A stretch of DNA of 64,000 nt from the NCBI RefSeq assembly GCF_027744825.2, contig NW_026527058.1:558001-622000 (forward strand), read 5' to 3'. The position numbers were made by a program, and so were the translations under genes. Origin of the DNA: Synchiropus splendidus. Lineage: Eukaryota; Chordata; Actinopteri; Syngnathiformes; Callionymidae. Below are positions 1 to 64,000 of the stretch, piece by piece. Positions within the stretch are counted from its first letter, which is position 1, and each line of letters opens with the position of its first letter. The notes beneath the pieces are model-generated. The model did no database searches and was not told where the DNA came from. It saw nothing but the letters and a program-made list of their open reading frames with translations.

Positions 1-598
1 GTTTGGCGTTCCGGAATCGACCTTATCTCAGGATGAAAATGCGTTTTCTGCATTGTCCCATAACTTTCCAGGGAAGCTTCAGAACATGAAATTTTGACCT
101 CCCACTATAGCAGAAAGGGTCTTTCTAGTAGTTGCACATCAAATCTAAGCTGTCTGAATTGTTTTTCGATAGTTATCAACATTTTTACGTTTGGCGTTTC
201 AGAACCCACCTTATCTCAGGCTGAAAACGGGTTTTCTGCATTGTGCCATAACTTTGGAGGGAAGCATCAGAAAATGAAATTTTCATCTCCCACTATAGCA
301 GAAAGGGTTTTTCTAGTAGTTGCACATCAAATCTAAGCTGTCTGAAGTGTTTTTCCAAAGTTAACAACATTTTTATGTTTGGCGTTCCGGAATCAACCTT
401 ATCTCAGGCTGAAAACACGTTTTCTGCATTGTGCCATAACTTTGCAAGGAAGCTTCGGAAAATGAAATTTTCACCTCCCACTATAGCAGAAAGGGTTTTT
501 CTAGTAGTTGCACATCAAATCTAAGCTGTCTGAAGTGTTTGTCCAAAGTTATCAACATTTTTATGTTTGGCGTTCCGGAATCAACATTATCTCAGGCT

Positions 599-612
599 GA
601 AAACGCGTTTTC
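599..612. promoter_or_regulatory. Example of the 14-bp palindrome found in satellite monomers
   Basis: GAAAACGCGTTTTC is its own reverse complement over 14 bases, and most monomers carry it or a one-step derivative. The usual derivatives change only the CpGs (AACGTGTT, AACACGTT, AACGCATT), as methyl-C decay would. A second, shorter palindrome, TTCCGGAA (573-580 in this unit), lies about 18 bp upstream. Whether any protein binds it is unknown. It does not match the mammalian CENP-B box as I know it. Confidence 0.55.
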
Positions 613-2075
613 TGCATTGTGCCATAACTTTGCAAGGAAGCTTCAGAACATGAAATTTTCACCTCCCACTGTAGCAGAAGGGGTCTTTCTAGTAGTTGCA
701 CATCAAATCTAAGCTGTCTGAAGTGTTTTTCGAAAGTTATCAACATTTTTACGTTTGGCGTTTCGGAACCCACCTTATCTCAGGCTGAAAACGCGTTTTC
801 TGCATTGTGCTATAACTTCTCAGGGAAGCTTCAGAACATGAAATGTTCACCTCCCACTATAGGAGAAAGGGTTTTTCTAGTAGTTGCACATCAAATCTAA
901 GCTGTCTGAAGTGTTTTTCCAAAGTTATCAACATTTTTATGTTTGGCGTACCAGAATCGACCTTATCTCAGGCTGAAAACGCGTATTACGCATTGTGCCA
1001 TAACTTTGCAGGGAAGCATCAGAAAATGAAATTTTCAACTCCCACTATAGCAGAAAGGGTTTTTCTAGTAGTTGCACATCAAATCTAAGCTGTCTGAAGT
1101 GTTTTACAAAAGTTATCAACATTTTTATGTTTGGTGTTCCGGAACCCACCTTATCTCAAGCTGAAAACGCGTTTTCTGCATTGTGCCATAACTTTGCTGG
1201 GAAGCTGCAGAACATGAAATGTTCACCTCCCACTATAGCAGAAAGGGTCTTTCTAGTAGTTGCACATCAAATCAAACTGTCTGAAGTGTTTTTCCAAAGT
1301 TATCAACATTTTTATGTTTGGCGTTCCGGAACCCACCTTATCTCAAGCTGAAAACGCGTTTTCTGCATTGTGCCATAACTTTGCAGAGAAGCTTCAGAAA
1401 AAGAAATTTTCACCTCCCACTACACCAGAACGGGTCTTTCTAGAAGTTACACATCAAATCTAAGCTGTCTGATGTGTTTTTCCAAAGTTATCAACATTTT
1501 TATGTTTGGAGTTCCGGAATCAACCTTATCTCAGGTTGAAAACGCGTTTTACGCATTGTGCCATAAGTTTGCTGGGAAGCTTCAGAACATGAAATGTTCA
1601 CCTCCCACTATAGCAGAAAGGGTTTTTCTAGTAGTTGCACATCAAATCAAAGCTGTCTGAAGTGTTTTTCCAAAGTTATCAACATTTTTATGTTTGGCCT
1701 TCCGGAATCGACCTTATCTCAGGCTGAAAACGCGTTTTCTGCATTGTGCCATAACTTTGCAGGGAGGCTTCAGAACATGAAATGTTCACCTCCCACTATA
1801 GCAGAAAGGGTCTTTCTAGTAGTTGCACATCAAATCAAAGCTGTCTGAAGTGTTTTTCGGAAGTTATCAACATTTTTATGTTTGGCATTCCAGAATCGAC
1901 CTTATCTCAAGCTGAAAACAAGTTTTCTGCATTGTGCCATAACTTTGCAGAGAAGCTTCAGAAAAAGAAATTTTCACCTCCCACTATAGCAGAAAGGGTC
2001 TTTCTAGTAGTTGCACATCAAATCAAAGCTGTCTGATGTGTTTTTCCAAAGTTATCAACATTTTTATGTCTGGCC

Positions 2076-3049
2076 TTCCGGAATCGACCTTATCTCAAGC
2101 TGAAAACGCGTTTTACGCATTGTGCCATAACTTTGCAGGGAAGCTTCAGAACATGAAATGTTCACCTCCCGCTATACCAGAAAGGGTCTTTCTAGAAGTT
2201 GCACATCAAATCTAAGCTGTCTGATGTGTTTTTCCAAAGTTATCAACATTTTTATGTTTGGCGTTCCGGAATCGACCTTATCTCAGGCTGAAAACGCGTT
2301 TTACGCATTGTGCCATAACTTTGCAGGGAAGCTTCAGAACATGAAATTTTCACCTCCCACTATAGCAGAAAGGGTCTTTCTAGTAGTTGCACATCAAATC
2401 AAAGCTGTCTGAAGTGTTTTTCCAAAGTTATCAACATTTTATGTTTGGCGTTCCGGAACCCACCTTATCTCAGGCTGAAAACGCGTTTTCGGCATTGTGC
2501 CATAACTTTGCAGGGAAGCTTCAGAACATGAAATTTTCACGTCCCACTATAGCAGAAAGGGTCTTTCTAGTAGTTGCCCATCAAATCTAAGCTGTCTGAA
2601 GTGTTTTACAAAAGTTATCAACATTTTTATGTTTGGCGTTCCGGAACCCACCTTATCTCAAGCTGAAAACGCGTTTTCTGCATTGTGCCATAACTTTGCT
2701 GGGAAGCTGCAGAACATGAAATGTTCACCTCCCACTATAGCAGAAAGGGTCTTTCTAGTAGTTGCACATCAAATCAAACTGTCTGAAGTGTTTTACAAAA
2801 GTTATCAACATATTTATGTTTGGCGTTCCGGAACCCACCTTATCTCAGGCTGAAAGCGCGTTGTCTACATTGTGCCATAACTTTGCATGGAAGCTTCAGA
2901 ACATGAAATGTTCACCTCCCACTATAGCAGAAAGGGTTTTTCTAGTAGTTGCACATCAAATCTAAGATGTCTGAAGTGTTTTCCGAAAGTTATCAACATT
3001 TTTATGTTTGGCGTTCCGGAACCCACCTTATCTCAAGCTGAAAACGCGT
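2076..3049. repeat. Satellite higher-order block, copy 1
   Basis: About 974 bp (five monomers and a bit) that recurs essentially unchanged at 3,577-4,550. The offset is 1,501 bp, i.e. eight monomers minus 3 bp. Shared private variants include a one-T deletion in the A/T tract near 2,440 and 3,941 and a run of units ending CAAATCAAACTG. The match begins after the variant GGCCTTCCGG near 2,077 and ends at the GCGTTTTCTG versus GCTTTTTACG difference near 3,049. Confidence 0.85.
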
Positions 3050-3576
3050 TTTCTGCATTGTGCCATAACTTTGCTGGGAAGCTGCAGAACATGAAATGTT
3101 CACCTCCCACTGTAGCAGAAAGGGTCTTTCTAGTAGTTGCACATCAAATCAAACTGTCTGAAGTGTTTTACAAAAGTTATCAACATTTTTATGTTTGGCG
3201 TTCCGGAACCCACCTTATCTCAAGCTGAAAACGCGTTTTCTACATTGTGCCATAACTTTGCAGGGAGGCTTCAGAACATGAAATGTTCACCTCCCACTAT
3301 AGCAGAAAGGGTCTTTCTAGTAGTTGCACATCAAATGTAAGCTGTCTGAAGTGTTTTTCGGAAGTTATCAACATTTTTATGTTTGGCGTTCCAGAATCGA
3401 CCTTATCTCAGGCTGAAAGCGCGTTGTCTGCATTGTGCCATAACTTTGCATGGAAGCTTCAGAACATGAAATGTTCATCTCCCACTATAGCAGAAAGGGT
3501 TTTTCTAGTAGGTGCACATCAAATCTAAGATGTCTGAAGTGTTTTCCGAAAGTTATCAACATTTTTATGTTTGGCG

Positions 3577-4550
3577 TTCCGGAATCGACCTTATCTCAAG
3601 CTGAAAACGCGTTTTACGCATTGTGCCATAACTTTGCAGGGAAGCTTCAGAACATGAAATGTTCACCTCCCGCTATACCAGAAAGGGTCTTTCTAGAAGT
3701 TGCACATCAAATCTAAGCTGTCTGATGTGTTTTTCCAAAGTTATCAACATTTTTATGTTTGGCGTTCCGGAATCGACCTTATCTCAGGCTGAAAACGCGT
3801 TTTACGCATTGTGCCATAACTTTGCAGGGAAGCTTCAGAACATGAAATTTTCACCTCCCACTATAGCAGAAAGGGTCTTTCTAGTAGTTGCACATCAAAT
3901 CAAAGCTGTCTGAAGTGTTTTTCCAAAGTTATCAACATTTTATGTTTGGCGTTCCGGAACCCACCTTATCTCAGGCTGAAAACGCGTTTTCGGCATTGTG
4001 CCATAACTTTGCAGGGAAGCTTCAGAACATGAAATTTTCACGTCCCACTATAGCAGAAAGGGTCTTTCTAGTAGTTGCCCATCAAATCTAAGCTGTCTGA
4101 AGTGTTTTACAAAAGTTATCAACATTTTTATGTTTGGCGTTCCGGAACCCACCTTATCTCAAGCTGAAAACGCGTTTTCTGCATTGTGCCATAACTTTGC
4201 TGGGAAGCTGCAGAACATGAAATGTTCACCTCCCACTATAGCAGAAAGGGTCTTTCTAGTAGTTGCACATCAAATCAAACTGTCTGAAGTGTTTTACAAA
4301 AGTTATCAACATATTTATGTTTGGCGTTCCGGAACCCACCTTATCTCAGGCTGAAAGCGCGTTGTCTACATTGTGCCATAACTTTGCATGGAAGCTTCAG
4401 AACATGAAATGTTCACCTCCCACTATAGCAGAAAGGGTTTTTCTAGTAGTTGCACATCAAATCTAAGATGTCTGAAGTGTTTTCCGAAAGTTATCAACAT
4501 TTTTATGTTTGGCGTTCCGGAACCCACCTTATCTCAAGCTGAAAACGCTT
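3577..4550. repeat. Satellite higher-order block, copy 2
   Basis: Second copy of the block at 2,076-3,049, with the same private variants in the same order. Near identity implies recent unequal exchange or segmental amplification of a unit about eight monomers long. Confidence 0.85.
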
Positions 4551-5018
4551 TTTACGCATTGTGCCATAACTTTGCAGGGAAGCTTCAGAAAATGAAATTT
4601 TCACTTCCCACTATTGCAGAAAGGGTTTTTCTAGTAGTTGCACATCAAATCTAAGCTGTCTGAAGTGTTTTTCGAAAGTTATCAACATTTTTATGTTTGG
4701 CGTCCGGAATCAACCTTATCTCAGGCTGAAAACGCGTTTTCTGCATTGTGCCTTAACTTTGCAAGGAAGCTTCAGAAAATGAAATTTTCACCTCCCACTA
4801 TAGCAGAAAGGGTCTTTCTAGTAGTTGCACATCAAATCAAAGCTGTCTGATGTGTTTTTCCAAAGTTATCAACATTTTTATGTTTGGCGTTCCGGAACCC
4901 ACCTTATCTCAGGCTGAAAACGCGTTTTCTGCATTGTGCCATAACTTCTCAGGGAAGCTTCAGAACATGAAATGTTCACCTCCCACTATAGCAGAAAGGG
5001 TTTTTCTAGTTGTTGCAC

Positions 5019-5418
5019 ATCAAATCTAAGCTGTCTGAAGTGTTTATCGAAAGTTATCAACATTTTTATGTTTGGCGTTCCGGAATCGACCTTATCTCAG
5101 GCTGAAAATGCATTTTCTGCATTGTCCCATAGCTTTCCAGGGAAGCTTCAGAACATGAAATTTTGACCTCCCACTATAGCAGAAAGGTTCTTTCTAGTAG
5201 TTGCACATCAAATCTAATCTGTCTGAAGTGTTTTTCGATAGTTATCAACATTTTTACGTTTGGCGTTTCGGAACCCACCTTATCTCAGGCTGAAAACGCG
5301 TTTTCTGCATTGTGCCATAACTTCTCAGGGAAGCTTCAGAACATGAAATGTTCACCTCCCACTATAGCAGAAAGGGTTTTTCTAGTAGTTGCACATCAAA
5401 TCTAAGCTGTCTGAAGTG
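5019..5418. repeat. Satellite block repeated at 7,839-8,238
   Basis: About 400 bp with the diagnostic variants TTTATCGAAAG, GCATTGTCCCATA, AAATTTTGACCTCCC and CAAATCTAATCTGTC. It recurs at +2,820 bp (15 monomers) with only a few differences. A more diverged relative opens the window at 1-270. Confidence 0.8.
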
Positions 5419-5419
5419 T

Positions 5420-5906
5420 TTTTCCAAAGTTATCAACATTTTTATGTTTGGCGTTCCGGAATCAACCTTATCTCAGGCTGAAAACGCGTTTTCTGCATTG
5501 TGCCATAACTTTGCAAGGAAGCTTCAGAACATGAAATTTTCACCTCCCACTATAGCAGAAAGGGTCTTTCTAGTAGTTGCACATCAAATCTAAGCTGTCT
5601 GAAGTGTTTATCGAAAGTTATCAACATTTTTATGTTTGGCGTTCCGGAATCAACCTTATCTCAAGCTGAAAACGCATTTTTTGCATTGTGCCATAACTTT
5701 CCAAGGAAGCTTCAGAACATGAAATTTTCACCTCCCACTATAGCAGAAAGGGTCTTTCTCGTAGTTGCACATCAAATCTAAGCTGTCTGAAGTGTTTTTC
5801 TAAAGTTATCAACATTTTTATGTTTGGCGTTCCGGAATCGACCTTATCTCAAGCTGAAAACGCGTTTTCTGCAATGTGCCATAACTTTGCAGGGAAGCTT
5901 CAGAAA
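5420..5906. repeat. Three-monomer satellite block repeated at 5,984-6,470
   Basis: About 487 bp repeated at an offset of 564 bp (three monomers). It shares GAAAACGCATTTTTTGC, CTTTCCAAGG and GTCTTTCTCGTAG. The copies diverge where the first reads CAGAAAATGAAATTTT and the second CAGAACATGAAATGTT. Confidence 0.8.
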
Positions 5907-6460
5907 ATGAAATTTTCACCTCCCACTATAGCAGAAAGGGTTTTTCTAGTAGTTGCACATCAAATCTAAGCTGTCTGAAGTGTTTTTCCAAAGTTATCAA
6001 CATTTTTATGTTTGGCGTTCCGGAATCAACCTTATCTCAGGCTGAAAACGCGTTTTGTGCATTGTGCCATAACTTTGCAAGGAAGCTTCAGAACATGAAA
6101 TTTTCACCTCCCACTATAGCAGAAAGGGTCTTTCTAGTAGTTGCACATCAAATCTAAGCTGTCTGAAGTGTTTATCGAAAGTTATCAACATTTTTATGTT
6201 TGGCGTTCCGGAATCAACCTTATCTCAAGCTGAAAACGCATTTTTTGCATTGTGCCATAACTTTCCAAGGAAGCTTCAGAACATGAAATTTTCACCTCCC
6301 ACTATAGCAGAAAGGGTCTTTCTCGTAGTTGCACATCAAATCTAAGCTGTCTGAAGTGTTTTTCTAAAGTTATCAACATTTTTATGTTTGGCGTTCCGGA
6401 ATCGACCTTATCTCAAGCTGAAAACGCGTTTTCTGCAATGTGCCATAACTTTGCAGGGAA

Positions 6461-7016
6461 GCTTCAGAACATGAAATGTTCACGTCCCACTATAGCAGAA
6501 AGTGTCTTTCTAGTAGTTGCACATCAAATCTAAGCTGTCTGAAGTGTTTTTCGAAAGTTATCAACATTTTTATGTTTGGCGTTCCAGAATCGACCTTATC
6601 TCAGGCTGAAATCGCGTTGTCTGCATTGTGCCATAACTTTGCAAGGAAGCTTCAGAAAATGAAATTTTCACCTCCCACTATAGCAGAAAGGGTCTTTCTA
6701 GTAGTTGTACATCAAATCTAACCTGTCTGAAGTGTTTTTCGGAAGTTATCAACATTTTTATGTTTGGCGTTCCAGAATCGACCTTATCTCAGGCTGAAAA
6801 CGCGTTTTCTGCGCTGTGCCATAACTTTGCAGGGAAGCTTCAGAACATGAAATGTTCACGTCCCACTATAGCAGAAAGTGTCTTTCTAGTAGTTGCACAT
6901 CAAATCTAAGCTGTCTGAAGTGTTTTTCGAAAGTTATCAACATTTTTATGTTTGGCGTTCCAGAATCGACCTTATCTCAGGCTGAAATCGCGTTGTCTGC
7001 ATTGTGCCATAACTTT
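6461..7016. repeat. Two-monomer satellite duplication
   Basis: 6,461-6,640 recurs at 6,837-7,016 (offset 376 bp, two monomers). Shared variants are TTCACGTCCC, GAAAGTGTC and CTGAAATCGCGTTGTC. The pair ends where the first copy reads TTTGCAAGG and the second TTTGCATGG. Confidence 0.75.
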
Positions 7017-9599
7017 GCATGGAAGCTTCAGAACATGAAATGTTCACCTCCCACTATAGCAGAAAGGGTTTTTCTAGTAGTTGCACATCAAATCTAAGAT
7101 GTCTGAAGTGTTTTCCGAAAGTTATCAACATTTTTATGTTTGGCGTTACGGAATCGAACTTATCTCAGGCAGAAAACGCTTTTTACGCATTGTGCCATAA
7201 CTTTGCAGGGAAGCTTCAGAAAATGAAATTTTCACCTCCCACTATAGCAGAAAGGGTTTTTCTAGTAGTTGCACATCAAATCTAAGCTGTCTGATGTGTT
7301 TTTCCAAAGTTATCAACATTTTTATGTTTGGCGTTCCGGAACCCACCTTATCTCAAGCTGAAAACGCGTTTTCTGCATTGTGCCATAACTTTGCTGGGAA
7401 GCTTCAGAACATGAAATATTCACCTCCCACTATAGCAGAAAGGGTCTTTCTAGTAGTTGCCTATCAAATCTAAGCTGTCTGAAGTGTTTTTCGAAAGTTA
7501 TCAACATTTTTATGTTTGGCGTTCCGGAACCCACCTTATCTCAAGCTGAAAACGCGTTTTCTGCGCTGTGCCATAACTTAGCAGGGAAGCTTCAGAAAAA
7601 GAAATTTTCACCTCCCACTATAGCAGAAAGGATTTTTCTAGTAGTTGCACATCAAATCTAAGCTGTCTGAAGTGTTTTTCCAAAGTTATCAACATTTTTA
7701 TGTTTGGCGTTCCGGAATCAACCTTATCTCAGGCTGAAAACGCGTTTTCTGCATTGTGCCATAACTTTGCAAGGAAGCTTCAGAACATGAAATTTTCACC
7801 TCCCACTATAGCAGAAAGGGTCTTTCTAGTAGTTGTACATCAAATCTAAGCTGTCTGAAGTGTTTATCGAAAGTTATCAACATTTTTATGTTTGGCGTTC
7901 CGGAATCGACCTTATCTCAGGATGAAAATGCATTTTCTGCATTGTCCCATAACTTTCCAGGGAAGCTTCAGAACATGAAATTTTGACCTCCCACTATAGC
8001 AGAAAGGTTCTTTCTAGTAGTTGCACATCAAATCTAATCTGTCTGAAGTGTTTTTCGATAGTTATCAACATTTTTACGTTTGGCGTTTCGGAACCCACCT
8101 TATCTCAGGCTGAAAACGCGTTTTCTGCATTGTGCCATAACTTCTCAGGGAAGCTTCAGAACATGAAATGTTCACCTCCCACTATAGCAGAAAGGGTTTT
8201 TCTAGTAGTTGCACATCAAATCTAAGCTGTCTGAAGTGTTTATCGAAAGTTATCAACATTTTTATGTTTGGCGTTCCGGAATCAACCTTATCTCAGGCTG
8301 AAAACGCGTTTTCTGCATTGTGCCATAACTTTGCAAGGAAGCTTCAGAACATGAAAGTTTCACCTCCCACTATAGCAGAAAGGGTCTTTCTCGTAGTTGC
8401 ACATCAAATCTAAGCTGTCTGAAGTGTTTTTCGAAAGTTATCAACATTTTTATGTTTGGCGTCCCAGAATCGACCTTATCTCAGGCTGAAATCGCGTTGT
8501 CTGCATTGTGCCATAACTTTGCAGGGAAGCTTCAGAAAATGAAATTTTCACCTCCCACTATAGCAGAAAAGGTCTTTCTAGTAGTTGGACATCAAATCTA
8601 AGCTCTCTGGAGTGTTTTTTCAAAGTTATCAACATTTTTATGTTTGGCGTTCCGGAACCCACCTTATCTCAGGCTGAAAACGCGTTTTCTGCATTGTGCC
8701 ATAACTTTGCAAGGAAGCTTCAGAACATGAAATTTTCACGTCCCACTATAGCAGAAAGGGTCTTTCTCGTAGTAGCACATCAAATCTAAGCTGTCTGAAG
8801 TGTTTTTCGAAAGTTATCAACATTTTTATGTTTGGCGTTCCAGAATCGACCTTATCTCAGGCTGAAATCGCGTTGTCTGCATTGTGCCATAACTTTGCAT
8901 GGAAGCTTCCGAACATGAAATTTTAACCTCCCACTATAGCAGAAAGGGTCTTTCTAGTAGTTGCACATCAAATCTAAGTTGTCTAAAGTGTTTTTCAAAA
9001 GTTATCAACATTTTTATGTTTGGCGTTCCGGAACCCACCTTATCTCAAGCTGAAAACGCGTTTTCTGCATTGTGCCATAACTTTGCCGGGAAGCTTCAGA
9101 ACATGAAATGTTCACCTACCACTATCGCAGAAATGGTTTTTCGAGTAGTTGCACATCAAATCTAAGCTGACTGAAGTGTTTTTCCATAGTTATCAACATT
9201 TTTATGTTTGGCTTTCCGGAATCAACCTTATCTCAGGCTGAAAACACGTTTTCTGCATTGTGCCATAACTTTGCAAGGAAGCCTCAGAAAACGAAATTTT
9301 CACCTCCCACTATAGCAGAAAGGGTTCTTCTAGTAGTTGCACATCAAATCTAAGCTGTCTGAAGTGTTTTTCCAAAGTTATCAACATTTTTATGTTTGGC
9401 GTTCCGGAATCTACCTTATCTCAGGCTGAAAACGTGTTTTCTGCACTGTGCCATAACTTTGCAGGAAACTTCAAAAAATGAAATTTTAACCTCCCACTAT
9501 TGCAGAAAGGGTCTGTCTTGTAGTTGCACATCAAATCTAAGCTGTCTGAAGTGTTTTTACAAAGTTATCAACATTTTTATGTTTGGCGTTCCGGAATCG

Positions 9600-12500
9600 A
9601 CCTAATCTCAGGCTGAAAACGCGTTTTTTGCATTGTGCCATATATTCTAAGGGAAGGTTCAGAACATGAAATTTTCACCTCCCACTATAGCAGAAAGGGT
9701 CTTTCTAGTAGTTTCTCGTCAAATCTAAGCTGTCTGCAGTGTTTTTCCAAAGTTTTCAACATTTTTTTGTTTGGCCTTCGGGACCCCACCTTATCTCAGG
9801 CTAAAAACGCGTTTTACGCATTGTACCATAACTTTGCATAAAGCTTCAGAACATGAAATTTTCACCTCCCACTATAGCAGAAAGGGTCTTTCTAGTAGTT
9901 ACACTTCAAATCTAAGCTGTCTGAAGTGTTTTTCGAAAGTTTTCAACATTTTTATGTTTGGCGTTCCGGAACCCACCTTATCTCAGGCTAAAAACGCGTT
10001 TTCTGCATTGTGCCATAAATTTGCAGGGAAGCTTCAGAACATGAAATTTTTACCTCCCACTATAGCAGAAAGCGTCTTTCTAGTAGTTTCTCGTGAAATC
10101 TAAGCTGTCTGCAGTGTTTTTCCAAAGATTTCAACATTTTTATTTTTGGCCTTCGGGAACCCACCTTATCTCAGGCTGAAAACGCGTTGTACGCATTGCG
10201 CCATAACTTTTCATAAAGCTTCAGAACATGAAATTTTCACCTTCCACTATAGCAGAAAGGGTCTTTCTAGTAGTTGCAGATCAAATCTAAGCTGTCTGAA
10301 ATGTTTTTCCAAAGTTATCAACTTTTTTATGTTTGGCGTTCTGGAACCCACCTTATCTCAGTCTGAAAACGTGTTTTTTGCATTGTGCCACAACTTTGCA
10401 GGGATGCATCAGAACATGACATTTTAAAGTTCCACTATAGCAGAAAAGGTCTTTCTAGTAGTTGCACATCAAATCTAAGCTGCCTGAAGTGTATTTCAAA
10501 AGTTATCAACTTTTTTATGTTTGGCGTTCCTGAATGGACCTTTTCTCAGGCTGAAAACGCGTTTTCGGAATTGTGCCATAACTTGGCAGGGAAGCTTCAG
10601 AACATGAATTTTCCACCTCCCACTATAGCAGAAAGGGTCTTTCTAGTACTTGCACATCAAATCTAAGCTGTCTGAAGTGTTTTTCCAAAGTTATCTACCT
10701 TTTTATGTTTGGCGTTCCGGAACCCACCTTATCTCAGTCTGAAAATGTGTTTTCTGCTTTGTGCCGTAACTTTGCCGGGAAGCCTCAGAACATGAAATTT
10801 TCAGCTCCCGCTATAGTAGAAAGGGTCTTTCTAGTAGTTGCACTTCAAATCTACGCTGTCTGAAGTGTTTTTTCAAAGTTATCAACACTTTTATGTTTGG
10901 CGTTCCTGAATCGACGTTATCTCAGGCTGAAAACGCTTTTTACGCATTGTTCCATAACTTTGCAGGGAAGCTTCAGAACATGAAATTTTCAGCTCCCAGT
11001 ATAGTAGAAAGGGTCTTTCTAGTAGTTGCACATGATATCTAAGCTGTCTAAAGTGTTTTTCGAAGGTTGTCAACATTTTTATGTTTGGTGTTCCGGAATC
11101 GACCTTATCTCAGTCTGAAAACGCGTTTTCTGCATTGTGCCATAACTTTGCAGGGAAGCTTCAGAACATGAAATGTTCACCTCCCACTATAGCAGACAGG
11201 GTCTTTCTAGTAGTTGCACATCAAATCTTTGCTGTCTGAAGTGTTTTTCCAAAGTTGTCAACATTTTTATGTTTGGCGTTCTGGAACCCACCTTATCTCA
11301 GTCTGAAAACGTGTTTTTTGCATTGTGCCATACATTCTAAGGGAAGGTTCAGAACATGAAATTTTCACCTCCCACTATAGCAGAAAGGGTCTTTCTAGTA
11401 GTTTCACGTGAAATCTAAGCTGTCTGAAGTGTTTTTACAAAGTTATCAACATTTTTATGTTTGGCGTTTGGGAACCCACCTTATCTCAGGCTGAAAACGT
11501 GTTTTCTGCATTGTGCCATAACTTTGTAGGAAACTTCAAAAAATGAAATTTTAACCTCCCACTATTGCAGAAAGGGTCTGTCTTGTAGTTGCACATCAAA
11601 TCTAAGCTGTCTGAAGTGTTTTTACAAAGTTATCAACATTTTTATGTTTGGCGTTCCGGAATCGACCTTATCTCAGGCTGAAAACGCGTTTTACGCATTG
11701 TGCCATAACTTTGCATAAAGCTTCAGCACATGAAATTTTCACCACCCACTATAGCAGAAAGGGTCTTTCTAGTAGTTGCAGATCAAATCTAAGCTGTCTG
11801 ATATGTTTTTCCAATGTTATCAACATTTTTATGTTTGGCGTTCTGGAACCCACCTTATCTCAGTCTGAAAACGTGTTTTTTGCATTGTGCCATATATTCT
11901 AAGGGAAGGTTCAGTACATGAAATTTTCACCTCCCACTATAGCAGAAAGGGTCTTTCTAGTAGTTTCAAGTGAAATCTAAGCTGTCTGAAGTGTTTTTCC
12001 AAAGTTTTCAACATTTTTTTGTTTGGCCTTCGGGACCCCACCTTATCTCAGGCTAAAAACGCGTTTTACGCATTGTACCATAACTTTGCATAAAGCTTCA
12101 GAACATGAAATTTTCACCTCCCACGATAGCAGAAAGGGTCTTTCTAGTAGTTACACTTCAAATCTAAGCTGTCTGAAATGTTTTTCCAAAGTTATCAACT
12201 TTTTTATGTTTGGCGTTCTGGAACCCAACTTATCTCAGTCTGAAAACGTGTTTTTTGCATTGTGCCACAACTTTGCAGGCAAGCCACAGAACATGAAATT
12301 TTCACCTGCCGCCATAGTAGAAAGGGTCTTTCTAGCAGTTGCACAGCAAATCTAAGCTGTCTGAAGTGGCTTTCCAAAGTTATCAACATTTTTATGTTTG
12401 GCGTTCCGGAATCAACCTTATCTCAGGCTGAACACCCGTTTTCTGCATTGTGCCATTTCTTTGCAGGGATGCATCAGAACATGACATTTTAAAGTTCCAC

Positions 12501-15500
12501 TATAGCAGAAAAGGTCTTTCTAGTAGTTGCACATCAAATCTAAGCTGCCTGAAGTGTTTTTCCAAAGTTATTAACATTTTTATGTTTGGCGTTCCGGAAC
12601 CCATCTTTTCTCAGGCTGAAAACGCGTTTTCTGCATTGTGCCATAACTTTGCAGGGAAGCTTCAGAACATGAAATTTTAACCTCCCACTATTGCAGAAAG
12701 GGTCTGTCTTGTAGTTGCACATCAAATCTAACCTGTCTGAAGTGTTTTTCCAAAGTTATCAACTTTTTTATGTTTGGCGTTCCTGAATGGACCTTTTCTC
12801 AGGCTGAAAACGCGTTTCACGCATTGTTCCATAACTTTGCAGGGAAGCTTCAGAACATGAAATTTTCACCTCCCACAATGGCAGAAAGGGTCTTTCTAGC
12901 AGTTGCACATCAAATCTAAGCTGTCTGAAGTGTTTTTCCAAAATTATCAACATTTTTATGTTTGGCGTTCCGGAATCGACCTTATCTCTGACTGAAAACG
13001 CGTTTTCGGAATTGTGCCACAACTTGGCAGGGAAGCATCAGAACATGAAAATTCCACCTCCCACTATAGCAGAAAGGGTTTTTCTAATAGTTGCACATCA
13101 AATCTAAGCTGTCTGAAGTGTTTTTCCAAAGTTATCTACCTTTTTATGTTTGGCGTTCTGGAACCCACCTTATCTCAGTCTGAAAATGTGTTTTCTGCTT
13201 TGTGCCGTAACTTTGCCGGGAAGCCTCAGAACATGAAATTTTCACCTCCCGCTATAGTAGAAAGGGTCTTTCTAGTAGTTGCACTTTAAATCTACGCTGT
13301 CTGAAGTATTTTTTCAAAGTTATCAACACTTTTGTGTTTGGCGTACCGGAATCAACCTTATCTCTGGCTGAAACCGCGTTTGACGCATGGTGCCATAACT
13401 TTGCAGGGATGCATCAGAACATGACATTTTAAAGTTCCACTATAGCAGAAAAGGTCTTTCTAGTAGTTGCACATCAAATCTAAGCTGCCTGAAGTGTTTT
13501 TCCAAAGTTATTAACATTTTTATGTTTGGCGTTCCGGAACCCATCTTTTCTCAGGCTGAAAACGCGTTTTCTGCATTGTGCCATAACTTTGCAGGGAAGC
13601 TTCAGAACATGAAATTTTCACCTCCCACTATAGCAGAAAGGGTCTGTCTTGTAGTTGCACATCAAATCTAACCTGTCTGAAGTGTTTTTCCAAAGTTATC
13701 AACATTTTTATGTTTGGCGTTCCGGAATCGACCTTATCTCTGACTGAAAATGCGTTTCACGCATTGTTCCATAACTTTGCATGGAAGCTTCAGAACATGA
13801 AATTTTCACCTCCCACAATGGCAGAAAGGGTCTTTCTAGCAGTTGCACATCAAATCTAAGCTGTCTGAAGTGTTTTTCCAAAATTATCAACATTTTTATG
13901 TTTGGCGTTCCGGAATCGACCTTATCTCTGACTGAAAACGCGTTTTCGGAATTGTGCCACAACTTGGCAGGGAAGCTTCAGAACATGAAAATTCCACCTC
14001 CCACTATAGCAGAAAGATTTTTTCTAATAGTTGCACATCAAATCTAAGCTTTCTGAAGTGTTTTTCCAAAGTTATCTACCTTTTTATATTTGGCGTTCTG
14101 GAACCCACCTTATCTCAGTCTGAAAATGTGTTTTCTGCTTTGTGCCGTAACTTTGCCGGGAAGCCTCAGAACATGAAATTTTCACCTCCCGCTATAGTAG
14201 AAAGGGTCTTTCTAGTAGTTGCACTTCAAATCTACGCTGTCTGAAGTATTTTTTCAAAGTTATCAACACTTTTATGTTTGGCGTACCGGAATCAACCTTA
14301 TCTCTGGCTGAAAACGTGTTTGACGCATGGTGCCATAACTTTGCAGGGAAGCTTCAGAACATCGAATTTTCACCTCCCACAATCGTTGAAAGGGTCTTTC
14401 TAGTAGTTGCACATCAAATCTATGCTGTCTGAAGTGTTTTTCCAAAGTTCTCAAAATCTTTATGTTTGGCGTTCTGGAACCCACCTTATCTCAGGCTAAA
14501 AACGCGTTTTACGCATTGTACCATAACTTTGCATAAAGCTTCAGAACATGAAATTTTCACCTCCCACTATAGCAGAAAGGGTCTTTCTAGTAGTTACATT
14601 TCAAATCTAAGCTGTCTGAAGTGTTTTTCGAAAGTTATCAACATTTTCATGTTTGGCGTTCCGGAACCCACCTTATCTCAGGCTAAAAACGCGTTTTCTG
14701 CATTGTGCCATAACTTTGCAGGGAAGCTTCAGAACATGAAATTTTTACCTCCCACTATAGCAGAAAGCGTCTTTCTAGTAGTTTCTCGTGAAATCTAAGC
14801 TGTCTGCAGTGTTTTTCCAAAGATTTCAACATTTTTATTTTTGGCTTTCGGGAACCCACCTTATCTCAGGCTGAAAACGCGTTGTACGCATTGCACCATA
14901 ACTTTTCATAAAGCTTCAGAACATGAAATTTTCACCTCCCAGTATAGTAGAAAGGGTCTTTCTAGTAGTTGCTCATGATATCTAAGCTGTCTAAAGTGTT
15001 TTTCGAAAGTTATCAACATTTTTATGTTTGGTGTTCCGGAATCGACCTTATCTCAGTCTGAAAACGCGTTTTCTGCATTGTGCCATATATTCTAAGGGAA
15101 GGTTCAGAACATGAAATTTTCACCTCCCACTATAGCAGAAAGGGTCTTTCTAGTAGTTTCAAGTGAAATCTAAGCTGTCTGAAGTGTTTTTCCAAAGTTA
15201 TCAACATTTTTATGTTTGGCGTTCTGGAACCCACCTTATCTCAGTCTGAAAACGTGTTTTTTGCATTGTGCCATAACTTTGGAGGGAAGCTTCAGAACAT
15301 GAAATTTTCACCTCCCGCTATAGTAGAAAGGGTCTTTCTAGTAGTTGCACTTCAAATCTACGCTGTCTGAAGTGTTTTATCAAAGTTATCAACACTTTTA
15401 TGTTTGGCGTTCCTGAATCGACTTATCTCAGGCTGAAAACGCTTTTTACGCATTGTTCCATAACTTTGCAGGGAAGCTTCAGAACATGAAATTTTCAGCT

Positions 15501-15730
15501 CCCAGTATAGTAGAAATGGTCTTTCTAGTAGTTGCACATGATATCTAAGCTGTCTAAAGTGTTTTTCGAAAGTTATCAACATTTTTATGTTTGCCGTTCT
15601 GGAACCCACCTTATCTCAGTCTGAAAACGTGTTTTTTGCATTGTGCCATACATTCTAAGGGAAGGTTCAGAACATGAAATTTTCACCTCCCACTATAGCA
15701 GAAAGGGTCTGTCTAGTAGTTGCAGATCAA
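9600..15730. repeat. Satellite zone with replaced-segment monomer variants
   Basis: Two distinctive monomer types recur here. In the first, the usual CCATAACTTTGCAGGGAAGC is replaced by a segment reading CCATATATTCTAAGGGAAGG or CCATACATTCTAAGGG (near 9,639, 11,330, 11,890, 15,085 and 15,648). In the second, the junction reads TTTGCATAAAGCTTC, one base shorter than normal. A third type reads CATGACATTTTAAAGTTCC (near 10,420, 12,480 and 13,425). Their scattered recurrence at multiples of about 188 bp points to repeated block exchange. Confidence 0.75.
12768..14235. repeat. Five-monomer satellite block, partly duplicated at 940 bp
   Basis: The interval from about 12,800 to 13,295 recurs at about 13,740-14,235, an offset of 940 bp (exactly five monomers). 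Shared variants include TCCCACAATGGCAG, CTTATCTCTGACTG, TTCGGAATTGTGCC, TTATCTACCTTTTTAT and TTGTGCCGTAACTTTGCC. Confidence 0.8.
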
Positions 15731-18700
15731 ATCTAAGCTGTCTGAAGTGATTTTCCAAAGTTATCAACATTTTTATGTATGGCCTTCCAGAATCGACCTT
15801 ATCTCACGCTGAAAACGTGTTTTGCGCATTGTGCCATAACTTTGCAAGGAAGCTTCAGAACATGAAATTATCACCACCCACTATAGCAGAACGGGTCTTT
15901 CTAGTAGTTGCACATCAAATCCAAGCTGTCTGAAGTGTATTTCCAAAGTTATAAACATTTTTATGTTTGGCGTTCCGGAACCCACCTTATCTCAGGCTGA
16001 AACCGCATTTTCTGCATTGTGCCATAACTTTGAAGGAAAGCTTCAGAACATGAACGTTTCACCTCCCACTATAGCAGAAAGGGTCTTTCGAGTAGTTGCA
16101 CATCAAATATAAGCTGTCTGATGTGTTTTTCCAAAGTTATCAACATTTTTATGTTTGGCGTTCCGGAAAACATCTTATCTCAGGCTGAAAACGCGTTTTC
16201 TGCATTGTGCCATAACTTTGCAGGAAAGCTTCAGAACACGAAAGTTTCACCTACCACTATAGCAGAAATTGTCTTTCTAGTAGTTGCACATCAAATCTAA
16301 GCTGTCTGAAATGTTTTCCGAAAGTTATCAACATTTTTATGTTTGGCGTTCCGGAATCGACATTATCTCAGGATGAAAAATCGTTTTCTGCATTGTCCCA
16401 TAACTTTGCAGGGAAACTTCAGAACATGAAATGTTCACGTCCAACTATAGCAGAAAGGGTCATTCTAGTAGTTGCACATCAAATCAAAGCTGTCTGAAGT
16501 GTTTTTCCAAAGTTATCAACATTTTAATGTTTGGCGTTCCGGAATCGACCTTATCTCAGCCTGAAAACGCGTTTTACGCATTGTGCCATAACTTCTCAGG
16601 GAAGCTTCAGAACATGAAATGTTCACCTCCCACTATAGCAGAAAGGGTTTTTCTAGTAGTTGCACATCAAATCTAAGCTGTCTGAAGTGTTTTTCCAAAG
16701 TTATCAACATTTTTATGTTTGGCGTTCCAGAATCGACCTTATCTCAGGCTGAAAACGCGTTTTACGCATTGTGCCATAACTTTGCAGGGAACCTTTAGAA
16801 CATGAAATTTTCACCTCCCACTATAGCAGAAAGGGTCTTTCTAGTAGTTGCACATCAAATCTAAGCTGTCTGAAGTGGTTTCCTAAAGTTATCAACATTT
16901 TTATGTTTGGCGTTCCGGAACCCACCTTTTTTCAGGCTGAAAAGGCGTTTTCTGCATTGTGCCATAACTTTGCAGGGAAGCTTCAGAACATGAAATTTTC
17001 AACTCCCACTATGACAAACAGGGTCTTTCTAATAGTTGCTCATCAAATCTAATCTGTCTGAAGTGTTTTTCGAAAGTTATCAACATTTTTATGTTTGGCG
17101 TTCCGGAACCCACCTTATCTCAGGCTGAAAACTCGTTTTCTGCATTGTGCCATAACTTTGCAGCGAAGCTTCAGAACATGAAATTTTCTCCTCCCACTAT
17201 AGCATAAAGGGTCTTTCTTGTAGTTGCACCTCAAATCTAAGCTATCTGAAGTGTTTTTCCAAAGTTATCAACATTTTTATGTTTGGCGTTCCGGAACCCA
17301 CCTCATCTCTGGCTGAAAAAGCGTTTTCTGCTTTGTGCCATAACTTTGCTGGGAATATTTAGAACATGAAATTTTAACCTCCCACAATAGCATAAAGGGT
17401 CTTTCTTGTAGTTGCACATCAAATCTAAGCTGTCTGAAGTGGTTTCCCAAAGTGATCAACATTTTTATGTTTGGCGTTCCGGAACCCACCTTTTTTCAGG
17501 CTGAAAAGGCGTTTTCTGCATTGTGCCATAACTTTGCAGGGAAGCTTCAGAACATGAAATTTTAACCTCCCACTGTAGCAGAAAGGGTCTTTCTATTAGT
17601 TGCACATCAGATCTAAGCTGCCTGAAGTGTTTTTCCAAAGTTATCAACATTTTTAAGTTTGGTGTTCCGGAACCCACCTTATCTCAGGCTGAAAACGCGT
17701 TTTCTGCATTGTTCCTTAACTTTGCAGGGAAGCATCAGAACATGAAATTTTCAACTCCCATTATAACAAACAGGGTCTTTCTAATAGTTGCACATCAAAT
17801 CTAAGCTGTCTGAAATGTTTTTTCCAAAGTTATCAACATTTTTATGTTTGGCTTTCCGGGCCCCACCTTATCTCAGACTGAAAACGCACTTTCTGCTTTT
17901 GTGCCATAACTTTGCTGGGAATCTTTAGAACATGAAATTTTAACCTACCACAATAGCAGAAAGGGTCTTTCTAGTAGTTGCACATCAAATCTAAGTTGTG
18001 TGAAATGTTTTTTCCAAATTATCAACATTTTTATGTTTGGCGTTCCGGAACCCACCTTATCTCAGGCTGAAAACGTGTTTTCTGCATTGTGCCATAACTT
18101 TGCAGGGAAGCTTCAGAACATGAAATTTTATCCTCCCACTCTAGCAGAAAGGGTCTTTCTAGTAGTTGCACATCAAATCTAAGCTGTCTGAAGCGTTTTT
18201 CCAAAGTTATAAACATTTTTATGTTTGGCGTTCCGGAATCGACCTTATCTCAGGCTGAAAACGCGATTTACGCATTCTGCCATAACTTTGCAGGGAAGGT
18301 TCAGAACATGAAATGTTCACCTCCCACTATAGCAGAAAGGGTCTTTCTAGTATTTGCACATCAAATCTAAGCTGTATGAAGTGTTTTTCCAAAGTTATCA
18401 ACATTTTTATGTTTGGCGTTGCGGAATCAACCTTATCTCAGGCTGAAAACGCGTTTTCTGCATTGTGCCATAACTTTGCAGGCAAGCTTCAGAACATGAA
18501 ATTTTCAACTCCCACTGTAACAGACAGGGTCTTTCTTGTAGTTGCACATCAAATCTAAGCTGTCTGAAGTGTTTTTTCGAAAGCTATCAACATTTTTTAG
18601 GTTGCCGTTCCAGACACGACCTTATCTTGGGCTGAAAACGCGTTTTCTGCATTGTGCCATAACTTTGCAGGGAAGCTTCAGAACATGAAATTTTCACCTC

Positions 18701-18779
18701 CCACTATAGCAGAAAGGGTCTTTCTATTAGTTGCACATCAAATCTAAGCTGTCTTAAGTGTTTTTCCAAAGTTATCAAC

Positions 18780-19138
18780 ATTCTTATGTTTGGCGTTTCG
18801 GAATCAACCTTATCTCAGGCTGAAAACGCGTTTTCAGCATTGAGCCATCACTTTGCAGGAAAGCTGCAGAATATTAAATTTTCACCTCCCACTTTAGCAG
18901 AAAGGGACTTTCTAGTAGTTGCACATCAAATCTAAGCAGTTTGAAGTGTTTTTCCAAAGTTATCAACATTCTTATGTTTGGCGTTTCGGAATCAACCTTA
19001 TCTCAGGCTGAAAACGCGTTTTCAGCATTGAGCCATCACTTTGCAGGAAAGCTGCAGAATATTAAATTTTCACCTCCCACTTTAGCAGAAAGGGACTTTC
19101 TAGTAGTTGCACATCAAATCTAAGCAGTTTGAAGTGTT
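18780..19138. repeat. Pair of adjacent near-identical satellite monomers
   Basis: Two successive monomers (18,780-18,950 and 18,968-19,138) share a set of rare variants: CATTCTTATG, GCGTTTTCAGCATTGAGCC, AGAATATTAAATTTTC and AGGGACTTTC. The first reads as the direct template of the second, so this is a very recent single-monomer duplication. Confidence 0.8.
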
Positions 19139-22100
19139 TTTCCAAAGTTATCAACATTTTTATGTTTGGCGTTCCGGAATCGACCTTATCTCAGGCTGAA
19201 AACGCGTTTTACGCATTGCGCCATAACTTTGCAGGAAAGCTTCAGAACATGAAATTTTCAATTCCCACCACTAAAGCAAAAAGGGTTTTTCTCCTACTTG
19301 CACATCAAATGTAAGCTGTCTGAAGTGTTTTTCGATAGTTTTCAACATTTTTATATTTGGCGTTCCAGAATCGACCTTATCTCAGGCTGAAAACACGTTT
19401 TCTGCATTGTGCCATAACTTTGCAGGGAAGCTTCAGAACATGAAATTTTCAACTCCCTCTACAGCAGAAAGGGTCTTTCTAGTAGTTGCACGTCAAATCT
19501 AAGCTGTCTGAAGTGTTTTTCCAAAGTTGTCAACATTTTTATGTTTGGCGTTCCAGAACCCACCTTTTCTCAGGCTGAAAATGCGTTTTCTGCATTGTGC
19601 CACAACTTTGCAGGGAAGCTTTAGAACATGAAATGTTCACCTCCCACTATAGCAGAAAGGGTCTCTCTAGTAGTTGCACATCAAATCTAAGCTGTCTGAA
19701 GTGTTTTTCCAAAGTTGTCAACATTTTTATGTTTGGCGTTTCGGAACCCACCTTTTCTCAGGCTGAAAATGCGTTTTCTGCATTGTGCCACAACTTTGCT
19801 GGGAAGCTTCAGAACATGAAATTTTCACCTCCCACTATAGCAGAAAGGGTCTTTCTAGTAGTTGCACATCAAATCTAAGCAGTTTGAAGTGTTTTTCCAA
19901 AGTTATCAACATTTTTATGTTTGACGTTCCGGAATCAACCTTATCTCAGGCTGAAAACGCGTTTTACGCATTGCGCCATAACTTTGCAGGAAAGCTTCCG
20001 AACATGAAATTTTCAATTCCCACTAAAGCAGAAAGGGTTTTTCTCCTACTTCCACATCAAATCTAAGCTGTCTGAAAAGATTTTCGAAATTTATCAACAT
20101 TTTTATGTTTGCCGTTCAGGAATCGACCTTATCTCAGGCTGAAAACCCGTTTTCTGCATTGTGCCTTAACTTTGCAGGGAAGCTTCAGAACATGAAATTT
20201 TCACCTCCCACTATAGCAAAAAGGGTCTTTCTAGTAGTTGCACATCAAATCTAAGCTGTCTGAAGTTTTTTTTCCAAAGTTATCAACATTTTGATGTTTG
20301 GCGTTTCGGAATCGACCTTATCTAATGATGGAAACGCGTTTCCTGCATTGTGCCAAAACTTTGTAGGTAAGCTCCAGAACATGAAATTTTCACCTCCCAC
20401 TATAGCAGAAAGGGTCTTTCTAGTAGTTGCACATCCAATCTAAGCTGTTTGAAGTGTTTTTCCGAAGTTATCAACATTTTTATCTTTGGCGTTTCGGAAT
20501 CGACCTTATCTCCGGCTGAAAATGCGTTTTCTGCATAGTGCCATAACTTTGCAGGGAAGCTTGAGAACATGAAGTTTTAACCTCCCACTATAGCAGAAAA
20601 GGTCATTCTAGCAGTTGCACATCAAATCTAAGCTGTCTTGAAGTGTTTTTCTGAAGTTATCAACATTTTTATGTTTGGCGTTCCGGAACCCACCTTATCT
20701 CAGCCTGAAAACGCGTTTTACATATTTTGCCATAACTTTGGAGGGAAGCTTCAGAACATGACATTTTTACATCCCACTATAGCAGAAAGGGTATTTCTAG
20801 TACTTGCACATCAAATCTAAGCTGTCTGAAGTGTTTTTCCAAAGTTATCAACATTTTTATGTTTGGCGTTCTGGAACCCATCTAATCTCTTGCTGAAAAC
20901 GCGTTTTCTGCATTGTGCCATAACTTTTCAGGGAAGCTTCAGAACATGAAATGTTCGCCTCCCACTATAGCAGATAGGGTCTTTCTAGTAGTTGCACATC
21001 AAATGTAAGCTGTCTGAAGTGTTTTTCTGAAGTTATCAACATTTTTATGTTTGGCGTTCCGGAACCCACCTTATCTCACCCTGAAAACGCGTTTTACATA
21101 TTTTGCCATAACTTTGCAGGGAAGCTTCAGAACATGACATTTTAACATCCCACTATGGCAGAAAGGGTCTTTCTAGTAGTTGCACATCAAATCTAAGCTG
21201 TCTGAAGTGTTTTTCCAAAGTTATCAACATTTTTATGTTTGGCGTTCTGGAACCCACCTAATCTCAGGCTGAAAATGCGTTTCCTGCATTGTTGCATAAC
21301 TTTGCAGGGATGCCACAGAACATGAAATTTTCACCTGCCGCTGTAGTAGAAAGGGTCGTTCTAGTAGTTGCACATCCAATCCAAGCTGTCTGAAGTGGCT
21401 TTCCAAAGTTATCAACATTTTTATGTTTGGAGTTCCGGAATCAACCTTATCTCAGGCTGAACACCGGTTTTCTTCATTGTGCCATAACTTTGCAGGGATG
21501 CATCAGAACATGACATTTTAAACTTCCACTATAGCAGAAAAGGTCTTTCTAGTAGTTGCACAAAAAAATTCTAATCTGTCTGAAGTGTTTTTCCAAAGTT
21601 ATCAACATTTTTATGTTTGGCGTTCCGTAATTGACCTTGTCTCATGCTGAAAACGCGTTTTCTGCATTGTGCCATAACTTTGCAAGGAAGCTTCAGAACA
21701 TGAAATTTTATCATTGCGCTATAGCAGAAAAGGTCTTTCTAGTAGGTGTACATCAAATCTAAGCTCTCTGAAGTGTTTTTCCAAAGTTATCCACATTTTA
21801 ATGTTTGGCGTTCCGGAATCGACCTTATCTCAGGCTGAAAACGCGTTTTACGCATTGTGCCATAACTTTGCATAAAGCTTCAGAACATGAAATTTTCACC
21901 TCCCACGATAGCAGAAAGGGTCTTTCTAGTAGTTGCAGATCAAAACAAAGCTGTCTGAAATGTTTTTCCAAAGTTATCAACAGTTTTATGTTTGGCATTC
22001 CGGAAACGACCTTATCTCAGGCTGTAAACGCGTTTTACGCATGGTGCCATAACTTTGCTTGGAAGCTTCAGAACATCTAATTTTCACCTCCCACAATAGC

Positions 22101-25100
22101 AGAAACGGTCTTTCTAGTTGTTGCTCATCAAATCTAAGCTGTCTGAAGTGTTTTTCCAAAGTTATCTACATTTTTATGTTTGGCGTTCCGGAATCGAACT
22201 TATCTCAGGCTGAAAACGTGTTTTCTGCATTGTGCCATAGCTTTGCAGGGAAGCTTCAGAACATGAAATTTTAACCTCCCACTATAGCAGAAAGGGTCTT
22301 TCTAGTAGTTGCACATCAAATGTAAGCGGTCTGAAGTGTATTTCAAAAGTTATCAACTTTTTTATGTTTGACGTTCCTGAATCGACCTTATCACAGGCTG
22401 AAAACGTGTTTTACGCATTGTGCCATAACTTTGCAGGCAAGCTTCAGAACATTACATTTTCACATCCCACCATAGCAGAAAGGGTCTTTCAAGTAGTTGC
22501 AGATCAAATCTAAGCTGTCTGAAATGTTTTTCCAAAGTTATCAACATTTTTATGTTTGGCGTTCTGGACCCCACCTTATCTCAGTCTGAAAACGTGTTTT
22601 TTGCATTGTGCCATAACTTTGCAGGGAAGCCTCAGAACATGAAATTTCTACCTGCCGCTATAGTAGAAAGGGTCTTTCTAGTAGTTGCTCATCGAATCTA
22701 AGCTGTCTTAAGTGTCTTTTCGAAGTTATCAACACTTTTATGTTTGGCGTTCCAGAATCGACCTTATCTCAGCCTGAAAACGCGTTTTACGCATGGTGCC
22801 ATAACTTTGCAGGGAAGCTTCAGAACATCAAATTTTCACCTCCCACAATGGCAGAAAGGGTCTTTCTAATAGTTGCACATCAAATCTAAGCTGTCTTAAA
22901 TGTTTTTCCAAAGTTATCAACATTTTTATGTTTGGCGTTCTGGAACCCACCTTATCTCAGGCTGAAAACGCGTTTTCTGCATTGTGCCATAACTTTGCAG
23001 GGAAGCTTCAGAATATGATATTTTAACCTCCCGCTATTGCAGAAAGGGTCTTTCTTGTAGTTGCACATCAAATCTAAGCTGTCTGAAGTGTTTTTCCAAA
23101 GTTATCAACATTTTTATGTTTGGCGTTCCGGAACCCACCTTATCTCAGGCTGAAAACGCGTTTTCTCCATTGTGCCATAACTTTGCAGGGAAGCTTCAGA
23201 ACATGAAATTTTCACCTCCCACTATAGCAGAAAGGGTCTTTCTACTACTTGCACATCAAATCTAAGCTGTCTGAAGTGTATTTCAAAAGTTATCAACTTT
23301 TTTATGTTTGGCGTTCCTGAATCAACCTTATCTCAGGCTGAAAACGCGTTTAACGCATTGTTCCATAAATTTGCAGGGAAGCTTCAGAACATCGAATTTT
23401 CAACTCCCACTATAGCAGAAAGGGACTTTCTAGTAGTTGCACATCAAAGCTAAGCTGTCTGAAGTGTTTTTCCAAAGTTATCAATATTTTTATGTTTGGT
23501 GTACCGGAATCGACCTTATCTCAGGCTGAAAACGCGTTTTCTGCATTGTGCCATAACTTTGCATGGAAGCTTCAGAACATGAAATTTTAAACTTGCGCTA
23601 TAGCAGAAAAGGTCTTTCTAGTAGTTGTACATCAAATCTAAGCTGTCTGAAGTGTTTTTCCAAAGATATCCACATTTTAATGTTTGGCGTTCCGGAATCG
23701 ACCTTATCTCAGGCTGAAAACGCGTTTTACGCATTGTCCCATAACTTTGCATCAAGCTTCAGAACATGAAATTTTCACCTCCCACGATAGCAGAAAGGGT
23801 CTTTCTAGTAGTTGCAGATCAAAACTAATCTGTCTGAAATGTTTTTCCAAAGTTATCAACAGTTTAATGCTTGGCATTCTGGAATCGACCTTATCTCAGG
23901 CTGTAAACGCGTTTTACGCATGGTGCCATAACTTTGCTGGGAAGATTTAGAACATCAAATTTTCACCTCCCACAATAGCAGAAACGGTCTTTCTAGTAGT
24001 TGCAAATCAAATGTAAGCTGTCTGAAGTGTTTTTCCAAAGTTATCAACACTTTTATGTTTGGCGTACCGGAATCGACCTTATCTCAGGCTGAAAACGCGT
24101 TTTACGCATTGTGCCACAACTTTGCATAAAGCTTCAGAACATGAAATTTTTACCTCCCTCTATAGCAGAAAGGGTCTTTCAAGTAGTTTCACGTGAATTC
24201 TAAGCTGTCTGAAGTGTTTTTCCTAAGTTATCAACATTTTTATGTTTGGCGTTCCGGAATCAACTTTATCTCAGGCTGAAAACGTGTTTTCCGCATTGTG
24301 CCATAACTTTTCAAGGAAGCTTCAGAACATGAAATTTTAAACTTCCACCATTGCAGAAAAGGTCTTTCTGGTAGTTGCACATCAAATCTAAGCTGTCTGA
24401 AGTGTTTTTCCAAACTTTTCAACATTTTTATGTTTGGCGTTCGGGAACCCACCTTATCTCAAGCTGAAAACGCGTTTTCTGCATTGTGCCATAACTTTGC
24501 AGGAAACTTCAGAATATGAAATTTTAACCTCCCACTATTGCAGAAAGGGTCTGTCTTGTTGTTGCACATCAAATCTAAGCTGTCTGATGTGTTTTTCCAA
24601 AGTTATCAACATTTTCATGTTTGGCGTTCCGGAATCGACCTTATCTCAGGCTGAAAACGCGTTTTACGCATTGTGCCATAACTTTGCATAAAGCTTCAGA
24701 ACATGAAATTTTCACCTCCCACTATAGCAGAAAGGGTCTTTCGAGTAGTTGCAGATCAAATCTAAGCTGTCTGAAGTGTCTTTAATAAGTTATCAACATT
24801 TTTATGTTTGACATTCCAGAATCGACCTTATCTCTGGCTGAAAACGCGTTTTCTGCATTGTGCCACAACTTTGCAGGGAAACTTCAGAACATGAAATTTT
24901 CACCTACCGCTATAGCATATAGGGTCTTTCTAATAGTTGCACATCAAATCTAAGCTGTCTGAAGTGTTTTTCCAAAGTTATCAACATTTTTATGTTTGCG
25001 TTCCGGAATCGACCTTATCTCAGGCTGAAAACGCGTTTTACGCATTGTGCCATAACTTTGCATAAAGCTTCAGAACATTACATTTTCACATCCCACTAAA

Positions 25101-27639
25101 GCAGAAAGGGTCTTTCTAGTAGTTGCACATCAAATCTAAGCTGTCTGAAGTGTATTTCAAAAGTTATCGTATTTTTTATGTTTGGCGTTCCTGAATCGAC
25201 CTTATTTCAGGCTGAAAACGTGTTTTCTGCATTGTGCCATATCTTTGCAGGGAAGCCTCAGAACATGAAATTTCCACCTGCCGCTATAGTAGAAAGGGTC
25301 TTTCTAGTAGTTGCTCATCGAATCTAAGCTGTCTTAAGTGTCTTTTCGAAGTTATCAACACTTTTATGTTTGGCGTTCCAGAATCGACCTTATCTCAGCC
25401 TGAAAACGCGTTTTACGCATTGTGCCATAACTTTGCAGGGAAGCTTCAGAACATCAAATTTTCACCTCCCACAAACGCAGAAAGGGTCTTTCTAGTAGTT
25501 GCACATCAAATCTAAGCTGTCTGAAATGTTTTTCCAAAGTTATCAACATTTTTATGTTTGGCGTTCTGGAACCCACCTTATCTCAGGCTGAAAACGCGTT
25601 TTCTGCATTGTGCTATAACTTTGCAGGGAAGATTCAGAATATGATATTTTAACCTCCCGCTATTGCAGAAAGGGTCTGTCTTGTAGTTGCACATCAAATC
25701 TAAGCTGTCTGATGTGTTTTTCCAAAGTTATCAACATTTTTATGTTTGGCGTTCCGGAATCGACCTTATCTCAGGCTGAAAACGCGTTTTACGCATTGTG
25801 CCATAACTTTGCATAAAGCTTCAGAACATTACATTTTCACATCCCACTAAAGCAGATAGGGTCTTTCGAGGAGTTGCACATCAAATCTAAGCTGTCTGAA
25901 GTGTTTTTCCAAAGTTATCAACATTTTTATGTTTGGCGTTCCGGAATCAACCTTATCTCAGGCTGAAAACACGTTTTCTGCATTGTGCCATAACTTTGCA
26001 GGGAAGCTTCAGAACATGAAATTTTCACCTCCCACTATAGCAGAAAGTGTCTTTCTAGTAGTTGCACATCAAATCTAAGCTGTCTGAAGTGTTTTTCCAA
26101 AGTTATCAACATTTTTATGTGTGGCGTTCTGGAACCCACCTTATCTCAGCCTGAAAACGCGTTTTACATATTTTGCCATAACTTTGCAGGGATGCTTCAG
26201 AAGATGAAATTTTAACATCCCACTATAGCAGAAATGGTCTTTCTAGTAGTTGCATATAAAATCTAAGTTGTCTGAAGTGTTTTTCCAAAGTTATCAACAT
26301 TCTTATGTTTGGCGTTCCGGAATCAACCTTATCTCAGACTGAAAACGTGTTTTCTGCATTGTGCCATAACTTTGCAGGGAAACTTCAGAACATGAAATTG
26401 TCAGCTCCAACTATAGCAGAAAGGGTCTTTCTAGTAGTTTCACATCAAATCTAAGCTGTCTGAAGTGTTTTTCCAAAGTTATCAATATTTTTATGTTTGG
26501 CGTTCCGGAATCGACCTAATCTCAGGCTGAAAACGCGTTTCCTGCATTGTAGCATAACTTTGCAGGGATGCTTCAGAACATGAAATGTTCGCCTCCCACT
26601 GTAGCAGAAAGGGTCTTTCTAGTAGTTGCACATCAAATCTAAGCTGTCTGAAGTGTTTTTCCAAAGTTATCAACATTTTTATGTTTGGCGTTCTGGAACC
26701 CACCTTATCTCAGGCTGAAAACGTGTTTTCTGCATTGTGCCATAACTTTGCATAAAGCTTCAGCACATGAAATTTTCACCACCGACTGTAGCAGAAAGGG
26801 TCTTTCTAGTACTTGCAGATCAAATCTAAGCTGTCTGAAATGTTTTTCCAAAGTTATCAACGTTTTTATGTTTGGCGTTCTGGAATCGACCTTATCTCAG
26901 TCTGAAAACGTGTTTTTTGCATTGTGCCATAACTTTGCAGGGAAGCCTCAGAACATGAAATTTTCACCTGCCGCTATAGTAGAAAGGGTCTTTCTAGTAG
27001 TTGCACAGCAAATCTAAACTGTCTGAAGTGTTTTTACAAAGTTATCAACTTTTTTATGTTTCCCGTTCCGGAATCGACCTTATGTCAGGCTGAAAACGCG
27101 TTTTACGCATTGTGCCATAACTTTGCAAGGAAGCTTCAGAACATAAAAATTTCACATCCCACTATAGCAGAAAGGGTATTTCTAGTAGTTACACTTCAAA
27201 TCTAAGCTGTCTGAAGTGTTTTTTCGAAAGTTATCAACATTTTTATGTTTGGCGTTCCGGAATTGACCTTGTCTCAGGCTGAAAAATCGTTTTCTGCATT
27301 GTCCCATAACTTCTCAGGGAAGCTTCAGAACATGAAATTTCGACCTCCCACTATAGCAGAAAGGGTATTTCTAGTAGTTACACTTCAAATCTAAGCTGTC
27401 TGAAGTGTTTTTCCAAAGTTATCAACATTTTAATGTTTGGCCTTATAGAATCGACCGTATCTCAGGATGAAAAATAGTTTTCTGCATTGTCCCATAACTT
27501 TCCAGGGAAGCTTCAGAACATGAAATTTTGACCTAACACTATAGCAGAAAGGGTCTTTCTAGTAGTTGCACATCAAATCTAAGCTGTCTGAAGTGCTGTT
27601 CCAAAGTGATAAACATTTTTACGTTTGGCGTTTCGGAAT

Positions 27640-30600
27640 CGACCATATCTCAGGCTGAAAACGCGTTTTCTGCATTGTGACATAACTTTACAGGGAAGCT
27701 TCAGAACATGAAATGTTCACCTCCCACTGTAGCAGAAAGGGTCTTTCTAGTAGTTGCACATCAAATCGAAGCTGTCTGAAGTGTTTTTCCAAAGTTATCA
27801 ACATTTTTATGTTTGGCGTTCCGGAACCCACCTCATCTCAGGCTGAAAACGCGTTTTCTGCATTGTGCCATAACTTTGCATGGATGCTTCCGAACATGAA
27901 ATTTTGGCCTCCTACTATAGCAGAAAGGGTCTTTTTAGTAGTTGCACATCAAATCTAAGCTGTCTGAAGTGTTTTTCGAAAGTTATCAACATTTTTATGT
28001 TTGGCGTTCCGGAATCGACCTTATCTCAGGCTGAAAACGCGTTTTTTGCATTGTGCCATAACTTTGCATGGATGCTTCCGAACATGAAATTTTCATGTCC
28101 CACTATCGCAGAAAGGGTCTTTCTAGTAGTTGCACATCAAATCTAAGCTGTCTGAAGTGTTTTTCCAAAGTTATCAACATTTTTATGTTTGGCATTCCGG
28201 AATCGGCCTTATCTCAGGCTGAAAACGCGTTTTCTGCATTGTGCCATAAATTTGGAGGGAAGCTTCAGAACATGAAAATTTCACCTCCCACTATAGCAGA
28301 AAGGGTCTTTCGAGTAGTTGCACATCAAATCTAAGCTGTGTGACGTGTTTTTCCAAAGTTATCAACATTTTTATGTTTGGCGTTCCGGAATCGACCTCAT
28401 CTCAGGCTGAAAACGAGTTTTCTGCATTGTGCCATTACTTTGCACAGAAGCTTAAGAACATGAAATTTTCACATCCCACTACAACAGAAAGGGTGTTTCT
28501 AGCAGTTGCATATCAAATCCAAGCTGTCTGAAGTGTTTTTCAAAAGTTATCAACATTTTTATGTTTGGCGTTCCAGAATCTACCTTATCTCAGGCTGAAA
28601 ACGCGTTTTACGCATTGTGCCATAACTTTTCAGGGAAGCTTCAGAACATGAAATGTTCACATCCCACTATAGCAGAAAGGGTCTTTCTAGTAGTTGCACA
28701 TCAAATCTAAGCTGTCTGAAGTGTTTTTCGAAAGTTATCAACATTTTTATGTTTGGCGTTCCGGAATCGACCTTATCTCTGGCTGAAAACGCGTTTTCTG
28801 CATTGTGCCATAACTTTGCATGGATGCTTCCGAACATGAAATTTTCAAGTCCCACTATCGCAGAAAGGGTCTTTCTAGTAGTTGCACATCAAATCTAAGC
28901 TGTCTGAAGTGTTTTTCCAAAGTTATCAACATTTTTATGTTTGGCGTTCCGGAACCCACCTTATCTCAGGCTGAAAATGCGTTTTCTGCATTGTCCCATA
29001 ACTTTGCAGGGAAGCTTCAGAACATGAAATTTTGACCTCCCACTGTAGCAAAAATGGTCTTTCTAGCAGTTGCACATCAAATCTAAGCTGTCTGACGTGT
29101 TTTTCCAAAGTTATCAACATTTTTATGTTTGGCGGTCCGGAATCGACCTCATCTCAGGCAGAAAACACGTTTTCTGCATTGTGCCATTACTTTGCAGAGA
29201 AGCTTCAGAACATGAAATTTTCACCTCCCACTATAGCAGAAAGGGTCCTTGTAGTAGTTGCACATCAAATCTAAGCTGTCTGAAGTGTTGTTCCAAAGTT
29301 ATCAACATTTTTACGCTTGGCGTTCCGGAACCCACCTTATCTGAGGCTGAAAACGCGTTTTACGCATTGTGCCATAACTTTGCAGGAAAGCTTCAGAACA
29401 TGAGATTTTCAACTCCCACTATAGCAGAAAGGGTCTTTCTAGTAGTTGCACGTCAAATCTAAGCTGTCTGAAGTGTTTTTCGAAAGTTATCAACATTTTT
29501 ATGTTTGGCGTTCCGGAATCGACCTTATCTCAGGATGAAAAATCCTTTTCTGCATTGTCCCATAACTTTGCAGGGAAGCTTCAGAACATGAAATTTTGAC
29601 CTCCCACTATAGCAAAAATGGTCTTTCTAGTAGTTGCACATCAAATCTAAGCTGTCTGAACTGTTTTTCGAAAGTTATCAACATTTTTATGTTTGGCGTT
29701 CCGGAATCGACCTTATCTCAGGCTGAAAATGCATTTTCTGCTTTTTGGCATAACTATGCAGGGATGCATCAGAACATGAAATTTTCACATCCCACTATCG
29801 CAAAAAGGGTCTTTCTAGTACTTGCACATCAAATCTAAGCTGTCTGAAATGTTTTTCCAAAGTTATCAACATTTTTATGTTTGGCGTTCCAGAATCGACC
29901 TTATCTCAGGCTGAAAACGTGTTTTCTGCATTGTGCCATAACTTTGCAGAGAAGCTTCAGAACATGAAATTTTCACCTCCCACTATAGTAGAAAGGGTCT
30001 TTCTAGTTGTTGCACATCAAATCTAAGCTGTCTGAAGTGTTTTTCGAAAGTTATCAACATTTTTATGTTTGGCGTTCCGGAATCGACCTTATCTCTGGCT
30101 GAAAACGCGTTTTCTGCATTGTGCCATAACTTTGCATGGATGCTTCCGAACATGAAATTTTCAAGTCCCACTATCGCAGAAAGGGTCTTTCTAGTAGTTG
30201 CACATCAAATCTAAGCTGTCTGAAGTGTTTTTCGAAAGTTATCAACATTTTTATGTTTGGCGTTCCGGAATCGACCTTATCTCTGGCTGAAAACGCGTTT
30301 TCTGCATTGTGCCATAATTTTGCATGGATGCTTCCGAACATGAAATTTTCACGTCCCACTATCGCAGAAAGGGTCTTTCTAGTAGTTGCACATCAAATCT
30401 AAGCTGTCTGAAGTGTTTTTCCAAAGTTATCAACATTTTTATGTTTGGCGTTCCGGAACCAACCTTATCTCAGGCTGAAAACACGTTTTCTGCATCGTGC
30501 CATAACTTTGCAGGGAAGCTTCAGAACATGAAATGTTCACCTCCCACTATAGTAGAAAGGGTCTTTCTAGGAGTTGCACATCAAATCCAAGCTGTCTGAA

Positions 30601-33600
30601 GTGTTTTTCAAAAGTTATCAACATTTTTATGTTTGGCATTCCGGAACCAACCTTATCTCAGGCTGAAAACACGTTTTCTGCATCGTGCCATAACTTTGCA
30701 GAGAAGCTTCAGAACATGAAATGTTCACCTCCCACTATAGCAGAAAGGGTCTTTCTAGTAGTTGCACATCAAATCTAAGCTGTCTGAAGTGTTTTTCAAA
30801 AGTTATCAACATTTTTATTTTTGGCGTTCCGGAATCGACCTTATCTCAGGATGAAAAATCCTTTTCTGCATTGTCCCATAACTTTGCAGGGAAGCTTCAG
30901 AACATGAAATTTTGACCTCCCACTATAGCAAAAATGGTCTTTCTAGTAGTTGCACATCAACTCTAAGCTGTCTGAACTGTTTTTCGAAACTTATCAACAT
31001 TTTTATGTTTGGCGTTCCGGAATCGACCTTATCTCAGGCTGAAAATGCATTTTCTGCTTTTTGGCATAACTATGCAGGGATGCATCAGAACATGAAATTT
31101 TCACATCCCACTATCGCAAAAAGGGTCTTTCTAGTACTTGCACATCAAATCTAAGCTGTCTGAAATGTTTTTCCAAAGTTATCAACATTTTTATGTTTGG
31201 CGTTCCAGAATCGACCTTATCTCAGGCTGAAAACGTGTTTTCTGCATTGTGCCATAACTTTGCAGAGAAGCTTCAGAACATGAAATTTTCACCTCCCACT
31301 ATAGTAGAAAGGGTCTTTCTAGTTGTTGCACATCTAATCTAAACTGTCTGAAGTGTTTTTCCAAAGTTATCAACATTTTTATGTTTGGCCTTCCGGAACC
31401 CACCTAATCTCAGGCTGAAAATGCGTTTTCTGCATTGTGGCATAACTTTGCAGGGAAGCTTCAGAACATGAAATTTTCACATCCCACTACAACAGAAAGG
31501 GTGTTTCTAGCAGTTGCATATCAAATCTAAGCTGTCTGAAGTGTTTTTCAAAAGTTATCAACGTTTTTATGTTTGGCGTTCCGGAATCGACCTTATCTCA
31601 GGCTGAAAACGCGTTTTACGCATTGTGACATAACTTTACAGGGAAGCTTCAGAACATGAAATGTTCACCTCCCACTGTAGCAGAAAGGGTCTTTCTAGTA
31701 GTTGCACATCAAATCGAAGCTGTCTGAAGTGTTTTTCCAAAGTTATCAACATTTTTATGTTTGGCGTTCCGGAACCCACCTCATCTCAGGCTGAAAACGC
31801 GTTTTCTGCATTGTGCCATAACTTTGCATGGATGCTTCCGAACATGAAATTTTCATGTCCCACTATCGCAGAAAGGGTCTTTCTAGTAGTTGCACATCAA
31901 ATCTAAGCTGTCTGAAGTGTTTTTCCAAAGTTATCAACATTTTTATGTTTGGCATTCCGGAATCGACCTTATCTCAGGCTGAAAACGCGTTTTCTGCATT
32001 GTGCCATAACTTTGCAGGGAAGCTTCAGAACATGAAATTTTCACCTCCCACTATTGCAGAAAGGGTCTTTCTAGTAGTTGCACATCAAATCTATGCGGTC
32101 TGAAGTGTTTTTCCAAAGTTATCAACATTTTTATGTTTGCCGTTCCGGAATCGACCTTATCTCAGGCTGAAAACGCGTTTTCTGCATTGTGCCATAAATT
32201 TGGAGAGAAGCTTCAGAACATGAAAATTTCACCTCCCACGATAGCAGAAAGGGTGTTTCTAGCAGTTGCACATCAAATCTAAGCTGTCTGACGTGTTTTT
32301 CCAAAGTTATCAACATTTTTATGTTTGGCGTTCCGGAATCGACCTTATCTCAGTCTGAAAATACGTTTTCTGCATCGTGCCATAACTTTGCAGAGAAGCT
32401 TAAGAACATGAAATTTTCACATCCCACTACAACAGAAAGGGTGTTTCTAGCATTTGCACATCAAATCCAAGCTGTCTGAGGGGTTTTTCCAAAGTTATCA
32501 ACATTTTTATGTTTGGCGTTCCAGAATCTACCTTACCTCAGGCTGAAAACGCCTTTTACGCATTGTGCCATAACTTTACAGGGAAGCTTCAGAACATGAA
32601 ATGTTCACATCCCACTATAGCAGAAAGGGTCTTTCTAGTAGTTGCACATCAAATCTAAGCTGTCTGAAGTGTTTTTCGAAAGTTATCAACATTTTTATGT
32701 TTGGCGTTCCGGAATCGACCTTATCTCTGGCTGAAAACGCGTTTTCTGCATTGTGCCATAACTTTGCATGGATGCTTCCGAACATGAAATTTTCAAGTCC
32801 CACTATCGCAGAAAGGGTCTTTCTAGTAGTTGCACATCAAATCTAAGCTGTCTAAAGTGTTTTTCCAAAGTTATCAACATTTTTATGTTTGGCGTTCCGG
32901 AATCAACCTTATCTCAGGCTGAAAACACGTTTTCTGCATCGTGCCATAACTTTGCAGGGAAGCTTCAGAACATGAAATGTTCACCTCCCACTATAGCAGA
33001 AAGGGTCTTTCTAGGAGTTGCACATCAAATCCAAGCTGTCTGAAGTGTTTTTCAAAAGTTATCAACATTTTTATGTTTGGCATTCCGGAACCAACCTTAT
33101 CTCAGGCTGAAAACACGTTTTCTGCATCGTGCCATAACTTTGCAGAGAAGCTTCAGAACATGAAATGTTCACCTCCCACTATAGCAGAAAGGGTCTTTCT
33201 AGTAGTTGCACATCAAATCTAAGCTGTCTAAAGTGTTTTTCCAAAGTTATCAACATTTTTATGTTTGGCGTTCCGGAATCGACCTTATCTCAGGATGAAA
33301 AATCCTTTTCTGCATTGTCCCATAACTTTGCAGGGAAGCTTCAGAACATGAAATTTTGACCTCCCACTATAGCAAAAATGGTCTTTCTAGTAGTTGCACA
33401 TCAACTGTAAGCTGTCTGAACTGTTTTTCGAAAGTAATCAAAATTTTTCTGTTTGGCGTTCCGGAATCCACCTTATCTCAGGCTGAAAATGCATTTTCTG
33501 CTTTTTGGCATAACTATGCAGGGATGCATCAGAACATGAAATTTTCACATCCCACTATCGCAAAAAGGGTCTTTCTAGTACTTGCACATCAAATCTAAGC

Positions 33601-34000
33601 TGTCTGAAGTGTTTTTCGAAAGTTATCAACATTTTTATGTTTGGCGTTCCGGAATCGACCTTATCTCTGGCTGAAAACGCGTTTTCTGCATTGTGCCATA
33701 ACTTTGCATGGATGCTTCCGAACATGAAATTTTCACGTCCCACTATCGCAGAAAGGGTCTTTCTAGTAGTTGCACATCAAATCTAAGCTGTCTGAAGTGT
33801 TTTTCCAAAGTTATCAATATTTTTATGTTTGGCGTTCCGGAACCCACCTTATCTCAGGCTGAAAACGCGTTATCTGCATTGTGCCATAACTTTGCAGAGA
33901 AGCTTCAGAACATGAAATTTTCACCTCCCACTATAGTAGAAAGGGTCTTTCTAGTTGTTTCACATCTAATCTAAGCTGTCTGAAGTGTTTTTCCAAAGTT
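27640..34000. repeat. Satellite zone of nested higher-order blocks
   Basis: Repeated blocks share private variants such as TGGATGCTTCCGAAC, GGATGAAAAATCC, TTTTTGGCATAACTATGC and CCACTATCGC. Pairs read directly include about 29,500-30,015 with 30,816-31,331 (offset 1,316, seven monomers); about 30,420-31,160 with 32,864-33,604 (offset 2,444, thirteen monomers); and 27,713 and 28,653 with 31,661 and 32,601 (offset 3,948, twenty-one monomers). One monomer present at 27,880 is missing from the second copy, so that offset drops to 3,760 locally. Confidence 0.8.
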
Positions 34001-34554
34001 ATCAACATTTTTATGTTTGGCGTTCCGGAACCCACCTTATCTCCGGCTGAAAACGCGTTTTACGCATTGTGCCATAACTTTGCAGTGAAGCCTCAGAACA
34101 TGACATTTTCACCTCTCACTATAGTAGAAAGGGCCTTTCTAGTAGTTGCACATCAAATCTAAGCTGTCTGAAGTGTTTTTCCAAAGTTATCAACATTTTT
34201 ATGTTTGGCGTTCCGGAATCGACCTTTTCTCAGGCTGAAAGGGCGTTTTCTTCATTGTGCCATAACTTTGGAGGGAAGCTTCAGAACATGAAAATTTCAC
34301 CACCCACTATGGCAGAAAGGGTCTTTCTAGTAGTTGTACATCAAATCTAAACTGTCTGAAGTGTTTTTCCAAAGTTATCAACATTTTTATGGTGGGCGTT
34401 TCGGAATCGACCTCATCTCAGGCTGTAAACGCGTTTTACGCATTGTGTAATAACTTTGCAGGGAAGCTTCAGAACATGGAATTTTCACCTCCCACTAAAG
34501 CAGAAATGGTCTTTCTAGTAGTTGCACATCAAGTCTAGGCTGTCCGAAGTGTTT

Positions 34555-35512
34555 TTCCAAAGTTATCAACATTTTTATGTTTGGCGTTCCGGAACCCACC
34601 TTATGTCAGGCTGAAAATGCGTTTTCTGCTTTGTGCCATAACTTTGCAGGGAAGCTTCAGATCATTAAATTTCCCCCTCCCACTATAGCAGAAAGGGTCT
34701 TTCTAGTAGTTTCACATCAAATCTAAGCTGTCTGAAGTGTTTTTCGAAAGTTATCAACATTTGTATGTTTGGCGTTCCGGAACCCACCTTATCTCAGGCT
34801 GAAAACGCGGTTGCTGCTTTGTGGCATAACTTTGCAGGGAAGCTTCAGAACATGAAATTTTCACATCCCACTGTAGCAAAAAGGGTCTTTCTAACAGTTG
34901 CACATCAAATCTAAGCTGTCCAAAGTGTTTTTCCAAAGTTATCAACATTTTTATGTTTGGCGTTACGGAACCCACGTTATCTCCGGCTGAAAACGCGTTT
35001 TCTGCATTGTGCCATAACTTTGCAGGGAAGCTTCCGAACATGAAATTTTCACTTCCCACTATAGCAGAAAGGGTCTTTCAAGTAGGTGCACATCAAATCT
35101 CAGCTGTCTGAAGTGTTTTTCCAAGGTTATCAACATTTTTGTGTTTGGCGTTCCAGAATCGACCTCATCTCGGGCTGTAAATGCGTTTTACGCATTGTGC
35201 CATAACTTTGCAGGGAAGCTTCAGAACATGAAATTTTCATCTCCCACTATCACAGAAAGGGTCTTTCTAGTAGTTGCACATCAAATCTAAGCTGTCTGAG
35301 GTGTTTTTCCAAAGTTATCAACATTTTTATGTTTGGCGTTCCGGAACCCACCTTATGTCAGGCTGAAAATGCGTTTTCTGCTTTGTGCCATAACTTTGCA
35401 GGGAAGCTTCAGATCATTAAATTTCCCCCTCCCACTATAGCAGAAAGGGTCTTTCTAGTAGTTTCACATCAAATCTAAGCTGTCTGAAGTGTTTTTCGAA
35501 AGTTATCAACAT
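34555..35512. repeat. Four-monomer duplication at the array edge
   Basis: 34,555-34,760 recurs at 35,307-35,512 (offset 752, four monomers), sharing CTTATGTCAGG, AGATCATTAAATTTCC and GTAGTTTCACATC. Immediately after the second copy the sequence falls into the diverged fossil form, so this is the edge of the homogenised array. Confidence 0.75.
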
Positions 35513-35530
35513 TTTTATGTTTGTCAGTCT

Positions 35531-35757
35531 CAAAACCACCGTCACTCTTGCTGAAAACGCGTTTTCTGTACTGTTTACTCATTGCTCACCGAGGCCTCTG
35601 AACATGAAAATTCTACCTGCCAAAATAGTAGAAACGGTCTTTCTAGTAGCTGCAATAGGGTTTTAACCTGTCTATAGTGGTTTCAGAGAGTTAGCAACAT
35701 TTTTATTTTTGTCGGTCTGTGAACCACCTTTTCTTCGGCTGAATACGGGTTCTCTTA
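35531..35757. repeat. Fossil (diverged) satellite monomers, left piece
   Basis: Beyond 35,530 the 188-bp unit continues at much lower similarity. Recognisable pieces include GCTGAAAACGCGTTTTCTG at about 35,550, CTTTCTAGTAG at about 35,640, and CAACATTTTTATTTTTGTCGG at about 35,695. The next palindrome-equivalent (GAATACGGGTTCTC) falls 188 bp further on. The run is cut at 35,757 by the Harbinger element, and its continuation is at 38,762. Confidence 0.85.
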
Positions 35758-36011
35758 AGGTACGTTCTCACCGAACGCGAGTTTTTTGTTGCCGTAGCGC
35801 CAGTCGTCAGTAGCAGGTAGCTTGCTCAAGTAGTGATTAGTTGCCTCCTGCCTATCTTTTTGAAAAAAAAAAAGGAAAAAACTACGTGTGTGGGTGCTCG
35901 GATTTCCCATGAGGAAACCAACTACTTGCGCTCAATCCCTGAACGGCTGTACATTTGCCTTCGGTAAGGTAGTCAATGTGTCGTGTTATGATGTGCAGAA
36001 GTCAATCTCAA

Positions 36012-36194
<183 letters not shown>

Positions 36195-36489
36195 GTGGTT
36201 ACAGTAACAATTACTGTATGCATGACGTCATTTGCAAGATACACAGACTGCAAACCTCGAATATATTATGACAAGTGGATGTTTAAAATAAAAACTTTGT
36301 GAAAATTGTCAGTGGGTACCAGTGGCGAAAACTTAATTCAACAGTTAGAAAGTCAATATGTATTGTGCGAAGGTACTGTTTTAAGATTAATATTTTTTTT
36401 TTTTTGTTCTCATGCTTACATATTCATGTAGATGAATATCTATACAGTATTCGTGTTTATGTATTCACCAGTATTTATTCAATTTTGCA

Positions 36490-37142
36490 GGTATCTTGCA
36501 ACTGGAGGTTCCCTCAGGACCATCGCCAACAGCTTCCATGTTGGTGTGTCAACTGTCCAAGGATTTGTCCCAGAAGTTGCAGCTGCCATTTGGGATTGCC
36601 TTGTGGGTGAGTTCATGGCTGTGCCCTCCACAGCCGAGTGGCAGTCCATTGTTCAACAATTTTAAGAGCGATGGAACTTTCCGCTTTGCTGTGGGGCCCT
36701 GGACGGGAAACACATCATCATGAAATCCCCACCAAACTCAGGATCTCTTTTTTACAACTACAAGGGAACGTTTTCTCTAGTTCTCCTTGCAGTTGTAGAC
36801 TCCAGATAATGCTACCGAGTGATTGATGTTGGTGGGTACGGTACAAGTAGCGATGGTGGGATCGTGGGAAATTCAGCCTTTGGTCAGGCTCTAAGATCCG
36901 GTTCTCTCTCCCTGCCTGCTGACCGTCCACTTCCCGGAGATGGCCGCAGAGGACTTTTACATACGGATGTCAACAGGGGATACATCAGCAAGACAGTGCG
37001 TGCCGTTTGTTGCAGGCAAGGTACTTCTAGGTCTGGGTTGTGTTGCAGCCACCAACCAAAGCAGGGAAGTTCTCGGGTGAGGGAAACCTTTGTGGAGTAC
37101 TTCTCTACAGAGGGGGCAGTTCCATGGCAGCCACAAACCTAG
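36490..37142 (+). pseudogene. HARBI1/ALP1-like Harbinger transposase, broken
   Basis: A DDE-type nuclease family transposase that would cut and paste the element. The readable part starts after an acceptor-like TTTTGCAG at 36,482-36,489, with a sequence containing RYLATGGSLRTIANSF (helix-turn-helix-like region) and VPEVAAAIWD. Downstream, in the same frame, are a GALDGKH motif (catalytic Asp region, near 36,695), [17 protein letters not shown], an LLAVVD segment, a VGGYGTSSDGG segment, and a C-terminal VRETFVEYFSTEGAVPWQ. Two in-frame TAA codons interrupt it (36,663-36,665 and 36,807-36,809). The stretch from about 36,935 to 37,075 does not read like the family in this frame, so small indels or a deletion are likely there. 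It cannot make an active transposase. The first exon is not identified. Confidence 0.85.
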
Positions 37143-37527
37143 AGCACATTCAGTGCACCACAATGGCTCTTGTAAGAGCCACACACCTATTTCAAAAGAT
37201 GAAATGTCTGCAATAAAATGAAACTGTGTCCCTTTTGTTTAACTTGAGTCGTTGAGTTATGCACTGTTTTTCAGTTTCTTACTAGAAACTAAGCATTTCT
37301 ACAACAAAACCAAGGTTCCCATTCAACACATTTATTCACAAAAAGACATTTCTGTACATACAAAACTTAAATAGACTTTCTTTATGAAAGGAGCTTGCCT
37401 GGAGGAATGAGGGACTTGAGAGAGAAGAGGAAGGACAGGGAGACTGGTTCCTATGATCCAGAAATTGGAAATGAAAAATACATAAATAAATAAAGAAATT
37501 AAACAAGAACAGAATTTAATAACCTAA

Positions 37528-38414
37528 TCAGCTGCTTGTTTCTCTAGTACGTTCATAAACTAAATTGTGTATGTCCAAAAGAAGAGCTTCTTTTTTTTCT
37601 AAAGACAATCTCTGGATCATAGGAACCAGGCTCAGCAAAAATGACTCCTCTGCTGAGGGAGGTGGAGCAGTGGGTTTGGACAGAGAGGCGATGAGAACCT
37701 CGCAACTCTCTGTCCTCCTCTTCCACAGATGATGTGGATGACGCTTCCTTTTTTGTTCTGTAAATAAGGCATATATTGATATCAATTATACAAGTCAATG
37801 ATGACTAAAAACAATAACCTCTATATCATAAATCACATATAAAGGATAAGTAAAATGACGTTGCTATGACATTTTATGTCATGGAGTTTAAACATTTTAA
37901 TTCAATATTGTATGCATAAAAATTGTTTTTATACATACTTCGGGGACCAGCAGAGGATGTGGATGGGCCAGTGGCAGGTGAAGGTGGAGGAGGTGACGCA
38001 GCAGCATCAGCACCAGATGAGGAAGCAGGAGGTTCCACCTCTGTACCTTCATCAAGGGTTTCTTCAAATTCCTCCTCTTCCTCATCATCAACATGATGGC
38101 ATGTTTCTGTAAAATGAGAACATAGTGTGATTATGTTTCCTATTCAGAAAGCAGATTACACTGTAATATAGCAAGTATTTAGATTCTCAGCAACAACTAT
38201 TACCTGCTGCTGGTGGTGGTGGTGGTGGTGCTGCTGCAGTCATGTTCCCCGACGTCTCCCTCGGGGTGATGAAGGGGTCCAGGAAGGAGAGGACGGCGAA
38301 CCTCCTCCACTTTAACTGGCTGGATGCTGCTGACCCATTCTTTTTCTCCATAGCCTTCCTCATCTCTCTCATGTATTTATCCCTGAGTCCCTTCCATTTT
38401 TTTGCAGATCTCCA
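37528..38414 (-). CDS. MADF/BESS-like DNA-binding partner of Harbinger, three exons, 5' end missing
   Basis: The companion protein of Harbinger elements, thought to bind DNA and help the transposase reach the nucleus and the element ends. Minus-strand exons are 38,414-38,204, 38,106-37,939 and 37,757-37,528, each bordered by AG and GT on the minus strand. The phases agree (exon 1 ends in phase 1; exon 2 is 168 nt), and there is no stop before TGA at 37,530-37,528. Exon 1 carries the C-terminal half of a MADF domain (WRSAKKWKGLRDKYMRE, then LKWRRFAVLSFLDPFI) and a poly-Pro run. Exon 2 is acidic, then Ser/Pro/Ala-rich. Exon 3 has a basic KQKRKRHPHH stretch and a BESS-like FLLSLVPMIQRLSLEKK segment. 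The exon coding the N-terminal MADF half and the start codon was not found upstream (38,415-38,761). Confidence 0.75.
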
Positions 38415-38541
38415 CTGAAGGAAAGGTAAATATTTATGTTTAATATCCCAACAATACAGCCACTATAGGGCGTGCACTACGTATATTAAGCAAAATGATA
38501 AATATCACAACTCACTAGGGACGTCAATGGTACAGCGACTG

Positions 38542-38576
38542 GTCGCAGTAGTTCAAAAAAATTGAACTACTGCGAC
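38542..38576. repeat. 15-bp perfect hairpin in Harbinger subterminal region
   Basis: GTCGCAGTAGTTCAA (38,542-38,556), a five-A loop, then its exact reverse complement (38,562-38,576). It lies 185 bp inside the right end of the element. Subterminal inverted repeats are often contact sites for transposase or partner protein, so a binding role is possible but unproven. The surrounding region (38,415-38,761) has no other recognisable content. Confidence 0.8.
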
Positions 38577-38761
38577 TGTCACAGTAGCTCAGTTGTGTCA
38601 TCTTGAGGAGCTGGAATCGCAGTATGTAGCTCAAATCGCGTAGCGTCGCACACCCCAGTCGTGTCGCGGCCATGTTGGTCGCTGCTGATCGCCGTCAATC
38701 GCCCAATTCCATTGACTTTGGATGCAAATCAGTTGTGTCGCTCGCCGAAGTCCAAGTACCT

Positions 38762-39085
38762 TTATCTGTTCACTCACTGCTTAGGGGGCACTCAGAACAT
38801 GAAAATTTCACCTGCAACGAAAGGAAAAACACTCTTTCTAGTGTATTCAGCACTAAATCTACCATTCTGAACTGTATTTCAGGGGGTTATCAACGACTCT
38901 TTTCCTGGTCAGAAACCGAGCTTCTCTCGTGCTGAAAACGCGTTATCAGCACTGTTCACTCCCTGATCAGAATAGCCTCAGAACATGAAAACATGACCTA
39001 AATTAACATCAACTAACATTACTTATTACCTGTCATAGGAAAAAACACTCTTTCTAGTATATTCAACACTAAACCTCTAAGAACA
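38762..39085. repeat. Fossil satellite monomers, right piece
   Basis: Continuation of the diverged satellite after the Harbinger element. CTCAGAACATGAAAATTTC (about 38,790), a GGTTATCAACGACTC equivalent of the usual TTATCAAC, GCTGAAAACGCGTTATCAG (38,931) and CTCAGAACATGAAAAC (about 38,970) are recognisable. It ends abruptly at AAACCTCTAAGAACA, where the DIRS-containing block begins. The same breakpoint is seen at 46,339. Confidence 0.8.
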
Positions 39086-39186
39086 GGGCGCTGCGACTGG
39101 CCTACAATCAGCCAAACCTTTCCACATTTCCTGCTTCTAAGCCATGGGATGAGTTTGAGTGTTGTGTTGAAGTTCCAAGCCATGGG

Positions 39187-39862
39187 ATGAGTTTGACGAG
39201 AGCCAGACGCTGCTATGAGGTGGACCCGGAGAATCTGTTCGCAGAGTTGTCTGAGTTCCGTGTGGTGGAGTCAGGCAGGTTCCGACATGATCTTCACCCG
39301 TGCCTCATGGCATCCGCTGTCCGTCGTATCGAAGTTGAGCTCTCTCTCCACCGCCAGCTCAAGAATCATCCCACTTCACTAACGGCCTGCTGGCGTTGGA
39401 TGGCGAGACTACACACAGGGCACGACCGCATGTTGTGTGCCCACAACTAGCCGTTATGCGCGATGTGCTCGCTACAGGTACTCGACCTCACCCCTGAGGA
39501 GTGACCATGCCACCCGGCACTGACAGAGCCACCCTCGCACAGTGGAATGGTGTCTACACCATCGGCAACCAACTCATGCACTTGAGAACATCATCGCGCT
39601 CTTTATGAGCTCCGTGGAGAGGCTCAACCATCGCAGAACCTCTCTCACTCCACCAGAGATTTTGGAGATTCAACAGTCCGTCGACGTGGTGCACTGCTCG
39701 CGGCGCCTCCTCCACACACAGCCGCCTCCCACGGGGAACACCGTCGCTGATCAAAGGGGCGGAATGAGCCCAGCTGTCCGGATCATAGCCGCGTTGGTCA
39801 TCGATGCTCCTCTTGGAGAGACCAATTGGCTGCTCTCACCTCAGCTCCCTCCAAAAGCATAG
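39187..39862 (+). pseudogene. Unknown gag-like module, copy A
   Basis: Not recognised. Two open pieces in different frames (39,187-39,450 and 39,542-39,862) match, residue by residue, a single frame in copy B. Readable features are a CYEVDPENLFAELSEFRVVE start, a basic/hydrophobic middle, LENIIALFMSSVERL and SLTPPEILEIQQSVDVV. It always sits directly upstream of the reverse transcriptase, so a structural (Gag-like) ORF1 is the simplest guess, without domain evidence. Confidence 0.45.
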
Positions 39863-40611
39863 GAAGAAAACTTTGTGTCTAAATGTATGCATCTAAACCA
39901 AAGTCGATGCCTTACTTTGGTTTTGGGTCTGTTTCTTCTCTGCCCAAAATTAGGGTTTATCACCCGTCAAGTTCTCTTCCGGTTCCAGTCAGTGCGAACT
40001 ACGGCTACAAAAATTTGTTTGTTTGACATCGTCTCAGGAGACCGATCAGTATAGTAACGGTCTCTCTGCCTCCTTGTCCCTGACGCCAGAACTGTCCCTG
40101 GGGAAGTTTCTGGAGCTAAGACGTTACGTTGTTTTTTTTTTTTTTTTTTTTTCCACTGCTTCTCCACAATAAGAAGCATAGTCGTCACTCTTTCCCGGTT
40201 CTCAACAGATCCCGGTTCCAGCCAAAATTCAGAAGAGTTTCAATTCTGCCATTCACTCTTCTTATTCCTCAGACTCGCAAGTTTCCAGTAGGGGTCACCA
40301 CAGGACCGCGAAAGCCACCTCTTCAGAGTATCACACAGTAGGCGCTGCGTACCAGACCAGCTCTGTTCTCAGCTCCCTCGCACGATGTCTGATGCAATGT
40401 CTGTCTGTGATTCTGTTCTCTGCAGCCCTCCAAACCTGTCAGAGGCAAGTAGGACATCATCATCTACAGAGTCATCTCTTTCTGAGGATGATTGGGCCGG
40501 TCTCTTGGGACTCCATCTTAGGAGAATTGCAGTTTTAGATCTAGATACACTGCAAGTTTCGGTGCCCTGTTTGTTTTTGAAGAACCATCAGGACTTGATG
40601 TCCCCAGAGGA

Positions 40612-41585
40612 GTGGGCGGTGAGCACCGACAGCCCCTTCGTCCTGGACCCACCCCGGTGGACCGCTCCTGTGCTCCTGTCTCCACACCTGACCATATGGA
40701 TCGAGAAGATACTCGCTCATTGACACACCCTTCAGTTTCACAGTCAACCCCTAGGTTCTGCGACACCACGTGGACCTGGGTGAACTCAGAGAACCAGCGG
40801 TCATGTCTGATGGAGGAGGTCCACGCTCCCCTGTCAACGGAAGTAATCAAGCTAGTGACAAAGCGTTCCTCTGACACTGGATTTTACTCCAGGTACTTTC
40901 TGGAACCCAAGAAGACAGGAGAGTGGAGACCTGTTGTGGACCTCAGTCTGAACCAATTCATGACCAGATAGCGGTTTGATCGAGAGTGGATGACCTCCAT
41001 CGATCTTGCAGATGCCTACTTCCACAACGCGGTTTGGCAGTGTCAAAAGAAGTTTTTCCGGTTTGGGCTAGAGTCAGGTGTACATACAGCTCTCTTGTGC
41101 ATGGCACCTTCACCAAGTGTGTGGAGGCGGGGCTCGAACCACTAAGGAGACAGGGTCTGAGGATTCTGACGTACTTGGACTACTGGTTGATTCTAGCCAG
41201 GTCCAAACAGGAGTCATGAGCGCACACCAGCTTGGTGTTGGAGCACATCGCGATATTGAGGTTCAGAGTAAACCTCAAAAGCGCGCTGAGTACCAGTCAG
41301 AGCACAACCTTCCTGGGGGTCATGCTGGACTCAGTCTCGGGTCAGGACCGCCTTCCACCGGCCAGCGTTCTCCCCTTCACACAGCTGACATTGTCAATGT
41401 GTCTCCACGAGCTCTGAGAGATGTGAAGTTTGGGAACTCTGCTTCAAACCTCCATCGCACTGTATCCTTGGATTGTCAAAACACTTCTTTACAAGTCTTT
41501 GCAGATGCATCTCTGTCAGGCTGGGGAGGCCACCTGGATCAGATCTGCGTCAGTGGGATCTGGAGTCGTTCCGAAGGTCGTCACA
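40612..41585 (+). pseudogene. DIRS-like reverse transcriptase / RNase H, broken, copy A
   Basis: The frame at 40,612-40,971 gives the fingers region (TGFYSRYFLEPKKTGEWRP, VVDLSLNQF) and stops at a TAG. The next stretch reads MTSIDLADAYFH (first catalytic Asp, about 41,000) and FFRFGLESG. The frame then shifts to GTFTKCVEAGLEPLRRQG and ILTYLDYWLILARS. In this last motif the usual YLDD is YLDY, so a catalytic Asp is lost. A further frame (41,232-41,417) gives the thumb-like STTFLGVMLDS. The frame starting at 41,078 ends in VFADASLSGWGGHLDQ, the beginning of RNase H, before the deletion at about 41,588. The element belongs to the tyrosine-recombinase retrotransposons because of its downstream recombinase. 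Confidence 0.8.
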
Positions 41586-41628
41586 TTGAAAAGGCTTAGA
41601 CCAACCTCAAGACCTTTATGTCACTAAT

Positions 41629-42299
41629 GGGACCTGCAGCTGGTACTCAATTCACTCTCCGAAGCCCCTTTTGAGCCACTTGGAGCTAGCAGCTTACAAG
41701 GAGGCTCTTATAGCCTTAGCTTCAGCAAAGAGAGTGGGAGAGCTGAGTTCTTTTTCCATCTGCCCTGATAGCATCTCTTTTGGTGACAATGACTCAGTGG
41801 TGTCACTTAGACCCAACCCTGACTTTGCACTTAATGTCTCTCTTTTTCTTCACAGGTCAGCACCTTGTCAGTAAAGACTTTCTGCCCTCCTCCCCATTTA
41901 GACGAGGAGCATGAGCGTTTACGCAAAATGTGTCCGGTTAGAGCGCTAATAGCTTAACTGGATCGAGTCCCACCATTCAGAAAGACGGACAGTCTGTGGG
42001 TGGCTCTCGCAGGTGGTAAGAAGGGGCAGGCACTGTCCCCTCACAGGTTGTCATATTGGCTTAGAATTGCCATCATGAAAGCCGATGAGACAGGGGGAAA
42101 ACAGGCACCAGAATCCCTGAGAGCACACTCGACCAGAAGGCTGGCAACATCTGTGGCTGCTTTCAAGGGAGTATCTCGGAAAGCAGCTTCTTGGTCATCA
42201 ATCTCAACTTTTGCTGACCACTATTTGTCTAATGTGTCTGCATCCTCCTTCCCTCATGTCTTTCTGTCTTCAGGAGCAGCCGATCCCTGCGACCAGTAG
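41629..42299 (+). pseudogene. DIRS-like tyrosine recombinase C-terminal part, copy A
   Basis: Integrates the element DNA in place of an integrase. Visible motifs: LASAKRVGEL (first catalytic Arg region, about 41,730), LRAHSTRRLATS (His-x-x-Arg box, about 42,118-42,153) and TFADHYLSNV with the likely nucleophile Tyr (about 42,225). The two open pieces (41,671-41,874 and 42,000-42,299) are separated by stops, and the N-terminal half is deleted. Copy B keeps the N-terminal half but has lost the first Arg box. Confidence 0.8.
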
Positions 42300-42513
42300 G
42301 CCCACATTCACAGCACTGGCTCTGGGACACCAGTATCTGCTTCATTACAGTGCTGTGGACTGTGCAGCGTCCTGAGATCCACCGGATTCCTGCATAACTG
42401 TTTATTCATTTGTCAATAAACTCCTTCTTTCTTGCTCAGCTCAGACTAAAACCCTGACTGCTCACTGAATGTTTTCTCTCCATGTTTGGAGGATTATAAA
42501 TGCCACTATCTAG

Positions 42514-43009
42514 TGACGTTGCAACCCAATATAGAATATATTTGTCGTAGAAATGTGATCAAAAGCCAACAAAAGCTTTTGTTTTCAAATCTCACAATTT
42601 AGAGCAAAATAGGACTGATGTCCACCATGTTTTGTGTTCAGACAGGAGAGCAAGCTGTCAGTCACGTGACCAGAGGCTCACCATTCACATAGCCATTGGG
42701 AAATGAAACGTACGAGGGCAACGATTTTTGAGGCAAATTCGTAAAATTATTACGGTATGCCAAGTGGACAAACGTCGTTATTGCATTTTTTTCAGTCCGC
42801 GCAGAAAACAATGTCACAATGCTACATTTTAATGGGGAATCACAAAACAATCTCGGTCCAAACGAAAGAAACTCAACGTCATTTACATAAAACGAGAATA
42901 TTATATGACAATCTAGGATATATTTGTCGCTAGAAATGTGATCAAAACTCAACAAAAGGATTTAATTGTTTTAAAATCTCACAATTTATCAAATCAAATT
43001 CATTCAAAT
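42514..43009. other. Unassigned spacer with an ~80-bp direct repeat
   Basis: No gene seen. The stretch at about 42,536-42,604 (ATATATTTGTCG, GAAATGTGATCAAAA, CAACAAAAG, then AATCTCACAATTTA) recurs at about 42,917-42,990 with a few differences, 380 bp downstream and in direct orientation. This could be a small solo-LTR-like or duplicated element, but no terminal or target-site signal was found. Confidence 0.5.
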
Positions 43010-44180
43010 CGAATCAGATTTCCATTCACATTTTGTAATAGCTCTGTAATTACAGTACTGACAGACACCATATTCATGTCACTTATAAAGGACCTCGACA
43101 TGGTGTTACTACAACAGGTAGTTTTTCAATTATCTGTCCTCAATATTTTTCACAAATACTTATATCACATATAAGTTCATATTTTATAATAGCTCTGTAA
43201 TTACAATGCTGACAGGCACCATATTCATGTCACATATAAAGGACCTCCACATGGTGTTACAGCAATAAGTAGTTCCTCAAATTTCTGTTCTCAATAGTTT
43301 TCACAAATATTTGTATCACATATATTTTCATATTTTGTAATAGCTCTGTAATTACAGCACTGACAGACACCATATTCATGTCACATATAAAGGACATACA
43401 CATGGTGTTACTCAAAGTATTTTCTCAAATATCTGTCCTCAATATTTTTCACAAATCTTTGTATCAAATTTTCATTCAAATTTTGTCATAACTCTGTAAT
43501 TACAGGACTGACAGACACCATATCACACATTCATATCATTGATAAAGGACCTCCACATGGTTTTACTACAACAGGTAGTTTCTCAAATGTCTGTCCTCAA
43601 TATTTTTCACAAACATTTTTATCACATTTTCATTCATGTTTTGTAATAGTCACTTATCAAGGACCTCTGCATGGTGTAACTACAACAAGTAGTTTCTCCA
43701 ATTTCTGTTCTCAATATTTTTCAGATATATTTGTATCATATTTTCATTCATATTTTGTAAAAGTTCTGTCATTACAGGACTGACAGACACCATATTCATG
43801 TCACATATAAAGGACCTCCACATGGTGTTGATAAAACAGGTAGTTTCTCAAATGTCTGTCCTCAATATTTTTCAAAAATATTTGAATCAAATTTTCATTC
43901 ACAATTTGTAATAGCTCTGTAATTACAAGGCTGACAGGCACCATATTCATGTAACATATGAAGGACATCCACCTGGAGTTACTACAAGTAGTTTCTTAAA
44001 TTTCTATTCTCAATATTTTTCAGATATATTTATATCATATTTTCATTCATATTTTGTAAGGCTGAAGGACACCATATTCATGTCACATATAAAGAACATC
44101 CCCATAGTGATTACTACTGGAAGTAGTTTCTCAAATGTCTGTCTTCAATATTTTTCACAAACATTTTTATCACATGTATT
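43010..44180. repeat. ~150-bp tandem repeat, about 8 degenerate units
   Basis: Units carry, in order, TTTTGTAATAGCTCTGTAATTACA, a CTGACAGACACCATATTCATGT stretch, ATATAAAGGACCTCCACATGG, GTAGTTTCTCAAAT and a CAATATTTTTCACAAATA-like tail. The GCTCTGTAATTACA landmark lies at about 43,041, 43,192, 43,343 and 43,491, then recurs in shortened units near 43,770 and 43,913, with a truncated one at about 43,655 and a last one near 44,060. The period is about 151 bp. It is AT-rich and unrelated to the 188-bp satellite. Confidence 0.9.
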
Positions 44181-44189
44181 TTCTGCACC

Positions 44190-44780
44190 ATGAGGCGCAC
44201 CACAATAGTTGTGATGCTTCATTCTGAGACCATTTGTGATGTGCATTCACCTTCCGTTACATTGAAGGATTTTATGTGTGGCTTTTAGTCGGGAAAATAC
44301 ATATATATGTCATGTTTGCCTAAGGTTCGACCCAGGTGCAGATGATTGTAGGCTGACAGAAGACACGGACAACGAGATTAAATTAAGAAATTTAATAAAT
44401 GACGATATACAATACAATAGAAGACGGAGACAGGAACCGAGGACGTCGGAGCCAGAACGGGAACTGGGAAAAACACAGAGGGACTGGGGAAAAATCTGCA
44501 AAACAAGAGAGGTGAATTAATATCAACCTACAAAAGGGGAGAACAACCTCAGGAGGTCCAATTAACCTAAAGCGCTGCGTGGAGGAGAAACACTCAAACT
44601 CACACGCAGGAAAAAAAAAAAAAAAAAAACAGACCACAATCATTAAATGAAAAGGTGAGTATAATAAGACTCACACGCGGACTAACTATTAAATTTAGAA
44701 GAGCAGAACGAAAGCGGAGCGCAAAAGAGAAAGCGAAACTGATGTAGCAGATGGAAAGGCAGTTCATGCGCCCGCTGCGT
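44190..44780. other. Unassigned stretch, no recognisable gene
   Basis: Mixed unique-looking sequence with a polyA run at about 44,611-44,629. Open frames here are short on both strands, purine-rich and without recognisable domains. It could be the body or flank of an unknown element ending in the polyA run. Confidence 0.4.
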
Positions 44781-44789
44781 TTAGTAGCA

Positions 44790-44825
44790 CCAACCAATCA
44801 CCAGGGGACGCCGTTACTATTTAAG
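44790..44825 (+). promoter_or_regulatory. Promoter-like CCAAT plus TATA-like pair
   Basis: ACCAATCACC at about 44,792 is followed by ACTATTTAAGTG at about 44,814-44,825. About 30 bp on, a CT-rich initiator-like GGTCTCTCTCTCTCTCCGC begins. Spacing is right for an RNA polymerase II core promoter reading to the right. It is sequence inspection only, and the transcript it would serve is unknown. Confidence 0.4.
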
Positions 44826-44922
44826 TGACTCTGGGCAGCGTCAGGTCTCTCTCTCTCTCCGCTTCCGGACTGCTGGTTTTGGTCCTGTAAGCCGGCTGTC
44901 AGCACAGAAAAGTGGCTGGAGT

Positions 44923-45135
44923 TTGTTGGTGCGTAAGTTTGATCGTGGCGATGCTGGTGTGATCGCTGTCGCAGGTATGGCTGGTAAGCTGTCGTTCTCC
45001 CCCATCCTCCTGATTTGGACTTTAGTGAAGCTCATGGCGGGTTTTACATGTATAGATGCGTTGCCGGTAGCTGCGCTGTGTCCTCTATCGCCCTGCGTTT
45101 GGGCAGGTGCATCGTCGTGTGCCGAAGTCTGGTAA
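44923..45135 (+). other. Short open frame with a signal-peptide-like stretch
   Basis: A 70-codon frame just downstream of the promoter-like pair. An internal Met at 44,977 begins a stretch with a Lys followed by a hydrophobic core (LSFSPILLIWTLVKLMAGF) and small residues, as in a secretory signal. It ends at TAA before any further domain, and no homology is recognised. It may be chance or the start of a spliced or decayed gene. A polyadenylation-like AATAAAG occurs at about 45,710. Confidence 0.2.
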
Positions 45136-45863
45136 GAGACGAACAATATAGTGACGCAGCACTTGGATTGTTTTGTTCTGTTTTGTACCCCGTTGTTTTC
45201 TTCTGTTTCGTGACGCACTGTTTTGTACAGTTCTGTGTTGAACAGTTCTTGAACGGTTTTGTATAGTTTTGTTTGTTTGTCTTTTCCTCTTCCCTTTTTT
45301 GGTCAAGTCCGTTCTCTTTTTGATTTTGTTTCTTTTCTTTTGTGATTCGTTAACTCTGGGTGGTGTCTGATATTCGTTTTCTTGTTAGTTCATTATTGAG
45401 TTAGTCTGTTATTTTCTTTCACGTATTTTGTTTTCTTTGTGTCTCTGACCCGGTCTGCCATTGACACTCTTCTTGTAGCTGCTGGGCCCGGTGGTGTAGG
45501 TGACCTGGTGGCGGTTAATTTTATCGTGTCCTGTGCTGTTGGGGACACGTTTGCATGTTTGTGCGGCTTGGATGCGTTTGTTCGGGTTCATCAGTTTATT
45601 GTGTGGTTGGACCTGCCGTAGAGGGTGTCCCCCATCCCAGTAAGTCCCAGATCTACAATATTCTTGTTACTTTTATTTTTGATTGTTGGATTTTAGAATC
45701 ATTTGTATTAATAAAGTATCTATACTTATTAATATGCAATTTGAACCCTGTCTCATGTCTCCCGAGTAAGCGGACCTGCGTGTCCTTAGTTATTATTCTT
45801 TGGGTGAAATTCCCAAGGTGGTGTAGCTGGACTCCAAATTTGGGCTGCATTTCATATACACTT

Positions 45864-45864
<1 letters not shown>

Positions 45865-45896
<32 letters not shown>
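45865..45896. repeat. (CA)16 microsatellite
   Basis: Uninterrupted CA dinucleotide run directly before the next fossil satellite piece. Confidence 0.95.
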
Positions 45897-45901
<5 letters not shown>

Positions 45902-45909
45902 CCACCGTA

Positions 45910-46339
45910 GGGCAGCACACCACTATAGTAGAAGGGATCTTTCTAATAGGTGCGGATCTAATTCAACTTGTCTGAAGTGTTTTCAGATCAGTTTTTTCAG
46001 TTTGTCGGTCTGTAAACCACCGTCACTCGACCTGAAAACGCGTTTTCTGCACTGTTCACACACTGATCAGAATAGGCTAAGAACAGTGAAAATATCAACT
46101 GTACCTATAGGGAAAAGACTATTTCTCGTATATTGAGCACTAAATTAAACTTTCTGAACTGTTTTCAAAGAGACATTTTTATTTTTGCCTGTCCGAAACC
46201 CATCTTCTCTCGGGCTGAAAGCGCGTTTTCTGCACTGTTCGCTGACTGCTCAGGGATGCCTCAGAACATGAAAATTTCACCTGCAACTATAGGAAAAAAC
46301 ACTATTTCTATTATATTCAACTCTAAACCTCTTTGAATA
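45910..46339. repeat. Fossil satellite monomers before DIRS copy B
   Basis: Two and a half diverged monomers. CACTATAGTAGAAGGGATC and TGTCTGAAGTGTTTTCAG open it; CCTGAAAACGCGTTTTCTGC is at 46,031 and GCTGAAAGCGCGTTTTCTGC at 46,214, about 183 bp apart. It ends at AAACCTCTTTGAATA, the same satellite breakpoint as at 39,085 next to copy A. Confidence 0.85.
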
Positions 46340-46402
46340 GGGTGCTGCGACTGGCCTTCAAGCAGCCGAACCGTTCCACATTTCCTGCTTCCAAGCCATG
46401 GG

Positions 46403-47266
46403 ATGAGTTTGACAAGAGCCAGGCCCTGCTACGAGGTGGATCCGGAGACTCTGTTCCCAGAGTTGGCTGAGTTCCGGGTGGTGGAGTCAGGCACGTTCCC
46501 GCTTGATCTTCTCCTGCGCCTCATTTCATTCGCTGCCTGTCGTATCGAAGTTGAGCTCTCTCTCCTCCGCCAGCTCAAGAATCATCTCACTTCACTAACG
46601 GCCTGCTGGAGTTGGACAGCGAGACTACACAAAAGTCACGACAGCATGTTGTCTGCCCACAACTGGAAGAAATCCATTCTATTCCCAGCGCGGTTCTGAC
46701 ACTCCACTAGAACTAGGACCGCACTTGGTCAGGTACGGAGCTTACTGCCTGGTGGAGGGTTTGGATTGGCGGCGCGACGTTCCCGCTCAGTAAGCCGTCA
46801 TGCGCGATGCGCGATACTCGACCTCCCCCTTGAGGAGTAACCAATCATCCCAGCTGGCTTTAACAGAGTCACCATAGCACAGTGGACTGGTGTCTACGCC
46901 ATCAGCAACCAGTTCATAGCGCTTGAGAACATCATCGCACTCTTTATGAGCTCCGTTGACAGGCTCATCCATCGCAGAACCTCTGTCACTCCACCAGAGA
47001 TTTTGGAGATTCAACAGTCCGTCGACGTGGTCCTGTGCTTGCGGCGCCTCCTCCACACACAGCTGCCGCCGGGGTGGAACACTGTCGCTGTTCGAAGGGG
47101 CGGGGTGAGCCCAGCCGTCTGGATCATAGCCGCACTGATCATCGCTGCTCCTCTTGGAGAGACCAGCCGGCTGCTCTCACCTCTGCTCCCTCCAAAAAAA
47201 CGAAGAAAACTTTGTATCAAAAAGTATGCATCTGAACCAAAGTCTAACTTGAATAAAAAATAAGAT
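46403..47266 (+). pseudogene. Unknown gag-like module, copy B
   Basis: One frame of about 287 codons interrupted by TGA at 46,697-46,699 and TAA at 46,838-46,840, ending at a TAA at about 47,261-47,263. No known domain is recognised. It has a leucine/arginine-rich N-terminal half, the segment LENIIALFMSSVDRL, then TPPEILEIQQSVDVV, and a basic C-terminus with KKRRK that could serve as a nuclear signal. Its position upstream of RNase H/recombinase suggests the structural ORF of the DIRS-like element, but it could also be a captured or older unrelated sequence. Confidence 0.5.
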
Positions 47267-47742
47267 GCACTACTTTGGTATCGGGTCTGTTTCTTCTCTT
47301 CCGGTTCCAGTCAGTGCGAACTCAGGCTTCAAAAATGTGTTTTGGTTTGACATCGTCTCAGGAGACAGGGAAGTTCCTGGAGCCAAGAAGTTATGTTTTT
47401 CCTCAGCTTCGCCACAATAAGAAGCAGATGCGTCAAATAACTCTTTCCCATCTCTCAACAGATCCCGGTTCTAGCCAAAAGTCAGGAGAGTCTCAATTCT
47501 GCCATTAACTCTTCTTATTCCTCAGACTCGCCAGTTTCTAGCAGGGGTCGCCACAGGACCGCGATAGCCGCGTCTTCAGAGGATCACACAGTAGGCGCTG
47601 CGTGGCAGACCTGCTCTGTTCTCAGCTCCCTCCTGCGATGTCTGATGCGATGTCTGTCTGTGATTCTGTTCTCTGCAGCCCTCCAAACCTCTCAGAGGCA
47701 AGTAGGACATCATCATCTACAGTCATCTCTTTCTGTAGATGA

Positions 47743-48355
47743 TTGGGCCGGTCCCTCAGGTCTCCATCTTTGGAGAATTGCAGAGTCAGATCAAGAGGCC
47801 ACCTGGATCAGATCTGCATCAGCGGGATCTGGAACAGTTCCGAAGGTCGTCACATTAACCTGCTCGAGCTGTTGGCAGTTTTTAAGGTGTTGGTGGCTCT
47901 ATCTCCTTATCTAAGTGGGAACCACGTTATGGTGAGATCAGACAGCTCTTCCACCGTGGCCTATATCAACCGCCAGCGTAGGGTGAGGACGTCTGCGTTA
48001 TAAAACCTGGCCAGAAAGATTTGGCTCTGGGCTGATGTACATTTAGCGTCATTGGAGGCTCTGCATGTGCCAGGTGTAGACAATGTGGCAGCAGATGGAT
48101 TATCTTGGAGACCACTGCCAGATGAATGAAGTTTATCTCAGGATATGGCAAATATGATCTGGGAGTTTTTCGGCCGCCCAGTGGCTGATCTCTTTGCGAG
48201 CAGAGAGAACTTCAAATGTCCTCTCTGGTTCTCTCTCCCTAGATCCGACGACCCTCCACTGGGAGTGGACGCCCTGGCTCATCCAAGGTGGCCAAAAGGC
48301 CTCCTGTACGCCTTTCCTCCTCCTTGCCTTATTCTATGTCTGATGAGGTGAATTC
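47743..48355 (+). pseudogene. DIRS-like RNase H and connection region, copy B
   Basis: One frame with in-frame stops at 48,001-48,003 and 48,127-48,129. Motifs in order: GHLDQICISGIW, INLLELLAVFKVL, VMVRSDSSSTVAYINRQ (RNase H active-site Asp region) and HVPGVDNVAADGLSW (C-terminal RNase H His and Asp). After the second stop it reads FGRPVADLFASRENFKCPLW and VDALAHPRWPKGLLYAF, a conserved region that follows RNase H in DIRS-like elements. The N-terminal RNase H and all RT are missing. Confidence 0.8.
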
Positions 48356-48532
48356 AACTGCGGAGAGTGAGAATGATTCTCGTGGCTCTAGACAGCCCCA
48401 GCTCCATCTGGTATCCGGAGATGAGTCAGATGCGGATCAAAGGCCTCGGGACTTCCCTCCATCGAATTCAGCGCTTCTGCAAGCATCAGGAACCCTCAGG
48501 TCTCCCCCAATACTAGGACGACCCCTCAAGGT

Positions 48533-49532
48533 TTGGGTTCGCCAGGGTTAACAATCAGTCACTTCCCCCCTGATGTCCAATTGACTCTTCAGAACGCTAA
48601 AGCTCAGTCAACCCTCAGAGCATACAATGCTAAATGGACATTCTTTTCCCGGTGGTGTGGAAACCAGTCAGCCTCCCCAGAATCGGCACCTGTTCCTCTC
48701 ATCCTCTCTTTTCTCCAGCATCTGGTTAATGAAGCTTGGGGCAGCGCTACATTACGGGTTTATGTAGCAGCGCTTTCCATGCTACACAATGGTCTGGACG
48801 GCCACCCCGTCTGCGAGCATCGTCTAGTGAGCCGTTTCATGAGAGGAGTGAAAAGGCTTAGACCAACCACAAGACCGTTATGTCAGTACTGGGACCTGCA
48901 GCTGGTACTCAATTCACTCTCTGAAGCCCCTTTTGAGCCACTTGATCAGGTCTCCCAGGAGCTAGAAGCGCTTTTTCGATCAGCCCTGATTGCATCTCTT
49001 TTGGTGACGATGACTCGGCGGTATCACTTAGACCCAACCCTGCCTTTGCACCTAAATGTCTCTCTTCTTCTTCAGTATAAACTTCTTGTCAGTAAAAACT
49101 TTCTGCTCTCCTACCCATTCAAAAGAGGTACATGAGCGTTTACACAAAATATGTCCGGTTAGAGCGCTAAAAGCTTAACTGGATCGAGTCCCACCCTTCA
49201 GAAAGACGGACAGTCTGTGGGTGTCTGTCGCAGGTGGTAAGAAGGGGCAGGCGCTGTCCCCTCACAGGTTGTCACATTGGCTTGGAATTGCCATCATGAA
49301 AGCCTATGAGACAGCAGGAAAACAGGCACCCGAATCCCTGAGAGCACACTCGACCAGAGGCCTGGAAACATCTGTTGCTGCTTCAAGGGTGTATCTCTGG
49401 CAGAAATCTGCCTGGCAGCGTTTTTGGTCATCAATCTCTACTTTTGCTGACCACTATTTGTCTAATGTGTCAGCATCCTCCTTCCCTCATGTCATTCTGT
49501 CTTCAGGAGCAGCCGAACCCTGCGACCAGTAG
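48533..49532 (+). pseudogene. DIRS-like tyrosine recombinase, copy B
   Basis: The longest recombinase fragment in the window. 48,533-49,135 holds the N-terminal core-binding part (STLRAYNAKWTFFSRWC, LILSFLQHLVNEAWG, TLRVYVAALSMLH, FMRGVKRLRPTTRPL) and runs to a TGA. The C-terminal catalytic part continues at 49,221-49,532 with LRAHSTRGLETS (His-x-x-Arg) and TFADHYLSNV (nucleophile Tyr). The first Arg box, seen in copy A as SAKRVGEL, is replaced here by unrelated residues (about 48,970-49,020), so the protein would be inactive even if read through. Confidence 0.85.
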
Positions 49533-49706
49533 GGCCTCATTTACAGCACTGGCTCTGGGACACCAGTATCTGCTTCATTAAAGTGTTGTGGAGTGTGCAG
49601 CGTCCTGAGATCCACCAGATTCCTGCATAACTATCTCTTTCTTGCTCAGCTCAGACAAGAAGCCTGACTGTAGCGGCTCAGTAAATGTTTTCTCTATCTG
49701 TATGGA

Positions 49707-49890
49707 GGATTGTTAATGCCACTTTCTATTTCAGCCGTAAGGTGGCTAAAAGAGGGCAACACAGTTCCTGCTGATCCACAGTGTAAGTTACACACCACTA
49801 ATGAGGGGTTGTTAACGCCACCTTGTATATCAGCTTAAGGTGGCAAAGGCGAGGCGGCAGCTCCTGCCACCCAGAGTGTATGAATGAGGG
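49707..49890. repeat. Hairpin-bearing repeats at the 3' end of DIRS copy B
   Basis: Two related units of about 97 and 83 bp, followed by the start of a third (AGGGGTTGTTCAC at about 49,887). Each has GGTTGTTAACGCCACC-like sequence and an 8-bp stem: GCCACTTT/AAGGTGGC at 49,718-49,725 and 49,739-49,746 (one mismatch), and GCCACCTT/AAGGTGGC at 49,817-49,824 and 49,837-49,844 (perfect). Tyrosine-recombinase retrotransposons end in inverted or split repeats, so these are likely element-terminal sequences. Copy A keeps only the start of the first unit (42,490-42,513). Confidence 0.6.
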
Positions 49891-49900
49891 GTTGTTCACA

Positions 49901-50370
49901 ACCCATTCATTCATTCATTCAGGCTGGATAGACCCCGGGCGTGGCGGTGGTGTATGAAGTCTCATAGGCCGGTCCGGTGTGACGCCCTGGCCATCCGATA
50001 TATCGACAGGACTCTGGGCACACCACCTTCCGTCATACCAAAGCAACATCACTGGTGACATTGCAGGTGGTTTAGTGCAGCAAAACGTTCATCTCCTTGA
50101 CGGCCGTCTGGCAAAGGAGCAGGCAGTGCCAGTCAGATGTCCAGTATGGACGGCCATGGTAATTGCCGATGGTTCTCAAGTCAGGCCACGTTGCAAGGCT
50201 GGGGGTTAAGCTTTGTGCTCAAGTTGACCTCATACGTGTTCCAGAGTCCCGGGAGGTGTTCTGGACTGCGCAACTCTGCCACCTGTGCTCACACACACAC
50301 TCACACAAGGGAGTGCTGCAACCTGTTCAAGTCCTGCAAACATTCCTGCAGCAGGGGGCAGAAATTATGA
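49901..50370. other. Spacer with short CATT and CA runs; possible decayed DIRS sequence
   Basis: It includes a CATT run (49,904-49,920) and a CA run at about 50,289-50,301. A plus-strand frame at 49,979-50,209 has no recognised domain. Its right half leads without a clear break into the third recombinase fragment, so part may belong to that element. Confidence 0.4.
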
Positions 50371-50429
50371 GGGGACTGCCTATCCTGGGGCGTCTCCTCA
50401 AAGCACGGCTACATCAAGGCTAGCAGGCA

Positions 50430-51250
50430 GTCCTCTGCCCCCCGAGGCGCAGTTCACTAGTCGAAATGCTAAAGCACCCGCAACACTCAAAGCATATAAT
50501 GCTCAATGGGTGTGGACTGCTGTCCATTGGGTAAACATCCACTGCTAGTCCAGTTCATGCAGGGATCTCGAAGACTCAGTCCCACCTCCAGACGCATCTG
50601 CCCCATTGGGATCTTCAATTGGTATTAAAGGCTCTCTCTGAAGCTCCCTTCGAGCCACTTGATCAGGCTCCTTTGGAGCTGGTGGCTTACAAAGCAGCTC
50701 TCCTCCTGGTCCTGGCCTCCATCAGGAGGGTTTGGACAACTATGTGCCTTCTCGATTAGTCTTTTTTTCCCAATTTTCTTTGTGCCTCGTCTGAGGTGAG
50801 CAATTTTTCAGTAGACGCTTTCTGTACTACCCCCCCACCCGGATGAGAACCACTGGCGCTTGCAAAAGGTGTGTCCCGTGAGGGCACTGAGAGCTTGTCT
50901 GAATGGAGTCAAGGCCCTCAGGAAAAAAGATAAGCTGTGGGTGGCTCTGGCAGGTGGTATAAAAGGCATCATGCATAGGAGCCTTCAGAGGAGTTTCTTT
51001 GGCAGAAATCTGCCAAACAGCCTCCTGGGCTTCTGACTTAACTTTTGCAGATCTCTGTTTGTCGGACGTGGCTGCTTCTTCTTTGTCGGACGCAGCTGCT
51101 TCTTCTTTGCCTCACGTTGTCCTGTCTGCAGGTGCTTCCAGCAGCTCTGGCCAAGAGATCAGAGAATCGTTCGCGGACCGAGGGGAGGGTCTCTTCATCT
51201 GAATCCAACTTTTTCCTGCGATCAAGGGGACCAGGCCCCACCCTCCAGAG
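50430..51250 (+). pseudogene. Third, more decayed DIRS-like tyrosine recombinase fragment
   Basis: Alternating frames give LPPEAQFTSRNAKAPATLKA (equivalent to the start of copy B's recombinase), then LPHWDLQLVLKALSEAPFE, then LVAYKAALLLVLASIRRVW (first Arg box region), then, near 50,980-51,080, a region equivalent to the catalytic tail. There the usual FADHYL reads FADLCL, so the nucleophile Tyr is lost. It is clearly more diverged from A and B than they are from each other. Its right end carries a polyadenylation-like AATAAAG at about 51,294. Confidence 0.7.
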
Positions 51251-51492
51251 CTGAGCGAATTTCAGGAGCGCTGATGCTTTTGTATTGTTGGTGCAATAAA
51301 GTGTTTCTCTTCCGCAGTGCTTCGTAATGGGCTAAACTTGTCTCCGCTGGTGAGTTCTCCGTACAAATATGGACGGGATGGCGTCTGGTTCCCCTGTGTA
51401 GTCGCCGGAGCAGCGAAGCACCTGATTTTGCAACGAGAGGGCCCAAGGGGGACGCCAAGACCCACTGTATGGAAGGTTATTCGTGCCACTTC
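51251..51492. other. Short unassigned stretch before the second satellite array
   Basis: Unique-looking sequence with AATAAAG at about 51,294 and GC-rich short frames on both strands. It is joined to the satellite in mid-monomer at about 51,493. It is probably the decayed 3' end of the DIRS-like fragment. Confidence 0.4.
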
Positions 51493-54400
51493 ACAACATT
51501 TTTATGTTTGGCGTTCCGTAAACCACCTTTTCTGAAAACGCGTTTTCTGCATTGTGCCATAACTTCTCAGGGAAGCTTCAGAACATGATATTTTCAGCTC
51601 CCACTATAGCAGAAAGGGTCTTTGTAGTAGTTGCACATCAAATCTAAGCCGTCTGAAGTGTTTTTCAAAAGTTATCAACATTTTTATGTTTGGCGTTCCG
51701 AAACCCACCTTTTCTCAGGCTGAAAACGCGTTTGCTGCATTGTGCCATAACTTCTCAGGGAAGCACCAGAACACGATATGTTCACCTCCCACTATAGCAG
51801 AAAGGGTCTTTCTCGTAGTTGGACATCAAATCTAAGCTGTCTGAAGTGTTTTTCGAAAGAGATAAACATTTTTATTGTTTGGTATTCCGAAACCCACCTT
51901 ATCTCAGGCTGAAAACGCGTTTTCTGAGTTGTGCCATAACTTCTCAGGGAAGCTTCAGAACATGAAATTTTCACCCCCCACTATAGCAAAAAGGGTATTA
52001 TTACTAGTTGCACATAAAATCTATGCTGTCTGAAGTGTTTTTCCAAAGTTATCAGCATTTTTCTTTTTGGCGTTCCGAAACCCACTTCATCTCAGGCTGA
52101 AAACACCTTTTCTCCATTGTGACATAACTTCTCGGGGAAGCCACAGATCTTGAAATTTTCACCTCCCACTATAGCAGAAATGGACTTTCTAGTAGATGTA
52201 CATTAAATGCAAGCTGTCTGAAGTGTTTTTCCAAAGTTATCAACATTTTTATGTTTCGCGTTCCGAATTCCACCTTATCTCAGGCTGAAAACGCGCTTTC
52301 TGCATTGTACCACAACTTCTCAGGGAAGCTTCAGAACATGAAATTTTCACCTCCCACTATAGCAGAAAGGGTCTTTCTAGTAGTTGGACATCAAATCCAA
52401 GCTGTCTGAAGTGTTTTTCCAAAGTTATCAACATTTTTATGTTTGGCGTACCCGAAACCACCTTCTCTCAGGCTGAAAACGCCTTTACTGCAATGTGCCA
52501 AAACTTTGCAGGGAAGCTTCAGAACATGACATTTACAACTCCCACTATCGCAGAATGGGTCTTTCTTGTAGTTGCACATCAAATCTAAGCTGTCTGAAGT
52601 GTTTTTCGAAAGGTATCAACATTTTTATGTTTGGCGTTCCGGAACCCACCTAATCTCAGGCTGAAAACGCGTTTTCCGCATTTTGCCATAACTTCTCAGG
52701 GAAGCTACAGAACACGAAATGTTCACCTCCCACTATAGCAGAAAGGGTCTTTCTCGTAGGTGCACATCAAATCTAAGCTGTCTGAACTGTTTTTCGAAAG
52801 AGATAAACATTTTTATTGTTTGGTATTCCGAAACCCACCTTATCTCAGGCTGAAAACGCGTTTTCTGAGTTGTGCCATAACTTCTCAGGGAAGCTTCAGA
52901 ACATGAAATTTTCACCCCCCACTATAGCAGAAAGGGTATTATTACTAGTTGCACATCAAATCTATGCTGTCTGAAGTGTTTTTCCAAAGTTATCAACATT
53001 TTTATGTTTGGCGTACCCGAACCCACCTTCTCTCAGGCTGAAAACGCCTTTACTGCAATGTGCCAAAACTTTGCAGGGAAGCTTCAGAACATGAAATTTA
53101 CAACTCCCACTATAGCAGAATGGGTCTTTCTTGTAGTTGCACATCAAATCTAAGCTGTCTGAAGTGTTTTTCGAAAGGTATCAACATTTTTATGTTTGGC
53201 GTTCCGGAACCCACCTAATCTCAGGCTGAAAACGTGTTTTCCGCATTGTGCCATAACTTTGCAGGGAAGCTTCAGAACAAGAAATGTTCACCTCCAAATA
53301 TAGCAGAAAGGGTCTTTCTAGTAGTTGCACATGAAAATCTAAGCTGTCTGAAGTGTTTTTCCAAAGCTATCAACATTTTTATGTTTGGCATTCCGGAACC
53401 CACCTTATCTCATGCTGAAAATGTGTTTTACGCATTGTCCCATAACTTTGCATCAAGCTTCAGAACAAGAAATTTTCATTGCCACTATAGCAGAAACGGT
53501 CTTTCTAGTAGTTGCACTTCAAATCTAATCTGTCTGAAAGGTTTTCCGAAAGTTATCAACATTTTTATGTTTGGCGTTCCGGAACCCACCTTTTCTCAGG
53601 CTGAAAACGCGTTTATTTCTTTGTGCCAGAACTTTGCAGGGAAGATTCAGAACATGAAATTTTCACTTCCGACTATTGCAGAAAGGGTCTTTCTAGTAGT
53701 TGCATATCAAATCTAAGCTGTCTGAAGTGTTTTTCCAGTGCTATCAACATTTTTTTGTTTGGCGTTCCGGAACCCACCTTATCTCAGGGTGAAAACGCGT
53801 TTTCTGCGTTGTGCCATAACTTTGCAGGGAAGCTTCAGAACATGAAATTTTCACATCCCACTATCGCAGAAAGGGTATTTCTAGTAGTTGCACATCAAAT
53901 CTAAGCTATCTGAAGTGTTTTTCCAAAGGTAACAACTTTTTTATGTTTGGCGTTCCGGAATCGACCTAATCTCAGGCTGAAAACGCGTTTTACGTATTGT
54001 GCCATAACTTTGCTGGGAAGCTTCAGAACATGAAATTTTCACCTGCCACTATAGCAGAAAGGGTCTTTCGAGTAGTTTCACATCAAATCTAAGCTGTCTG
54101 AAGTGTTTTTCCAATGTTATCAACATTTTTATGTTTGGCGTTCCGGAATCGACCTTATCTCGGGCTGAAAACGCGTTTTCTGCATTGTGCCATAACTTTG
54201 CATGGATGCTTCCGAACATGAAATTTTGGCCTCCTACTATAGCAGAAAGGGTCTTTTTAGTAGATGCACATCAAATCTAAGCTGTCTGAAGTGTTTTTCC
54301 AAAGTCATCAACATTTTTATGTTTGGCATTCCGGAATCGACCTTATCTCAGGCTGAAAACGCGTTTTCTGCATTGTGCCATAACTTTGCATGGATGCTTC

Positions 54401-57111
54401 CGAACATGAAATTTTCATGTCCCACTATCGCAGAAAGGGTCTTTCTAGTAGTTGCACATCAAATCTAAGCTGTCTGAAGTGTTTTTCCAAAGTTATCAAC
54501 ATTTTTATGTTTGGCATTCCGGAATCGACCTTATCTCAGGCTGAAAACGCGTTTTCTGCATTGTGCCATAACTTTGCAGGGAAGCTTCAGAACATGAAAT
54601 TTTCACCTCCCACTATAGCAGAAAGGGTCTTTCGAGTAGTTGCACATCAAATCTATGCGGTCTGAAGTGTTTTTCAAAAGTTATCAACATTTTTATGTTT
54701 GCCGTTCCGGAATCGACCTTATCTCAGGCTGAAAACGCGTTTTCTGCTTTTTGGCATAACTATGCAGGGAAGTCTCAGAATATGAAGTTTTCACATCCCA
54801 CTATAGCAAAAAGGGTCTTTCTAGTACTTGCACATCAAATCTAAGCTGTCTGAAATGTTTTTCCAAAGTTATCAACATTTTTATGTTTGGCGTTCCAGAA
54901 TCGACCTTATCTCAGGCTGAATACGCGATTTCTTCATTGTGCCATAACTTTGCAGGGAATTTTGAGAACATGAAATTTTCACATCCCACTATAGCAGAAA
55001 GGGTCTTTCTTGTAGTTGCACATCTAATCTAAGCTGTCTGAAGTGTTTTTACAAAGTACTCAACATTTTTATGTTTGACGTTCTGGCACCCACCTTATCT
55101 CAGGCTGAAAACGCATTTTCTGCATTGTGCCATCACTTTGCAGGAAAGCCGCAGAATATGAAATTTTCAACTCCCACTAAAGCAGAAAGGGTCTTTCTCC
55201 TACTTGCACATCAAATCTATGCTGTCTGAAGTGTTTTTCAAAAGTTTTCAACATTTTTATATTTGGCGTTCCTGAATCGACCTTATCTCAGGCTGAAAAC
55301 GCAGTTTCTGCATTGTGCCATAACTTTGCAGGGAAACTTCAGAACATGAAATTTTCACCTCCCACTATAGCGGAAAGGTTCCTTCTAGTAGTTGCTCATC
55401 AAATCTAACCTTTCTGAAGTGTTTTTCCAAAGTTATCAACATTCCTATGTTTGGCGTTCTGGAATCAACCTTATCTCTGGCTGAAAACGCGTTTTCTGCA
55501 TTGTGATATAACTTTGCACTGAAACTTCAGAACATGAAATTTTCACATCCCACTATAGCAGAAAGGGTCTTTCTAGTAGTTGCACATCAAATCTAAGCTG
55601 TCTGAAGTGTTTTTCCAAAGTTATCAACATTTTTTTCTTTGGCGTTCCAGAATCGACCTTATCCCAGGCTGAAAACGCGTTTTACGCATGGTGCCATAAC
55701 TTCGCAGGGAAGATTCAGAACATCGAATTTTCACCTCCCACATTAGCAGAAAGGGTCTTTCTAGTAGTTGCAGATCAAATCTAAGCTGTCTGAAATGTTT
55801 TTACAAAGTTATCAACATTTTTATGTTTGGAGTTCCGGAACCCACCTTATCTCAGTCTGAAAATGTGTTTTACGCATGCTGCCATAACTTTGCAGGGACG
55901 CTTCAGAACATGAAGTTTTCACCTCCCACTATAGCAGAAAGGGTTTTTCTCGTAGTTGCACGTCAAATCTAAGCTGTCTGATGTGTTTTTCCGAAGTTAT
56001 CAACATTTTTATGTTTGGCGTTCTGGAACCCACATTATCTCAGTCTGAAAACGCATTTTCTGCATTTTGCCATAACTTTGCAGGGATACATCAGAACATG
56101 AAATTTTCACCACCCACAATACCACAAAGGGTCTTTCTAGTAGTTGCAGATCAAATCGAAGCTGTCTGAAGTGTTTTTCCAAAGTTATCAACATTTTTAT
56201 GTTTGGCGTTCCGGAATCGACGTTATCTCAAGCTGAAAACACGTTTTACGTATTGTGCCATAACTTTGCAGGGAAGCTTCAGAACATCGAATTTTCACCA
56301 CCCACTGTAGCAGAAAGGGTCTTTCAAGTAATTGCTCATCAAAGCTAAGCTCTCTGAAGTGTTTTTCCAAACTTATCAACATTTTTATGTTTGGCGTCCG
56401 GAACCCTCCTTATCTCAGGCTGAAAACCCGTTTTCTGCATTCTGCCCTAACATTGCAGGGACGCTTCAGAACATGAAACTTTCACCTCCCGCTATACAAG
56501 AAAGGATCTTTCTAGTAGTTGCACATCATATTTAAGCTGTCTGAAGTTTTTTTCCAAAGTTATCAACATTTCTATGTTTGGCGTTCCGGAATCGACCTTA
56601 TCTCAGGCTGAAAACGCGTTTTCTGCATTGTGACATAACTTTGCAGGGAAGCTTCAGAACAATAAAATTTCACCTCCCACAATAGCAGAAAGATTCTTTC
56701 TAGTAGTTGCACATCAAATCAAATCTGTCTGAAGTGTTTTTCCAAAGTTATCAACTTTTTTATGTTTGGCGTTCCGGAATCGACCTTATCTCAGGCTGAA
56801 AACGCGTTTTCGGAATTGTGCCATAACTTTGCAGGGAAGCGTCAGAACATGAAATTTTAACCTCCCAGTATAGCAGAAAGGGTTTTCCTCGTAGTTGCAC
56901 GTCAAATCTAAGCTGTCTGATGTGTTTTTCCGAAGTTATCAACATTTTTATGTTTGGCGTTCTGGAACCCACATTATCTCAGTCTGAAAACGCTTTTTCT
57001 GCATTTTGCCATAACTTTGCAGGGATACATCAGAACATGAAATTTTCACCTCCCACAACAGCATAAAGGGTCTTTCTAGTAGTTGCAGATCAAATCAAAG
57101 CTGTCTGAAGT
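51493..57111. repeat. 188-bp satellite, array 2 (about 30 monomers)
   Basis: Same monomer, same orientation as array 1. It starts in mid-monomer at CACAACATTTTTATG and ends at GCTGTCTGAAGT, where the retroviral LTR begins. The first third has a local subfamily with CATAACTTCTCAGGGAAG and AGATAAACATTTTTATTG; 51,740-51,985 recurs at 52,681-52,926 (offset 941). Around 54,190-54,660 are monomers with TGGATGCTTCCGAAC and CATGTCCCACTATCGC that match units at 27,880-32,100 of array 1. 55,930-56,115 recurs at 56,870-57,055 (offset 940, five monomers). Confidence 0.96.
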
Positions 57112-57569
57112 CTGAACCCATGTTGTATATACTGGAAAATTGAAAATATTATAACCATGCTTTGCACTTATTATGACCACTTATTGAACCTGTATGCTTT
57201 GCACTTTTGAACTTACAAGCAGGGCATGCTCTAACCTCAGGGTGAATTTGTAAGCAGAACATGTTTTTAAGCGGAGCTTGCGATTATGGTTAACACTTAG
57301 AAGGAACGTTGTATTAATAGAACATTGTGGTCTTCACTTAGAACATAAGTCACATTTATCAAAACAATGAAACTAACACTCAGCATGTTCAATGAATCTA
57401 AAACATCTGCATAAGACATAAGGGGTGTCTGTAATGAAGTTAAAACTTTCCACTAAGGACGACAGCTAGAACACGTGATGAAAATTAAAACTTTCCACTG
57501 AAGATGACAAGAACACGTCACCCATTAATGACGCATTGGGGGATTGTTTATTGAAATCGGCAATGTTGC

Positions 57570-57576
57570 TATAAAG
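57570..57576 (+). promoter_or_regulatory. LTR TATA box
   Basis: TATAAAG, about 450 bp into the LTR. Transcription would start about 25-30 bp downstream, near the CT-rich CTCTCGCTCTCGCTC. Confidence 0.65.
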
Positions 57577-58108
57577 GTCTAGGATAAACTGACCTCTCGC
57601 TCTCGCTCTTGATCCACGCTTTTGGCTTCATCCGTTTGCTGAAAGGTCTTGTATCTTAACTTGGGACGGTGCTCTTGCTCTTGCTCTTAGGCCATTTGAT
57701 TTAACTCTTTTTGTTGTTCTCTTATGGTTTTTTATTATTGATTGGTTGATTTTTATGATTAATTCTTTTCACTTAATCTCTTTTATTGCATATACTTTGA
57801 ATATATTTTTTAGGATCTTTGACTTAATCCTTTTTATTGTGTATGCATTTTGATTATATGATTTTTGACATTTATGTATGTGCACTAGCGTCTGGCAGTG
57901 CCTTTGACTTTGTTGGGTATTAGCGTCTGGCAATACCCTTGAGTTTATTGATGTTTATTGATTTTATTGTTTTTATTATCCTTTTTTGAATTTTATTGTT
58001 TTATTACCCTTTTATCATTTTTGTATTGAATTTTATTCTTTATTGATTTTACTGTTTTGTTATCCTTTTTATCAATTTTTTGGAGAAATACTTTTGACAT
58101 AAAAACAA

Positions 58109-58114
58109 AATAAA
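58109..58114 (+). terminator. LTR polyadenylation signal
   Basis: AATAAA in the second half of the LTR. Cleavage would be expected 10-30 bp downstream, setting the R/U5 border near 58,130. Confidence 0.6.
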
Positions 58115-58562
58115 ACTGAGTACGAATTAAGTACTGAAAAGGCACAACGGCATTGATCCCTGACTACTAAAGAATCGACTGGCTCCTGTACTACCATCAA
58201 CTGGGTTATAGGTGAGTTAATGCTGGATTGAATTAATGTTTGATTCCCTTTCCTGTGCACATGTAGTGAATGTCTCGACTGGTAGCATTATTGTAAGGTC
58301 AAGAACCTGTTTCTCAACAGGTCGGGTGAATTAAATAACCCGCTCAGTGAAGCGCCGACACTACTCACTAATATAATAGGTGAAGTTGATACATCTATTA
58401 TAGTTTTAGAACCGTGTCTGCAACAAGAGGCTGACTGAGTTGACCACACGAGGGGGCCCTTTACCAGAGAGGCAAAGGGAGGTAGTGTACTCGGAACTAG
58501 GGACGGCTTGTTACAGCCAATTGCCCTGTACACAAAACCTTGAAATCCAAAACCCGGCGACA

Positions 58563-58580
58563 TGGCGCCCGAACAGGGAC
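58563..58580 (+). promoter_or_regulatory. Primer-binding site for tRNA-Lys3
   Basis: TGGCGCCCGAACAGGGAC, 18 bases complementary to the 3' end of tRNA-Lys (UUU anticodon type), directly after the LTR terminal CA. Minus-strand DNA synthesis would start here. Lentiviruses and some other retroviruses use the same primer; this alone does not make the element a lentivirus. Confidence 0.92.
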
Positions 58581-59012
58581 ATGATTGAAAAACGTACAAT
58601 CTATTTGTGAGTAACTGGACCCCAGATTGAAACTCTGACGGGAAAAGTTCGGTAGTAAATAGATAGATCCTACTATCTCTGAGTTTTGAATCAATGATAT
58701 AGATTCAGACTCTATCACTCGACAAAGTACGATTTAGTTGACTCTGTAATTTATCAAGGAGCTGCCCCTTGGGACTGATCACCCCGAGTAGGGCAGTTAA
58801 AGTATTAAGGTAATTACAGTGCAACTGCTATAATAGCTGGAATACAGAAGTAAAGCAAAAAGTCCCGTGAGGCCTTATAACGGGCACCCCATAAGAAGTC
58901 CGCAAGGGACAACTGGGGAACTGCAGCAGGAAGCAGCGGCATAGTTCGGGAAACTGTTCATAGCCGGTAAAGTGAATTCCTTGAATAATTTGACTGAGAC
59001 TGCAGAATAAAA
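58581..59012 (+). other. Retroviral leader (5' untranslated, packaging region)
   Basis: 432 bp between primer site and first gag-region ATG, without an open frame of note on the plus strand. Packaging and splice-donor signals normally lie here. Several GT-containing candidates exist (for example GTGAGTAAC at about 58,610 and AAGGTAATT at about 58,808), but none can be chosen by eye. Confidence 0.6.
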
Positions 59013-60472
59013 ATGAGCAAAGAGGTTGTGCCTGAAAGCAGTGGAGTCTCTAAGAGAAGAGCCTCCATAGCCGAATCTGAGGTTTTGACTACCCCCCTGA
59101 TATGTGGGTTGTAGCATCTTTTCTGATAATCGATGCACGATTAGAAAATCAGGAATTATGGGATATTTTGCCTTTCGGTTCGTATACGCTCCTTAATCCA
59201 CGGAGGTGCCCAAGACCTACCGATAGTGCGGGTATAGCTTGTTGGGTGAAAGAGAGTTTTCCTGAAGCGGTGAAAGACTTTGACCAGGATCACCCGGGGG
59301 ACTGGGCCCCAGGTGAGGCGCGTCCCTTGGACACCGGGGACTCGAGATTGCATACAATATTAATGGCTCATTACTTGCCCTTTGACGACAAGGACCCTGA
59401 GGGTTCCTTTAAGATACTTTCGACAACTTATCACAACTCCTTGACTCATGCCGGAACGTGGGCCGTCATTGTTCCCATTTTTGGGACAGGAGTGTTCAAT
59501 TTCCCTCTCGGAAGGGCAGTGGAAATTTGTATTGATCACACTCGGGAATGGGTAAACCGTGACCCCGATTTTAACCGAATAGTAGTCCTCCTGGCTCCTG
59601 AGGCTGGGCTGCGGCAGGAAATACTCTGCCAATTAAAAGGGCGATTTAAAGCGGATCCAGTGAAAGTTCAGGACTATGCAGCGTCCAGTAATTATCGGGT
59701 TGATGCGACATTAATTGCTGAACTAATGAGGATGCCCGTAGTGGGCAAGTCATATAAGGAGTTTGTCTTTGACCGTGCCGTAGGGAATATTACTGACAGC
59801 TTTGTTCGTCAATACCAGCGCTACCCCGCTAAATCGGGAATGTATCCACACGCTGATCTTAAAGAACACCAAACGTTATACGGACCAACTGGTCCATCAC
59901 CACTGACAAATATGGGGTCATTGGACACTGCATTACAAGAAATAGCCCATACTCCGACTGCAACTGCGCCACCCGCCTATGAAACTAGCGAGACTCTCAG
60001 GGACCATGGCTATGCCACTCCAGTGAGGGTCCACTTCTCCCCGCCGTCAGAGGATGACTCTGATGAGGGAGAACCCCTGCACGTGAGTGAAAACAGCAGA
60101 GAAATTTTTACTAGTCTGGAAAAAATGGCGGGACAACTTAGTGCGATCTCACAACAAATATAAAGTCATCGGGATCAGATCAATAGAAGTTTAAGCCAGG
60201 GAAGATTAGAATATATTTCAGGTTCCCCGGAAAATCGGCCACAGCCCATGCAACCACTTAATCCCTCTAATGGCTTGATAGAGGCCTCGGGCCTTAATGC
60301 CCCAGGAAACTCTGATGCCAGAGACCCAGGGTTGAGTGAGTCAACTCCGGATGACATCCCGGTTATTAGAATGGACAATGGATCCATGTTTATTATTTTG
60401 CCCACTTCTACGGCTAAATATAAACCCACTGGGGACAATGTAGTGATCCCCTTAAGAAAGGGGACTAGATGA
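59013..60472 (+). pseudogene. Retroviral 5' gag-region or accessory frame with macrodomain-like fold, broken
   Basis: The first ATG (59,013) opens 33 codons, then stops at 59,112-59,114. The long frame is shifted and open from 59,081 (first ATG 59,102) for 353 codons to TAA at 60,161-60,163, then continues in the same frame to TGA at 60,470-60,472. Counting from Met 59,102, residues about 1-175 resemble a macrodomain: SAGIACWV (42-49, loop-1-like), GEARPLDTG (71-79), strand TILMAHYLP (85-93), LSTTYHNSLTHA (106-117), VPIFGTGVFNFP (124-135, diphosphate-loop-like) and strand RIVVLLAP (159-166). The classical NAAN is not present; LLNP (30-33) is the nearest. Residues 290-330 are acidic and Pro-rich, and 333-353 have coiled-coil-like spacing that continues past the TAA. 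The function would be ADP-ribose binding or removal if the fold is right; no family is assigned with certainty. Confidence 0.6.
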
Positions 60473-62706
60473 GGTGAGGGCATTTATTCCGTGGAAAAAG
60501 AAGATTGGCAGAAAGGACCTCGATTATCAACTTTATCTTTTGAGTGAAGAAGTTCGTGACCGGAGTTACCGAGCCTTTGAGCGGGTCCATCACCTTGACT
60601 TCACTGATTGCGAAGATTCCTCCGTGGCCACTGTCTGTTTGACACCGTTAGTGCATTCGCGCTCAGTAGAAGGCCAAATACACACCGGAGCCAGCAAAAT
60701 TGCCCGGCTTGAATTGTCTAAGGTGACCCTTGACCTCAATCCTCCTGAATCATTGGGGGTTGTCACAAATACACAATTAGCACGATGGATGACAGCTACT
60801 TATGCGACACTGGCCTCACTGGGTTATTTTGAAACAGTTAAGTGTCTGGTAGGAAACCGACAACTGGCAAAAACACTCTATGACACAGTATTACTTTTAA
60901 AACAGGATAACTTTGCAAAGTATCTAGATAATTCTCCTCAGCTGCAGCATGGCTTAGAGGAGGAGGAGCGCAGAGAGCCAGAGGAGCCTCGGGTTTCCTT
61001 CCGACCCTCCTCTGCGTCTACACCACGCCACCCAACTTCTCTACCCAGGTCCCCACGTGACGAACGGCCCTCCTCTGTGTCTGCACCACGCCCCTCAACC
61101 CCTCTACCCAGGTCCCCACAGGGCGAACGACCATCAACGCCCCCTATTAACCGCCAGCCCACCAGAATGGTTCGAGCAAAAGACTCTAGAGGGCGTAAGA
61201 TAACCTGGGGAGAGTACGACGCCACCAAGTGGCCGTGCGACCCCGGCAAGGAAGAATTAAGAGAACACCCTATGGCTCATGACTATGATCCGCTGGTACA
61301 CCAGCAGCCTCCAGAGCCAGGGTGGAATAAAGAAATAATTACACCCCAGTGGTTTCCTCATGATAGGAAGGAAAGGGCCCGGAGAATGCGATCTCCCTCT
61401 GCTGAGGAAATAGGTGAGTGGCAAGGAGTGTCAAAATCTTTTAAGCGGGCGTATCTTGCACGAGGGTATGATGCACACCGTGATTCATTAACTGATATTT
61501 ACTCTCATATGCCCAGGGCCACTCGCCAGCCGATGGAGCCCTGGGAGGGACAGTCTCAATGTCCCTCTGAACCTGACGATCAGAGTAGCGATGAATCCGG
61601 CAGCGATAGTGACTCGCCTCTGGGTCCGCAGCCAGATCCCCCAACTCCCCCAAGACAGGGTGGCAGGATGGCCCCCGCAGGTAGGATAGGACGGCAGCGC
61701 ACCCAGCTGGCAGTGTCGATTCTTGCAGGAGGCCCCCTATCGGAGCCCAGGCAAGACAGTGACGTCAGGGTGTCGAATAAAATTACCCTGGCAGACCTAT
61801 GCAAAGCATTCCCAAAAAGAAGAGATAAAGAATCCAACTGTGAGTATGTCAGGAGATTGAATAAGGAGTTATCTCCTGCTCAAATGACTGACCCGTTTAT
61901 TAGTAAATATGTCTCCAGAGAGAATGGATTAGATTTAGTCCAAGGGCAGACATTAATGGATTTGTTAACCTCTGATGTGGCTATTTTACTCACTAGTCAG
62001 GTAGAAGCAACCATACGAGATCTGGTTGATAAAGTAAAAAGAGGAGAAATGTCTCTTTTACAGGCTTATTCTATTCTGGCAGAAGAGGGGGCTGATGAGT
62101 CACAGGTTAAGAGTTTTCTGATTCAGATGAACTGCCCCGAGCAAGCAAAATTAGTTCTGGAGTTCCTCCAAGCGAAGGGACTCGATGCAAAAACTGAGGT
62201 TATCACACGTCACAGCTCCCTCATGGGTGTGAGAAGAGCTCTTAGAAAGCAAAAAGAGAAACAGGATGTATCTGAACCTCGACAGCCAAAAAACGAGCAG
62301 AGGGGGAAGCCCCTTCCCCCTACCGAATCGAAACCAGCAAACCCACAGCGCGCCCCGCCTCGCACTCAATCTTCCTTTCCACCCAGAAAGGATCGAAACC
62401 AGCAAGACATCAGACCCGAGAGACAGGGTGGTGGCAAGCGCCCTCCATTCAACAAGAATATGAATGGCTCAGGCATGAATACCCACAGGCAGCCTCGCTG
62501 GAGGCAGAATCATCAATCGACCCCAAACAAAGGGGCAAGATCGCCCCCGTCCGAAACCAGTGTCCGACGAGGACTGGAAAACGATGACCCAAGAGCAAAA
62601 AGAAGCGGTAATACTTGCAGCAGCGCGGCGAAATCAGGATCAGGGAAGGCAACTGACCGCAGCCCAGAGGAAAGTGTTAGAGAAACACGAACCCAAAACC
62701 CAATAA
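60456..62706 (+). CDS. gag: Retroviral Gag-like region without Cys-His box
   Basis: Open in one frame from 60,456 with no stop to the end of the window; its first ATG is at 60,789. In order: a folded-looking part (to about 60,940); a Pro/Ser/Arg-rich part with two 63-nt tandem units (61,005-61,130) coding for PSSxSxPRxPxxLPRSP; an acidic SSDESGSDSDS patch (about 61,580-61,615); a helical, capsid-like part (about 61,780-62,215); then a basic Gln/Arg/Gly-rich tail (about 62,220-62,520) with no CCHC zinc knuckle. From about 62,521 a second frame reads more naturally (KPVSDEDWKTMTQEQK and on) and ends at TAA 62,704-62,706, overlapping the pol ATG by one base (TAATG). A frame break near 62,480-62,540 is therefore likely. 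The upstream join to the macrodomain-like frame at 60,456-60,472 needs a +1 shift or is another indel. Confidence 0.65.
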
Positions 62707-64000
62707 TGAGGCCTTATAAAGTGCAGATATGGGTTAAAGATCAAAAAAGAGATTGCTATTATGATACTGGAACAGATATATCCATATTACCGAGAGAATG
62801 GTTAGATGAAGAACTCGATCAGAAGATACTCGTAAAATTGGCTAATGGAGATGTCGTTATGATGGCCCTAGGTATATTTAATGGAAAAACTGTGGCAATA
62901 GGGCCTAACCCTTTATTGTCTCCGAATGATTCAGAATGGATTATTGATGCCCCTTCCTCAAATTGGATGAGAGAAGTTAACAGGATTACGGCCATAGAAA
63001 AATTAGTATGTGCCTCGCACATAAAAGACAAGGCACGCTTAGAAAAGATTCTCTATTCGGCCGAAGTGGCTCGATTTAAAAATGATGTAGGATTAATGAA
63101 AACAGAACCATATGTCATTAGGGGTGGTCTCCCCGGTAAACAAAAACAATACCCATTAGGAAAATATGAAGATCAATTGCTGGCAGTGTTTAAAGAATTA
63201 GAACAATTAGGGGTCATCGAAAAGATTAAAGAACCACCCTGCTTAATGCCAGTGCAGGCAGTACCAAAAAAGGACGGTACCGTTAGGCCTGTCCATAATC
63301 TGAAAATGTTAAATGACGTGACAGTGAAAGATACTAGACAAATAATTAATCCCCGACAAACCATGTTAAAAATACGCCCGGGAGAATATAACTCCAGTAT
63401 TGACCTCGCTAATGGATTCTGGTCAGTGCCACTGGCGGAAGAGAGCAGGCCAAAAACTTGTTTTATGATAAAAGGACAGGGCTACATGTGGACCAGGCTG
63501 CCCCAAGGATTTGTAAATTCCCCAAACGCATTTCAGGAAAGAATGGAGAAATTGTTGCATGACTTGCCAGTCACGTGCTATATAGACGATATATTTATCT
63601 CCACAGAGACAGAAGAAGAACATCTCGAGCTTTTAGAGGAAGTGATCCGGAGACTGAAGGATCATGGAATGAAGATTGGAATTGCTAAATGTGAGATAGG
63701 AGTACCGCAAGTTAAATATCTGGGTGTTTTGGTTACAAAGCACGCGATAACTTCCACTGACGAATATCTCCAAAATCTGCACCCTACTACGCTTAAAGAG
63801 CTAGAAAAATGCTTAGGAAAACTGGGGTGGCTGCGAAGTATGATTCCTTATTACTCTACTTTAGCGAGACCTGTTGAGATAATTAAAAATAAGGTCAGGT
63901 CATTCGACAAGCGGTCCCTAAAATTAATAGAGCACAATAGAATGCTAACGCCAGAAGAAACAGAAACCTGGAACTGTCTTATTCAACACATTCTTACAGA
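62706..64000 (+). CDS. pol: Retroviral protease and reverse transcriptase, intact, runs off the edge
   Basis: ATG at 62,706 in the frame that is already open from 60,456; no stop to 64,000 (432 codons seen). An aspartic protease comes first, with DTG at 62,763-62,771 in CYYDTGTDISIL; the protease part is short, about 90-100 residues. The reverse transcriptase follows: VQAVPKKDGTVRPV (about 63,256), SSIDLANGFWSVPL with the first catalytic Asp at 63,402-63,404, LPQGF at 63,498-63,512 and YIDD at 63,579-63,590, then a KYLGVL-type connection to the thumb. All catalytic residues visible are present. Pol starting at its own ATG overlapping the gag stop recalls foamy viruses, which express Pol separately, but a Gag-Pol fusion is also possible in the present sequence. 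Confidence 0.88.
   Translation, partial: MRPYKVQIWVKDQKRDCYYDTGTDISILPREWLDEELDQKILVKLANGDVVMMALGIFNGKTVAIGPNPLLSPNDSEWIIDAPSSNWMREVNRITAIEKLVCASHIKDKARLEKILYSAEVARFKNDVGLMKTEPYVIRGGLPGKQKQYPLGKYEDQLLAVFKELEQLGVIEKIKEPPCLMPVQAVPKKDGTVRPVHNLKMLNDVTVKDTRQIINPRQTMLKIRPGEYNSSIDLANGFWSVPLAEESRPKTCFMIKGQGYMWTRLPQGFVNSPNAFQERMEKLLHDLPVTCYIDDIFISTETEEEHLELLEEVIRRLKDHGMKIGIAKCEIGVPQVKYLGVLVTKHAITSTDEYLQNLHPTTLKELEKCLGKLGWLRSMIPYYSTLARPVEIIKNKVRSFDKRSLKLIEHNRMLTPEETETWNCLIQHILT

What the first reader, a model, noticed from the sequence alone, without database searches (positions are those of the whole stretch)
59102..59640. Macrodomain-like fold in an endogenous retrovirus, between leader and gag
The 353-codon frame has the ordered landmarks of a macrodomain: a loop SAGIACWV, GEARPLDTG, a strand ending in HYLP, an S-L helix LSTTYHNSLTHA, then VPIFGTGVFNFP followed by a helix and the strand RIVVLLAP. 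Macrodomains bind or remove ADP-ribose and serve several RNA viruses (coronaviruses, alphaviruses, hepatitis E virus) in countering host ADP-ribosylation. I know of none in a characterised retrovirus. Position 5' of gag recalls the extra 5' ORF (orfC) of walleye dermal sarcoma virus, so it may be an accessory gene captured by a fish retrovirus. The assignment is from motif order by eye, and the classical NAAN is absent.
Basis: partly seen in the sequence, partly recalled or inferred. Interest (0 to 1): 0.88.

Follow-up and report, generated by a model that had tools for sequence, protein, structure and literature searches.

The report
Macrodomain at a retrovirus Gag N-terminus
An endogenous retrovirus sitting in satellite DNA carries a diverged ADP-ribose-binding-type fold (a macrodomain) at its 5' coding end, probably as the first part of its Gag protein; similar genes have been reported in fish retroviruses before, so this is an unusual variant rather than a first.

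Summary

It lies in a provirus: a 1,450-bp LTR abutting 188-bp satellite, then a tRNA-Lys-type primer site. Its RT is nearest to foamy-virus enzymes among solved structures.

I read the ORF as the N-terminal part of Gag, not a separate accessory gene. After one stop its frame stays open up to the gag-pol frame, which has no ATG for 111 codons; it holds the only PPxY motif. The best viral fold match is a cane-toad ERV Gag. This rests on one broken copy.

The MacroD catalytic Asn and Asp are absent in my alignments, so hydrolysis is unlikely.

Not a first: a review credits Basta et al. 2009 with macro-domain ORFs in fish ERVs.

The parts
57113..58562 (+). 5' LTR, 1,450 bp, TG...CA; TATAAA at 57570, AATAAA at 58109
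   Evidence: Satellite similarity ends at 57111 against 5 of 5 reference copies; TRF independently ends the array at 57111; the primer site follows at 58563. I took the first TG after the satellite; other TGs follow within 30 bp. The 3' LTR is not in the window, so the ends are not checked against a second copy.
58563..58580 (+). Primer binding site, 18 nt, tRNA-Lys type
   Evidence: Found at 58563; the assignment to tRNA-Lys(3) is recalled
59014..59115 (+). Short upstream ATG frame (33 codons) overlapping the start of the macro ORF in another frame
   Evidence: Read by eye; significance unknown
59102..60163 (+). 353-codon ORF: macrodomain followed by a tail with a PPAY motif
59105..59656 (+). 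Macrodomain, about residues 2-185
   Evidence: Pfam 52-143; hhalign 53-187; structural matches span model residues 1-185
59483..59506 (+). Loop 2 GTGVFNFP (residues 128-135), counterpart of STGVYGYP
   Evidence: same register in 3 of 3 alignments
59969..59980 (+). PPAY, the only PPxY motif in the three frame pieces scanned
   Evidence: reading it as a late-budding motif is recalled
60164..60469 (+). Same frame, open for 102 more codons after the single stop at 60161
   Evidence: 14 of 5,000 shuffles are open
60456..63998 (+). gag-pol frame, open to the window end; no ATG before 60789; DTG at 62763, YIDD at 63579
62703..63125 (+). Retroviral protease region, weakly foamy-like
   Evidence: Pfam A9 E 0.033, below cut-off; only PDB hit at E<=1 is 2jys, Protease/Reverse transcriptase, E 0.089
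63126..63884 (+). Reverse transcriptase, foamy-like
   Evidence: RVT_1 4.3e-32; best PDB 7ksf 1.3e-38

Best explanation
The feature is the macrodomain of a class III (foamy-like) endogenous retrovirus and forms the N-terminal domain of its Gag polyprotein, in the place where orthoretroviruses have matrix: macrodomain, linker with a PPAY budding motif, then a capsid/nucleocapsid-like region fused in frame to protease and reverse transcriptase. Shown here: the fold-level relation, the LTR and primer site, the foamy-like RT, the frame layout. Inferred: that the two frames were one Gag, now broken by one stop and a change of frame. Inferred mechanism: because loop 2 is kept while the MacroD catalytic Asn and Asp are gone, the domain most likely binds rather than cleaves. 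It would have brought an ADP-ribose or nucleic-acid reader into the assembling or incoming particle, to shield viral RNA or Gag from host PARP-type restriction or to help select the genome. The copy in the window is not intact.
For: Macrodomain. Provirus: 5' LTR boundary, primer site, RVT_1. Foamy-like: best PR-RT chains are named Pr125Pol and Peptidase A9 (recalled as foamy-virus enzymes), 154.9 bits; RT alone 136 bits against Ty3 107.5 (7q5b), murine-leukaemia type 69, HIV-1 58. Gag: the macro frame stays open past its one stop to 60469 and overlaps the gag-pol frame, which opens at 60456 and has no ATG for 111 codons; PPAY at residue 290; best viral fold match is an 873-residue ERV Gag. Coding: per-codon score of the ORF frame 0.077, highest of its six frames, 500-shuffle maximum 0.011. 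Binding not cleaving: YmdB N25 falls on S27 and D35 on A46 in 3 of 3 alignments, while T123, G124 and P129 are kept.
Against: Pfam score below the curated cut-off; no profile matches the first 50 residues. The good model was built on a macrodomain alignment and leans that way; without it the fold failed. Residues 25-33 and 35-42, around the Asn loop, have pLDDT under 50, and one of three alignments shifts the middle part, so the register there is uncertain. No second copy or relative was found, so Gag fusion and selection cannot be tested. Two minus-strand frames of the ORF (0.031, 0.035) also exceed the codon shuffles, and in 60164-60469 a minus-strand frame (0.111) scores above the proposed one (0.107). 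The missing ATG was not tested against chance. No Pfam family in the gag pieces except a chance-level one; no MHR or CCHC pattern. A single continuous gag-pol frame is not how foamy viruses make Pol (recalled). BFVD does not say which part of the toad Gag was matched. No call bears on ADP-ribose or RNA binding.
Confidence: 0.6

Rival explanations
1. A separate accessory gene between leader and gag (orfC-like position), host-captured and translated on its own, with gag starting downstream.
For: The ORF has its own ATG and stop and a different frame from gag-pol; the 2016 review describes macro-domain ORFs as additional ORFs in fish ERVs.
Against: The gag-pol frame has no ATG for 111 codons; the same frame is open again for 102 codons after the stop (14 of 5,000 shuffles); the PPAY motif is in this ORF; the best viral fold match is a Gag.
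Confidence: 0.22
2. An active ADP-ribosylhydrolase, as in coronavirus or alphavirus macrodomains, reversing host PARP marks.
For: Best single-sequence matches include hydrolases; loop 2 is kept.
Against: Catalytic Asn and Asp positions read S27 and A46 in 3 of 3 alignments, and GDI reads A-R-L.
Confidence: 0.1
3. A purely structural use: the fold serves as a matrix-like Gag domain for membrane or protein contacts and binds no ADP-ribose.
For: Loss of most loop-1 and Asn-loop residues; N-terminal place in the frame chain.
Against: Loop 2 GTGVFNFP stays macrodomain-like, which suggests that a ligand was still bound.
Confidence: 0.3
4. Chance similarity of a retroviral matrix-like region.
For: Sub-threshold Pfam score; no homologues found; no profile match to the first 50 residues.
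Against: Three profile sources and the shuffle and window controls agree.
Confidence: 0.03

Closest known systems
Macro-domain ORFs of fish epsilon-like ERVs (Basta et al. 2009, J Virol 83:10152, as cited in PMC4977317)
   Same: Macrodomain coded inside an endogenous retrovirus
   Different: Those are described as epsilon-like and as additional ORFs; here the RT is foamy-like and the domain probably opens Gag. The 2009 paper was not held, so position and residues were not compared.
Gag of Rhinella marina (cane toad) endogenous retrovirus, A0A2U9K508, 873 aa, unclassified Retroviridae
   Same: Best viral fold match, E 1.7e-5, probability 1.00, TM 0.56 over the query, rmsd 4.7
   Different: 16% identity; the matched part of the toad Gag is not shown by the tool; its sequence was not at hand
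Foamy-like ERVs of ray-finned fish (FLERVs, PMC5512871, passages) and DrFV-1 of zebrafish (PMC2774666, passages)
   Same: Foamy-like Pol; the two reconstructed fish FLERVs have tRNA-Lys primer sites
   Different: The passages read report no known domains in the extra genes and mention no macrodomain; gag and pol are separate ORFs in the reconstructed FLERVs
MacroD-type ADP-ribosylhydrolases (YmdB, MACROD1) and PARP14 macrodomain 1
   Different: About 17-23% identity in those structural alignments; NAAN Asn and GVD Asp missing

Membership tests
Macro domain (PF01661) | Profile match above the curated cut-off | tested here: inconclusive
   19.6 bits against 22, E 9.1e-4; own profile 23.5 bits, E 7e-7
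Macro domain (PF01661) | Macrodomain fold | tested here: met
MacroD-type hydrolase | Catalytic Asn (NAAN) and Asp (GGGVD) | tested here: not met
   S27 and A46 in 3 of 3 alignments; low model confidence at residues 25-33 and 35-42
MacroD-type hydrolase | Removes ADP-ribose from proteins | not testable with these tools
   needs an assay
Foamy-like (class III) retroviruses | RT closest to foamy viruses | tested here: met
   only against RTs in the PDB, virus names partly recalled, no tree
Foamy-like (class III) retroviruses | No CCHC zinc knuckle in Gag | tested here: met
   pattern absent from the three frame pieces scanned
Foamy viruses proper | pol in its own frame with its own start (recalled) | tested here: not met
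   one open frame runs from 60456 through gag-like region, protease and RT
Epsilonretroviruses (WDSV kind) | RT nearest to gamma/epsilon retroviruses | tested here: inconclusive
   murine-leukaemia type 69 bits against foamy 136; no epsilonretrovirus sequence was compared
Macro-domain fish ERVs (Basta 2009) | Sequence relation to those elements | not tested
   paper and sequences not held

The most novel reading that the evidence does not exclude
A foamy-like retroviral lineage whose Gag begins with a non-hydrolytic macrodomain in place of a matrix domain, giving the particle its own ADP-ribose or RNA reader; shared with at least one amphibian ERV Gag.
Probability: 0.5. Interest if true: 0.76.

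Novelty: new variant of a known kind. Interest (0 to 1): 0.55.

Why it matters
Macrodomains are known as antagonists of antiviral ADP-ribosylation in plus-strand RNA viruses. One built into Gag would put the same conflict inside a retroviral particle, and would be a case of an N-terminal Gag domain replaced by a captured cellular fold. It also suggests that ERV 5' ORFs annotated as 'gag' by position alone should be searched for such domains.

Tried and rejected
Rejected: chance match (controls); a gamma/epsilon-like RT (without an epsilonretrovirus in the comparison); hydrolase. Led nowhere: protein search of 5.8 billion sequences with the whole ORF (2,039 candidates, none at E<=1) and with the domain (58 candidates, none at E<=10); IMG/VR with the ORF and with a pol piece (none confirmed); phages by tblastn (one hit at E 4); structure from the single sequence (pLDDT 35.6); gag pieces against Pfam (one chance-level hit, E 0.37, in 3 pieces, none in the ORF tail) and a gag piece against PDB sequences (one hit, E 1.4); tRNA and Rfam scans of the window (nothing); other copies of the element in the window (no blastn match at E<=1e-3 apart from itself and an internal duplication; best other tblastn E 0.12). 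The host genome was never reached: 12 of 12 genome-search runs did not complete (10, 15, 23, 39, 45, 49, 55, 59, 70, 77, 88, 91). Ten paper searches: 'macrodomain' with 'foamy virus' gave one paper, a Chikungunya review judged by its title; the spelling 'macro domain' was not paired with 'foamy virus' itself; one review mentions macro-domain ORFs in fish ERVs. Listings were capped. The library lacks most subscription journals, so this is no proof of absence.

Full report
WHAT IS THERE. It is the only closed ORF of 300 codons or more in the window; the frame downstream of it is open at the window end. Upstream lies a 188-bp satellite (about 189 copies at 1-35523 and 30 at 51494-57111). Similarity to the satellite stops at 57111 against 5 of 5 reference copies and in TRF. 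The first TG after it is at 57113, and a CA at 58562 stands directly before an 18-nt primer binding site at 58563. That gives a 1,450-bp LTR with TATAAA at 57570 and AATAAA at 58109. The provirus is therefore most likely inserted in satellite DNA. No second LTR is in the window, so the LTRs cannot be compared or dated.

IS IT A MACRODOMAIN. Macro (PF01661) is the only Pfam-A family listed for the ORF at E<=10: E 9.1e-4, 19.6 bits against a curated cut-off of 22, residues 52-143 to profile 25-118 of 118. By sequence 10 of 11 PDB chains listed at E<=10 are macrodomain proteins, the first 8 among them (best 9w48, E 0.0067; MACROD1 and PARP14 follow; one is a nanobody). In NCBIfam 4 of 5 families at E<=10 are macrodomain enzymes (E 0.0019-0.038, all far below their cut-offs). 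hhalign to 16 YmdB-type proteins: probability 87.9, E 3.3e-6, residues 53-187. A profile from 108 diverse macrodomains (loci) gives 23.5 bits to this ORF, over about residues 95-164, and at most 5.1 to the other 373 stop-to-stop ORFs of 60 or more residues; 5,000 shuffles of the protein reach at most 4.2 bits. Together these make a chance match very unlikely, although no single curated threshold is passed and no profile matches the first 50 residues.

LIGAND SITE. In three alignments by different settings YmdB N25 falls on S27, D35 on A46 and the GDI on A12-R13-L14, while the second loop is kept as GTGVFNFP (T123, G124 and P129 conserved). One of the three shifts the middle part (T68, H80, P84) by a few residues; identity to YmdB is 31-32 of 160-167 aligned. 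Residues 25-33 and 35-42 are modelled at pLDDT under 50, so the Asn-loop register is tentative. The usual MacroD chemistry is therefore unlikely. Some macrodomains without it bind ADP-ribose or RNA (recalled), and this is the mode I think most likely here. No call tests it.

WHICH RETROVIRUS. The protease-RT piece matches chains named Pr125Pol and Peptidase A9/RT/RNase H best (154.9 bits over residues 9-395); I recall these as foamy-virus enzymes, and A9 is the spumavirus peptidase in Pfam's naming. RT alone scores 136 bits with them, 107.5 with Ty3 (7q5b), 91 with 8r0s ('Enzymatic polyprotein'), 69 with a chain recalled as murine-leukaemia type (8wus) and 58 with the best chain recalled as HIV-1. 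The protease region has one PDB hit at E<=1, 2jys ('Protease/Reverse transcriptase', recalled as simian foamy virus), at a weak E 0.089. The element is foamy-like among the references at hand; no epsilonretrovirus was in the comparison and no tree was built. The two reconstructed ray-finned fish foamy-like ERVs have tRNA-Lys primer sites and separate gag and pol ORFs (PMC5512871, passages). Here gag-like region, protease and RT share one open frame from 60456. The host was not identified.

ACCESSORY GENE OR GAG. The macro frame has a single stop between 59081 and 60469 and stays open for 102 codons after it; 14 of 5,000 shuffles of that stretch do so. It overlaps the gag-pol frame by 14 nt. 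That second frame has no ATG until 60789, 111 codons in, so as it stands it has no obvious start of its own; I did not test this against chance. The macro ORF carries the only PPxY motif (PPAY, residue 290), and no P[ST]AP was found in the three pieces scanned. PPxY is a Gag late motif (recalled). Codon preference weakly agrees: the ORF frame scores 0.077 per codon, highest of its six frames (500-shuffle maximum 0.011), but two minus-strand frames (0.031, 0.035) also exceed the shuffles; in the continuation the frame scores 0.107 and a minus-strand frame 0.111, so there the measure does not discriminate. With the toad Gag match, this favours one former Gag, now broken by a stop and a frame change. 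It remains an inference from one copy, and no Gag domain was recognised in the downstream part.

PRIOR ART. Naville and Volff 2016 (PMC4977317, passages read; [quoted passage not shown] 2009. That paper is not held; I saw its title in a reference list. So a macrodomain in a fish ERV is published. 'Macrodomain' with 'foamy virus' finds one paper in the library, a Chikungunya review by its title. In three papers on macrodomains or ADP-ribosylation, the passages found with the word stem 'retrovir' name no retroviral macrodomain (PMC7729036; PMC10221186; PMC4245714). What seems new is the combination: foamy-like Pol, the probable place at the start of Gag, and the lost catalytic residues.

VERDICT. 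Real macrodomain, real provirus; reinterpretation as an N-terminal Gag domain, probably binding rather than cleaving. New variant of a known kind, interest 0.55.

Noticed in passing
window 1-35523 and 51494-57111: Two large arrays of one 188-bp satellite (about 189 and 30 copies); the provirus starts where the second array ends, so it is probably an insertion in satellite DNA.
   Followed up: partly
window 48533-49135 (+): 200-codon ORF with weak, sub-threshold matches to Phage_int_SAM_1 (E 0.0057) and Retrotrans_gag (E 0.091); perhaps a remnant of a tyrosine-recombinase (DIRS-like) element between the satellite arrays.
   Followed up: partly
window 59014-59115 (+): A 33-codon ATG frame overlaps the start of the macro ORF in another frame; whether it is a leader peptide, a uORF or a remnant of a longer N-terminus is unknown (read).
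   Followed up: no
window 61002-61135 (+): A 71-bp imperfect tandem duplication (83% identity, 63-bp offset) in the proline-rich part of the gag-like region.
   Followed up: no
BFVD A0A2U9K508 (Rhinella marina ERV Gag): A named amphibian ERV Gag is the best viral fold match of the domain, so macrodomain-bearing Gag may be more widespread than annotated.
   Followed up: partly
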